Made by a program: the position numbers and the translations under genes. Positions 1 through 64,000 of a stretch of DNA of 64,000 nucleotides are shown here, one piece after another. The DNA is from Xanthostigma xanthostigma (lineage: Eukaryota; Arthropoda; Insecta; Raphidioptera; Raphidiidae), in the NCBI GenBank assembly GCA_963575645.1, contig OY754469.1:23144001-23208000 (forward strand), read 5' to 3'. Each line of letters opens with the position of its first letter. Within the stretch, counting starts at the first letter, position 1. The notes under the pieces are model-generated. The model was given only the letters and a program-made list of their open reading frames with translations, was not told the DNA's origin and did no database searches.

Positions 1-495
1 GAAACACTTTTTGTTTGAAATGGCTTTTGTTATGGGTAGTTTCTGATATCACTGCGAAAAATGTGATTTCAGCCGCCATTTGGTAGGACGGTGGTGCGAC
101 GGCAAATTAGATTTTATAAACTGCATTTTTTAAATTGAAATTTTCAGAAGTATCTTTATATTCTAATATTCCCGACGTATATTGACATATTAAATTGATA
201 CGTTACAATATATGCAAAAAATAAATAAATAAAAATTGCAGCCATCACCAAAATTAAATAGAAACTCTTTTATAGAATAATTTTATCAAAAATCATCTCC
301 CACAAACTACATTAACGATCAAGTAGGTTGTAGATTATCTGTACATAAAACATTTCAAAGACAATTTTGGAATGTTCAATTATATTTAATATTTATACAT
401 GCCGCTAACAAGAAATCAAAAGTATAGAAAAAGAAAATAAATAAGAATCAGAGATGCGTCTTTCCCGATTTAATTACAGTTCGACAGCAAAATAT

Positions 496-525
496 TATAT
501 AAATTCGGATTTTGCAATCCGCACA
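496..525 (+). promoter_or_regulatory. Possible plus-strand TATA/initiator, antisense to exon E
   Basis: TATATAAA at 496-503 is followed 29 bases later by GCACAGTT, an initiator-like motif with a start A near 525. This is the spacing of an arthropod core promoter. A transcript from here would run through 640-880, the CpG-rich block read as exon E on the other strand. The first good plus-strand open frame is only 22 codons (ATG at 821), so the transcript would be noncoding or a 5' UTR. The motif is seen; use as a promoter is a guess. Confidence 0.27.
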
Positions 526-645
526 GTTCAACGAATCTTTTTACATTATATTTCTCTGATAATTTTAGAAAAGATGTAACTCCAAAACAAAAAGTGCATA
601 ATAGTTACAGATTGGTGCAAGAAAGAAAAAAAGCGTGCGGATACG

Positions 646-861
646 TTAGGCAGATAGAGAGAGAAAGACACAGAGAGAGACAGAATACGGTACCCATTGT
701 AGGAGACCCTGGGGTTTAGCTGGAGCCGGTTGCGCGGATCCAGTGGGAGCTAGCGTGTTGGTGTGGGAGCTAGTTGCAGTCAGTCCAAGGCCAAGCGTCT
801 CAGTTCCGGCGACCAGCCGATATGCAGTACCGACAGCACGAGCCGCTCTGTCTGCTGTACT
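646..861 (-). CDS. Terminal exon E of the D-type isoform (71 residues)
   Basis: A GC- and CpG-rich island in AT-rich DNA. After a possible acceptor GACTGGCAG|AGTACA (AG at 863-862) the frame encodes STADRAARAVGTAYRLVAG, then TETLGLGLTATSS, a Pro/Ala-rich stretch, and ends at TAA 648-646. Placed after exon D it gives FLFDIIR|STADRAARAV, a continuous amphipathic helix, with phase 0 on both sides. Joined to the constant exons and D, the product would be 240 residues. The polypyrimidine tract before the acceptor is poor. The last dozen codons read through a TC-rich simple repeat (SVSLCVFLSLSA), so the true C-terminus may differ; a donor at TGG|GTACCG is a weak alternative. The other strand has a possible promoter and could make this an untranslated exon instead. 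Confidence 0.52.
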   Translation of the reverse strand, partial: STADRAARAVGTAYRLVAGTETLGLGLTATSSHTNTLAPTGSAQPAPAKPQGLLQWVPYSVSLCVFLSLSA

Positions 862-3638
862 CTGCCAGTCCAAAGTCATTGTCAGTTTAACTGAACTAGG
901 TACTTCACCTTAAGGTCGATGTCTCAATCGTCTAATAATAATTGTTAGTTAGCTAGTTGAATCGTGAAAAAATACATGTCGAGACAATACGTCTATAAAG
1001 TGAAGTCGAGGCAAGAAAAAGGAGACTTGTTGATTTCCGACCGACTTAAAATCTTGTGTGGATTAGATAATCCTGTTTTTGGACTATTTCATGACAATTA
1101 GACAAATGTGTTCTTTTTAAGCGAAGCCTATATGAAGTGAAACCAGATTTCCACTGAAGCGTACGATAAGAATTCGATTACAGTTAAAATGGAGTTTAGG
1201 AATATAGTATTGAATTTTACCTAAAAGTTGATAAGATTTACATTATTTTCTCATTGATATTGCCAAATAGATGCTGACACCCTGGAATAGCGTAAAGCTT
1301 CAAATAATTTAGAATGTTTTTCATTATTGTTTCAAACTGGCTCACAAGTAATTGCACTGGTGTTTTTTTAGAACACTATTTTGACAATCATTTCACGAAG
1401 AAATGTTGCAAATATATTATGTTAACTATTTGACATAAATAAAGTTAATTATGTTTACTGTAACTAAACATTTCGATAAAATTGTGTTACCAGTTTGGTT
1501 GAAAGTGGATTCTGTTTATTTTATTTTCAAAATTGATTGAATGTGGGGAGGAATTATAAATTGATGGCTTCACTTTAAAAGCGTTAACTGGTATAAAGCG
1601 TTGAAAGACTAAGCTTTAGTTTACTAGCTAACAAAATATTATTAAACGATTGAAAGACTGGTCCTAAAAAGTAGCTAAATGTTATTGTTGTGTCGTGTTT
1701 GTTCTATTATACAGCTTAGAAAAATTATTTGAACTTACACTGTTATTCATTTAAATATTATATAAATTTTTAATTCAAGGATTGACAAGTTTTATTCCGA
1801 TCTTTTCTTGGTTAGATCTTTTCATGATCAACTAATAATAATAAATTGTTTTCAATTGTTGTTAATGCATTTCTGATTTAGGAAATTTTATTTCAGGAGA
1901 TTTTGTCAACTTATAAAAGACGGAACTGCACTGAGCACTATTTGATTGGTATAAAATGAGTAAATTGATTCTAATTAAACCAACTTTCCAATTTAACAGT
2001 TTTAAGGTAAGACTAAAATAATGTTCTAATCTGTATGATCCAGTTACTGGTTATGTAAGTAAATAGTAGTAGTCTGTGTAGAGGTTAACGTATGCATTAT
2101 AATTGTCTTGTGAATTGTGATTAATCAATAAGTAATTAAGTTACAGTTTCCGTTTTCAAATGTAGCTTCTATCATTTAATTATATCAATTATTTTGTCAT
2201 CATCAAAATGCGGAACAACAAATTTAATGTACAAGTAACTTTTGTTACAAAACTATACACAAATGCATATTGCAGTATTCAAGAGATAAATAGGTATGGT
2301 TTATAAGCATTTTAAATTGTTGTAGATTCTTTGTTTTTTATGTTCGAGATTTAAAAATCAAACTTAGAAGCACGTTTGAATTTTAACTATGAAATCTTGC
2401 CTTCAACGTTTGGTGGCATAAAATGTAGATACGTCTCGTAGTATTTTAAAATTATTGTGCAACTGTTTTTGGATTGATGCGTGATTGACAATCGATATAT
2501 GACTGATTTATGGGTTAATTGAACGAGCGCTGGCCAATAGTACGTAAGCCATTAATTATAAAAAAATGAGTTAACTTTGATTGAATTTTGAATCGATAGT
2601 GGTTGATTTGTGAAGTGATAGTATGTATATGTTTGAATATGATTTGATATTTTTATATACGAAAGTAAAAAAAAAAATAATTTTAAAAATTTATTGTGTT
2701 TTGTGTTCGTATAACAATGTTTTCGTGTAAAATAAAAAAAAACTTCTTACATTCTAAATATAAGGTACTATTGTAAAAATATGTAAATATATTAAAATAA
2801 TAAAAATAATTCAATCAAATTATATATCAGTGATTATATTCAGTTATCGTATTTTTTTAATGAATTTCTATTATGCACATGTCTAGAGAATACCTATATT
2901 TAATTATCCTTTATAGGTGTATATACCCTTTTCTGTATTACGCGTTGCTATATAATAAATGTGCAAAATAAATTATCCCTTTGCTTTAAAAAAATAAATG
3001 TTACCTAAATCCAGAATATATAAAAGTATATATAAATTCATAATTATATTTTCTTTCTTTAACCTGACCCTGAAAACTGATTAATTTTTTTAATTTTAAA
3101 GATTATAGGAACAAGTATTTTTTAAATAGCGTATTTCCGGTAACGTAATTCTTATGCAATTAAAAATTACAAATATATGTTTAATATACGTAGATATTAC
3201 CAATGATTAATCTTTTAAAAATACAGTGAAAGTTTATTACATGAATATATTGTGGCATTCCACTTTAAAATCGATGTTCGATGGGCACGTGACACCAACA
3301 AAAACAGCGATATGTATTTTGTGACGTATTAACGGCTAGCATAAATGTACGGGCCTAGACAACATTCTGACTTCATTTGTATTAAAAAAAGAAATTAAGA
3401 CCGCGGTTACATTTCAAACCGACCGACAAATTCCGTCCATAAACCGCGCTACCAACTGTCATCGTATCTAGTGGTTTTAATATAAATATTGCATTCCGAT
3501 ACCAAGGCAATATAATTTTTCTTTTGAAGGATGCATGATTCGAATAAATGAGCGTTATCAGAGCTATGACGACGTCCTCGTAGTATTAGATAAAGAATAA
3601 TGTTACTGATCCAATTTCTGTACTGTCAGTCTTGAAAC

Positions 3639-4214
3639 AGGCCTTATACACACGTAGCTACTAAAAAGGTACAGAACTGATTTGTGATTGAAATTACTAA
3701 CCGGTTACTAAACTCATTAGTGATGCAGCTCCGCCACTCGCGGCTATTCCTTCTGTGTCGTCAGAAGATTCCACATCATCGCAACGATTGTGAATTTATA
3801 TTGGAAATTATTACCATAAAAACGGTATATTTGAGTATCATACGAGGAATTAATAATTACTGATTGACTTGAAAAAAAAATGTAATTCAATTACAATTAA
3901 TCTTACTATAGGACCATTTATCATAGTAATTTAATTACTTGGTAATTAGTTACAGCTCTGTCAGCTATTGATTTATAGAAATCCTTTCGCGTCGTGTCGC
4001 CAAAACCCAAGAAAACATTGTAGCTGTATCTCTCGATACGAGAAACGAAGTGACTCAAATCATAAGTTACTCTACAGTTGAGTAGCCTAAAACCGATTTT
4101 TAACGCGTTACTGACAAGCAACAAGTAGCGTCGTGCAGTGTCTCATCGCAGACTGTTTAGGTGATTTGCATCACTGATCGGTTTCTTTAGAGTTGCTCCG
4201 TGTGAATACGGCCT
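3639..4214. mobile_element. Possible TIR DNA-transposon relic (about 576 bp)
   Basis: The left end AGGCCTTATACACACGTAGC and the right end, read from the other strand, AGGCCGTATTCACACGGAGC match at 16 of 20 positions, as terminal inverted repeats would. The interior is richer in G+C than its flanks. I see no convincing target-site duplication. An open minus-strand frame of 67 codons inside (4124-3921) is not recognisable. The TIR match is seen; the class is unknown. Confidence 0.4.
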
Positions 4215-7200
4215 TATACAATAGCTTTTAATTACATATATATTATTTAACTATTTTTCAAGTGGGACAAGTTCGCTTTGATTTGGTTTGATCAGACTCA
4301 AATGTGAACGATGCTTAAAAAATAAACCCGAATCAGATCAGACGGAATAAATCGGAACGACTGTAATGTAGTCGCAGCCACAGGCAAGTTGTGTAATAAC
4401 TGACCATGCGTAATATTAGATTGAAACTCGCTCTGCCACTTTCAGTTTTATATGACTTTAGTTCATAAGAGCGATTTGTTGCTGCTATTCACTTATTGAT
4501 GAACTACATAAGTGTTGTATATAAAAAAACAAAACTGGAAACCACACGTTATAACGAACCAAAGATCTACAAGATACAAACCCACCCACTTTAATATATG
4601 ATATTTAAACGTTTACTTTCATAAATTTATAAAGTCAGTTTATGACTCCCATTTACCGTTTATGTAGTTATGGGCAAGGTTTTTCCAAGACAAACTTCAT
4701 TTGATGGGCTGAGATTCAGTATTTCTGACTTGAAGACGGCAATAGAATTAAAAAAATAATGTAAAATCCGTATTTTCTAAAAACTAAAAAACTTCCAGTG
4801 CAGTGTCTGACATACACCACTATGATTTTTAGTCCCTCATTCATAACGTTGACTGATTTAAGAACTATTTTCACCATCGCCTGACATCAATTTTATTTTT
4901 TCATTTTTAGATTTTAGTTCAAAATTGTATGCGTTCACACGAAATGTGAACAATTTTAACTTTTTAACGTGAAGTAACTGTATATAACCCACGCTTGGTT
5001 TGTTTTCTTCGTAGATTAAATTCTATTAAATCGCTTTGTTATAGAAAAACGTTGCACGTAGTACTAAATTACATACATATATTTCATCTTTTACGCTTGC
5101 CAGTTTCATAATTTAGTCTGCCTATCTTCTCGTGTCAATCAAGTAATAATTACTACGTTAGTTGACAAATAGTTAACCAGTTAATGTTAAAAAAGCTTGT
5201 CAACAGCGGATGTAATTTGTCTACAGTACGTCAATCTTTCAGGTGGACAAAATTGCGAACTCTGTCGTATTATAGCGGATGTCATTACCGTATGTTTGCC
5301 TAACTATCTTTAATATGATTCTAATAAAAAAAATAAAATTGAGAAATTAAACAAAGAAATTTATAATTTACTATAACGAAGTTTAAAGAACGATCACTTT
5401 GTAAAAATGTTAGTTGCGTTTTATACTACTTATCATAAATATTTACACTTTTATTAAGATCCGTGTTCACTGAAGGAACAATGAGATTTTTTTTGTTTCT
5501 GTTCCGTGTCTCTAAAAATGCTCATTAATATTCCAGTAAGTTGTACAATGCGCTTCTATATTTCCAGTTATAGAAACCAGAAGTTGCTGGTCGTTGTAGT
5601 ACCATCAAAAATATAACTGGAATAATAAGGAACACCGTCACTGAATGGGTTATTAAGTATCCCATAATAACGCGAAACATGACCAGAAACCAACCTGAAA
5701 TATTCCTCAAGCTGAGTGAAGACTGAAGAAAAAAGTATACTTATGCTTGTGGACATTCCTAATTTTTGATGCAAATAGCAACATAATATGGCAACAAAAA
5801 GTTCGACATTGTTCCTTCGGTGGAGATACGGGCCTTTAAGTAAGTTTTTGTAATTGCTTAAAAGAAATGAAACTAGGTAAAACAATCTAATGACTGCTGG
5901 TCTACACTGTTTACACACAATTTGTTAAGCTATTTACTACTACGCAAGTAAGATTTTATTAACTTTCGCCTTCAAGGCTTGCAGCTAATTAAAATGACAA
6001 CTTTATGATGGAAATTTTTATACTGGAATTCAAAAACAAATTTTAGATTCAGATGGTTCAAACTAAATCGATGTTATTGAACAATACCTTTACAAAAATA
6101 TATATATTCCTTTGAATTAATGCTAAATGTCAAAAATATTGATTTTAGTAACTACTATTTAAAGCAGACATTTTTACTTTAACTATAAAGAAAGTAGCAA
6201 ATGTTGAAATAACAATAAATTAAAAATATGAGTTGGTATTACGGCCAGATAACTTCGACAGTTAATGACCTTTAAACATTCAACATATTAATATGCAGGT
6301 GAAGACAATAAGTTAACTTGATAATATTGAACAAGGTATACATGATTTTAAGGTCATTTTTAAAAAATCGAACATCGATATTAAATACGTACACGTATTA
6401 AAGATCAGAATTTTTTTCCAGTATCGTTTTTTAAAAGAAATCAAATATAATTCCGCTGCATATTATTTCTGAAAGTTTAATAATTCAGTATACCTACAGG
6501 CTTAGAAAGTGCATCGTTTTAAAACGTCATCATTTGTACGTATTTTTTAATGAAACAGCACTGATCGACTGTTAAATTTATTTTACAGTTAAAAGATTCA
6601 ATTGAATACCGCATTAAAATAGCAATAAATAGTTTTTTTTATCTGAACAAAAACAAAACGTTTTTAGATTTAGATATTGAAATTTTTAAATATCTTACGG
6701 ATTGTTTATAGTGTATTATAAAATATTTTAGTACTGTTGAACCGCTGCAGACTGAATCCGGAGCTGGAAGTCTACTGTACAGTGTACATGTTAGGTCTTT
6801 CACATTTTATAAAAAAAAAACAAACTACTTTACCTTGACACAGTCCGCTATCAATTCAAGATTTTAAAAATTTTGTTTTCAATACTAATTACTTAACAAT
6901 TTTGATATTTGTTATAAACATGTTTATATTGTATTTAAATGTCTGTTCAAGTCATTATTTAAATTATTTGAATTAATTTCTTTCATTTACTTGTACTTTT
7001 TATTAAAAATGTGTTAATAAATTGGAAAAATTATTTAATAAAATGTCGAGTTCTAAAAAACAATACTATTTTTAACAAAAGCAGTATCAAAATAAATTTG
7101 TTAGCCGGTACATTGTATTTAAGTTTAATAACGAGTTTTTTTTTTTTGACTACTAAGCTATTGTTGAACGTTTTTTGGAAATTATCTACGGACTTTACTT

Positions 7201-7424
7201 ATAAAATAATACGCACATTATCTCTTCATTTACAACCAGTAGACGGAAGAGATTTTAGTCTATTTAGGGTAATTAAAGCAAGAGACGAACTTCTGCATTT
7301 ATTCTATTTGACTAATGCTACTGAGTTTGAGTAATAGATATACACCATGACGTAGGTACGTAGTATGTCCTATTTATTTTATGGGTACATACACGTAGTC
7401 GTACATATATTGCGGTTTTGCACC

Positions 7425-7530
7425 ACTCCCTATAAAATAGCTGCTTTACATGCATCTAGGCAGGCACGTAGTGACCTATTTCGCAAATGGTCGCGCTATA
7501 GCAATTCCATAGTAAATCTATGCTTGTCTG
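7425..7530 (+). repeat. Dispersed repeat, copy 1 of 3
   Basis: It contains CACTCCCTATAAAATAGCTG followed by TTTACATGCATCTAGGCAGG. Related copies lie at 41207-41290 (CCCTATAAAATAGCTGC, then GCAGTGCGGTTTTTTC) and 50862-50940 (CTCCTACAAAATAGTTGCC, TTGCATGC, then GCAATGCGATTTTACC). Copies diverge by substitutions and small gaps. No terminal repeats or poly(A) tail are clear, so the element type is unassigned. Confidence 0.4.
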
Positions 7531-9736
7531 TCTGTTGTCTTTTTTATAACCTACTATTAAAAGTGAAATTTGCACAAAAATGAACTGTTAAAAATTAACA
7601 AAAAAACGGAGTGAAAACCAGTTATTTTATATCTGGTACCTACGTCAAAAAATATATATCTCGGGCGAAACGATTATCCTCATCTGACTGTTAAATTTCG
7701 CTGGCTCCTCGTTTCAACATGATATCGCGTACCACCCTATAGATACATAAACTACTAATAACCTACTCATACGCTCATAGTCAGTAGCATTGATCTAGAT
7801 CCGTCTCCGGCTTTATGCCTATAATGATCATTGATCAGATATGTAATTTCAGTTCTAACAAAAACGTTACATCAACAATGAAAGCGAGTTACTTTACTTC
7901 CATTTGCATTTTTTGGAACAGACAACGTGCAGTTTGAAGCATTATTAAACATGCATTTTCCTAATTTCTTATGCATTTTGATGGAAAGTGAATCATTCTA
8001 ATATTAATAGTGAAAGGTATATTGTCTAGCAAAAACTGCCACATTATATTCAAAACACGTATTGCATAACTGAATTCACCGATTGATATATTTGGATAAT
8101 TAGCATATAAATTTATTAATTAATTACTAATCATTTGTTTAATTTAATAAAATGTACAGAATGAATTAGAAGTCAGAACCAGCGTCCAAAAAATGCGGGA
8201 AAACATAATAAAGGACCATAAAAACGTAACATATGGTCTTGTTTTACTGCGCTATTGTAAGTTCTCGAAGCAATATTTTTCCCCCTGATTCCATCTGAAT
8301 GAAATATTTATAAACATAATCAATGAAATAAAACATTCTGAGTGGCACTATTTGTAGACCGCTAGAATGCATGCACCGACATTGTTTTTTACTAAAGAAT
8401 TCAAAATATTATAATCTCATATTGGATGGTTCAATTTTTTTGAGTTATTTTTACAATTTGAAAATAATTTTTTAAATGGATTTTCAAATTCAAGTAAGCT
8501 GTAAAAATATACACCACTAATTATTACAACGTTAATTCCAACTTTTTTCTAGCGGACTTTTTCTACATTAAAAATGTATTATTTGTTAAAAATAGTTCTT
8601 AGTTTTCAAGTCAATAGTTAATTATTACGTTTACGTGAAATTATTATTAATGACATACGATTATTTAAATGTATTAAACTTGAGCAATAAAGAAAATAAG
8701 AATAATAAATTTTATTCACTTTCCATTTCCGAACTAAACGCTTCCTGACGTCACTCAAGTCTTTAGTTCCTCCATAGCTTGATAAGTTAATATTATCTTA
8801 TTTGTACATAATATGAACATTCAAATTATATGTCTTATATAACGATTTTCCCAACGATAGTAAAACAAGTGACGTCCGACGGCGAAATTTTAAACAGGTG
8901 ATTCAGAAAGGTGTGCCCGTAAACTAATCTAGGTATAATACGTGGACACAAATCTAATTAATGCTTTCTTGTTGAAGCATTAAATGTCTGGCTAATTACA
9001 TACAGAAATATTAAAAATTTCTGTAATTCAAATGCAAATTTATGGATTTTTTTGACCGCACAAACAATATTTTTTATCCTTAATTTATAGTTGTCGTAAG
9101 AAACGCACAGTCATTGTTACAGTTAGGTTCCGCCGCGATAATAGAAGATTCGGATTTAAGTCCCGATAGTGACACTGTTGGAAAGTAAATTTTCCTTATA
9201 TACCATTGTAACTGTAACAGACAGTGTGTTTTATACAATAACAATAGCAAACACTACTATAAATTAATAATAAAATAATTTAACCTTACATTTCGTAATT
9301 AGCATTTCAACAAAACAATATTTTTAATATGTGAATGTTGTTAATAAAACAAATTCAGTATTTTTATGCTTTCAACGTATTTCCTAATTTGTAAAGAAAT
9401 TTAAGGCTCTGACTGTTTTAATAAAAGTTTTCAGATAGTTATTGAAAATACAAATATTACTATCCTAACATATTTTTCTCGATAGTTTACATACACCTTT
9501 CTAAGTCACTCTATAATTATGGCGGAATAGAAAATTTATAAATATTTGAATTAACAATTCTCTTCCAAAACTTATATAATAATACAAAAATATGTCTCTA
9601 TAAAAAAGTTTTCCAATTTCCTATTCCGCGTTTTTTTTTTTAAACTATAACCAATAGATTAATCTATATGCCGTGGTTCTTCATAAGACGTAAGAATATC
9701 TGTTACACATTACATTCACTGTAAATGCCGACTTAC

Positions 9737-10027
9737 CCTAATGATATCGAAGAGGAAGTTTCCTGAACCACCAGCCGAGCCACTAGCATCACCACCGACA
9801 CCAAAAGAAAGGAATCTCTTGTTACGATTCTCGTCATCATCTTCGACGTTGTCGAGGTCCTCTTCTGGATCAGGCCCATTTCCGCCTGAAGCGGCAGCTT
9901 CCTGATCATGGTCGTCCTGCTGATCATCAGCGGCTGCTGAGTTATCAGGACGCACCCTTACCTCGTTGTGCTGGCTTTCGGCTCCAGACAAAGCATTGTC
10001 TTCGTTGTCGACAGTTGTCTGCAGTTG
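9737..10027 (-). CDS. Alternative internal exon D (acidic propeptide, RNKR site, Gly-rich)
   Basis: This exon has 291 bases, 97 codons, phase 0 to phase 0, between acceptor ACTATTTGCAG|CAACTG (AG at 10029-10028) and donor AGG|GTAAGT (9737/9736). It starts QLQTTVDNEDNALSG and becomes strongly acidic (DDQQDDHDQE, PDPEEDLDNVEDDDE). It has an RNKR site followed by FLSFGVGGDASGSAGGSG and NFLFDIIR. The order acidic spacer, convertase-type site, glycine-rich segment, hydrophobic helix is that of a secreted precursor. Unlike A-C it is not terminal. The best continuation is exon E near 860, 8.9 kb downstream. It shares phase and direction with the constant exon, so I assign it to the same gene; it could belong to a separate gene whose first exon I have missed. 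Confidence 0.66.
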
Positions 10028-11716
10028 CTGCAAATAGTCATGTCACATTATAGTATTATACATTACTGATGGTGCGTTTTGTCACACCTTTGGATTATTT
10101 CTTAAATGTTTATACTCTTGTCATTTCTATAACCTTTGTTTTTTTAGAAAGAAAAACGTTTTCATGTATTGAACTTCTGCGAAATAATATTCCCAAAAAA
10201 GTTTAAAAACTCAGAAAACAAAGATTATTTTACTACCGATCCAAATCTTGGAACTAACTGATACTATATTATTAACTCTAATTAGATACTGCCATCAAAA
10301 TCAAATAAACATATACAAAGGAAGACTATCGGCATAGTTCAGTAATTGACAAATTCTCATGGACATTGTGGTCTATGATTTATTTTTAAGGCGAAGAGTT
10401 ATCAATTTATAATTTTTAAAAATAAATTGGAAACCCAATTGGCAATATCTCCAGTTTTCAAATTAAAACCGGGAAACTCAATATTTGAAATTACCAGTTA
10501 TGGAAACGCTATAGAAACTATGAAATTTCTATATGCTCGGATATTCTTGCATACAGAATAAACAATTAAAATAAAAAGCAAATCACTATTGCAATCTGAA
10601 AATAATATCTTCTTAGATGTCAGAATCAAATACTTTACAATTTAATATAACCTTCCTTTGTATCGAGCCTGCTTATCAAAAGAAAATATAATAATATAGT
10701 ATTTACCCTCTATAGTCAAATCAATGTCTAAATTAATTATTAATTATTAATTTTTTTAAATTAGTTTCGTAAGAAAACAAGCTTTTAAGACATTCTCGTT
10801 ACATACAACTAAGATCTTAAAGGGAATAATTAAGGGTTAAAGTTTAAAAAATAACAATTATTAAACACAACTACAGATTACATCTAGATGGATGTTGATA
10901 AAAGGTGCAATTATTTTAATTTTCATGATGCGATATGCTTTGATGCTTTATGATTTCATGACTGCAGTGCACACTGAAAACAAATTGTTAGTCAAAGCTT
11001 ATAACCTGAAAAAATTAGCTGAAAAAATGGAAAACAAAAACGCTACAAAAAATAAAATTCCTTAACCAAAACAAAAATGATTTCTAACAAATAAATGAAA
11101 ACTAAACGACAAAAATGAAAGAATACGATCAGTGGTACTGTATTTCCACTTAAAATATGCATCGAAACAACGAGTCCCATATAAGTCCAGCTTATGGGAT
11201 AACATGGATGACATGAAGATTATAAAACGAAAAACAAAATATGTTAAAACAAAAATCTCCTGCAATTGTTTAGTGGCAGGATCGACAACACAATGAATGA
11301 AAAACATTAGATACGTTCAGGATATGGAATGACGATTAGACAACACAACGAAACAAACAACGGATGTTAAAAACACTTCTCTGCTCCAGATGAATTTTTT
11401 GTCGTCTCAAAGTTATGTAAATGTGAATGTTGGTAATATGTGTAATGTCTGACTGAATTTTGATTTTTTCAAATTTGGAAAATACAACATGCGTTACCAG
11501 TTTGATATTTTAAAATTTGGAAAATAAATTTTGATAAACCTAAAAAATTAGAACATGCATGATTTATTTTCTAAGCGTACCTACTTTATGTTAATTTGAA
11601 AGTACCTATTACTACAAAAATAGAACATTTTAGAAGAATTTATTTTTAATAATTTTGAAAAACGCATGTTTTGACCATTAAAATTTTTAACAAAAAACAA
11701 TTTTTAATAAACCAAT
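10028..11716. other. Intron sequence between exons C and D
   Basis: About 1.7 kb of AT-rich DNA. I see no repeat pair, hairpin or protein-like frame. The 81-codon minus-strand frame near 11062-11307 has no splice sites and a random-looking composition. Confidence 0.5.
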
Positions 11717-12169
11717 TCAAAATTCAAAATCCGTATTAGATGAAACGAAATGCGTGACATGGCGACAAAAACCGCGAAACGGATTATTCTTTACCGCAGC
11801 GTAAACATCACGCCTTCTTCTAGATGTTGTGTTTGTCACGCTTTGTACAACTGTCGATTCGCCAACCTCGTTGTCTGAGGTTGACGTTGTGTTAGACACC
11901 ACATTGCTACTTCCGCTCGACGCGCTATCTGCGTCATCGTCGTCATCATCATCGCCTTCTAGATCTGGAGGATATGTCGGCAACGTAATGCTAACTCTAC
12001 TTCCGCTGCTTCCACTACTGGTTCCGGACGACACGGTGCCAGAGGAGCCGCTGCTACTACCGCTGCTGCTGCCACCGCCGCCGCCTCCAAACAAACCGCC
12101 GCTCAGAATTTGACGGCTAATTATCCGGAATAGATACGCCACTATCTCTTGAACTATCATATCGACTTT
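11717..12169 (-). CDS. Alternative last exon C (150 residues, Gly/Ser-rich, acidic, RRRR site)
   Basis: An acceptor AATTTCTAG|AAAGTC (AG at 12171-12170) opens 150 codons ending at a stop at 11717. It begins KVDMIVQEIVAYLFRIISRQ then ILSGGLFGGG, related to exons A and B. A Gly then Ser/Gly low-complexity tract follows, then ITLPTYPPDLEG, an acidic run of seven D, a Ser/Asn/Thr region, and a tetrabasic RRRR before DVYAAVKNNPFRGFCRHVTHF. RRRR fits a furin-like site, so a C-terminal peptide of about 34 residues could be released. With the constant exons the product would be 222 residues. An ATTAAA poly(A)-signal variant lies about 10 bases after the stop. The opposite strand is also open here, but only as a low-complexity shadow of S, P and L runs. 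Confidence 0.68.
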   Translation of the reverse strand, partial: KVDMIVQEIVAYLFRIISRQILSGGLFGGGGGGSSSGSSSGSSGTVSSGTSSGSSGSRVSITLPTYPPDLEGDDDDDDDADSASSGSSNVVSNTTSTSDNEVGESTVVQSVTNTTSRRRRDVYAAVKNNPFRGFCRHVTHFVSSNTDFEF

Positions 12170-14053
12170 CTAGAAATTATTTACATACAAGCAGCTGTAA
12201 TAAATTATATGTACAAAATCCTGAAAAAAAAACATATGCCCAAAAACGAGTGCAGAAAAACATAATCATGTGCATGTGAACTGTTCAGTCTAGTGATGTA
12301 ATATTTTTCTTTTCATAGCCTATATTATCAATTCATAGTTTTCATTAATTGTTGTTTTTAAGTAATTAAATAACTTGAAAATTTAATTGATAGATATGTC
12401 ACTAGTTCCCGAATTACAACTTGAGAACTGTAGAAAATTCTGATCTTTAGAAGTTCTTAAGCCAGTATAATGTAAATTAAAAAAACTACTTTATTTTCCC
12501 ACTGCATTGAGATACAGAATAGTGAATAATAATTTATGCGAAATGTATTTACAGTGATTTTGGTCTATAAATTTTGTAAAAATCTTTTATTTAAAACATT
12601 TTGTCTCTCAATTTTTTTTTTGACAATAGAATTATTAGGATACAAATATAGTGTAGCGACAGTGAAGAGTCCAACGACGAGTCTTGATTTATCACACATG
12701 ACTCTTTATTGGGAGCTGATTCTGTACGCTCCGCTCACGCTCAGTCGTTCAAAGGAGCGATACTAGTGTGCAGACTGCAGAGGAGTGAACTGTCATCATG
12801 CATGCTCAAGAGTCACGTAGCATTGCACAGCACAATACACACACTCAGCTCTGAGCTCATTTTAATATGATTCTGCTCTTATATTATTCGCCTTTCGGAT
12901 AAAGTATAATAAAAGCTGAACAATAATAACGTTTATTGTTATAATATTATATCTTTGTCAACGACGTCAATGTGAATGGTTTAAGTCACTGTAAGCTTAG
13001 CACTATTACACTTACAGTGTGTCATTCAACATTAAATGACTCAGCAAAGATAACTCCGTACGTGCAAAATTCACTAGTGCCTCTGTGGCCTGTGCTGTGT
13101 GCGCTCTGTAAATGTGCGAAAGCAACAGTACAGAACAGCTCAGCACAGAGCAATGGCGCTCAGAGTGAGTCATTCACAAAAAAAGAGCGACTAGCTCCGC
13201 TCCGAGAAAGGAGTCGTTCATTATGAACGACTAGCTCAGGAGCGACACGTCACTATCAAGTATGCTAGTGTCTTCAATATATTGACGAGTTACAACACAT
13301 CGTCGCTGCATTATATTTGTACCTTTGATAAAAATGATAAGAAGTGAAATTTGGTTGGTGATAACAATATATTTTTTTGCTGTTTGCTAAGAGAAATTAT
13401 ATCTGGTGAATTATTTTCTAAACAGATAGTAATGATGAAAATATTTTTCAGAAACGTCTAGTAAAACAAAGATGTGAGTAACTCGGGACTCACGAGAGTT
13501 CATGTGTAAACATGTGAGCTTATATGGGGTCATTTGGAAAAATTAACCCTGGTAGTTATGGAAACATTAAGGCATTAGATGAAATCTTTTCACTTAAAAT
13601 GCATCAATTGTTTTCCATAAGTAGTAGATAACAAAACGCACATGATTTAACCCCTAATAGGCCGAAAAACTGAAATAATTGTATAACATGAATTTATCTC
13701 ATTACCTTTTCAACCTTGGACTATAATTTCAATGATTATGTTAAGTGGTTTTCTAATACTGAAGATGTTTGTTTTTAAAATGGTTAATTACCAATTCAAA
13801 TAGCTATCTGAAATTAAAAAGTGCGTGTGCAATGTAATAAGAAAAAACTGTGAAAAAAACGTGTTCATTCATCGCAGTAAAATGCATGTTATTATTGTGT
13901 ATCTAATATTCTAATAACTCAACAGAAGGTTACAGTTAAAATGAATAAAATTTAAGCAAATAATGTAGTTAAATAAGCTTCCCTTTAAACACACCGTGAA
14001 TTATTTCACAATTCCATATAAAAAAAAAACACAACACTCTTCATTCTTATATT
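12170..14053. other. Intron sequence between exons B and C
   Basis: It contains a CpG-rich block at 12650-13256, probably a mobile-element relic. The rest (12170-12649 and 13257-14053) is AT-rich and unremarkable. The 3' untranslated region of exon B would begin at 14053; only AATATA-type signal variants are seen. Confidence 0.45.
12650..13256. mobile_element. CpG-rich relic with palindromic end, probably a DNA transposon
   Basis: A block with many GAGCG, CGCTC and AGTCGTTCA motifs in otherwise AT-rich intron. Left end TAGTGTAGCGACAGTG and right end, read from the other strand, TAGTGACGTGTCGCTCC share a TAGTG start. Near the right end is a perfect 21-base palindrome (13212-13232, arms AGTCGTTCAT / ATGAACGACT), and AGTCGTTCA recurs near the left end at 12739. 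No exact duplication flanks it. hAT-like ends are a guess. Confidence 0.33.
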
Positions 14054-15157
14054 TCATATAAAATTTACCACTATTTGATAAAGCGCTTCTTTAGTAAAAT
14101 CATTGATTGTAAATAAGAGCTCTTCGTTGGATTCTTCATCGGTTTCAATAAAGTCACTGCTGCTAACGTCTCTTTTTTGGACGTTTCTTGCGTCTATATT
14201 TAGTATATAATTCAATATAACACTGGCATCCATCATATTACGTATAGTATGTACTACAGTTGTATTTTCTGTACTTGAACCCGCTTCATCTCCATCCAAA
14301 ACTAAGGTAATGTTACCATATTTATTGATTAAATCCATGCCAATTGGTGCCGATAATATACTTTCATCTGCGTCTTCAGGTTCAATTGGAAACACAAGAG
14401 GCTCCGTCATATCAAAGTTCAGCGCTTTTGTATCATTAAATAATTCCAATAATTTTGATACATTGACGTTTCCACATGGAAGTCGAACATGAAACTTTAA
14501 AGTTTTATTTTCAGTTGAAATATTATTGTTACCAGTTAAATTAAAAGTAACTGGATCTAAACTTAAGAAAACAGTTTCATTTCCTAAAGACAGTTCATCA
14601 ATTTTATTTTCTGTCTGATTTATGGTTTTATTATTGATCAAATCGGTATCGAAAATGTTGCCAGTTAAAGAATAATTGATATGCTTATGTTTTCCAATGT
14701 TAATTTGGTTATTGACTACAATTATAATTGACTCATTTCCAATACCGATTTTATGAAGGGTCTGATGATTTTTTCTCTTATTACGAGGAATTTTGATATT
14801 GTCGTTACTGGTATTATTAGTGGGCAATAAAATTCCATTAGCATTTTGTCTAGCCTTTGATACTAAATTGTTTTCAGTTGAATTGCTATAGTCGGTCAAG
14901 TTGATTCTGTTGTTTCCAGTTTGATTGACTATATTAAAGTTTCTAGGTCGGTTGTTGTAGTTGTTGTTGTTGCCGGGTCTTCTTCTGATTGGCTGCGTTT
15001 TGTTGACCGGTTCAATTGTAATTTTAGCACTGTTTCCTTGAATCGTCGTCCCGTTTGCTTCAACGGAAGTTCTTCCCAAAATTCCACCATTCAGAATTGC
15101 ATCGGCTGCTATACCCACAATATATTCAACTAATTCCTTGACTTTGTCGTCGACTTT
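14054..15157 (-). CDS. Alternative last exon B (367 residues, heavily N-glycosylated type)
   Basis: An acceptor ATTTGCCAG|AAAGTC (AG at 15159-15158) opens 367 codons and a TGA at 14056-14054. This is by far the longest open frame in an AT-rich window. It begins KVDDKVKELVEYIVGIAADA followed by ILNGG, matching the starts of exons A and C. The middle, about residues 20-280, is asparagine-rich and carries about 19 N-X-S/T sequons by my count, dense for any protein and consistent with the secreted prediction. Basic motifs occur at RNKRK and near the C-terminus at VQKR, followed by an acidic/serine stretch and FTKEALYQIVVNFI. With the constant exons the product would be 439 residues. A single cysteine is visible in the exon (LPCGNVNVS). 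The function is unknown. Confidence 0.68.
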   Translation of the reverse strand, partial: KVDDKVKELVEYIVGIAADAILNGGILGRTSVEANGTTIQGNSAKITIEPVNKTQPIRRRPGNNNNYNNRPRNFNIVNQTGNNRINLTDYSNSTENNLVSKARQNANGILLPTNNTSNDNIKIPRNKRKNHQTLHKIGIGNESIIIVVNNQINIGKHKHINYSLTGNIFDTDLINNKTINQTENKIDELSLGNETVFLSLDPVTFNLTGNNNISTENKTLKFHVRLPCGNVNVSKLLELFNDTKALNFDMTEPLVFPIEPEDADESILSAPIGMDLINKYGNITLVLDGDEAGSSTENTTVVHTIRNMMDASVILNYILNIDARNVQKRDVSSSDFIETDEESNEELLFTINDFTKEALYQIVVNFI

Positions 15158-15308
15158 CTGGCAAATTTCTGATTACGTTAAAATTATATATAAAACTAAC
15201 ACACGTGCGTCAAACAGAATAGTGAATAAATATTTTGTGCCGGTGCTTAACGCTAAACAAAACCCAAAATAAACCAAAACGTTTTCCTGCTTAACATTTT
15301 TTTTTTAA

Positions 15309-15662
15309 TTACTTTTCATCATTGATTATAATTGTATTGATTTTGTCCAAATCGGGCTGGGCTAGTTGAGTAAAAAGATCAATGTCAGTGTTGACTTGCG
15401 TTACAGAAACTGATCGATTATTTTTCATTTCGGTAGTTGTTTCAGTAGCAATTTCTATAGATGTCTCTATTGTTTGATTTGTAGTGTGTTCTATAATTGG
15501 CTTATTTGAATTGTCATTAGTGTTTTTGTTTTTATTATTGCTTGCTCGTTGGATACCTTGGTTGGCAGCTTGAGCAGATCTTCTGTCACCACCACCGAAT
15601 ATTTGGTCCGCGGCTACTTGCACCGCATACGTTATAATCTCTTTCAACCATTCGTCAATATC
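15309..15662 (-). CDS. Alternative last exon A (117 residues)
   Basis: An acceptor TTTGTTAG|GATATT (AG at 15664-15663) opens a frame of 117 codons and a stop at 15311-15309. It begins DIDEWLKEIITYAVQVAADQ followed by IFGGGDRR, an amphipathic helix-like block that aligns with the starts of exons B and C. The remainder is rich in N, T, Q, I and E: an asparagine-rich stretch (NNKNKNTNDNSN), then threonine/glutamate runs and a C-terminus ending INTIIINDEK. Joined to the constant exons the product would be 189 residues. There is no donor before the stop, and exon B starts only 151 bases further on, so A is best read as a terminal exon. No AATAAA is seen; an ATTAAA hexamer lies directly after the stop. 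Confidence 0.62.
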   Translation of the reverse strand, partial: DIDEWLKEIITYAVQVAADQIFGGGDRRSAQAANQGIQRASNNKNKNTNDNSNKPIIEHTTNQTIETSIEIATETTTEMKNNRSVSVTQVNTDIDLFTQLAQPDLDKINTIIINDEK

Positions 15663-16955
15663 CTAACAAATTATAATTGATTCGTTTTACTAACGACGCC
15701 TGCCATTTTTTTTATCAACTTGAACAACTGTATGGCCACGTCAATGCTTCAGTTCTTTTATAGTGCTGTGTAACTTTATCGGAAAACTGTACTATAGTGA
15801 TTTAAAAAAAAAATTATATACTATAGAAAAAATAACACAATGACTTATTATGTGTCTACCTACACACTGTTATATTTTGTTCATTGACATTTCATAAAAA
15901 AAACAAACGATATTTTACTTTCTGTTTTAATCCAACGTCATTTGTTACACCCTCGTGTGATCTAGAAACAAACTCGTTGCTCGCACCTTGGATTACCAAA
16001 TCAATTATAAATTGTTCAAATTAGCTATATAGATTTGAATCAATGATTCGATTTTAAATCGTTTTATTTATAGTATATGATTACTGGTTTACGCTTGATA
16101 GGTTTTTATCATTTGTTGGTTTATCATGATTTATTATGTTTTATTAAAATAATGGTTGTTAACTAAGAGAGATGAATCATTTTAACAAGATTTTTTTTAT
16201 GTCAATTACATTTTTTTAATTTAATCAAAAAAATAAAATCCACAAAGGAAAATGTATTAACTTTACAATTACTGCTTTCATTGAATACGTCACAAGTAAA
16301 CTCCTCCACTATGTCAGATCAATTTAATCAGAATTAATATCAATCGAGTGATAGCAAATCTGAACATTTTATAGTAGGTATACAGATGACTCAATCTGTA
16401 TGCATGTGTGTAACTGTAGTGTATTTATGTAGGTAACAGACTGACGCACGGTTTGCTGGTTGCGGTAAACGGTAAGTCGTTCGGATCAACTTGTTATCCG
16501 CCAAGCTGGGGTTCCATTTATGCCAAAAGTGAAAGTGGTATATCATATAAACATAGTTAATTCTGAGGCCAAACTCTTGAACAGACTCTATAGTAACCGA
16601 CTGATAATTGCTATCATGGTACCACACAGTGCATTCGCACCTTACCTATTGGAAGCTGGATTTATGTAGATTGATTTTCAGATTTCTTGAAATCCGATTG
16701 CAATTATATTTAAGTGTATATCGGTTTATTGGAGCAAATTGGGTTTAGAGCTGTTTTACTTTATTTCTGGTATATAACAGAACCAACGGTTTGGCGTAGT
16801 TTCCATTTAAAAATGGTCAATGTCAAATTACAATCTCAGAACTTATAAGAAATTCCGATTTCGCTAGATTGGAGTTTGTAGCTAACAATAACTTTTACGC
16901 CCTATGACATAGGATGATGATATTATAGATATTATATTCTAAAGCATTCCTTGTA

Positions 16956-17366
16956 CAGTAGAGTTTCCATAAGTTAAAGTTCAAAAGAAACGTTGGAAAA
17001 TTTTAGTTATCGAGTTTTTTACTTATGAAGAGTTGAAGTTAGAGAGATTTTGGAAGTTCAATTTTTAACTAAACGAGGTTCAACTGTTCTAATAAATTGC
17101 TAATAAATTTTGTATCTAGTTATTTATTCAATTTGATTCATATTTATTAAAAAACGAAAAAGTCAGTAATTTTTTTCTGACTCATTGATAATACTTTAAG
17201 TTATGGAGGTCACCATTTAAGTTATCGAGGGCAAACGCACAAAATATTTGTTTAAGTTACCGAGGTTCTGTGCTTCAAATATAATGGAGGTTTTAAGGAA
17301 TTCAAACATATTTTAAGTTACAGAGGTTTTTAACTTATCGAGGTTTAGTTTATCGAGGCTCTACTG
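16956..17366. mobile_element. Tigger/pogo-type MITE, TA target site
   Basis: It starts CAGTAGAGTTTCCATAAGTT and ends TTATCGAGGCTCTACTG, a terminal inverted repeat flanked by TA on both sides (16954-16955, 17367-17368), the Tc1/mariner-superfamily target. CAGTAGAG followed by TCGATAACT-like sequence is typical of Tigger/pogo ends. Near the right end, variants of AAGTTAYCGAGG recur about six times, possibly transposase-binding units. At 411 bp with no long frame it is nonautonomous. Confidence 0.7.
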
Positions 17367-17501
17367 TATTATACTCTATAATTTATACCATACAATAGAT
17401 AAACAAAATAAACGTCCAGTTCAGCGGTTTTCCATTCACGATTACAGAGAGGCGTGAAAAAAGACATTATTGATTAAGTGCCATTATATACGCGGCGCAC
17501 G

Positions 17502-17527
17502 CGTGTGTGTGTGTGAGAGAGAGAGAG
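17502..17527. repeat. Compound microsatellite (GT)n(GA)n
   Basis: A (GT) run passes directly into a (GA) run. Confidence 0.85.
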
Positions 17528-17821
17528 TATAGACGCTCGACGGCTTCAAATATTAGCGTCTATAATAACAATATTATTATTAACGTGCAAGGAACCAGAG
17601 AAAAATATTTACGTAAAATACAATTTTAATATAATCTGTCAAATATATAGGTACTTGCAATTTTTAATACTTAGTTGATGCTGGAGAAATCTATTCTGTG
17701 TACATACTACTGCTCTGTTTTTTTTTTTAATTTATGGTAAATTGCATACGCTTGATGACTGAGGTCATTAATGTCAATCGTAACATTAAATTAAAAATAC
17801 ATCACAAAACATTCATGAGGA

Positions 17822-17900
17822 CCGGAGGTGGGATTCGAACCTAGGGCAGTCTGACCCAAAGGTCAGCACACCAACCAATGCACTAATCTGTCTGCAACTA
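17822..17900 (-). repeat. tRNA-like fragment, possible SINE head
   Basis: Read on the minus strand it has a perfect pol III B box (GGTTCGAATCC at 17841-17831), an A-box-like TTAGTGCATTGG, and an anticodon-arm-like CTGACCTTTGGGTCAG. The T-arm pairs badly and the acceptor ends do not pair, so it is not a working tRNA gene. A tRNA pseudogene or the head of a tRNA-derived SINE fits best; no tail or second copy was found to decide. Confidence 0.5.
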
Positions 17901-18950
17901 CCCTGTTGTATTTTCTTGGTTGCATTATTCAATTTTCTTTGTCTAGGTGACATTTATTTTAAAACGAGTATTTACGATAACAATTTTATCATTTATTTTG
18001 ATATTGTGTGAAGAAATGCAAAAAACTGAAGGTTTTTATTAATGTACTGGATACGCATTTGATCAAGAGGTTACTGTAGCAATTCTTCATTTTTTCGCTA
18101 CATAGTTTTGCATAAATATATAACAGAATATAGCCTACGTATTATAAAAAAACATTTTACAATAGAACTGGACGTGACAATGAAATTTGAATGGCTACTT
18201 TTATTATTTTACGCAATTATACATAAAAATTTAAGCGAAAGTTCTTGTAACACAACGATAAAAAAGGAATCCATTTAAAAGATATGAATAATGACTTTTA
18301 TGTTTTTAAATATTTAAAAAGTTTGAGTAATTTTTTAATAATAATATTTAAACGTACAAAAACATTTTTAAACAAAATATATCATAATGCAATTGATATT
18401 TTCAATATCATTTTGTGTGTGACTATTATTAGTTCTGTTTAAACATTATCACTTTGTATTTAAATTTAAAATGCAGTCAAAATAATTATTTTATGTGTTA
18501 ACAAACGTAAAGGCTACAGGAATATCAATGCTATTCTTAAAAAAAAATTCGGTAAGACGTTTTTTCCTTTCACATTTAATTTACATATACCATGTTTTAA
18601 TTAATTGTAAAAAAATATCAATGACTAGAAAAAACAATGGCATGGTGCATATTTAATTAAAATTTTTAGATAATTACTCTAAAATTTAATAACTGATTAT
18701 GCGAAAAAAAAATCAAGTTTATCAAAGAAGGTTATTTGAACAATTTTATACAACAAATCATCATTATTGGTTTACAGATCAATGACATACTTCATTTGCA
18801 TTTTTGGACGTATTTCTTGACCATTCAATATCTAGGCCAGGGTTTAGGACAATGCAGATTACACTTAGGGCGAAATATTTCGGGTATTTACAGAATGAGT
18901 AAGAATTGTTTTCTGAGATAAAGAAAACTTATTAAAACTAATAAAAAAAA

Positions 18951-19252
18951 CCGGTCAACGAAGGGTTTCGTACTATCGTACAAGATATAACATTATGTAC
19001 TTTTTGCACGCATGACCAATACCATCGGAGATTTTTTTTAATTTGTAAGGCGGCCATTTTGAAAATCGCCATCTAGATTTTTCATTATTATTTGTTGTTC
19101 TAGCGGCAATAGAAATACACACTCTGTGAAAATTTCAACTCTCTACCTATTACGATTCTTGAGATACAGCCCGCTGATAGATAGACGGACAGCGGAGGCT
19201 TAGTAATACGGTCTCGTTGAGCACCCTTCGGGTATAGAGAACCCTAAAAAGC
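18951..19252 (+). repeat. Interspersed repeat ending in GAACCCTAAAAA
   Basis: It runs from CCGGTCAACGAAGGGTTTCG to GGGTATAGAGAACCCTAAAA. Similar blocks (start near CGAAGGGTTCCGTAC, an internal ATTCTTGAGATACAGCC line, and an end GGAACCCTAAAAA) are, from general knowledge, abundant in insect genomes, probably LINE- or SINE-derived. No coding capacity remains. The class is not settled here. Confidence 0.5.
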
Positions 19253-20136
19253 AAGTCAGGAAAACTCACAAACGGCTGCAAGTGAGAAAATTTACTTTAA
19301 GAATAATGTTGTTTCAGTTAGATTAGAACAATCTAGAGTTTTTAATAAACACATTGTAAAATGTAAATTATAGACGTTCGGCAACCTATACTCGCAGAAT
19401 TAAGAATGGAGTATTATAATTTCATTGGAATATTGTTTCTCAAAAGGATGTTGAAAAAAAAATTCACCCAAAGTATTAAATCTATTAACCTTGATTAAAG
19501 TGGACAATGATTGATAAATCATTTGATAACGATCAATAAATTAATGATATCAGTCTTTAATCCAGTTTTTAATCGAAAGTGTCAATTTATTTTATATTTA
19601 AATTTCGTGCATAGAAAGGTTGGCAGGTTTTATTCAAGAATTGCATTATTGTATGAATAAAGTCATTCACATTATGACCCTAATAATTGTGAGTTTGTTT
19701 TTGTTAACAAGATAATTAGTTTAGTGCATAATAGCATTAATGGGTCTTTATTTCATTAAGTATTTTTAAGGCCAATAAGAGGGCATTAAATACTATGTAT
19801 TTTAAGTAAGTAATTATCATAATTAATTTCAAAATCATTTCAAACGTTAATTGTATTTACATATCAGAGGTCAAAATTAAATTGTTTGAATGGTATAAAT
19901 TATTGCCAGGTCGATTTGTTCAATCAAATGTAACGATGACATTAAAAGTGGTTGTCATGGTCAAGAAAAGGGCATCTTGAAATCAGTAAATTGTGAAATA
20001 ATTAATGTTTATAGCTAAACATTTTAGTTAAAATAAACAAAATTGAGATAGTTAAAAGCGAATTATGATTAGAACAAATAAAGGAATATTTTGAATAATT
20101 GTTTTATGTAAGATCAAACAAAAACAGAAAATAATT

Positions 20137-20617
20137 AATATACAGGATGAGTTTTAGTTGATGCTTTTTTTTTACAGCGTGTAAAAATCAAATAGACGAG
20201 CAAATATTTCAAATAGTTTTTTTATCAAAACTCAAAAATAAGAGGGAAACAGCCTTTCGAAGTTTAAATAAATTTTATTAAATTTTCTTTAATTTTAAGG
20301 TCGGTCCTGGGGTTATATTATGTCACTATGGAAATAAGTTGTTATTATCTCTCAAAAACAGAACAATACACATGTCAGTTTCAAATAAGCACCAACATAC
20401 TTGATAATAACAACTTATTTCCATAGTGATATAATATAACCCCAGGACCGACCTCAAAATTAAAGAAAATTTAATAAAATTTATTTAAACTTCGAAAGGC
20501 TGTTTCTCTCTTATTTTTGAGTTTTGATAAAAAAACTATTTGAAATATTTGCTCGTCTATTTGATTTTTACACGCTGTAAAAAAACGCATCAACTTAAAA
20601 CTCACCCTGCATATAGG
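20137..20617. mobile_element. Foldback element with arms of about 214 bp
   Basis: The left arm (about 20137-20350) and right arm (about 20402-20617) are near-perfect inverted copies around a 51-base spacer. Outer ends read ATATACAGGATGAG and, from the other strand, ATATGCAGGGTGAG; inner ends meet at GTTGTTATTATC. Each arm contains GGTCGGTCCTGGGGTTATAT. The arms differ at only a few positions, so insertion is fairly recent or the arms are being homogenised. No frame inside. TSD unclear because flanks are AT repeats. Confidence 0.7.
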
Positions 20618-21037
20618 CACAAATTTGTATTTATAAAAACTTCATATTATGTTTTGCGCAACAGAAATACAGTATAAAACTTCGAATACACTTTTTAATT
20701 TTAAATCATCTATAGGTATGTGCAAACATGTGATATAGCGAAAACTATTTTGTTGTGTTCTTCGTCATAATTTTCCATAATAAATCTTATTTTGAATAAT
20801 TTGCCAAAAAAACGTAAGCCATACCGTTATTACGTTTTTAAGTTATCGACATTTTACAAATTTATACACCGCAGATTTTATAATTGAAAAAGTGTCGACA
20901 ACTGAACCACACTGCAACAAATAAACTAATAGTCAGAGATTGCAACGAGACGGTAAGACACTAACCTGTCTATATTTTGGACAGTTTCTATGAATCAAAT
21001 GTTACAATACTATTTAAGAACGAATAGTTTTTATTTT

Positions 21038-21207
21038 AAAATTATACAGGATACAAGGCTAAAATATTAAAACAATTTTTATTCACTAAAAATCTTTAGT
21101 AAGACCCTGAAGAAGACAAGAAATATTGTCGAAACGTTGACCAATAAATAATGTTTTAGTGAATGAAAATTGTTTCAATATTTTAGCCTTGTATCCCGTA
21201 TAATTTT
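21038..21207. mobile_element. Short hairpin element with CTGAAGA...CGAAACGTT loop
   Basis: Two 54-base arms (21038-21091 and 21154-21207) are inverted copies with about three mismatches; outer ends read AAAATTATACAGGATACAAG. The 62-base loop holds CTGAAGA (21107-21113), a pairing GACAA/TTGTC, then CGAAACGTTGACCAATAAA. A related loop motif sits in the hairpin at 60290-60398. See the finding on hammerhead-like motifs. Confidence 0.6.
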
Positions 21208-21837
21208 ATCATATCATAATATTAAGGTGTCTTATTTTATTTTGTTAACAAATAGTTTTCGGTATTTAATGTAATTTAGCTTTATACGGTAGTAAACACA
21301 AATTATATATTTAAAGATTAAATTAAGAAAATTGTAAAAAACTATTGGTATGTTTCTTGAAAACACGTAAACCGTAATGATGCGAGAAATCAGAATATGT
21401 TGCCTAAAGCAATTTGAATATCGATCAAGGTTATTGGTCAATCATTTTTAATTACAATGCGATAAGGTCTCTGGGTTTTAATAAATAGAAGATAATCTTT
21501 AAAGCAAATATGCCAACGTTGATCTAACTCAAAGATAATGAATTATTTTTTAATTGCCCTTAATGTTTCCGTTTGAAATTTTTTAGATCTATAGTTCAGT
21601 ACGTTGATATTACGCCCAATTTAGCTATAAAAAATGATGGTCAAATCAATGACTAATATAACGTGCATGGCACGATTATTTATTTTATTACCAATTTCAC
21701 TTTTATTTCTAAATGTTTTATACCTTATTTTATAAATCCGCGGCTTGGATCTCGTTATATCTGTACATTACAGCCTTTTCTAGCGATTTCGCTTTAATTA
21801 TGTTCGTAAATTAGTTCGCCTAAGTATTGGCTTGGAC

Positions 21838-22042
21838 AGGCTAGAAACACTGTTTGGAGTTCTGCTGGCCGGTAGGCTGGGTACGAAGTGCGAAATGACG
21901 TCACTGCGGGCTCGCCTGCTAGTTCACAAGATAGGTTTAAAATTAAAACAGGGGCTATTTTTCTTGCTAGGTCCTCTGCGTGTTCTGAGCAAGAACCAAC
22001 CAGGAAGCAGTATATATCTTGTCACGTGGGCGACTTGAACAA
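21838..22042 (+). repeat. CpG-rich dispersed repeat, copy 1 of 2
   Basis: It shares with 41806-42000 the blocks GGAGTTCTGCT, CCGGTAGGCTGGGTACGAAG, AATGACGTCACTG, ACAGGGGCTATTTT, GCAAGAACCAA and ATCTTGTCACGTGGGC. The open frame here (21832-22038) is disrupted in the other copy, so it is not a gene. Transposon relic; class unknown. Confidence 0.6.
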
Positions 22043-23187
22043 ATGCCCACAAACCAACATGGCGTAATTCTGCTCAGAATCAGACAACAGACACGTTTTG
22101 CTCTGTGTTTATATTTTAACTGTCACTGCGCGCGCACCAGATTTATTTACAAAACTAGCTTGACGATGTCTCGTGTGAAGCGAGCACATAGGTAACAGCA
22201 ATCAAGAAAACCAGCGCTATAAAACTAGTAGGCAAATCTAGCAAGGAATCTAGCAGCGTTTCTAACCTCGTGAGCAGCGGCCTTTAAACAGTACGTTATA
22301 TTTTAAATTAAGATATCACTAATTCCATAATAATTATTTTACTTTTCATTTGTTACAATTTTCCTTCAATATCTTGAAATATATTGGAAATGTTTATAAT
22401 TTTTTTAGTGGGGTTATGTTTTGTAATTTTGGTAGCACAAGGACGGAGTTATCACCAGTTAACGTCTTAAAGAAGGTTTACTGAAGGGCTTGTATATTCT
22501 GTTAAATATTCAACCTGCCTCCTATTAAAATTAAATAATTTTGTCTTGTCTTACGCAATTATTACATCAATTGTTCACATTGAAATATTTGGCTCATTAA
22601 CAAACAATTGAAAATAAGAAAAAATACTTAAAAAGTTGAATTTAATTACGTAATCGTAGTATTCCTCTATTTGATGCATATGGCAGGTTAAGTTCTATTG
22701 ACCTTGTTTTCTATTTAAATTAATTGGTGCAGTTAAGTCATTTATTTATGATTTGTTAATTTTTATTACTTAGATAAAAAGTTAGAATTATTGTACGCGT
22801 AAACATACACATTCCGTAGTCAGGAATTTGAATATAAAATGTTATATTAACGCGACAACATTCCAGGATAATTTTTAATGAAACGATAAAGAAGATTTAT
22901 TTAATTTAGCAACTATATGCCATACGAGGGTTTTGCAATAAATCTTTATGATGTACCTACCTACATTTTTGTAACTTAAACAATAGTATGTATGTTCATT
23001 AATACTTGTCAGTTATACACTACAATTGTTTCAACTAATTGGAGTTTTCTACAATTAAAGTTTTTTTACATGAATAAAAAAATGGAAACTTAAATTTTTT
23101 TTTAAAATGAATGGCGTAGAATTTATATCTACTAAGAAAAATATAAAAAAATATACGAGATATTATAATGTAATGTATTCATGCTTA

Positions 23188-23750
23188 GTGGTAACAGTGA
23201 ATAATTCATGTACCTACCCTAATAGATACGATCAAAAATACAACTCCAAATTTACTATCAAATGACAGTATACTTTTTTTACATTTTCGAAATCTCCATA
23301 TTTCTCTCTATACATTCATATAAAATTTTCATAAGGTTACATAAGAAAATATTCGAGAAAAACGTTATCGATTCATTAATTAAACCAGTATAAGTATGAA
23401 TTATTATTAATATTTACACATGTAATGTGTGTAGTGTTATGAAAAATAATTATTACTGTGTGTTTAATTAAAAAATAATTGATAACGTTTTTCTCGAATA
23501 CTTTCTTATGTAACCTCATGAAAATTTTACATGAATTTATAGTGAATGACATGGAGACTTCGAAAATGTACAAAAGTATATATATACTTTTTTACATTTT
23601 TGAAGTCTCACAACAAAAATGCATGTACACTTCCAGTTGAGTTTGAAGTACAAAAAAGCATACATCAGTAGATTCCGACTGTAAAATTCTAGTTGAACAA
23701 AAAACTTTTTTTGTATCTATTAGGACACAAGTATTATTCACTGTTACCAC
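23188..23750. mobile_element. Palindromic MITE with TA target site (563 bp)
   Basis: Ends read GTGGTAACAGTGAATAAT inverted on both sides, with CCTAATAGATAC repeated inside each end, and TA flanks at 23186-23187 and 23751-23752. A second inner pair of inverted segments (about 23260-23385 and 23470-23590, sharing CGAGAAAAACGTTATCGAT-like sequence) makes most of the element fold on itself. No transposase frame. TA target and TIRs suggest the Tc1/mariner superfamily. Confidence 0.65.
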
Positions 23751-24308
23751 TATCGGATAATACACTGTATCTCTGCAATTATATAGTCGTATACATGTGT
23801 TTTAAATAACAAGAAGTAGGTAACTGAACATATGACCAAAAATAATTGCAAAAATGAAACTGACAAAAAAAACTAATCAGCTAATTAGAACTAGGTAGTA
23901 ACTGGCAGACAAAATTGTGCAAGGCATTGACAAATAATTTGGTATTTAAATAAACTGAAGGTAAGACTATAATATTATAGTAAACCACTCGGTCAACTTT
24001 TGACTTTACACTTACATGTGAGTGACAATGAAGTTTTGACGCGAAATCACTTTTTGTAGTATCGAAAAATCTGTATATTATTCAAGGAAATATTGTTTAC
24101 TTTTCAAATTAGTGTACAGATGACAATTTTATAACACTTTTAAATATTCACTTTGTTAATTTGGTGCATACGAATTAAATTATTTTTTTACAGTCTAAAT
24201 AAATAACGTAACATATTTTAAATGGCTAAAAAGCGAACGATTGTAGTTTTTATTGCAGTTACGTATTATTTTCAATTTACTTCGAGGATTTAAATTTGCA
24301 TTTACAAA

Positions 24309-24383
24309 AATCAGTGCAATTTTTAAGAAAACAATAATGTGTCATCATTACACATTTTTGTTTTCTTAAAAATTGCATTGATT
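24309..24383. repeat. Compact 75-base hairpin, pre-miRNA-like
   Basis: Two 34-base arms (24309-24342 and 24350-24383) pair with one G:U and one mismatch around the 7-base loop CATCATT. It lies in the intron about 600 bases before the end of the constant exon's downstream side. Size and shape resemble a miRNA precursor, but a minimal foldback repeat is equally possible and AT content is high. Confidence 0.45.
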
Positions 24384-24909
24384 CTGTTTACTGATTCAAT
24401 TAGTGTCATTTTATTATGAAGGTCACCATAGTGTCGATTTTTTTATCAAGTTAAATTTTATAATAATAACGAATTTAACGTTTGTTTCGATATACGGTTT
24501 CTGTGTGGCTCAAATCCATTTGAAACAATCTGTAAGCATTTGAGACAGATATATTTGTTATATTTTTTTCTGCGCCCAAATGGGTACCAGGATATCATTA
24601 GCGCAAGGTATAAATTGATATAGGTACCTATATGGTTTTTGTCTCAATATATTGGTTACACTTTAAGAACAGAATACGCCATACAGAACTTCGTGAATAT
24701 TTTTTTGCATACTATGTTTGCGAATAGAGAACAGCTTCATCTTAAATTTAAAATAAATAACACATTTTCTGTGGGTTTGTGCACTTTATGACATCTTTTC
24801 TTGCAGAAGTGTCATTAACGACTCTTTGATACTCAGGACCATTTATCAGCTTTGCAACTCGTCAAAATACGTTTTAAATTTTTTTAAATTTAAAAAAATA
24901 AATTCATAC

Positions 24910-24996
24910 CTGAGATAAACCGGGGAATAACTGTCTAAGCACGCCTATCGTTCTTTTGTTTCTTTCTATAAGTTGTTGTTCCGTTTCCACTGTTTC
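24910..24996 (-). CDS. Constant internal exon with an RNKR cleavage site
   Basis: This exon has 87 bases, 29 codons, and is phase 0 at both ends. It lies between an acceptor (TTTGTTACAG) and a donor CAG|GTATGA at 24910/24909. It encodes ETVETEQQLIER, then NKR, then TIGVLRQLFPGLSQ. The RNKR tetrapeptide fits the R-X-(K/R)-R consensus of furin-like proprotein convertases, so the mature chain may begin at TIGVLRQLFPGLSQ, which is then joined to one of four C-terminal parts. It lies 22.6 kb downstream of the signal-peptide exon and 9.2 kb upstream of exon A. Being phase 0, it can splice to A, B, C or D without a frameshift. Cleavage is inferred from the motif only. Confidence 0.72.
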
Positions 24997-26875
24997 CTGT
25001 AACAAAATATAAACAATAAATCATATTATTCGGGACTGAATCTCAACAAAGTCATGTAGTATTTTTTCTTTTGAATATCCTCGCAAAAATGGATTTATAA
25101 TTAATATTTTATATGGCGAAAATAGAAACTGAATTAATATTTCCATTTTTGATGTGAAACTGTTTTAGGCGCGCTGGGGGAGTAAATTGACCTGGATCAG
25201 ATGAACGGTGAACCGCTTTTCTTTTCCGATTTCAACCGGCAGTTAAGAGGAAAACGTGGAAGAATCGTTTCTACTCTCTTTATCAAAGCGTCATGCATCA
25301 CTGTGCAACACATTATAACAGACTGCAATCAATACTCACAGAGCAGGCAACACCTAAATATTTCGCAAAATTTGTAAAAATCCTTAGGCGATGAGGAAAG
25401 CGAGATAAATAAGATGATCATATTCACAAATAAACGGATACATAATATATTAATAAATAAAAATTTCTAAAGTGAACCAGCAATACAAATTGTTCCCTAT
25501 CTAGCAGTAAGCTAATGTACGATGTATATTTTTTGTTATTTTATTATTTCGCATGAATGACCAAGTTGTCAAAAATGCACTTTTAATAATAAAAAAGCGT
25601 CATGCGCATTCTACATGCATGCGTACTATGTGTATCCGTAGCCTTTTCTCTAGTCACGGTAACAAATTCGACATAACCATTTTCTAATCCTGAAATAACA
25701 GAATTGTCAAAAAATGCTAGAGTCAAAGAGGTTTCACTTCGAGCGCGCGAGAGTCTCACGCATACTTTTTTTTAATCATTCTTCATAGTTCTCCTTACCA
25801 TAATTATCTTTAAATTTTTTTCTCAGCTATCTGAATACCAGACTACAATTATGCTTTTTTTAAAATTTAGAATAAACTAGCCTAAGGATATTATAAACAT
25901 TGTTGAAGTTAAACATTTCGTTCATTTTTTTCCGAATTAATGTAACTTTTAGTCTTGACCTTGAAAAACTTTTTTTTATTTTTTGGAACTTTGCGAAATG
26001 GCAGGAAATAAACTGTAAACATTGATACAGTTTTACTATATTCCTGTCTACAAAATTCGTTGAAAATAATATTGTAATATTTAATATTTTTCGGATCACA
26101 ATTTAAAAGAAAGTTAAATTAAGACATTCAACATTTTAAATTGTAGGTACTACAAAATTCAAGGGTATGGTATTAGGTTTACGTTCAAATTTTTTACTTT
26201 TCTCTATAAAAATAGCTGTTCAATATCAAGGTTTCAGCTTAAGTGAAAAATAATAGTAATAAAATATAATTATATTTCAAAATGACTAAAAGAATGTAAT
26301 ATTTTTTTTCAAACAAAGTTACAGATCTTATTATGACCTTTTAAAAATGTTATAACTGTGATAAAATCAACAATACCAGTGACTTAATTCACAATATATT
26401 ATTAATAGTAAGGTATATTTTTTTATTCACTGTAAATGTTAGTTGGCTATTATAATAGGATCAATACCACGAAGATTTATTGTATTGTTTTATTGTTTGA
26501 CACTAGATGTCTGCCCTTCAGACAGAAAATGCATTGTTTCTTGGACTTGTACTGTTACGAAGGTAACGTAGTTAGTAGTTTTGTAATACCTTAGGCGATT
26601 TATATCATGCTGACAGATGATAATATATTTTGCGTAATGTTTTGAATTTGAAGTTCATAGGTATTGCTACTGTTATAAAAATTTTGATCACTTTTTTCAG
26701 AAACTACTAATTTGAAAAATTCTTTCATTGTTTTAAAGCTTACTTCTTCTCGAGCCTCGAGTAACATACGCTATATATTATTACATTATTACATGACGAT
26801 AAAAGAGAGTAAAAGTGAGTGACAATGTAAAGCATTTTGTTTTTATTTTTTGCTTTTGGAACCATTCTATAGCCG

Positions 26876-27330
26876 GGAACACTTTTATAGCATCCGATCC
26901 AGTATCCTCTTGTTTTGTACTAGCTTGCATAGATCGTCGACTGGTCGGTTGATATTGTCTTCTGCAGTCATTCTTGATTGTTCATATTTTACCTGCCTTC
27001 TGCGATCTAGAGCTTAACATTCGCGCAGGATAGAGTACGCTGTTTCTGTCTCCTTGCATTGTTTTTGTAGGTATCCTTTCAGGGCACAGTGCCCTGTTAG
27101 AAGGCCTACCACTAGTAGTTCTTAAGTCATCTTTCGGGATAGTCGTTTAGTGAAAGTTATGTTGTTGTCTGAAAATCTGGATGTTTTATGCTCATTTTTG
27201 ATGAACTCATTTATTTGACTTCGTTCTGTGTTTTTAGACAACTTATGAAGTTGACGATCTTTTACCAGTAAATTCATCTGCTTGTTCGTTGTCGTTGATT
27301 TCTGAGTGTCCCGGGATCCACAATAATGTT
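26876..27330 (-). pseudogene. LINE remnant: RNase H and C-terminal end (jockey/R1 type)
   Basis: Minus-strand translation gives WIPGHSEINDNEQADE (from 27320), matching the W(V/I)PGHS.I.GNE.AD signature of the RNase H domain in jockey/R1/I-type LINEs. A stop (TAA) breaks it soon after. Further on, LLTGHCALKGYLQKQCKET matches the C-terminal (L)LTGH block that normally precedes a CCHC-like motif; the expected paired cysteines are mostly lost. A last open stretch ends at RILDRML and a stop near 26885. Upstream (27340-27560) some frame may continue but is too decayed to assign. Clearly dead. Confidence 0.7.
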
Positions 27331-28251
27331 ACTTTAATTGCATGTAATATGGCCGCAATTATTTAAAAAGTATTGACTGATTTTTTTTATTTTTTCATCG
27401 AGATACTTAAATGGCTTCGGTAACACGGTAGTTAGCTCAGGTACGTACCATCATTGAACCTATTATTATACGCCAACGATGTAAGTTGTAGAGCAAAGAT
27501 TACTGATCTACAATAATCCAGTCTGAAACTATTGCACGACCTTCTCATAGTTTTTTACTAAGATGTCTGTAGATTATTTTTATGTCTACTAGGTTTATCA
27601 GTACATGTCTCAATTTATTATTTCCATTAAGTCCATTTGGTACTTTTACCAGTACTCATATTACAGTCTGGAAACTGAGGTTTAGTAATAGATGAATCAT
27701 GGGAACAATGGGAACTGTTAATATTTTCGCAGTTATCGTCAATGTTAGTTTTTAGTTTTAATTTTTTCATACGTTATCGATTTGTAGCTGTACTCTTTTA
27801 TGCATCGCATTGAGTTGTAGGTAAAAGTGTTATTTATTGCAATCAGTGTATTAACTACACCAGTGATTGGTTACACCATTTTTTTACAATTAAATGAGTG
27901 CACTAACAGTCGAGTGCAAAACTTTCTCAATTTAATACAGGTCGGTTAAACGTTTGCATGTACACTAGTCAATATTTAACAACCAGCTAAGGTTCACACT
28001 TCATCGATGAAAAACATGAAATTGTGAAGGATATTTTTATCTAGTTTTCGATACAAAGAAAGTATAATATATTTTCGTCGTGATTATAAAATATGTAAAT
28101 AATTCTCATATGCAATCAAATCTTCATCGGCAGACACAAAGATTTGTCATGTTAGGATAATTCTTTGACTTACTTCAGCTGCTTATGGTGCACCAAAATA
28201 TTGAAATCATATAATAAATTATTCAAGTACGCACATACATTTGGAAATATA

Positions 28252-28440
28252 GATGAAAATGAGAAGAAATCCTTTCCAAAAAATTTTTATTTTTAATTTA
28301 TTAGTGATAGATTTTTAAGTTATTATGATAATTTTGATGATTTTTATAAAAAAAACAATTCTGAAGATGGATTAATTGTCCGAAAGCGCTCAAATTAAAA
28401 ATAAAAATTTCTTGGAAAGGATTTCTTCTCATTTTTATCA
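28252..28440. mobile_element. Short hairpin element with CTGAAGA...CCGAAA loop
   Basis: Arms 28252-28300 and 28392-28440 are near-perfect inverted copies (AAATGAGAAGAAATCCTTTC). Near the inner edge lies CTGAAGATGGATTAATTGTC then CGAAAGCGCT, similar in layout to the 21038-21207 element though with unrelated arms. Confidence 0.55.
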
Positions 28441-29984
28441 TAAAATAAATTTAATATCGAAATATTACAGCTACTCCTGTAATGAACAGTGGAGGAAAAT
28501 ATCAGATAAATTTGAGAAATTACAAGAATTTGTATTATCTCTGTAAATCAGAAATTCACCCACTAAACGGACATCTCAATCTACTAGATTTGGTGGAAAT
28601 TATAATAACTTGGCAAGCCTGATTAACGTTTGAAACGAATGCACTATAAAATTAAAATTTGCCATGCAGCAGTCTTTGATTTAGCGTTTTGATGTACAGT
28701 TCCGGTGGAAAGATATTCTGCTATTTATGCTTTGTCTTCGGAAATCAAATACTGATAATCTTGTTGCATGTCTGCTATATAATTCCCCTTTACGTTTGGA
28801 TATTAAAAGATAAATTTAATTTTGCACAACCAGTTTGCAGATAATCTCATGGTCAAGTCCTCCATTGTTTAACCTTAACATGTTTCAGGTCAGACATTCG
28901 ACTCCCACAATGCGCCAGTCTTGTGTAGAAAGACGTAAAAATTTAATCGCCATAAAAACATTAACACGAGAACGCATTTTTTTATTTTTTAACAGAATAG
29001 TGAATTGTTAATGAATTCTAAAAAAAATAATTTCTTTAGAATAACTTGTTTAGTTTTAAGCGGTTAGAAATGAATGAATCTACATTTTGAATTCACAAAC
29101 ATTGAATATCTGTTATGAGTTCACCATTTCAACAAAAAATTAGTATTTTTGAAATGTTAAATCACACGATACATTATTCAGCAGGATCGAATAATTGCGG
29201 TAAAAAGAATGTCATTTTTTCAATATGGATGCTTTCAATAACTGCTTGTTTAACGCACTTATATTCTTATTTTAAAACCAATAAAGACAGGTAGTTTTTA
29301 GGTTATAGATATAAGCGTTTTCCTGCTAACGTTTTGTTTATTTTACGCAGGTTTGCAGTTTTTTTACACTTTTTAAATTAATAATCAGAACAATTTTCAG
29401 CTTAATTAGATTGATTTCTTGGAAATATTTATCCGACCTTCTTGAGTACAACTCATAAACTGTGCTGCTCTATTTAAACTAATAATAATTATTATAGACA
29501 GTTAAATCAGTTAAATATTAATCATTTAATTTTTTTGCATATTTATTTTGTCAGAACAAATGTAGGTATAATTAAATACGGAAGGACAGTAATTGTAACT
29601 CTGATATGCGTTAAAGTTGAGTATAGAGTTTAGTTTTAAAATTGGGTGTGGCTCACATATAACTATGGCAATATGCAGTATCAAATCAGTATTCTAAACT
29701 ATACTTTGTCTCGTAAGAAAAGGAGAGAAGGGACATTGATTACTACTTAGTAAGCGCAATACACAATTATTTTTAATACCAATAGGTAATTATTTACCTA
29801 GATTGCACTTATAAGACTACCCAGATTTATAGGAGCTCTCATAAATGTATTAAAAACATTTTTGCTTAAAAATCCTTCATTCTATGTTTTTAATCAACAA
29901 ACTACAAAAAAAATATATATGGGACTGAGTTATTATTTTCACACGTCATGTTTTAGGATATTTCCTATGATATATAAAAAAACG

Positions 29985-30125
29985 CGTTTTTTGTCTACGT
30001 TTGCATAGGCATCACACAAAAACAGATAGGTCAATTTTGATAAAACTTGGTACGTCATCAATTAGTACCCAAAACTTAAAGAACAGCATAAGATTTTCAA
30101 TACAATCGACATTCACGCGCCAATG
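29985..30125 (+). repeat. Fragment of interspersed repeat (tentative)
   Basis: It contains ATAGGTCAATTTTGATAAAA CTTGGTAC, the kind of line seen near the 3' ends of common insect repeats; a comparable line occurs near 59900 (GGACCAATTTTGATGAGACT). Too short and decayed to classify. Confidence 0.28.
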
Positions 30126-30634
30126 AATCATCCGGCAAAACTTAATCAATACATTTTTATTTTAAGTTAAAAGACCTTTATTTGATTTTTTATGAATAAA
30201 TCGTGACATTTGAATTATGAGCAAACATAGGTATATTATGAAAGAAATATTCATATAATATTATGTTACAGGGGTCAAGCAAAGAATCCACTAGTTTGAT
30301 AAATTAATTTTTTTCAATGTTATCTTTTTCTCCTGTATTAAAACACAAGGGATTGGCATGTTTCTAAATTATTATTGAATACCGTCGTCTCTATTAAGTT
30401 GTTCGTTAGGTTAGTTTTTTTTCCTCCTACGCATCTATGTGTATCGTGATGAGTCTGTTAGTAGTTATCATATACTAGGTTACAGAAAGAATTGTCAAAA
30501 TAATTGATTTGACAGTGACCTGAGATTGTGATAATACAATTAGAGTTTTCATACATCAGGAGCAGTCTAAGGTCGTATTCAAACCTCCTGTCATCTAGAT
30601 TCTAGAGCAATAGATTGTACTCACAAAAAAACGA

Positions 30635-30860
30635 TTGTCCTATATACGAAAAGATCGCTTTTCAGGCAAAATTTTGATCAAAATGCGTAGAAAAATGTTG
30701 TTTCGAAGTGGAAACTGTACAAAAAATAATGCTAAATACATGTATACACAGTTTAAGAAAAATATCGTTTTAATCGATCAATTATTTTTCGTGCTACGAT
30801 ATACTATGATTTTCATATTTCAGTTATGTATGTTTACAATCTAAGGTTATTGTTAAATGC
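30635..30860 (+). repeat. Dispersed repeat, copy 1 of 2
   Basis: It shares with 40070-40275 the line TGTACAAAAAA(T)..ATGCT.AATACAT, the line AAAATATCGTTT(T/C)AATCGATC and ATTATTT(T/C)TCGTG. The local open frame of 69 codons is not kept in the other copy, so it is not a gene. Confidence 0.45.
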
Positions 30861-32529
30861 AACCAAGCATTAGTCTGTTTGGTTTGAATTAAGAAATGAA
30901 GCGAAAAGTCTCAGTGACTGTCTCACATTCACTTTTGTTTCTCAACAGCACCACTCATGCTGATACGAAGATCGGACTGGACAGCTAATATACTAATTAT
31001 AAGAGATCTTTAATCAACGACGATGCACAAAAACAGTCATTATTTGTGTTATTCCTAAACAAATTAAAATTAAATGACAAACTATTTTAACGATGCCTCA
31101 CTTAATTATTAATGATAATTTTTGATGGTGCTAATCGTGAGACGCATGTCAAGACCAAAATTTTATTATGCTTGACTTTGGAATAAAACATTAACTTTGC
31201 AATTATTAGAAACTTATAACTGTTAAATGTGTTGTAGCAGTGAATAAAAAATAAGTTGTAACTGATATTATCAATTAGTTCATAAATTATAATTGAAATA
31301 GTTTGCTTGATGGTGATATTTTTTATATCTTTTACTTATGGTCTACATTTCGAAATGATGTCGGAATTGATTAATTTTGAAACATAATACTGGTATACCC
31401 GCTGTAGCAACGAGTATCAAACAAACATTTTATTTCAACTACATGAAACACGTTTCTCAAGTCTAAGATCATTATTTGTTACAGAAGTAACAGTTATATA
31501 TTTCATTATAATTTACACCTATGCCCATAGTCTGAAGTGGCTGATCATAAATTGTATGTCGACTGAGCAATAAAACTGCACGTTCTATGAACCGTTTCTA
31601 ATTAAATAATTAAATTTGTCGTTTTTTTTTGCAACGGATGAGTGCAAATTTATTGAGCAATATTGCAATAATAGAACTATTTAACTGTGTGATGACTAAT
31701 ACAGCGAATCGATCGACACAGTAATATTGGCTACCATAGCGGTTTGTTTGTCAAGTACATTTTCTTGAAATACGAAAGCTTTGTGGACCCGTTGGATCCA
31801 TAGATAAACCTCTGCAATTAAAATTTTTGTTATTTCCTGCTCTCCGTTGTTCTTTGATTGACCATTTATGGTTTATAGTGTCAGAAAGCGATTGCAATAG
31901 TTATTAAAGCTTCTTATTGCAAATGTTTTGAGAAAACTTCATTAAAAAGTGAGAAAAAACGTAACAAAAATGTTTTTACCAAGATTTACATAAATGTAGT
32001 TAACGATCAGTCAAAAAGGCAACCAAATTAACACTAGAGTAAGAAACCCAATAAAAAAATTAGAAAACTGGGTTTTAAGGAAAAATCTGGAAAACTTGGG
32101 CACGAAAACGTGATTTCCAATTTATTATAGTAGTTACAAAACTCAAATTTTCTTTCTCAAAATCTATTCAAGATAGGAAGTTTCAAAGCTTTCTGATGTT
32201 GTAAATTATAATAATCAGTTAAAGAAATTAACAAAATCAACACTAGTGAGCAAGAAATCACTCAAGTTTGAAATTGCGTGGGTTTTTCTACCTTTATAGT
32301 AAGACTAGGAGATTCAATGAACTTCAATAATTTCAAGATGCATTATTACCTTAGAAGTTCTGATTGATTTAATATTTTAGATTTCTTAAAATATGGTGTT
32401 ATTTAAGTGTTTACAACACTTATGAAGAAACAATCAGCACCCGGTTATTTTTTCGGTGTTTTAGAAGGAATTACAAAAAATGCTCCTCTGATTCATTTAA
32501 GAATCACTGCTTTATTTTTGTATCACTTT

Positions 32530-32815
32530 ATGCAATACTAGTAGCGTGGTCATGCTTCGCCCGAATTTATAGATTCCTAAATCTTTCTCGTCGACTTACG
32601 TTGTAAAATTGGTTTCCACGAAAATTGATTTAATTTTAACGCGATAAGCCTATGTCCATCCTGAAGTTCCGTTCTAAATATTGGTGAAAAACATTTTGAA
32701 ATCAGATGAGTAGTTTTGGAAATTACCCTCCGCATATACACAAACTCACAAAATTCGCACTCTCTCTTTATAATATTAATAAGGTTTTTTGTTCTAAATT
32801 GACAAAGAAATAACA
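32530..32815 (+). repeat. Interspersed repeat ending CTCTTTATAATATTAATA
   Basis: It carries GTTGTAAAATTGGTTTCCAC GAAA, also seen at 54360-54560 (CGTTGCAAAATTGGTGTCCA), and ends near CGCACTCTCTCTTTATAATA. Related 3' lines occur near 42600 (CTTTATTATATTAGCC). This resembles very common insect repeats whose 3' end reads CTTTATAATATTAGTATAG. Class not assigned. Confidence 0.5.
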
Positions 32816-33617
32816 GCATATATCGTTAACATCAAAATTTATTTATTTATTTAATTAGGTGTTATCTCATCTTTAACCTGTCCACTTTCCTGTGATTTTT
32901 CAATTATTATCAAAATTTATGATACATACTATATATCCCAGAATTGTATACCAACGCTAATGTTTATTGTTTTTTTAGTACCTACTGTTTTATAACTATG
33001 CAAGATTTATTACTCCACAGACTTTAACAAAATTGTGTCTGAAAAGAAAATATTTAGTTATTTCGGCTACAGTACGTGTAGAATGTAATATAATAAATTA
33101 CTTATTAAACGAAGGTTAAAACTAATTTGACTAATTTAATTAGGAAAAAATAAATTATTACATTTTCACATACGCTAATAAACTTTGATTCAATTGAAAA
33201 TTTTCGATAATTGAAAAACATAAATATAATTAATCATTAATTACAAATTTTGACTCTAATATTGCGTAGGTACCTACTTAATAAATTACAGCACTAAGAA
33301 ATAGCGATTTCGGTCTAATTAAAGAGGGGACCTCGAACCTAAAGTAGGCCAAATCATTTGCAATTTGCATGGCTGTCATATTAATGGCAGCATTAATGCA
33401 TTTCTTGTACAGAATATGTTTTATTGAGGACCCAAAGATTTCTTCATTCTATTACTTTTACGTGTGCAGAATATTTCTTTTGGATTTAAACGATAGCTTT
33501 AGTTACCAGTGTAAATATAATATGTTTTTATACACAGAATTTAAAGAACAAATTGAATAAACAAATTTATGAATATAATAATATAATTTCCGTCATAAAA
33601 TATTTTCTTTTATATTC

Positions 33618-34185
33618 TACTAGCCTTAACGGTCGATCTCGCTCGCAATAATATATTGCGGCTTTTATTGCTCAATCCTCTCAATTTCAAACCTCTCTCT
33701 AAATATTTAATATCTCTAATGAACTAACTAAATTACTAGTGATGGAAAAATATGAATTGCTTTTTGACTTTTTGAAGTTTGAGGCTTTTTGCGATTGTGC
33801 GCTTATCCGTCATGAGGCATAGCCAGAGAGCTGTTAAACATTTTCACACATGATTTCCTATCGACTGAAATTAATTTTATTGAAAGATAGCGTTTCCGTT
33901 ATTGAAATTTTCTAGGACACTGGGGTTTTGAGCCAGTCTTCAATTATTCAACTATTTTTTTCGTTTTTCAATAATCAATTTCATTTTTGCAAAATGTGCA
34001 ACTTAAACATCGCTTCTAATATAGAACCGACCCAGCCAAATGTCTTGGAAAATGTTTTTTAAACTTAAACAGGTATTCCATTCCATTCCAACTTCAAAAA
34101 TATTGACATTTGATATTATAGTATACCTAATAAAGAAATAAAAAACTTCTGATATCGCGTGAGGTGACGCGGGTAATGGCTAGTA
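33618..34185. mobile_element. Possible TIR element with TACTAGCC ends (568 bp)
   Basis: The left end TACTAGCCTTAACGGTCGAT and the right end read from the other strand, TACTAGCCATTACCCGCGTC, match well over the first 14 bases. Both are flanked by TTC, a possible 3-base duplication but weak evidence. Between them is AT-rich sequence with no frame. Confidence 0.35.
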
Positions 34186-34229
34186 TTCAATATTATATTT
34201 GCTATTCGCTGCCATTAAAGGGTACCTAT

Positions 34230-34765
34230 ATCTCTTCTCCGTATGCGCCGAATTTCTCTAAAAATTGTTTTTAAAAATCTTGTAGAATAGAATAATAAAC
34301 CGTTTTGAAAAGTATACCATTAATATGTAAAAAACTACGTTTTAACATATATTTCTGTTGCGCATGCGCCAATTTTTCCCAAAAATAAATTACAAAACTT
34401 TCTTGTAAAATAGAAAACTAGGAAGTTTACAAAAAAAAATTGTTAACGAAACTTTCTTGAAAAAATAAATAGAATAATAAGCCGTTACGAAAAGTATACT
34501 ATTATTATATAAAAAAACACCGTCATAATATATATGTCTTCTGCGAATGCGACGATTTTTGCGAAAAACAAAAGGCTCTTCATATTTGCATACGAAACAT
34601 CCGCCCAAAATTAGGTTTCAATCCGCTCATCTGTTTGACCTGTATCGTGCTCACAAACTAACAGACTCTCAGAGTTTTTCCAAAAATGTTTTTTTTGGAT
34701 TCGGATGACCTCAAAACGAAAAACAATTGTAAAATTTTGAAAAGTGATTTTTGAATTAAACTAGT
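34230..34765 (-). repeat. Dispersed repeat R1, copy 1 (inverted), with internal tandem units
   Basis: On the minus strand it matches 52920-53300 and 62880-63180: shared lines include the CGAACATGATACAGATCAAA CAGATGAG type, AAATTTGGGAGGATGTTT and CAAGAAAGTTTTGT. At its 3' end two related units (34231-34385 and 34450-34565, each with AATAATAAACCGTT-like and AAAAGTATACCAT-like blocks) follow each other. Open frames across the copies are not conserved. Confidence 0.55.
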
Positions 34766-36884
34766 ACCATTCTCCACTTGTGGGTTAGAATGAAAAAATA
34801 GTTGCTACAGTTTTATGAAATTTTCAAAAATTATGAGGTGGCTCAGAAACAAAGCTGTTCAGCAAGTTGGTTCATTCCTTTTAATACAATAAAAAAATAC
34901 TTTCCCACAATATGCTAGTGTCGATCAATAATTTACAAATAAATAATTAGTGTAGCATTACAGCCTTAATGCGTAAGTAACTGCCGACTTAAGCAACAAT
35001 AAAGAAAATGAAAGTTAATATAAAACACACTAATTGAGTTGACAAGTGTGAATGACACTTCAGCGCATCTCTTTTGTTATGAAACAATAATAATCTAAAA
35101 GATTACGTACCGTTCGTTAATTATGAGGAAAAACCTCAACTTCATATTCGAATTGACGCAAAAAAAGCCACAGCATTATTATTAATACAATTAAATAAAT
35201 TATATATCATACAAATGGTAACTCACATTTAATTATTACCTTTGTTACCTACTTTATTTACTGACTAAGGTAATAATCAGATTGCACGCCCTCCTCTTTT
35301 TTTTGAGTAGAAGTGTCGTGTTTTTATTGTCCTTTGTATTACAAATTTTAACTTTTACCGTTTTAACTTTTTATTATTATTTATAAAGAATAACTTTTTG
35401 TTGAATTTTTCGAAAATGCTTTTTATTTCATCAATACAATATGCTGCATTGTCTCTAAAAACAATTTAGAGTAAACTCACGAGACAATACTAAAACGACT
35501 GAATCCAGTTTATCTGTAAACAAAAGTGCATCCTTTAAGATATTTATGTTGAGAGTGCCCTTTTAGATACAGCCTTCAATTCTAATATTTAAAATTTGAT
35601 CACACAGTGACAGGAGAAAAAAAATAAACTTTTTCAATTAATATTTAATGCGGTGTCAAAATACGTTACTTAACTAAGCCTACTAGGAAAACTAAATTTT
35701 TTATGAAATTAATTGTAATATTGGGGGTTTTTGAAGATAAGAAATTTTGTCTTTTAATTTGAACATTGTTTGATAAAAATTTATTTGGCAAAAACCAAAA
35801 GATAAATTCCGATATGTATTAGGTAAGTACAAAACATAGAGCATTTCATTTCAGTAAACAGTTTTTTTTTTGACGAAATTTAGAATAGAAAACTGCTGAG
35901 GCTCACTATAAAAAGTTGCTATCAATCAAATTTAAAAAGAAAAAAAAATATTTAAAATTGTTTTTTGACTTGAGTTCTAAGAATTTCTTAAAGAAAAAAA
36001 CCAGACTAGTCATCATTAATTATTTACTATATTTACATTAAATTCTTTTATTTTTATTTTAAACAAAAGTAAAATTAGAATGTTTATTTTTATTATGTAA
36101 TGAACGTCATTCTAATTTTTTATTTATTTTTTATCTCTAAAGTTTATTTCTATACCTAAATGGAAAACTTTGTGTATAGACGTCATCTTACTTAAAAATG
36201 TTGACAACGAGAAACGTTTTTTTAATGCAATGAATAGGTAGTCAAACAGACCAGAGTAATATGTAAACATATGCGTATTTCCCATCAATGTCCAGAGGCT
36301 CGATCATGACTTCTTACAGTTGTACTGACTAACTCGTCTTAGTTAAGAGCTACTTACAGTAATCAGTCGTATAATTTCTTGGAATGGCACCACAGGACTT
36401 ATCAATAAGGAAATGGACCCTGTATCGGTCAGTATAGAGCACTATTCGAGATTTCAGAAGGTGACGTTGCCTTTGATGACTAGTCATCAAGTTTTGTTTT
36501 TTTACAAGTACTACTGGAATTCTACCACGCACATGCGCAACCACAATCACGCACATATTTAAGTTCGAGTAGCCAATCATGTTGTTAAGAACTCTGGCAT
36601 TTTCAACCTGTCGGAACTAATCGTCTGCTGTATTAATTTCATCTTCTCTTTCATCGTCACCAATCAGAAAAAGACTTTTATTAATTTGAGGTTAAAGGCT
36701 ATCAAACGTATTTTTTCACAATCTGAGCAGCGTAGGAGAAATGTATTTCTCAAAACAATATAAAATCTAGTTTTTTTAATAATGGAGATGTTTATTGTCA
36801 GGTATATCGTCGGGTTTTGATTTATATAAGACGGCCATTGTACCAATTTATAGACACAAGCATGGCTGCATGACCATTGAGTAG

Positions 36885-37163
36885 CAGCCCCGGATCTATG
36901 ATTTTTTCGCACCGGGGCAGAAACTTGATAATAGCGTTCCCTCTCTCCAGCGTTTGTGATAAACTACTTAAAAAACTCACAAATATATAATGGTGCCATC
37001 ACATGGGATAAAACCGTCAGAAAATAAGCAGATTGAGTAAATCGGAAAAAGGACAGATTGGGTGTTGTTTTCAACCATATTACATTATGATTTTGGCACT
37101 CCCTGAAACTGTTATCCGGGGCAAGTGCCCTGTTTTTTTCCCCACCCCCTAGATTCGGGGCTG
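36885..37163. mobile_element. hAT-type MITE with perfect 8-bp duplication TTGAGTAG
   Basis: The ends CAGCCCCGGATCTA and, from the other strand, CAGCCCCGAATCTA match at 13 of 14 positions. An exact 8-base duplication TTGAGTAG flanks it (36877-36884 and 37164-37171). CAG ends with an 8-base duplication are the hAT hallmark. At 279 bp it has no transposase. Open frames crossing it on both strands are shadows. Confidence 0.8.
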
Positions 37164-39018
37164 TTGAGTAGTATGACCGGTTCAGCGTTTCATTCAACCG
37201 GTGGCATGTATACTGCATTTCTGGGTACAAAATTATTACTGTGTGAAAAAACGGTATTCCGAAGGGAATCTAAGCAAGTGCAATGGTGTAGCAGTCCCGA
37301 ATCGTTGAAGAAAATTGTAATGAGTGACAGTAGGATAGCGTTATGCAAACAAGAGAGTGCGAAAGTCTACGCATGAACGTAACTGCCATCGCATCGAAGT
37401 AGCGGTTTTTCTTGACATTCTGTATTGACTGCAGAGTGTGATTGACATACATTTTCAAAATATGTCTTAGCAGATAAGCCTATGGGACATTGAAGACATT
37501 TTACCGAGTCTCTACAACAGAAACTGCTTAAATTTAGTAGTATAGGGCCTGCTATTTGTCGACGTATTGTTGTTGATATATAGAAAAGAAAGTAAAGGTG
37601 GTATGCGAGCACCTATGGCTTACAGAAGACTTAGTGAAAGTGATCAAAGACGAAAGACAATCTACTGTCGCACTTGTTGAAAGATAGAGTGAGACAAGTG
37701 ACCATCGCGTCGATGGCGGAAGGTCACAATACCGCGATGACCTAATTTACGATACAATCAACTTGGTACTTATCTCTTATTTCTATCGACAGTTCAACCC
37801 ATTAGTGCCAAAGAACAGTTTAAACTTTAACAGGCGGCAAACTTGAAATTAGATCGCGCTAATAAAAACACAGTTTTCAATGAAAACTCGCAATCGAGTT
37901 TTTTCAAATAGCAGTAATAATTTTTATTTGTCAAATATAAAAATTTAGTGTTGTAGATACGTCAGATCATTTTTGACATAAAATACTCTATCTAGTAATA
38001 TTTAGTTTTTTAAAGTGGTGTTGTTTTTGTTTCTGACGTCTACTTTTAGCAATTAAACAGCACGATTTCACATACTATGTTTGCCGCTCGTTTCAAAAAA
38101 GGCGGAAAGGCGTTTATTAATAGACGAATTTTCTTTATTTATTTTATTGCATGACGATTGGATTTTTTGGAAATATTGATTAAGTCAGCATGCTCTTTCA
38201 GAAAGTAGACATAAATTATATGTAGTGATGGGGGTAAGAATGCCTATTTTTAACGTGAATCCCTAATATTATTCTTACAAGTTGTTTTTGCAGAATAAAT
38301 ATTTTTGGGATTCCAATATCATTCCAGACAACTTAGCATTCTATGCATAGAAAATGACAGAAAGGAACCTTATTGGCAGTTTCTTAATTAATATTCATAT
38401 AAATAAAATGAATAATGGGACATGTCTGAATTTAGTTAAAAAATTTAGTAAAGCTAGACGGGAGAATTATTACGTCTGTTCATTTGTACAGGATCACTTT
38501 GACGAAAATGTGAAATTGGTAGGTAACTAATTACTCAAACTTATAGTACATATATGAACAAAATTGATAATCGAGTGAGCGAAGCTGTGGACAAAATATT
38601 ATTTCGTCAAAAAGTAAAAATAATTTCCAGCTTACGATAATGCATTTTTCTAAATAACTAATAATATCAGGTATTTGAAAATCTCATTATGCAGAAGCTT
38701 GTCAAAACTATTTTTTTTTGTTCCGTGGATTACCTCATGCATTAAATATTTTTTTCTTATTTGGGTAGGTAATCATTTCAAAAAACATATTTTGAATATT
38801 CTGTATATTTATATATAAATTTCTTTTCGAGTATTTTGGAACAAAAAAAGCAATAATTGAGTGAAAAAATCGATAAAATATATCACTTGTATCAATGGTA
38901 AAAAGACTTTAATGATCGCGTAGACAGCGAACCTAATGTTTACACTTGCTACATATTATCATAAAATATTAAACCTAACAACTCCAAACACGGTTCCTGC
39001 AATAACGAAACATTAAAA

Positions 39019-39060
39019 AATAATAAATAAATAAATAAATAAATAAATAATAAAAATAAA
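39019..39060. repeat. Microsatellite (AAAT)n
   Basis: About seven perfect AAAT units within a longer A/T-rich run. Confidence 0.85.
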
Positions 39061-40069
39061 TGTTTGCTTACAAACAATATCATGACCTTTGACAAACTGT
39101 GATAATTTTATTACTTATACATCTTCTTACGATAGGAAAAAAGTTTTGTAACGGCACTTTCTATAAATTTTAATATTATATAACAGCGGTTTTATTGTTA
39201 TCGTTTTGATTTTGACTAACTAATAAGCAATAACAAATCATGTGATATCACAGTCGACTTTCGGTTATCCGTGAGGGAGAATAAAAATTTAGGTAAATTA
39301 GTACTGAAGCAAAAATATATGTCAATATCTCTAACTATTAAATATTGTTTTATTCTGCCCTATATACTATTGTATAGCAAACTTTTCAATTCGAGTTACT
39401 ACCGATTTTTTTTTGTTTTTTGGTTTGCTTTTCTATTAAATATTTGTTATTACAATCCTTATAATAAATAACGTTCCATTTGATTGATATGATCAGATAT
39501 AATAATATATGAAAAAAACAATAAAAATTTAGAGAAAATTGTGACTTGAAGTTTATTATAGTGTGAGTGGCGTCCAGCATTTATTAATTTTGGTTGTAGA
39601 TTTTGGATAATCACTAGAGCCGACTAGAGCACTTTTATTAGAACCATCTAATCTGAAGTTACATAAATGATATAACAATAAAATAGTGCTAACTAACGCT
39701 GTTTAAACACCAACTTTCTTGTTATTTGTTTAACATATAGTCTATTGTGATTTGATGTTAATGAATTTTATTAACACCGAGTTCACAGGTGTGAAGCGTC
39801 GGCTGGTAAATATTTTATTTCCGGTTTTTAAAAAATTCATTACGAATATGTTATGTTCGTAATTTGTAAATGCGGAAGAAGAGACACGTTTTGTATGAAT
39901 TAATATCAATAAGGTGAATGTAAATAAATTACATAGTCTAGTTGCGTTAAAAAACCGCTTACAGGGAAGGCTGTTGGGGTAATAATTTTCATGACATAAT
40001 AGTGCTCCATCATTATAATTTTGTTTCATCCTGCATGTGTCACGTAAGTGTACGGGATTCCAATTTTTT

Positions 40070-40275
40070 CTGTCTCGAGGCCTTACATTTCGGAGAGATA
40101 AAAACTATTAAACTTATTATCAAAGAAATTTTGTTGGAAGAGCACTGGATTAAAAGTGTAATTGTACAAAAAACTATGCTTAATACATTCATACCTATAC
40201 ACAGTTAATAAAAAATATCGTTTCAATCGATCGATTATTTCTCGTCACAATCTAAGATCATTGTCAATGCTTTCT
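40070..40275 (+). repeat. Dispersed repeat, copy 2 of 2
   Basis: Same family as 30635-30860, same orientation. Open frames across it (40002-40371) are interrupted and differ from the first copy. Confidence 0.45.
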
Positions 40276-41206
40276 GCAACACAGCATAGATGTCATAGAA
40301 ATTACCCCAAACCCGGTCGAAAAAGCTTCATGTTGCACATCATAAAACCCCACAAAGTTAGACAAGACTAGACTGCAGAGACAGACTGTTATGTCAGATC
40401 AGATATGCAACGTGACCTGCCCACGCGGCCGGTTTAACCGCTCGCGTGAGTGTAGTTAAATGACGGTTGATTACAATGATTCAGACACGGATATCTGTGA
40501 TTATGTTGCACAAATTGAGCAGAGAAATGCTTTTCTGTGTTTTGTACCATCATTTGTTCCGTTTTGTAATACTTTTGTCATTCATTTCATTATTGCATAT
40601 CATACTGACTGATTGTTGCGATACGTGTTTGTTTTGTCACTTTATCAGATGATGTCTGAATAAATCACAATTGTGTTGGAAAATGATGGTGACCGATTTC
40701 GATAAAATTCATAATATATTAATTTGTATAAAAATGTTTTGTATTATTAACTTTTGCTTGCGACATCGATTTTGACGAGAACATTATCAGCCCGAGCACA
40801 ACTAAGTAAAAATAAATTTTAATTTGGGCAGTACTACTAATTGGTGTTGTACTATGCTTTATTGAAATAAGTTCAACCGTTTTCGAAATATGTCGCCACA
40901 AACAGGCTAGCACTCTGGAAACACGTTTGGGAAACAACATAACAAAAACATATTGCAATAGAAAAATATGGACGTTATAAAAGATTTTTCGTCATAATAT
41001 TAGTGTCGGGTGAACAAATTAATCCTAACAGAGAAGTTTTTTAGACGACCCTTAATGTTACTTGTTGTATAAAAAAGATCATGTAAATAATGCGGTATAT
41101 TATTGACGAGTAGTTGTGACATTATGGCGAGCATTTTAACAATCACTCGAGTCTTAATATCATTACATTCGAGATATAGGTATACTATATTTTTTAAACG
41201 CATACC

Positions 41207-41290
41207 CTATAAAATAGCTGCTCATTTTAACACATTTCAGTGAACCTACAAGCCAAAGCAGTGCGGTTTTTTCAACATCAGTGAAAACAA
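41207..41290 (+). repeat. Dispersed repeat, copy 2 of 3
   Basis: Same family as 7425-7530 and 50862-50940. It keeps CCCTATAAAATAGCTGCTC and the downstream block AAAGCAGTGCGGTTTTTTC but has lost the ATGCATCTAGG segment. Confidence 0.35.
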
Positions 41291-41805
41291 ACTTAGAAGT
41301 GATCTACGCGCCCACATAAAAATTTTTTTATCAGTTGGATTAGCGTTTTATTCGAAAATTTATTGAATATTTCAGTAGAAGGTAAATAGTTAAAATTAAG
41401 TAACCTATGCTGTGGGAACAGAAGAAGTATAAAAAAGTGGCACCTGTGCAATTATGTGAACGTGAGTTTTTTTAAACTTTATTTCTTTATAAAGACTCTA
41501 CTAATGACTTTAACACTTTTTATTATCATAAATATGACTCTTCTTGTTACATATTTATGTAATATGAAACATCTGTAATATTTAATTTGTTTTTTTAAAG
41601 CAAATATTGTAACATCGCGTCAAATGAAATTGAAGTTATGAGTTCATAGTCCTATTACCCTATAACTGCTTATTTACTTTCAAGGCCTAAAATTAGTTAT
41701 TAACACGACTTGGCGACGTATCTCCGTTTGAGTATTCAGTAGGAGGCACTATTGCCTCCAAACAAATACGGTTTTGTAATGCAACAATAACTTAAGGCCG
41801 CTGCA

Positions 41806-42000
41806 CACGAAGCTAGAAACGCCGTTAGGAGTTCTGCTAGCCGGTAGGCTGGGTACGAAGCTAGAAATGACGTCACTGTGGGCTGGCCTGCTAGCTTACA
41901 AGATAGTTTTTAAATTAATAGAACAGGGGCTATTTTCCCTGATAGGAATAAGCAAGAACCAATCAAGAAGCAGTATCTTGTCACGTGGGCACTTGAACAG
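41806..42000 (+). repeat. CpG-rich dispersed repeat, copy 2 of 2
   Basis: Same family as 21838-22042. It begins near GGCCGCTGCACACGAAGC and ends CACGTGGGCACTTGAACAG. It contains TGACGTCA and CACGTG palindromes conserved in both copies. Confidence 0.6.
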
Positions 42001-42519
42001 GTATCTCCACTAAGTTTATTAAGATGAAAATAACTTCCTTTGATATCAATTGTTTATTACGATGTAGTTCGAAGGCTTAATTGTTAAAAAAATAGATTGC
42101 TAAGTTTACTGTTCGGAAACGACCAATGTTAAAAGTAAGTTGAAAGCTGAAAAGCTGAAAAGTGAAAGCTGAAAAATTATTAAATGTCTACGATGATAAT
42201 ATTTAGTAAATATTTATGGAAGAGTCAAAAAAGAGACAAATTTGAACGTGTAGGTTAGATATATTAAAATTAATATAGCAGAATATTAATTAATTCTTAA
42301 AATAACCTGAAATATTTTTCTAAAATAGGTATCTCGAAATCAATCCAACATCTTACCCGGGCGGAGCCTATGCTCTGAAGTAAAGTATCACCTACTGAAC
42401 AGTGAACAATATTTTGAAATCGGAAGCACCACTTATCGAACAATAAATTAAATTTTGAATTCCGCTAAAGATTAGGTACTCTCGATTTTCGAATTTTTAC
42501 CTTAGTAAAGTCGGGGCTG

Positions 42520-42760
42520 GCTGGTTAAAGTAAAGTTACGAAAAATAAGAAAACAACTGAAATCGGTTAGTAGTTTCTGAGATTATCTTAGACAAACTTT
42601 TCGTCTTTATTATATTAGCCAACAGTACTGTGATTTCAACGCATGTATAGAACGGAAACCCTTGTTATTTACTTTATCCTACTACATCTCGTATGCGACT
42701 TCGCCGTAATTTCAACATATTATTGTTAGGATGAAAATGCCTATTAGGATAAGAATAAAA
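42520..42760 (+). repeat. Interspersed repeat fragment
   Basis: It has AATCGGTTAGTAGTTTCTGA GATTAT, a poly-A-like bridge and CTTTATTATATTAGCC, the end signature of the family at 32530-32815, followed by CTCGTATGCGACTTCGCC. Confidence 0.35.
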
Positions 42761-43332
42761 GTGAAACGCTGTGTTTTTTTTTCATACTTAAACGATCGAA
42801 CGGATATAGGTAATATACATCCTGGCTTATGCTATAGGCAATTATTATGCTTATACATAGACTATGTCGGGTGTTGTAAAGTATTTGAAAAATCTATATA
42901 AATATTATTAGGGGGTATTACCTAAACCTAGGGTTGCCATCCGTCCGGGTTTCCCCGGATTTGTCCTCATTTTAAAAGTCCAGGAGGCAGTGAATTTTTT
43001 TTGTACTTATTTTCCCAGTGGGTGAACATAAAATAGTTTGTTCGGATGGTGACTAAAAACGACGATTTGTGAGTCTGGATAAAAGTTTCGGATGGGTTCA
43101 CTAGATACAAAAAAAGACAAGTCCACTTATTTTTTCAGTCATAAATATTTAACATTAATTAAAGTGAATCATTTTATTAATGGAAATAACAGTCTGGCAC
43201 ATCCCAAGTGGAGGAAAGTCAGTCTGGCTGAAAATTTGCGGACGCCTGACGAGCGTTGGACGAGTCTGACAAGGCTTTCGGAGTGTTCCACATTAGCCAG
43301 ACTATATTTGCAGCTGTAATTATAATATAAAT

Positions 43333-44212
43333 CAGCGGTTCTCAAACTTTTTTGGTGATTGAGCCCTTTTGGAAAGTGAAATACTTGACGGAACCCTCCA
43401 ATAAAACAAAAATGTCTTTATGTGCATTCTTTATTAATAAGCATAATACGAGTAGGTACAATGTAACAGTTACTTATTAAGAGTATTCGTCCCTGCAAAC
43501 ACCCCCTGCACCCTTCATCTCAAATCTTTTCCCCTCGCCTAAAAACGGTTCGCGCTCTCCCGACGCTATTTTTATAGCTAGAGGGTTCTGGTAAACGCCA
43601 AATGAAAGACAAAGAATCAGACTACAGATCCTTCAGGCGAATTTTTTGAAAAACATTTTCGCCTACGTGTGAAATATTACGTAACTTATTATTTTTTTCA
43701 AAAGGTTGTAAGTTTTTTCAGGAATTATTTTTCAAAAAATTCGCCTGAAGGATCTGTAGTCTGATTCTTTGTCTTTCATTTGGCGTATACCAGAACCCTC
43801 TAGCTTTAAAAATAGCGTCGGGAGAGCGCGAACCGTTTTTAGGCGAGGGGAAAAGATTTGAGATGAAGGGTGCAGGGGGTGTTTGCAGGGACGAATACTC
43901 TTAAAAAAAATCTAAAGGGAGGTATTGTTTTTTTTTTTTAATTGAAAATAATTAATGTTAACACATTCAAACATTAAATAATAATAATTTTATTAACTAT
44001 TCCAGTATAAGAAATCAAAATGTCCTTTAAAGTTTTCTTTTAAATAGGCATGAACGTTGTTTTCTTGCTGGCTGATCAGCTCGCACTGCCTCTTTTGTCG
44101 GCGTGCGTATAGCATAATATTTTTTTTTTATATTTTTCTAAATTCTTACGGAGCTCCCATAGGGGTTTCGCGGAACCCTAGGGTTCCGCGGAGCACACTT
44201 TGAGAATGGCTG
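43333..44212. mobile_element. hAT-type element with perfect 8-bp duplication ATATAAAT
   Basis: The ends CAGCGGTTCTCAAACTTTTT and, from the other strand, CAGCCATTCTCAAAGTGTGC; the CAG.G.TTCTCAAAC type is a widespread hAT terminus. An exact ATATAAAT duplication lies at 43325-43332 and 44213-44220. It is 880 bp long, about half of which is the TTAA palindrome inserted at 43481-43900. No transposase frame. Confidence 0.82.
43481..43900. mobile_element. TTAA-flanked palindromic MITE, copy 1 (420 bp)
   Basis: Ends GAGTATTCGTCCCTGCAAAC inverted on both sides, each bounded by TTAA (43477-43480, 43901-43904). The arms are nearly identical for about 180 bases, sharing GGCGAATTTTTTGAAAA and AGACAAAGAATCAGACTAC, round a central spacer. 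TTAA is the piggyBac target. A decayed second copy lies at 57079-57486. Confidence 0.72.
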
Positions 44213-46866
44213 ATATAAATTATCATCTGACAAATTTTTAGGACTGCGAAAATAGGGGCAATGGTTTTGATTAATTTTTCCATTTTTTTACCTGCCAGAC
44301 ATATTACCCATACCCACATATTAGCCAGACTATTTTTTTTTAACTTCACTATATCTCTCACTAATAGAACTATTTTTATCACTGGAAAAAAAGTTCAGTA
44401 ATATATTTGTACTTTCTAACGCATTTTCCACCTCAACCCATCGGAATATATATGAATTTTGCTAAGAATAACAAACCGAATAATTTCTATCGGTGTTTGC
44501 TGACTGGGAAAATAAGTACCGAAAATCTTGACTGTATAAGTAGAGTTATTGTTTGATTTTTCAAATTGTTATAAGGTTCTCTAAGTTTGTTATCAAAGAG
44601 AAGAGAAATATAATTAAAAGAAAACTTGTAAAATTCCAGGTATCACTTTAATGTTGTACGTTAAGTTGCACCTTTTGTAAAAAAATCATCAATACTATAT
44701 TCTGTAACATAATTTTTAATGTTGTAGTTAATTATAATACTAAATATAACAAATTATGACGAGGTATTATTTAATTTCATTAGTAAAATGAGATTTTTTT
44801 TCGGCAATTATGCCCGGATTTTGAATTCAAAAATACGGATTTTTTTAGTTTTATTGACTTTACAGTTGGCAACCCTGCCTATGTCTATAGAAAAAATACT
44901 ATCAAATACATATTTATCTGTTACATTTAATTTTTGAAGTAGAAACAGCACGTTCTGATATTCTTGTATTTACATTTAAAAATTATTAAAATGATTTAAT
45001 TCAGAGTGACTGACCGATTGATGGGTTGATTCGTGAAAGGGAAAGCTCGATGATCGGAACTAGCCTATCGTTTCCTGAAGGAATCAACATATAAGAAGAC
45101 CTTCTGTACAAAATATACAGTATGTTTTATAGCATGACTTTCCACTTCGCTAATCGTTACGTGTCTAACTAAAAGCTTCATGTTCACGATTTCTTGAATT
45201 ATTTATGACTTCAACTATTATGTATATTTGAAAACGACTTCGCAATACAGTCTGCATGTAAGGTTCACTTTTATAACAGCTCATAAAATAGAGCCGGTCC
45301 GGAAGTATATGCGCTTTTATAGGGCAACATATTAATTATTATAATTTTTCTGTGTAATCACCACACCTATATTACCTAATTTGTCAGACAACAATGGAAT
45401 ATAATATTTTGCATAAATTATTGCCCTTCCTTTTTATTAAGAAATATTGATATAGCAAATATTTATTTACAAAAATATCGTTTATCTTAAGTTTTGAAGT
45501 CACCATTCGATTTAAAGAAAATTATGCCTAATTTTGATAAAACTGGTTTATCCATTAATTGTGGAAGTATTCGTCCATTTTAACGACATTTGGTACGCAC
45601 GTTGGAATCCTGACTGCACCGCAACTTAATTAAAATGAGCCCTATCGTATCATTTAGCACTGCAATCCGACTTTACTAAAATTATTTCATGCTTGCATAA
45701 AATACATATTTACCTACATGACTTAACAAATTATTTAAAATTTCCTTTATGAATTAACAGTGAGATAGCTATAGTTTGTTACAATTGTTAACAAACACTC
45801 AAATTGCTACAATAAATTGTGTTTTATGAAATTGTATTCAAAGTAACGCATCGTGAACCTTTTTTTATATTTAGTGATTTTGCAACTATACCTATAGATG
45901 AGATAAAAGATTTTCAACCATTAAATAATTGGAATAAGTCTTACCATTTACCACCCAGGACGTTTTAAAGTTTTATTTTAGTTTTTTCATTTAAAGTAGC
46001 GGAAAATTTACAATTAGGTCTACAAACATAAATCCCCTCTACGAAACACCTGACTGTAGGTAAATTCATGATTTTTTAAAGATAAAAATCAGCCATAGCA
46101 TGTTCACCATATCTAACACACATACAGTTAATATTTGTACAATCGTATACTAACTGATGATTGATCTAGTTTTAGACAAGTGACTTGAATCTGTTTTGGT
46201 CAAAGAAACCTGTTCTGTTATGTAAAACTTGGTAGGTATGTATATCTATAGGCTATATTAAAAAATGTAGGTTTCTGCAAACCAAAATAAACATTTTTTT
46301 TAATAATTCTCAAAGATATAATTTTGTATATTTCGAAAGTTTGTTATTAAAATTTAAAATTAAAAAAAAATTCGACCTGCATCAGTAACACAAATAAGTA
46401 AAGGACGAAATAATATTTTTGCAAATTTTTTCGAAACAAAAGAATTTCAATAGAATTTTAAAAGAATTGTGGGGTTACTGAAATAACAAGGATAATTATC
46501 AACCTGTGATTGGTTGACACTGATCTGTGCAAACCACAAAAAATATAATTTATATATAAGTGTACATTTTTTCTATAGATAAAGGAGAGTAACCAGTAAC
46601 TTCTACATCATTAAATGACGGTTTATGCTCAACGTTTATAAATATATATTTTTTTAATTATGATTTGCAATGAAGAGGAAGAATATAAGAACGCAAATGT
46701 TGGTTTACATTATTTGTTTGACTATCAGAAATAACACGCACTGTTCAAAATTATCAAATTTTTAATACGTCGGATGACCCCGTTCAATAGGGTATTGCAT
46801 TATTTGACAAACTAATTGGTTTTGTAATTTTATTTCTGTGCCAAATAAGATTATATTGATAAAAAA

Positions 46867-46881
46867 TAATAATAATAATAC
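46867..46881. repeat. Short microsatellite (AAT)n
   Basis: Five AAT units. Confidence 0.7.
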
Positions 46882-47636
46882 ACATTATTTTAATTGTAAC
46901 GGAGTTCTAGATTTAGTGTCAGGGTTACTATATTATAATAGTAACAAAACGGGTTGTGCTCTTTGTCAGTGTCATTTAGATAAAAGAAATGACTTCTGAG
47001 TAAGTCTTCGTAATTACAAGCACGAATAAATAACGACTCAACAGATTAAATGAAAAAATATCATTGACTAACTTTATAAAAAAGTCTTTTAACGCTTGAG
47101 ATCATCGATTTTCAACAGTAGGGATGAAGCATAAAAAAGGTCAAAAAATACAACAGGAAAAAGTGTAGTTAATTTAATAGTTATCTACCTACTTTTTTGC
47201 TAAATCTAATTAAAAAAATACGCTTATTAAAAAGTAATTTAGTTTGAATATTTTTGCATAATTGTTATCCGTAGCTCAAACTTGATTAATTATATTTTAC
47301 TAATATGCATATATTTTGAAATTATTTGAACTAAAAAAATAATAATGCTGTGTGAAGAAAGTGAAAAATTTAAACGTCACATAATTGAAAGACCTGTTTG
47401 TAAAAAAATAATATGACATTCAACGATGTAAACTGGTACTAGAAAATCCTGTGTAAGAACATTAGTGGTTAAAAATAGGAAAATTTATTAGCGTCCATCT
47501 TAAAAACAGCGTACTTACTTAAAACAAGTTTCACGTGTATATTAAATAAATGAAAAAGTGATACTTAAAATAAAGCCCTAGGCACATAGTGTTGGAAAGA
47601 AACTTAATTATTAATTAATACTGTTATATTGCTTAC

Positions 47637-47788
47637 TTTATCGTTAATTGGTACGATTTCTACGACTTCAGCTTGGTCGAGGGTGGCGGGATACGACCTA
47701 CAGCTCCCTAATATAGTGAACATAACTACAAAACAACAGGCGATGCTTAGGATACTGCAGCGCATTGTGATGGACTAGTATTGGTGAC
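47637..47788 (-). CDS. Start and signal-peptide exon of a secreted precursor (unrecognised family)
   Basis: An acceptor (TTTGTTTCCAG at 47800-47789, minus strand) is followed by 23 noncoding bases and an ATG at 47765. The 43 codons that follow begin MRCSILSIACCFVVMFTILG, a basic residue then a long hydrophobic run, and go on to SCRSYP, with likely signal cleavage near residues 22-24. The mature start contains VVEIVPINDK and ends exactly at a codon boundary before a good donor, AAA|GTAAGC (47637/47636). The exon is richer in G+C and CpG than its surroundings. The product should enter the secretory pathway. Exon phase (0) matches the constant exon at 24996-24910. The family is not recognised. 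The upstream untranslated exon near 58,740 is inferred; a closer alternative promoter cannot be excluded. Confidence 0.75.
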
Positions 47789-48895
47789 CTGGAAACAAAT
47801 AAAACATAATTAGCACTTCGCATTTTCTTCTGATCTACTTATTTCAAACTGACATATTGTAACACTCTTAGCAATTATCATGATCTGTGGTTTTTACATT
47901 TTCTACTCAAATTAAAAAATTATGTGAAATTCGTGTATCGTTGGTCAATTTTTGAAACCCTATATAAATTAATTCTGGTGCAAATCCAGATAGCTAATTG
48001 GTATTAATTGTCTGAAATTATTGAGGAAAACCACCGAATACTTCAATAAGATGACTAGGGCAGGAAATACCATTTCTCGGAAGAACGCAATGCCTTCATT
48101 TGGAAAACCGATTTGAGAATTACATATTATACTCGTTGTCTCTCTTTGTGTTAAGAAAAATCATCGAAAAAAGGAAAACTACAGGAAATATCGTTTTTGG
48201 AAGGAATACGAGATCTGTTTTCGTCAAGATAAAAACTCGTCATTTTTCGAATACGAGGCTAGTAAGTACCTACTCTATCACTACACTATTTTCGCGGTAT
48301 ATAATTGTGAAATTAAGATTTAAATTGTTGATGGAAAGTGCAGAATATTTAAATGATTCAAACAATTTCACGGTCTTAAAAAGTAATTTATTCGCATCAT
48401 AACAATGCGATGGTTAAAACAACGAGAATACATTAGCAACGAGTCAAAGCTCTAATGCGAAGGTCATGCGACCTCTCGTTCGTTAGAATCCGCGTGACAT
48501 TCATACTGATACTGTTTCCACATCGGCACCATTATTTAGATTTAGTTACTACATGGGCGACACGAACTCAGTTTTGTAATCGGCAATTTTCGCAATTTAA
48601 ATGAACTAGAAATAGCTATGTAGTCTTAAGCATTTATAATGTCAATATTTTTTTAGTAGAATATAGATGCTCAACAACTAAGCTCGTCAGCGTCTAATCA
48701 ATGATCAGAGGTAGAAACATGGAAAATAAGTCTCATCAAAACTGGTGTAGACGTTTTTTAAACAGTGACAAACAAAAATTCGGGAAATAGATTTTCATAT
48801 CGAGCTAAGTGTCGTGCAGAATCCCCAAAAAGCCTCAAGAAAATGAAGTGAGCTCTTAGTATCTACTATTTTATAATAATATTATTGATTACTGA

Positions 48896-49065
48896 AAGAA
48901 CCCCGCACAAACCTTATGGGATTTGGGTCGCGGTTAAATTGATCAAAAATGGTTTTATTTTATAGTTTAAAGGTCACTAAGAAAAAGTTCCCATGGGCGC
49001 ATAGGCTAAAAACCAATAGATTTTAACCAAGAACCAAATCCCATAAGGTATGTGCGGGGTCCTTT
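48896..49065. mobile_element. Small TIR element (about 170 bp)
   Basis: The end AAAGAACCCCGCACAAACCT and its inverted partner AAAGGACCCCGCACATACCT match for about 33 bases, both followed by TATGGGATTTGG. The short AT-rich centre encodes nothing. No clear flanking duplication. Confidence 0.55.
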
Positions 49066-50594
49066 ATTTTCCATTTCAATTTTAAACCATCAAAACGTAT
49101 GGAAAATTGTCATGACGTATTTAAAAGTTTCCCTAAATAAAAAATCTATATTTAACTTGTAAATTAAGACATGTAAGTTGTTTTGTGGTTTGACGGCATC
49201 TCTTGAAAACAAAATACAATGATAAAAAGTGAGAGGAATATATGAGCTATGCCTACTTAATTTGCATATAATACTTATGTCACGTTTATGTTTCATTTGT
49301 ATTCTCAAAGCTTTTTCCATTCACAAAATAGTAACATCTCATACGTATTTGCGGTTTTTTTTTCTTCTGAGAAAATTGTCATTCAAACTTACAGAAATAT
49401 ACGTATGTTTACATTAAAAAGTTTCTGCAAAAATTGTAAAATATTTGGTCTAAAATTGCAACGAAATGAAACCATTAAGTATGAAGAATATTTCTAATTC
49501 AGATCGAGAGAAATACAGATCCAATGTCTATATAGGTTATGCTACGTTAACTGGTTGAAAATCAGACGATTTTGTTAACTAGTTTACATAAACTACAAAG
49601 AAAAAAAGGGTCGTAGAGACCTTAAAACGGTTTGTATTCCGCTGGATTTGAATATTACGAGCCCATCACATAGTGTGCTGTAGGTCGTTTATCGGTTTCG
49701 TTTCGTTATGCATATCGTTCGGTGGTTGATGGAGTTCTTTGCGTTATGTTATTGATAGATAAAGAAGTAGAATCGTAAACGAAACATTTTACTGGATCAT
49801 TGATTCAACGCTCTCCACTAAAGAGTTTTATTAAACTTTTGCTTAGAGGGATTCCGTAAGTCGAAAAGTCGTAAAATAAGCACTTCAGAAACTCGTTAGA
49901 TATAATTTCTGTAAATATTTGTAAACAAACGGAGTTGACACTCGACCGATTTTTTATCTGAATAATATTAATTTGAGGACATCTAGGTAATAGAAATAAA
50001 GAATACTCCGGTAAATTGAAAATTAATAAAGACTAAAAATTATGCGTGTGACATTCAGACAAATTTAATAGAAAATAATTCGATGCGAAGGCCAGATCTT
50101 AAATGCAATTTCATATTAAAAATCAAGAATTTCAGGCCACGGATAATTTAAAAATATTGCAAAATAAATAAACAGTGAAATCTACATTAGAATAAACAAT
50201 TTTAACATTTCAATGATTAAAATTATACACGGATGGTACTTAAATTAAGTGTTAATTAAATCAAATATACTTGAGGTAATATATAACCTTCGGGTTACAT
50301 TTTCGTTATAATAACGCGAGTATTTCATGTCTAAAGATTATGTAGAACTTATGTAACATAATTATGTATTATCGTATTGATGTTACACTATAAATTATTG
50401 GAGCGAATATAATATATATATATATAATTTAAAACTAAACAATACAATTGCATCATTTTTTATTATATCGAATTATTTTTTATGGAAGTTTTATTCACTG
50501 AATACCGGAGTGTGAAAAAAAATGCATTCGCCTCGTTTAAATTAAGTATTATCTCACAAGGTCAATTGCAGGTTATGAAACTATAGGTAAGTAT

Positions 50595-50810
50595 GTGACG
50601 TCAACGAATGTAATTTTCATAACATTGTACCCGTCGGTAAGAATTCCCGTTCTGCACATCTACACGATCGCGATAGTATTGACAACCGAAGCCCTGTTTG
50701 TTAATTGTATCGCCGACAAATTGCAAGAAGTATGTGCGGATTTAATCGTTTACAAGATGTGTCCGATCGCCAACACCATCGCGTTGCGTAGATGCGTAAA
50801 GAATTTGTAA
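50595..50810 (+). other. Exon-like open frame, unidentified (71 codons)
   Basis: Richer in G+C and CpG than its surroundings and ending LRRCVKNL before TAA. It has a hydrophobic stretch (VLHIYTIAIVLTTEALFV) then four cysteines in the last 36 residues. There is a possible acceptor GTCAATTGCAG at 50559-50569 upstream. I do not recognise it. It could be a terminal exon or a decayed exon of a membrane protein on the strand opposite to the main gene; no partner exon was found. Confidence 0.25.
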
Positions 50811-50861
50811 AAACAAATGCCATGTATAAAATATTAATTTTCATTAAAGTATTTTTTACAC

Positions 50862-50940
50862 GACCTCCTACAAAATAGTTGCCTTGCATGCCTGTATAGT
50901 GCTAGCACATAAAGTAAAACAAAAGCAATGCGATTTTACC
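50862..50940 (+). repeat. Dispersed repeat, copy 3 of 3
   Basis: Same family as 7425-7530 and 41207-41290. It has CTCCTACAAAATAGTTGCC, TTGCATGCCTGTATAG and AAAGCAATGCGATTTTACC. It begins about 50 bases after the exon-like open frame at 50595-50810. Confidence 0.35.
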
Positions 50941-51149
50941 AATTCAATAGTTATAAATCTCTATCAGTTGCCATTTAAATTCATCTGAGCGACAATATGT
51001 ATCTCAATTATAATGCCTTTATGACTGTTAAAAATGCTAATCGTTCTATATTCACGCAAAGTTACAACTCGTCTTAAAATAACGCATTACAAAATAGAAA
51101 CATAAGCTATTATTATAATAAAAATTATCAACTTATAGAACATATTTTC

Positions 51150-51305
51150 CGCCTGACAAAAACTTTTAAACGGTAACTCCGATCATCATGAAATTTGGAC
51201 ACAACATTCATCTTGGTAAACTAAGATGAACGTGCGGTACTCATATCCCTCCTCCTATTCGTTCTTTTGCACCCGGGTGAAACCGGGCGGAACCGCTATC
51301 ATAAA
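51150..51305 (+). repeat. Interspersed repeat fragment
   Basis: It contains GTAACTCCGATCATCATGAA ATTTGG and ends CACCCGGGTGAAACCGGGCG GAACCGC, a layout (predicted 'feel for solution' line then a GGG-rich end) familiar from insect retroelement 3' ends. Class not assigned. Confidence 0.4.
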
Positions 51306-52919
51306 TAAAACCGTAGTCACGTTTGCTTAAAATTGAATATTTCGAAGAAGAAAAAATACTTATGATTCCTGAAAAGTCTACAAAATTTAATTCATATGAA
51401 GATTGAAGACGAAAAAAGTAACCATAATACACAATAAACACCGAATATTGTTTCCAGAATTTTTGTTGCCCTATTTGTACCAGTATTAGACTGTTGTAAG
51501 TGGCTGATTAATTTTGATATTTTTCTTGGCACCCAAATAAAGTATTGGGTACACTTTATATGCTCGGGTTAAGATACAGTTTTTGTTAAAATTTACTACG
51601 CATGTAAAGTCGTGGATAAAGACTTGTTAATAGAATGAAGATGTTTATGTATTTTAATTTTTCTGTTGGGCTGTTGCAAGGTAGGTACTGTTCTTTCTGA
51701 TCTCGTTAATTTATAGACATTTATAACAGAACTAAATTTAAGAAAGTTATGTTTCTCCACAGTTTAGTACCATATCGTGTCAGTGAAACTGTGATAAATT
51801 TGTTTATGTAACTTACGACTGAGCGCGTTTATAATTTGTATTCGTATGTTAAGAGGCAGTTAGATTCACGTAGATAACGGATGTTTATTGTAATATTTAT
51901 CAATTTTGCATACATAAAAATGTTACATAGAATATGATTAGATATTGTCCAACCAATTGTGTACAATTGAATAATAATAATAATTGTTGTACATTCATGT
52001 CATCGTTTCGAAATTTTGATTTTTTACATAAAAATAGATAAGAAATTAATTCATTACACGATTTTTTTTATTTTTGCTTTAAAAAAATTGAAAAAAATAT
52101 TAGAATTACGTTTGGTCTTTACTGGCAAACCAGAATTTCTTTTACAAACAATATATTCAAGTTTTAATAGTACCTAAATACCAAAAATTAAATATTAGGT
52201 ATCGTTATTATTTACTTTTAAGCGAACGTAGGAGTGAAAAAAGTCTTGTAATGGTGAAAAAAATCGAAAAAATAGAGAAATTTAGACGTTACATACCGAA
52301 AAAGCGAGTATTAGATGTACATAAAGCTAACTCATTGTTCAACGGACAACAACCAAGTTTTAAACTTTCTCCCACAAAGACTTTATTGAACTCAAAAATT
52401 TTGATTTTCTCGAAAATGGCTCAACGTTTTCATTCATTTATTTTGGAAAAAATCGGTCGATCCCGTTGGGCGAGAAAGTTAGCGTGGTACAGCCGTATCA
52501 TTTATTTGTTCCCTTCTACTGTAAAATGGTAGCAATTTAATATTCGAAACAAGTGGTTTTTTTCTAGTTTGCGTGTAAATTTTTTATCACAACTAAAGGT
52601 AATAATTATTTTTACAAAACATGCAAAATATTCAAAAATAAATATCATATATTTTAAAGCTATCATCATTCACTATCCCGTTTATCAAGTTTATTACATA
52701 TTACATTACTGCACATTTAGAAAGTGTATAATTAAATAAATTTTTAAGTCATTTCAAGATAATTAAGAAACTGTACATGTTTGTAAGTAATACAAAAAAT
52801 GGTTTAAATATATTCATTTGCCAAATATTTTTTACAAAATTATTAAAATTTACGTAATATCAATAATTTATTCTTCCGTTCGGGATTGAAAATATTCAAG
52901 TTACAAAAAACAAAAAGTG

Positions 52920-53300
52920 GTGCATGGGCATTTTTTACCATTTCCACACTACAAGTGGAGATGGTACTAATTTAGGTGAAAATTCACTTTTAAAAATTTT
53001 ATATTTTTTTGGTTTGAGGTTCCCCGAATCCAAAAAACGAATTTTTGAAAAAACTCTGCGCTTCTGTCTGTGAACACGATACAGATCAAATGGATGATCG
53101 GATTGAAACTTAATTTTGGGAGAATGTTTGAAATGCAAATATGAAGACCCTTATTGTTTTTGAGGGAAATGGGCTCATGCGCTGAAGAAATATATGTCAT
53201 AACGTTGTTTTTTGTATAATAATGGAATAATTTTAATAACGTTCTATTAGTTTTTACAAGAAAGTTTCGTAGAAAATACAACTGCAATGTATGAACCTGT
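52920..53300 (+). repeat. Dispersed repeat R1, copy 2
   Basis: Same family as 34230-34765 and 62880-63180. It starts near CACTACAAGTGGAGATGGTA CTAA, the complement of the line that ends copy 1 (34765-34780), and ends at TTTTTACAAGAAAGTTTCG. Confidence 0.55.
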
Positions 53301-54359
53301 AGAATAAATTTTTTATATAATTTATTGGCGACGTTTCCTGCTTTTTCTTTCAGTGATTTAACGCTTTACAACCGGCGCAACTTATTTTGTTTTTTGTTGT
53401 ATCAATTGTATATTCTAATTATTTAGAGACCAAAGAATCTAAAAAATTATTAAAAAAAAATTGTACCCCTGCTTAACTGTGAAAATAATCCGCACGAAAT
53501 AACCGTGCGAAGCCGGTTGCGTTCACAAAAATTAATCTGTTTCGCGGCAAAAAAAATGTTGATCGTCACTATCGTATAGAACCGGTTGTAAAGAGATAAA
53601 TAATCACTAAAAATGTACAGCGTTCAGGGTGTAAATAAGAGAAACAAGTAAAACGACGTCCTAAGAAAATATTTGTATTGTAACTTGAGAAAATAAAAGA
53701 AAAACTAAATACACTGTCGGCTTAGTTTAAGAAATAGATATTAAATTGATTTAGAATTTAATCCTTCAATATTATTACTGGATAGTTCTTTTACTAAAAA
53801 TACAAAATTGCCGGTTTCGGTAATTCACAACAAGATGTAAGGTCGTCCTTGACTTGCTCTTCTCAGAGAAGCTAAAGAATAATAATTTATTCATTAGTGT
53901 TCTTTTGCTTAGACAGAATTCTTAGTAATTACGACAAGAACTGTAACTTCAACCTTCAAAGTACTGGAGTAATTAAAAATAAAAAAGTACTAAATGAAAA
54001 ATTATTCAAGCCTTGTACGAATATAAAAAAAACGATATTGTTGATTTTATAGAATATAAACAGTCTTTATACTGTACAAAAGTCACTAATAATTCAATAT
54101 TGTAAATAATAACTTCATTGAAACGTTATGAAATAAATATCACATCTGTAATTTATGTCATTTCGCAATGGATGTATGTATATTTGTAATGTATCGCATA
54201 TCTGACTATAATAAAACGATTACCACAAAGCCTGCACAAACAAAAATATTTTTTTGAAAAAAAGGTGCCCTTGACTAATTTATGACCACTGTGTATTTTA
54301 ATTTCTACGCTATTAAAAAATGAATGTTTTATTTCTCAAAAATGGAATTTGGTTGACGT

Positions 54360-54570
54360 CTATCATTTTCATAGACTAGAGGGCCGCTTCGTCTATAAAA
54401 ATTATAAGATCTACTTCGTCCGGATTTGTAGATTGTCACAGTTTTTCGTTGCAAAATTGGTGTCCACGAAAGGCGGTTTTATTTATGATTCTATAATGAA
54501 ATTTTAATCTGAGTTAAATCAGCTTGAAGAAAGATGATATAGAAAGCATTTTTTTATTGGACGTAAACAA
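54360..54570 (+). repeat. Interspersed repeat fragment
   Basis: It contains GGGCCGCTTCGTCTATAA, CTACTTCGTCCGGATTTGTA and CGTTGCAAAATTGGTGTCCA CGAAA; the last line matches 32530-32815. Confidence 0.4.
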
Positions 54571-55329
54571 AAAAGTGATGTGCAAGTCTACTACTATAGA
54601 TCCAATTAAAAAAAAAACAGATCGGTGCTAAATATCCATAAACATGAGAGAAGACACCGTAATATTTATATGCATATTTACCATAATTTAACAATTAACC
54701 TAGTCAGGTTGTGAAACTCAACACTATCAAATCGATTATTAACCTATAAATCATTCCATAATTTGTAAAATTCAAATATGTCTTTGACCTTTGTTTAAAT
54801 CAATCACGATGACATAAAATATAATTCACGAAATTTTAGGATGAATTATTTCACCATTAATTTATATCGTGTGAATCTTATAGATTGTGTATCATTAAGG
54901 TCAGGGATAAGCGCAACTTGCTATCCGTGAAATTTTGGTGTAATTATAAGTAAGCGGATATATAGGACAGAGACGTATAGTGTTTTTACTCTCAAGGAAT
55001 TAAATTGAAGATTGACTACACGATATTTGAATATTACAGCTTAATGCAAAGTTTTAATGAGGCTATTAGGTGCAATTATGGATTAGAAAATGATAGGTAC
55101 TGTCCGTGATCTGAGAAATTTAAGCTGACGAAGGTTAACCATTCACAGCCGCCAAATTGATTAATGAATAATTTTCACATTCTTTTTATATTGAAACTAA
55201 AAAATTAAGAGCATTAACATTACATTCAAAATTTAAACCGTATTAAATATGATTATTGAAAACAAAAAAAAATCAATTAACGTTCTCAAACTATAACAGT
55301 CTAAAGCCTTTAAGATGGGTACTCTATAC

Positions 55330-55614
55330 CAGGGGTGGCAAACCTTTTTACACCTCCGTGCCAATTTTTTTCAAAAAGGGTTAATATAGCCATGACGTAC
55401 CGACAAGCAACCAAAGAAATTTAGTTGTCAAACAAATGAATCAAACAGATAAAAATGATAATTTTGATAATACATTAAGCTCCATAAAACTTTTTCGTAT
55501 TTGTTGTTTGATGATAGTCACTTGTTTTTGGCATCTAGCATATTTTTCATTATTTCTATTTTGCATCTCAATCAATGCCGTGTCTATAATAACCTGTCGC
55601 GTGCCATAGCCCTG
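55330..55614. mobile_element. hAT-type MITE with perfect 8-bp duplication CTCTATAC
   Basis: The left end CAGGGGTGGCAAACCTTTTT and the right end from the other strand, CAGGGCTATGGCACGCGACA. The exact duplication CTCTATAC lies at 55322-55329 and 55615-55622. The inner GTGCCAATTTTTTTCAAAAA and length of 285 bp fit a hAT MITE. Terminal repeats are short and imperfect; the duplication carries the call. Confidence 0.78.
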
Positions 55615-57078
55615 CTCTATACTAATATTACAAAGAGAGAGTACGATTTTTGTGTTCGTGTATATATATGCGGAGGGTTATCTACGAAACTACTCATGCG
55701 AATTAAATAGTAGTAAATAAAGGTGGTCTTAGTTGTTGGTGACTGATGCCGAAGCACCCTGTTAAAAAAAGCTGCGATATTTTTTGGAAAAACTATTTCT
55801 GGCAGCAGAATTTGTTTGTTCAATAGTAAAATTTCTAAAATTCTTTCATTTTAGACTAATAAATTTTGTTAAAAAATATCAATAAAATTTAACATTCAAT
55901 AGTTTAAGATCCTGTTTTAAAAAGTGATTCAATAAATACAAATATCTGGATTTTCCAGAAGAGAAATTTTATGATAATATAATGAGTCAGAGACGTAATC
56001 CGCTTGGTGTCTTTTAGGTGCTAATTATATAATTTTTTTATATTCTTTAACTTTTTCGGGTAAGCGGTAAAATATTAACATAATTTTTTTTCTTTGAATA
56101 GTTATGGACACAAAAATAATAAGAAAAGCATAGACATTAAACGTCTTGAACTTATGCTGTTAGATAATTAATATTTAATGGAAGCACTATATTATATTGA
56201 TGCTTTAAGAATGTTATTTTTTATTATTATTAATTATTGACCATAAATAGTTATAAACGTCAATCAAACGAATCTTTTTTTTTGTTAAATCTGTATTTAA
56301 ATGTATACAGGAAAGAAACAAAAAATGCATGTTAAATGTAGGTCAGGCTACAAAAGTTCTATAAAATATCGATAAGTTAATAATAATTACAAATCTAAAA
56401 TTACACAACATATTTTAACGTACGTTATCGTAGCACAATATGTTGTCTGAAAATACACTAGTAGATACACAATTAACCTATTATTGACCTAGGAAACAAT
56501 GCCACAATATAGGCTTTCAAATTTTAAAATGCATTTTTTTAAATAGACGCCGAGGTATCACATTGTCAAAGATATTTTATAAAAGCTTAGTGTACCTACA
56601 GGCTTACATTTTAATAAAGATATTAACCACATCACAGACAAAAAAATATCGCATGACATTGTATCATATTAAAAAAAAAACGTTTGATAGAATCTAATTG
56701 GTCTTTTGAACAAGTTTGTTGTATAAACATCAAAATGGCCGAATCGTATGTGTGATTTTTATTTACTCATGGGTTAAAATGTAATACATAGCAGTAACTA
56801 TACCTAATAGATTCAAGTTTGTTGAATTTTTTTTAGACTTTACAGTAGTACCTTAGTTATTGTCTCCTGTGTAGATTTTTTTTACAATTTTGAAAACACT
56901 GTACTATACAATAAAAAGAGACAACACTGCGCCTTTGTGCATTAATGAGTAGTACTGGCGTAACCATAATTTAACGCTAGGGGGAGGGGTCGTCAGTCTG
57001 TCTGACCAATCTTATTTCCAACGGTACTCCGGGAAAGACCGTTTCAACTGAAGTTAATGGAAAGATTATTTGTTTTAA

Positions 57079-57486
57079 GATTATTGGATGTTTACAATTA
57101 CCCTCGGCACTCTTCACCTCAAATCTTTCCCCTGGCCTAAAAACGGTTACAGATCTCTTGGCGTTTTTTTTAAAGCTGTAGGGTTTGGATAAACGCAACA
57201 CGAAGGACCTAGACTCACACTACAGATCCTACAGGTAAAAATTGAAAAAAATATTCTGGATAAACCTATAACTTTCAAAAATCTATAAAATATTACGTAA
57301 TCTTAGTCAAATTTTTTTTCAAAAAATCGTCTGTAGGATCTATAGTGTGATTCTCGATTCTTCATTTGGTGTTTACTCGAACTCTTTAGCTTTAAAAATA
57401 GCACCGATAGAGCTATAGCAGTTTTTTGGTGAAGGGGAAGAATCTAACATGAAGGGTGCAGGGGTATTTGTAGACACTATTGATTC
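57079..57486. mobile_element. TTAA-flanked palindromic MITE, copy 2 (decayed)
   Basis: TTAA bounds at 57075-57078 and 57487-57490. The sequence follows copy 1 through CTTCACCTCAAATCTTTCCC, GGCCTAAAAACGGTT, CACTACAGATCCTACAGG and GAAGGGTGCAGGGG but with many substitutions; arms no longer match perfectly. Older than the copy at 43481-43900. A minus-strand open frame here is a shadow. Confidence 0.65.
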
Positions 57487-58522
57487 TTAATTGAAATATT
57501 TTAACATTATAGTGCAATTTAAATTGTTAGTTATTGTTTGATAAATAAATAAAGTCGTTTATTATTACCTAATGAATTTTGTGTTGGTACTTTCGATAAT
57601 AGTATAATATATTGACTTGGGCACTAATAGGTCTATTAAGAAGGTATAGATCGTTGATATTTAAAAACCAGTATGCTTAAACGATTTCTCTACACATGTC
57701 TTAAATAAATCACTTCTAAATACTCTTTCACTTTCACTGTGTAACTTAAAATAAAAATTTTATTTTGAAAAACTTGAAAGCCCAGTAAAATTCCTACTAG
57801 ATAAGTTTTGTTTTATTTAAAAAATAATATGATCTATAGCTGTGTAATTTAAAACATAATATAATATATAAACCTTAATCCCTTCTACAAAATTTTAGTC
57901 GTGAGCTTTTATATAAGAAAAATTGCACATTTCTAAAAATTGTATTCAATTAAAAAAATTAAACTCTTAAATGTTTTGATAATTTTACTGTAAGTATTTT
58001 GTGTCATTAAAATTTGTAGTCAAATATTCGAAATTGTACATTTTAAGAACCTTAAAGTATAAAAATATTTTTTACAGATAAATTTCCGTTACGAGGAAGA
58101 TGACACTATTATGTCCATTGTCAACAAATTTATAATTAGTAAATATTATATGAATTCACGGGTCCGGAACAGAAAGTAAGAGCATAGAAATTGCTTCATT
58201 TTTGCAGTAGGTATTAGAAAACACCAAATTCAAACAAATTCTAAGAAAAAATGTGTAAGTATATTTTTTAAGAGATATTGTAAATTATTATAGACTCTCA
58301 ACATCGGATATCAAAAGCTTCTTTTTTTAAACATATTTTCCATTCAACAAACAAACGACATATTATCCTATAAAATATGACTTCGTAACTTGAATTCACT
58401 TAACCACGGTTAAAAAGGAAATATAACAATGATTGCAAAGAATAATAATCGCGTTTTTTTAATCACTGATAAATCCACACTTTCCATTCAATTCAAAACA
58501 AACAAAATACACTGGTACTTAC

Positions 58523-58739
58523 TTTAATATAAAAACAACAAAATAACACTTAAAGTTATGGTAGATATATAGGTAAGATACCTATACGTTAATATAAATA
58601 ATATTATATTGTGACGTATAAATACGTCATATGCAATACACACTTCACTGCACTAAAACAGAACACTTTCTGTTGTCTTCTCCACAGCCAACTCTGCAAA
58701 TGATCTGCAGGCACACTGTACAACAAACAATTCAATAAT
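58523..58739 (-). other. Predicted noncoding first exon (5' UTR), with a short upstream ORF
   Basis: This stretch runs from the predicted start at 58739 to a strong donor AAA|GTAAGT at 58523/58522. It carries no long open frame, so it would be 5' untranslated. One upstream ATG at 58630 opens an 8-codon reading frame ending in TAA at 58606-58604. That small frame overlaps a palindrome TGACGTAT-AA-ATACGTCA (58612-58629) made of two CRE-like half sites. The next exon begins after an acceptor at 47790-47789. A weaker donor at an earlier GTATCT is also possible, so the 3' edge is not certain. Confidence 0.4.
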
Positions 58740-58772
58740 GAATGTCGATTGCTGGTTAACCATGTTTTTATA
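58739..58772 (-). promoter_or_regulatory. Predicted TATA/initiator core promoter of the minus-strand gene
   Basis: On the minus strand a TATAAAA box lies at 58772-58766, and an initiator-like TCATT places the predicted start A at 58739, 33 bases downstream. This is the usual metazoan spacing. It lies upstream of a noncoding exon with a good donor and of the signal-peptide exon at 47788-47637. The TATA box, initiator and spacing are seen; the link to the gene is inferred, because an intron of 10.7 kb separates promoter and start codon. Confidence 0.45.
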
Positions 58773-59829
58773 TGGCCAGGTTTTCAACAAGAGAGAGGGT
58801 ACGTCAATACCTGTACATTGGACTTGTTAATCCATAGAAATTTTGTGGTTTTCAACCAAAAACTCCATATTATTTAGCAAGCGAATAAAATAGTATTTAC
58901 CTGTAGTGCAAAGCCATTTATGCATAGAACAATGCTTATTATCTTTATACATCAGATAAGCTTCACTTCAATTTAGGGAGCCGAAGTAAATTATTATTTT
59001 GAATATCAAGTTTCTTGGACAATTGTTAACATTCTTGCGTTGATTATTAGATAACGTTTTAAGCATAATATTTATTTACATTTTTGTACGATAGTTTATT
59101 ATAATATTCTAATTTCAACGGAATATATTATGCATTTTAATTTAAAAAATTAAATCTTTATGGAGTGCAGTTAGTTGATCATACAAAAATTAACCTAATC
59201 ACCCGTTTAAGACTAATTAACTTACTATTATTGTCGCACAGACATTTAAACTGGATATCAGTTAATTATACGATACAAAATAATTCTTCTTTTTTTAAAT
59301 TTAAGACATTTGAATTTAATTTTGAAATTAATCGGTTTTTCAGTAGGTACACCTGTTATCTAAATTATATTCATATAATAAATGATGATATTCCGATTAA
59401 ATAAAAAATAAACAACAATAGATATTATGTAAAATATATAATTAACTGACCACCTCGTTCTTCACAAATTGTGTATTAAAAACAGCGGAGTTTCTTAAAA
59501 ACCCTTTTTGACTAAATACATTTTTACTCATTAATTTTATTGATCTGTTTTTATCAATCTTGTGTTAGTTTGCTAGCGAATTTCCAGATATTTTCGGATA
59601 TCTTGAATACTAATTAGTATCTTAGATTTTAATACGGAAAATAGGAACAATTTTGAAGACACTTGATATACCCTCCATATCAGTAAAACTGTACGCTTAG
59701 ATTTTAAATAAGGTTTAAATCAACATTAACGCAAGTGGAGGCTCACGAAAAGCTAATCAATATTAATATTAAATAAAGTATTAACATGACCTCGAAGTGT
59801 AATTAAATATTTTATACCTACATAAATTT

Positions 59830-60010
59830 TGTATGGCACCTTGACGGGAAAATATGTTTCAAAATTGTTGTCTGTCTGTTTATATAAGCAACACTCAAGA
59901 ACGGTTGGACCAATTTTGATGAGACTTCGTAAGCTATCAGTTATGACCTAAACTTAGTTCAGAATGACTCAAGAGTTCTGTCAAAACTGATTTTAAGAAG
60001 GGTGAATGTT
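59830..60010 (+). repeat. Interspersed repeat fragment
   Basis: It has GTCTGTCTGTTTATATAAGC then GGACCAATTTTGATGAGACT, the same kind of line as at 29985-30125 and 51150-51305. Confidence 0.35.
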
Positions 60011-60289
60011 TAAAAAAGCCGAACTGCTATTGGGATATTTCTAATTTGTATTTTAAAAACTATGTTATGTAATCCAACGCTGATAATTTATACATTGTTG
60101 ACTTTTTTTAGATTGTTCAGAACCATATTTTTCGAGATATGGTGGGGAGGCACTCACGCTTCTTGAATTCATATGTTGAATTCAATACCTAAATAAGAGC
60201 AGTTTAGCGACTGTTAATCTAAAATTAGTTCGAAATACTGTACTTTACAATTATTATTTTCCATTTAATGTCCGTAGTATTTATTTTCA

Positions 60290-60398
60290 ATAATTATTAA
60301 TCATGGGAATGCGGACTATAAAAAATTTGTGACGAAACGTTAGCAATAAAGGAAAGAATTATATACCTATAGTCCGCATTCCCATGATTAATAATTAT
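60290..60398. mobile_element. Perfect 31-bp-arm hairpin with CGAAACGTT loop
   Basis: Arms 60290-60320 and 60368-60398 are perfect inverted copies (ATAATTATTAATCATGGGAA on). The 47-base loop has GACGAAACGTTAGCAATAAA, closely matching the loop of 21038-21207 (GTCGAAACGTTGACCAATAAA in its copy, one base longer). Arms are unrelated between the two. Confidence 0.6.
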
Positions 60399-62879
60399 AC
60401 TTTACAATGTTGCGTATAATTCTTGATGAAGATTACGTTATTATACACTTGCTAAATTTATTTCAGATGAAATGGGGTAGCACAAGCAGTGTTCGCAGTT
60501 TCTAATCTTTATTGTAAATAAATCATATTTTATAAAAGGTGATTGTTTTTTTTATGGGTCACTAGTTTTCATTAGAGAGTCCTCCACATTATAACCCATA
60601 ATTAACTGAATTATTCATTCATACTTAAGCTACAGTGTTGCGCCATAACAAGCTTTGACTACGCCAATTTTGAAGTTTCAAACTTGTACCGCTTTGATCT
60701 GGGAGTGGGTGACAGACAGACTAACACCGGAGTAGCCACCATTGCCCATTTTCCAATTTTGGTACAGAACACTGAAAATACCGGTTTCAGCATTTCTAAA
60801 TTTCAAGACGATTTCTAAAAATTTCATTAACTTAGATATTTCATTAGTAAAGTGTAAATATACTTGAATAAATGGCTTAATAAAAAGAGAGCGATCGTAA
60901 GAATTCATAATGTAATAAATATGTAATATATGGTAAATTTCATTGTTATGGTTTATTTTTATGTTGGCTGCACATGTACATTGAAGTGGAGTGCGCGGTG
61001 GTGGTATCACTTAAGCCTTGTTGATTGTCCGTAAGTGAAAGAATAACATGAAAAGCGGAACTGTAGCATCATCTACATAACACTCGGCTTTGGTCAACGT
61101 GTTAATTATCTTCTGGCATCGTTAACGCATTTCTAAAAAAAACTGTTTTATTTTGTTGTCATTGTTATTTAATGTTGCTCAAGGAAACAATGACTCACTG
61201 AAGTTCCGTGGGAATTTCAAATTTGATCTTTCGTCGAAAAAAAAATCATTACTGCGGAGTAACTTTCGTTAGCTTTCGGTGACCGTTTTTCTTTGTGTTG
61301 AATTAAAATGAATTTTCACTGGGTTGCAGAAGCTTTCCAATACATACATGAATTAAAAATTCATTTCCGAAAATAATTAGTTACTTTCTGAAACATAGAC
61401 AATAAATCTTTGAAAATGATATACTATTATTTAAATTGTACACAAGAAGTGAAGGTAGATAATAAAATAAATGCAGATGAATATTGTTTGGTCCAATTTA
61501 CAAGGAAGTAATTCTCACTGAAAGGCGGTCTTCATTTTAATATTAAATTACATCCGAAATATGCAGGCTGTATCAGAAAGTTTTAGGAATCTATGCATTC
61601 ACAAAAATCAACAGCACGGTCATTTGTTCGTTTGGACGCGAAACACAAAAACTATAACATAAATTAAAAATTTATTATACATATATTATTCACAACGTAA
61701 TATATGCGGCACAGTTTTTATGTGCGAGACGGGTAGGTTTTACTTTGTTTCGTTGCTTTTTCGCCCCATTCACCGAACCGTATTATAATGACGCCTCACT
61801 CCTACAGTTTGGATATTTTACTATATGTAAGTAACAAATACTTAGTAAAAGTATAAAATATATAAAACTGACAAATTCAAATTATAGAAATTTATAAATA
61901 TTGTCATTGCGTTCTTAAATTGATTATGGTGTGAAAATTGAGCTTTTTTCCGAAACGGAAATTTAAACTAAATTTTTAGACTGTATTCGACAAAAAAAAT
62001 GCTGTATATATTTAACAGAATAGAATTAGTATTGTATTAATGCTGTATTTTGTAATAAAATAATCATTATTATATTTATATATTTTGTTGGGTTCTCAAG
62101 AAATAAATTATCGAACAATTATTATAATTTTTAAAAATATTTTTCATTTGAATTTTGATTGACTATAATATGTATAAGAATTCCATGCATGAACACAACA
62201 CAATAAAAAATATTTGGCAGCTGATTTCTATTATATAATAGAAACCTTTAAAACAAAAAAATCTTTCTTCGGACATTGACCGATAAGGTTTTTGATCAGT
62301 ACTAATTAACAAAATGGTTTTGATGTTTAGCGCTAAAATGTTCATTTGTTTATCGAGTTGAATTATTAAAATTAACAATTAACAATGACGTTATTCTTTT
62401 TCAATATCATTGTACTTCTAAACAATTGGCATTTAAACAGAACTAATTTGTCAAAGATTCGTCAAGTGTGGAAATTGCACGTCAATTACTTTATTTAAAT
62501 TTAGAGTAAGAATCTAAATTGTTTTAAATTATAGGTGGAATACCTTCTATTTATTATACGAAACAAAAGCAACTGCATCTTTTTTTAAACGAATTTCATT
62601 GGCTATTTTTAAGGTAGAATGTAATTAAACAAAAATGTTCAAGTCGATTAAAATTTTTATTTTTTTAAATACTTTCAGTGAATTTTTCTAGACAATTAAG
62701 CCATTGATAATTTAAGACTACACGGTTGGTGGTGCTCACTAAATTAAGAAAGAAAAATTAGGGGGACACAAAGTTCACACACCTATTTTGTCGAAGTAGA
62801 GGACATTTTCTATTTATATAATCCGTGAACAGCACATGTCCGCAATGACGCAAATCTCTCAAATTACAGTGAAATGAAA

Positions 62880-63180
62880 ATCGCCTCTAATTTTTACAAA
62901 TTTTAAATTATTTGTCTCCGAATACAAAAAAACATATTTTTGGAAAAAGTCGGTTTGTCTGGTAATCTGTGAACATGATACAGATCAAACAGATGAGGCG
63001 ATAGAAGCGAAAATTTGGGAGGATGTTTTAATGCAAAAATGAAGAACCTTATTGTTTTCGGGGGAAATCGGCGCTTGCATAGAAGAGAATAACGGTGTTT
63101 TTTATATAATAATTGTATACTTTTCATAACGGTTTATTATTCTACTTATTTTTACAAGAAAGTTTTGTCTAGACTTTGGT
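62880..63180 (+). repeat. Dispersed repeat R1, copy 3
   Basis: Same family as 52920-53300. It keeps CTCCGAATACAAAAAAACAT, GTGAACATGATACAGATCAA, GGGAGGATGTTT and TTTTTACAAGAAAGTTTTGT. Confidence 0.55.
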
Positions 63181-64000
63181 AATATTTTGAAAATAAAAAA
63201 AATCAGCTGTGCTTTTTTATGTCGATCTGTTGACTAGGTAGTTGTCTGGTTAATTTTTACATGACGTGAAACATATAACATAGATAACGAGGCAAACGAA
63301 TAGCAAATATCACAATATTTAATATTAGCCAGTACCCTTTTATTCCCTTTTTCAATATTTTTATCCATCGCCCAATTGGCTAGATTTATTTTAATATCTT
63401 ACTCTAAAAATGTTTCAGATATTTAACTAAAAACAATATCATTGCAAATATTTTTAACAAAAAAAAAAAAAAAAATAACACTATCGCCACTTACTTTAGT
63501 GTGTATCTACCTATATCGATTTAAGATTTGAAAAAAAAATTTTTCAAATTTCTTATACAAATTTTATTTTCACAGGATTTATTTCTTTTTATAATGATGG
63601 TACTGGTTATAATGTATCAACTAACCATCATAATTAACATGCTGACCTATTTATTTTTGTTTTTCAGAATAAAATACATTTTATATTTATGTAAGAAATC
63701 TAGGAAAAAGTTTTGTCTGGTTGACACACAATATAATAATTTTAATTCCGGTATATTGTGGAGACAAATATGCGTAATACAGAGAAATATATAAAAACAT
63801 TTATTTATAATGATAAAATAATGGCAATTTGTACGTACAACGACCCATAATGCTTTTGTTTCATTCAAGAGGAACTTACGACTGAAATAAACAAATAAAT
63901 GAGGCTATTTCTTAAGGCCTGAAAATAATAAACCGACTTCTCAAAATATGTTTTAATCTGGGTTAAAAGGAAAACCTTGAAGTATTTTCCTAAAAAAAAA

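What the first reader, a model, noticed from the sequence alone, without database searches (positions are those of the whole stretch)
9737..24996. Secreted-protein gene with a cluster of duplicated alternative last exons
Seen: three consecutive minus-strand exons each begin after an AG with related sequence: A DIDEWLKEIITYAVQVAADQ, B KVDDKVKELVEYIVGIAADA, C KVDMIVQEIVAYLFRIISRQ, all continuing I(F/L).GG and each with its own stop. The upstream constant exon and all variants meet at phase 0. Inferred: tandem duplication of a terminal exon, followed by extreme divergence of the tails (Asn/Thr-rich, Asn-glycan-rich, Gly/Ser/Asp-rich), giving one secreted N-terminus four possible C-terminal parts. 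I know of no described family with this layout.
Basis: partly seen in the sequence, partly recalled or inferred. Interest (0 to 1): 0.85.

Follow-up and report, generated by a model that had tools for sequence, protein, structure and literature searches.

The report
Insect gene with swappable tail exons
One insect gene for a secreted protein appears able to end in several different ways, because the start of its tail-coding exon was copied side by side and the copies drifted apart; arrangements of this kind are already known from a few other insect genes.

Summary
On the minus strand, exons A (15662-15312), B (15157-14057) and C (12169-11720) begin with homologous 25-residue heads. In leave-one-out scans of 114 kb in six frames each head is found first, far above noise. 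Each opens at an AG acceptor in phase 0 and ends in its own stop. The tails are codon-periodic, and B has 19 N-glycosylation sequons against 7.6 expected.

I extended the gene to a signal-peptide exon (47765-47637) and to downstream exons left of the window (F, G; E probable), so exon D is internal to a longer form. All predicted exons fit phase 0.

Best reading: a constant secreted N-terminus is spliced either to D-(E)-F-G or to one of three duplicated terminal exons. For A this is well supported. B and C each carry a mediocre in-frame donor near the end, so either could be an internal cassette.

No RNA evidence exists here, no other insect genome could be searched, and a competing-RNA-structure test was null. 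The layout is known (pip, PGRP-LC, CG42235, lola, mod(mdg4); duplicated exons in insect serpin-1). This is a new member of a known kind, in a gene I could not name.

The parts
47637..47765 (-). First coding exon with signal peptide, MRCSILSIACCFVVMFTILGSC..., ends INDK|gtaagc, phase 0; 5' UTR acceptor at 47788
   Evidence: (donor 98.2 percentile, UTR acceptor 99.9); codon score of this exon is negative (-4.3)
24910..24996 (-). Constant exon ETVETEQQLIERNKRTIGVLRQLFPGLSQ (RNKR dibasic site), phase 0-0
   Evidence: (acceptor 99.5, donor 99.4 percentile)
15309..15662 (-). Alternative terminal exon A: homologous head + Thr/Asn-rich tail, stop TAA 15311-15309, ATTAAA at the stop and GU-rich stretch downstream
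   Evidence: (no usable phase-0 donor in tail)
14054..15157 (-). Alternative exon B: homologous head + 340-residue Asn-rich tail; 19 N-X-S/T sequons in the exon; stop TGA 14056-14054; AATATA and GU-rich stretch follow; in-frame donor at 14069
11717..12169 (-). Alternative exon C: homologous head + Gly/Ser/Asp-rich tail, RRRRDV dibasic site, stop TGA 11719-11717; in-frame donor at 11795
9737..10027 (-). Exon D of the long form, internal: acidic stretch, RNKR site, FLSFGVGGDASGSAGGSGNFLFDIIR|gtaagt, phase 0-0
   Evidence: (donor 99.8 percentile)
694..861 (-). Probable exon E of the long form, STADRAARAVGTAYRLVAGTETLGLG..., phase 0-0, weak donor (86 percentile). (Exons F and G follow outside the window at C6:23139413-23139255 and C6:23138569-23138507, L002 5413-5255 and 4569-4507.)
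   Evidence: F and G:

Best explanation
This is one insect gene for a secreted proprotein. Its constant N-terminus (signal peptide, short pro-region, RNKR site, TIGVLRQLFPGLSQ) is spliced in phase 0 either to the long form D-(E)-F-G or to one of three tandemly duplicated exons A, B or C. Each of those begins with a probable amphipathic helix of common origin and then carries its own tail and stop. Shown from sequence: homology of the heads, phase, open frames, downstream exons. Inferred: that choice among weak acceptors (with cleavage and polyadenylation at the chosen exon) decides which extracellular module is made: a short Thr/Asn-rich tail (A), a heavily N-glycosylated tail (B), a Gly/Ser/Asp-rich tail (C), or the long form.
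For: Leave-one-out head detection, rank 1 in 3 of 3 tests. Phase-0 junctions; coding parts of all nine exons are multiples of three. Tail periodicity above 70 of 70 background ORFs; B has 19 sequons, reached by 0 of 5000 shuffles. A and B lack any early Met; A and C open exactly at the acceptor TAG. In 114 kb the six best phase-0 AG..GT candidates on the minus strand are exons of this gene (codon table trained on them, so partly circular; B and C appear there cut at their in-frame donors). A and B have a PAS-like hexamer at the stop plus a GU-rich stretch, a combination seen at 1.5% of 15,491 background stops. Of two signal-peptide-like starts with a GTRAG donor on this strand, 47765 ends in phase 0 and fits; the other, 40192, ends in phase 1 and does not fit the constant exon. 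Acceptors of A, B, C, D score at the 79th, 82nd, 59th and 90th percentile against 99.5 for the constant exon. The parts searched (A, first 101 residues of B, constant exon, C head, E, F, G) occur once in the genome; SP and D were not searched.
Against: No transcript evidence. B and C have mediocre phase-0 donors near their ends. C's downstream element fails the GU-rich test, and AATATA was added to the hexamer list after seeing B. Weak acceptors are not special to A-C: predicted E (89) and F (85 percentile) are similar, and a weak acceptor is also what an unused site looks like. No docking/selector pairing found: 2 of 36 region pairs at z below -2, none below -3. Tail comparisons are at or near shuffle level, so homology covers only about 25-30 residues. 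Splice percentiles rest on generic matrices written from general knowledge. The signal-peptide exon has a negative codon score (-4.3).
Confidence: 0.7

Rival explanations
1. B and/or C are internal symmetric cassettes: the phase-0 donor near their end (B 14069, C 11795) joins them in frame to D, so they insert a module in the long form instead of ending the protein; only A is terminal.
For: The best donor of B lies 4 codons before its stop and the best donor of C 25 codons before its stop, both phase 0 (96 and 97 percentile). Such a donor occurs in the last 5 codons of 0.9% of 10,696 background open ends, and in the last 26 codons of 5.8% of 2,515. Codon score of C drops after that donor (-7.4 for the last 25 codons). 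Constant, D, E and F are all symmetric phase 0-0, and the predicted donors of E and F are weaker still (86 and 82 percentile).
Against: Neither donor has G at +5. B also has AATATA and a GU-rich stretch directly at its stop. A, the sister exon, has no such donor. The low codon score is no proof: stretches inside B score as low.
Confidence: 0.2
2. The variable exons have their own promoters and are joined to the constant part by trans-splicing, as at lola and mod(mdg4).
For: Known for insect loci with one constant part and many 3' exons (passages).
Against: Nothing in this sequence points to it; all exons lie on one strand in order, which cis-splicing explains. Promoters were not tested.
Confidence: 0.06
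3. A, B and C are separate small genes or decayed exons, the shared heads being a relic.
For: C has a Met at codon 4; acceptors are weak.
Against: A and B have no early Met, and no signal-peptide-like start with a GTRAG donor was listed between 15.7 and 24.9 kb. Frames are intact over 117, 367 and 150 codons with codon periodicity, and B is enriched in sequons.
Confidence: 0.04

Closest known systems
Drosophila pip, PGRP-LC and CG42235 (mutually exclusive 3' variable exons)
   Same: [quoted passage not shown] PGRP-LC and CG42235: mutually exclusive 3' variable regions (PMC9013439: passages, and sections 6 and 7 read).
   Different: The paper treats pip's under UTRs; here the variable exons are coding. 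Only the first 25-30 codons are homologous, lengths differ (351, 1101, 450 nt), the array sits in front of a further internal exon, and no competing RNA pairing was detected.
Insect serpin-1 genes (Pteromalus puparum PpSerpin-1; serpin of Chrysoperla carnea)
   Same: A secreted insect protein diversified by exon duplications and alternative splicing (PMC12758981, passages; that the duplicated serpin-1 exon codes for the C-terminal part is recalled).
   Different: No serpin or other Pfam family above cut-off here; the duplicated unit is only a short head fused to unrelated tails.
lola and mod(mdg4)
   Same: Constant 5' exons joined to one of many variable 3' exons (PMC3228551 and PMC12692577, passages).
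   Different: Those are described with trans-splicing (that they are BTB and zinc-finger nuclear proteins is recalled). No Pfam family above cut-off was found here and the protein has a signal peptide.
Dscam-type internal mutually exclusive exons
   Same: Tandem duplicated exons with one phase (Dscam details recalled).
   Different: A has its own stop and no usable phase-0 donor in its tail, so at least A is unlikely to be an internal cassette.
A conserved insect secreted-protein family (recalled, unnamed) containing the motif TRLFVIANRGISNLVQDLIL...VNFKARLITSLI
   Same: I looked for such a motif from memory and found it as two in-phase exons 14-15 kb downstream of D, outside the window.
   Different: No Pfam model, no text hit in the paper library and no insect protein collection here, so membership and whether A, B, C exist in relatives are unknown.

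Membership tests
Tandem duplicated alternative terminal exons (pip / PGRP-LC kind) | Variable exons homologous to each other | tested here: met
   leave-one-out rank 1 in 3 of 3; heads only
Tandem duplicated alternative terminal exons (pip / PGRP-LC kind) | Common phase with one constant upstream exon | tested here: met
   all phase 0
Tandem duplicated alternative terminal exons (pip / PGRP-LC kind) | Each variable exon has its own stop and 3' end | tested here: inconclusive
   stop in all three; PAS-like site with GU-rich stretch for A and B, hexamer only for C; in-frame donors in B and C
Tandem duplicated alternative terminal exons (pip / PGRP-LC kind) | Competing RNA pairing between constant-exon intron and variable exons | tested here: inconclusive
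   2 of 36 pairs at z < -2, about as by chance; no relatives to test conservation
Tandem duplicated alternative terminal exons (pip / PGRP-LC kind) | One variable exon per mature transcript | not testable with these tools
   no RNA reads available
WebScipio-type mutually exclusive exons | Similar exon length (default difference up to 20 aa), frame and homology | tested here: not met
   117, 367 and 150 codons
lola / mod(mdg4) loci | Trans-splicing from separate promoters | not testable with these tools
   no reads; no Pfam family above cut-off
Dscam-type internal mutually exclusive exons | Functional donor in phase with the next constant exon | tested here: inconclusive
   not met for A, candidate donors in B and C
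Insect serpin-1 | Serpin domain | tested here: not met
   no serpin family listed
Recalled insect family with LFVIANRG...VNFKARL motif | Motif in final exons | tested here: met
   the family itself rests on recall

The most novel reading that the evidence does not exclude
One secreted-protein gene works as a delivery chassis. A fixed signal peptide, pro-region and short peptide are followed by an amphipathic helix present in three duplicated copies, each fused to an unrelated extracellular tail (Thr/Asn-rich, densely N-glycosylated, Gly/Ser/Asp-rich). The head is kept under constraint while the tails are free to turn over. B may be a hybrid exon that can either end the protein or be passed through to D, giving up to five or more secreted products from one promoter.
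Probability: 0.35. Interest if true: 0.55.

Novelty: new member of a known kind. Interest (0 to 1): 0.4.

Why it matters
If used, these exons show a secreted protein diversifying by duplicating only the start of a terminal exon and letting the rest diverge. Searches that require similar exon length (as in PMC3228551) would miss such arrays, so they may be undercounted (inference). It also gives a compact case for asking how an insect selects among weak acceptors for terminal exons.

Tried and rejected
Pfam scans of A, B, C, constant+C head, constant+D, E, SP and of SP-constant-D-F-G (without E): no family above its cut-off; weak sub-threshold hits only (best for A: Rpp20, 16.7 bits against 24.6). 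AlphaFold of exon B alone: mean pLDDT 30; a helix 4-24 in the head and some other elements, only 8 residues of 367 at pLDDT 50 or more; too poor for a fold search, so none was run. Relatives of exon F in prokaryote and viral contigs: none. Motif letters in papers: 0 papers. Docking/selector RNA pairing: null. A shared 22-nt stretch upstream of B (15214-15235) and C (12514-12535, 91%) is no better than other chance repeats of the region. Tail-to-tail homology: 0.486, 0.03 and 0.082 of 500 shuffles (A/B, A/C, B/C), not accepted. Hydrophobic moment of the heads: 0.08, 0.04, 0.06 of shuffles reach it, so only suggestive. D as a fourth terminal exon: rejected, it has a 99.8-percentile donor and downstream exons. 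A second signal-peptide-like start at 40192: rejected for this gene because its donor leaves phase 1. Paper searches, listings seen: 20 of 35 papers; 20 of 76; 5 of 5; 12 of 43; 0 found; 4 of 4; 10 of 15. No listed title or abstract start describes this gene as far as I can tell, but it has no name to search by and only open-access papers are held.

Full report
What is there. The window is part of a 50.9-Mb contig of a 623-Mb genome. The genome is almost certainly an insect's: 78 matches to the family 7tm_6 (recalled as insect odorant receptors), against none in 14 control genomes, which the answer does not name. On the minus strand the constant exon 24996-24910 (ETVETEQQLIERNKRTIGVLRQLFPGLSQ) has a strong acceptor and donor (99.5 and 99.4 percentile among all AG or GT of the strand, by generic matrices written from general knowledge). 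A (15662), B (15157) and C (12169) begin after AG, in phase 0, and run 117, 367 and 150 codons to their own stops; D starts at 10027.

Is it more than chance? The 25-residue heads match without gaps with 11, 8 and 12 identities (A/B, A/C, B/C). None of 20,000 shuffles reaches any of the three scores. Profiles of two heads find the third first in all six frames of 114 kb (53.5, 57 and 48.5 for A, B and C; best other 19.5), and no fourth copy is found there. Position-specific composition of each tail exceeds all 70 background ORFs of 80 aa or more. B holds 19 N-X-S/T sequons against 7.64 (sd 2.37) in shuffles, 0 of 5000 reaching 19; A and C are not enriched (2 each). A and C open exactly at the TAG of their acceptor, B five codons after a stop. 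The first Met is at codon 79 in A, 250 in B and 4 in C, so A and B need an upstream exon.

The whole gene. A signal-peptide exon lies at 47765-47637 and ends in phase 0; its codon score is slightly negative. A second signal-peptide-like start, at 40192, has a donor in phase 1 and does not fit the constant exon. Further exons between 47637 and 24996 are not excluded. D ends in a very strong donor (99.8 percentile) and is internal. I looked for a motif recalled from insect proteins and found it in two further exons left of the window, F and G, in phase 0 and ending in a stop (C6:23139413-23139255 and 23138569-23138507). A probable exon E lies at 861-694. Coding parts of SP, constant, D, E, F and G are 129, 87, 291, 168, 159 and 63 nt, all multiples of three. 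A scan of 114 kb for phase-0 AG..GT exons puts B, D, C, E, F and the constant exon in the first six places on the minus strand (B and C cut at their in-frame donors; A and G have no suitable donor and do not appear). The codon table was trained on these exons, but leave-one-out codon scores are positive for eight of the nine (all but SP, -4.3). A, the first 101 residues of B, the constant exon and C head, E, F and G occur once in the genome; weak other hits have E of 0.3 or worse. SP and D were not searched. These protein searches are not sensitive enough to find one head with another (the C-head query missed A and B), so distant paralogues elsewhere are not excluded.

How it most likely works. 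The acceptors of A, B, C and D score at the 79th, 82nd, 59th and 90th percentile, weaker than those of the constant exon (99.5) and G (99.6), but similar to predicted E (89) and F (85). I infer regulated choice: the constant exon joins either D and the long form or one of A, B, C, each ending transcript and protein. A and B have a poly(A)-signal-like hexamer at the stop and a GU-rich stretch behind it, a pair seen at 1.5% of 15,491 background stops. C has the hexamer (15% of background) but fails the GU-rich criterion; the predicted last exon G has no hexamer within 20 nt. AATATA was included after I had seen B, which weakens that number. The protein would be secreted, with RNKR sites in the constant exon and in D as candidate processing sites (read from sequence; processing not tested).

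What speaks against. B has a phase-0 donor 4 codons before its stop (96 percentile) and C one 25 codons before its stop (97 percentile). Donors of that strength occur at 0.9% and 5.8% of background open ends, so B and C may be internal cassettes joined to D. A has none. The pairing test modelled on the docking/selector idea gave 2 of 36 pairs at z below -2, none below -3: a null result. There are no reads, and no other insect genome could be searched.

Comparison. Tandem homologous mutually exclusive terminal exons are described for pip (under UTRs), and mutually exclusive 3' variable regions under competing RNA structures for PGRP-LC, with CG42235 and pip said to be similar (PMC9013439: passages, sections 6 and 7). 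lola, mod(mdg4) and CG42235 are listed as trans-spliced genes with variable terminal exons or exon groups; [quoted passage not shown] mod(mdg4): PMC12692577, passages). A secreted insect serpin with exon duplications and alternative splicing is described in PMC12758981 (passages). The layout is therefore known, also for secreted insect proteins. What is less usual here is that homology is limited to the head while tails differ threefold in length, in a protein without any Pfam family above cut-off.

Verdict. Observation confirmed; interpretation partly supported; new member of a known kind.

Noticed in passing
window 12700-13260: A dispersed repeat of about 560 nt sits between exons B and C. 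The genome search found 2297 candidates and scored 40; the other full or near-full copies listed are 87-94% identical.
   Followed up: partly
window 20167-20585: A palindromic MITE-like element (two 183-nt arms, 98% complementary) lies in the intron between the constant exon and A. The other scored genome copies are 99% identical (1132 candidates, 40 scored), which suggests recent activity.
   Followed up: partly
window 27243-27362 (-): Remnant of an RNase H domain, probably of a retroelement; Pfam E 1.6e-4 but below the curated cut-off.
   Followed up: no
window 23275-23575 and 21032-21213: Two further inverted-repeat pairs (99-nt arms 88%, 60-nt arms 92% complementary) in the same intron; perhaps other short mobile elements.
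   Followed up: no
window 15214-15235 and 12514-12535: A 22-nt stretch, 91% identical, stands 57 nt upstream of the B acceptor and 345 nt upstream of the C acceptor; no stronger than chance repeats of this region.
   Followed up: partly
window 40192-40087 (-): A second signal-peptide-like start with a GTAAGG donor in phase 1, inside the intron between the signal-peptide exon and the constant exon; probably chance, but an alternative first exon of something else is not excluded.
   Followed up: partly
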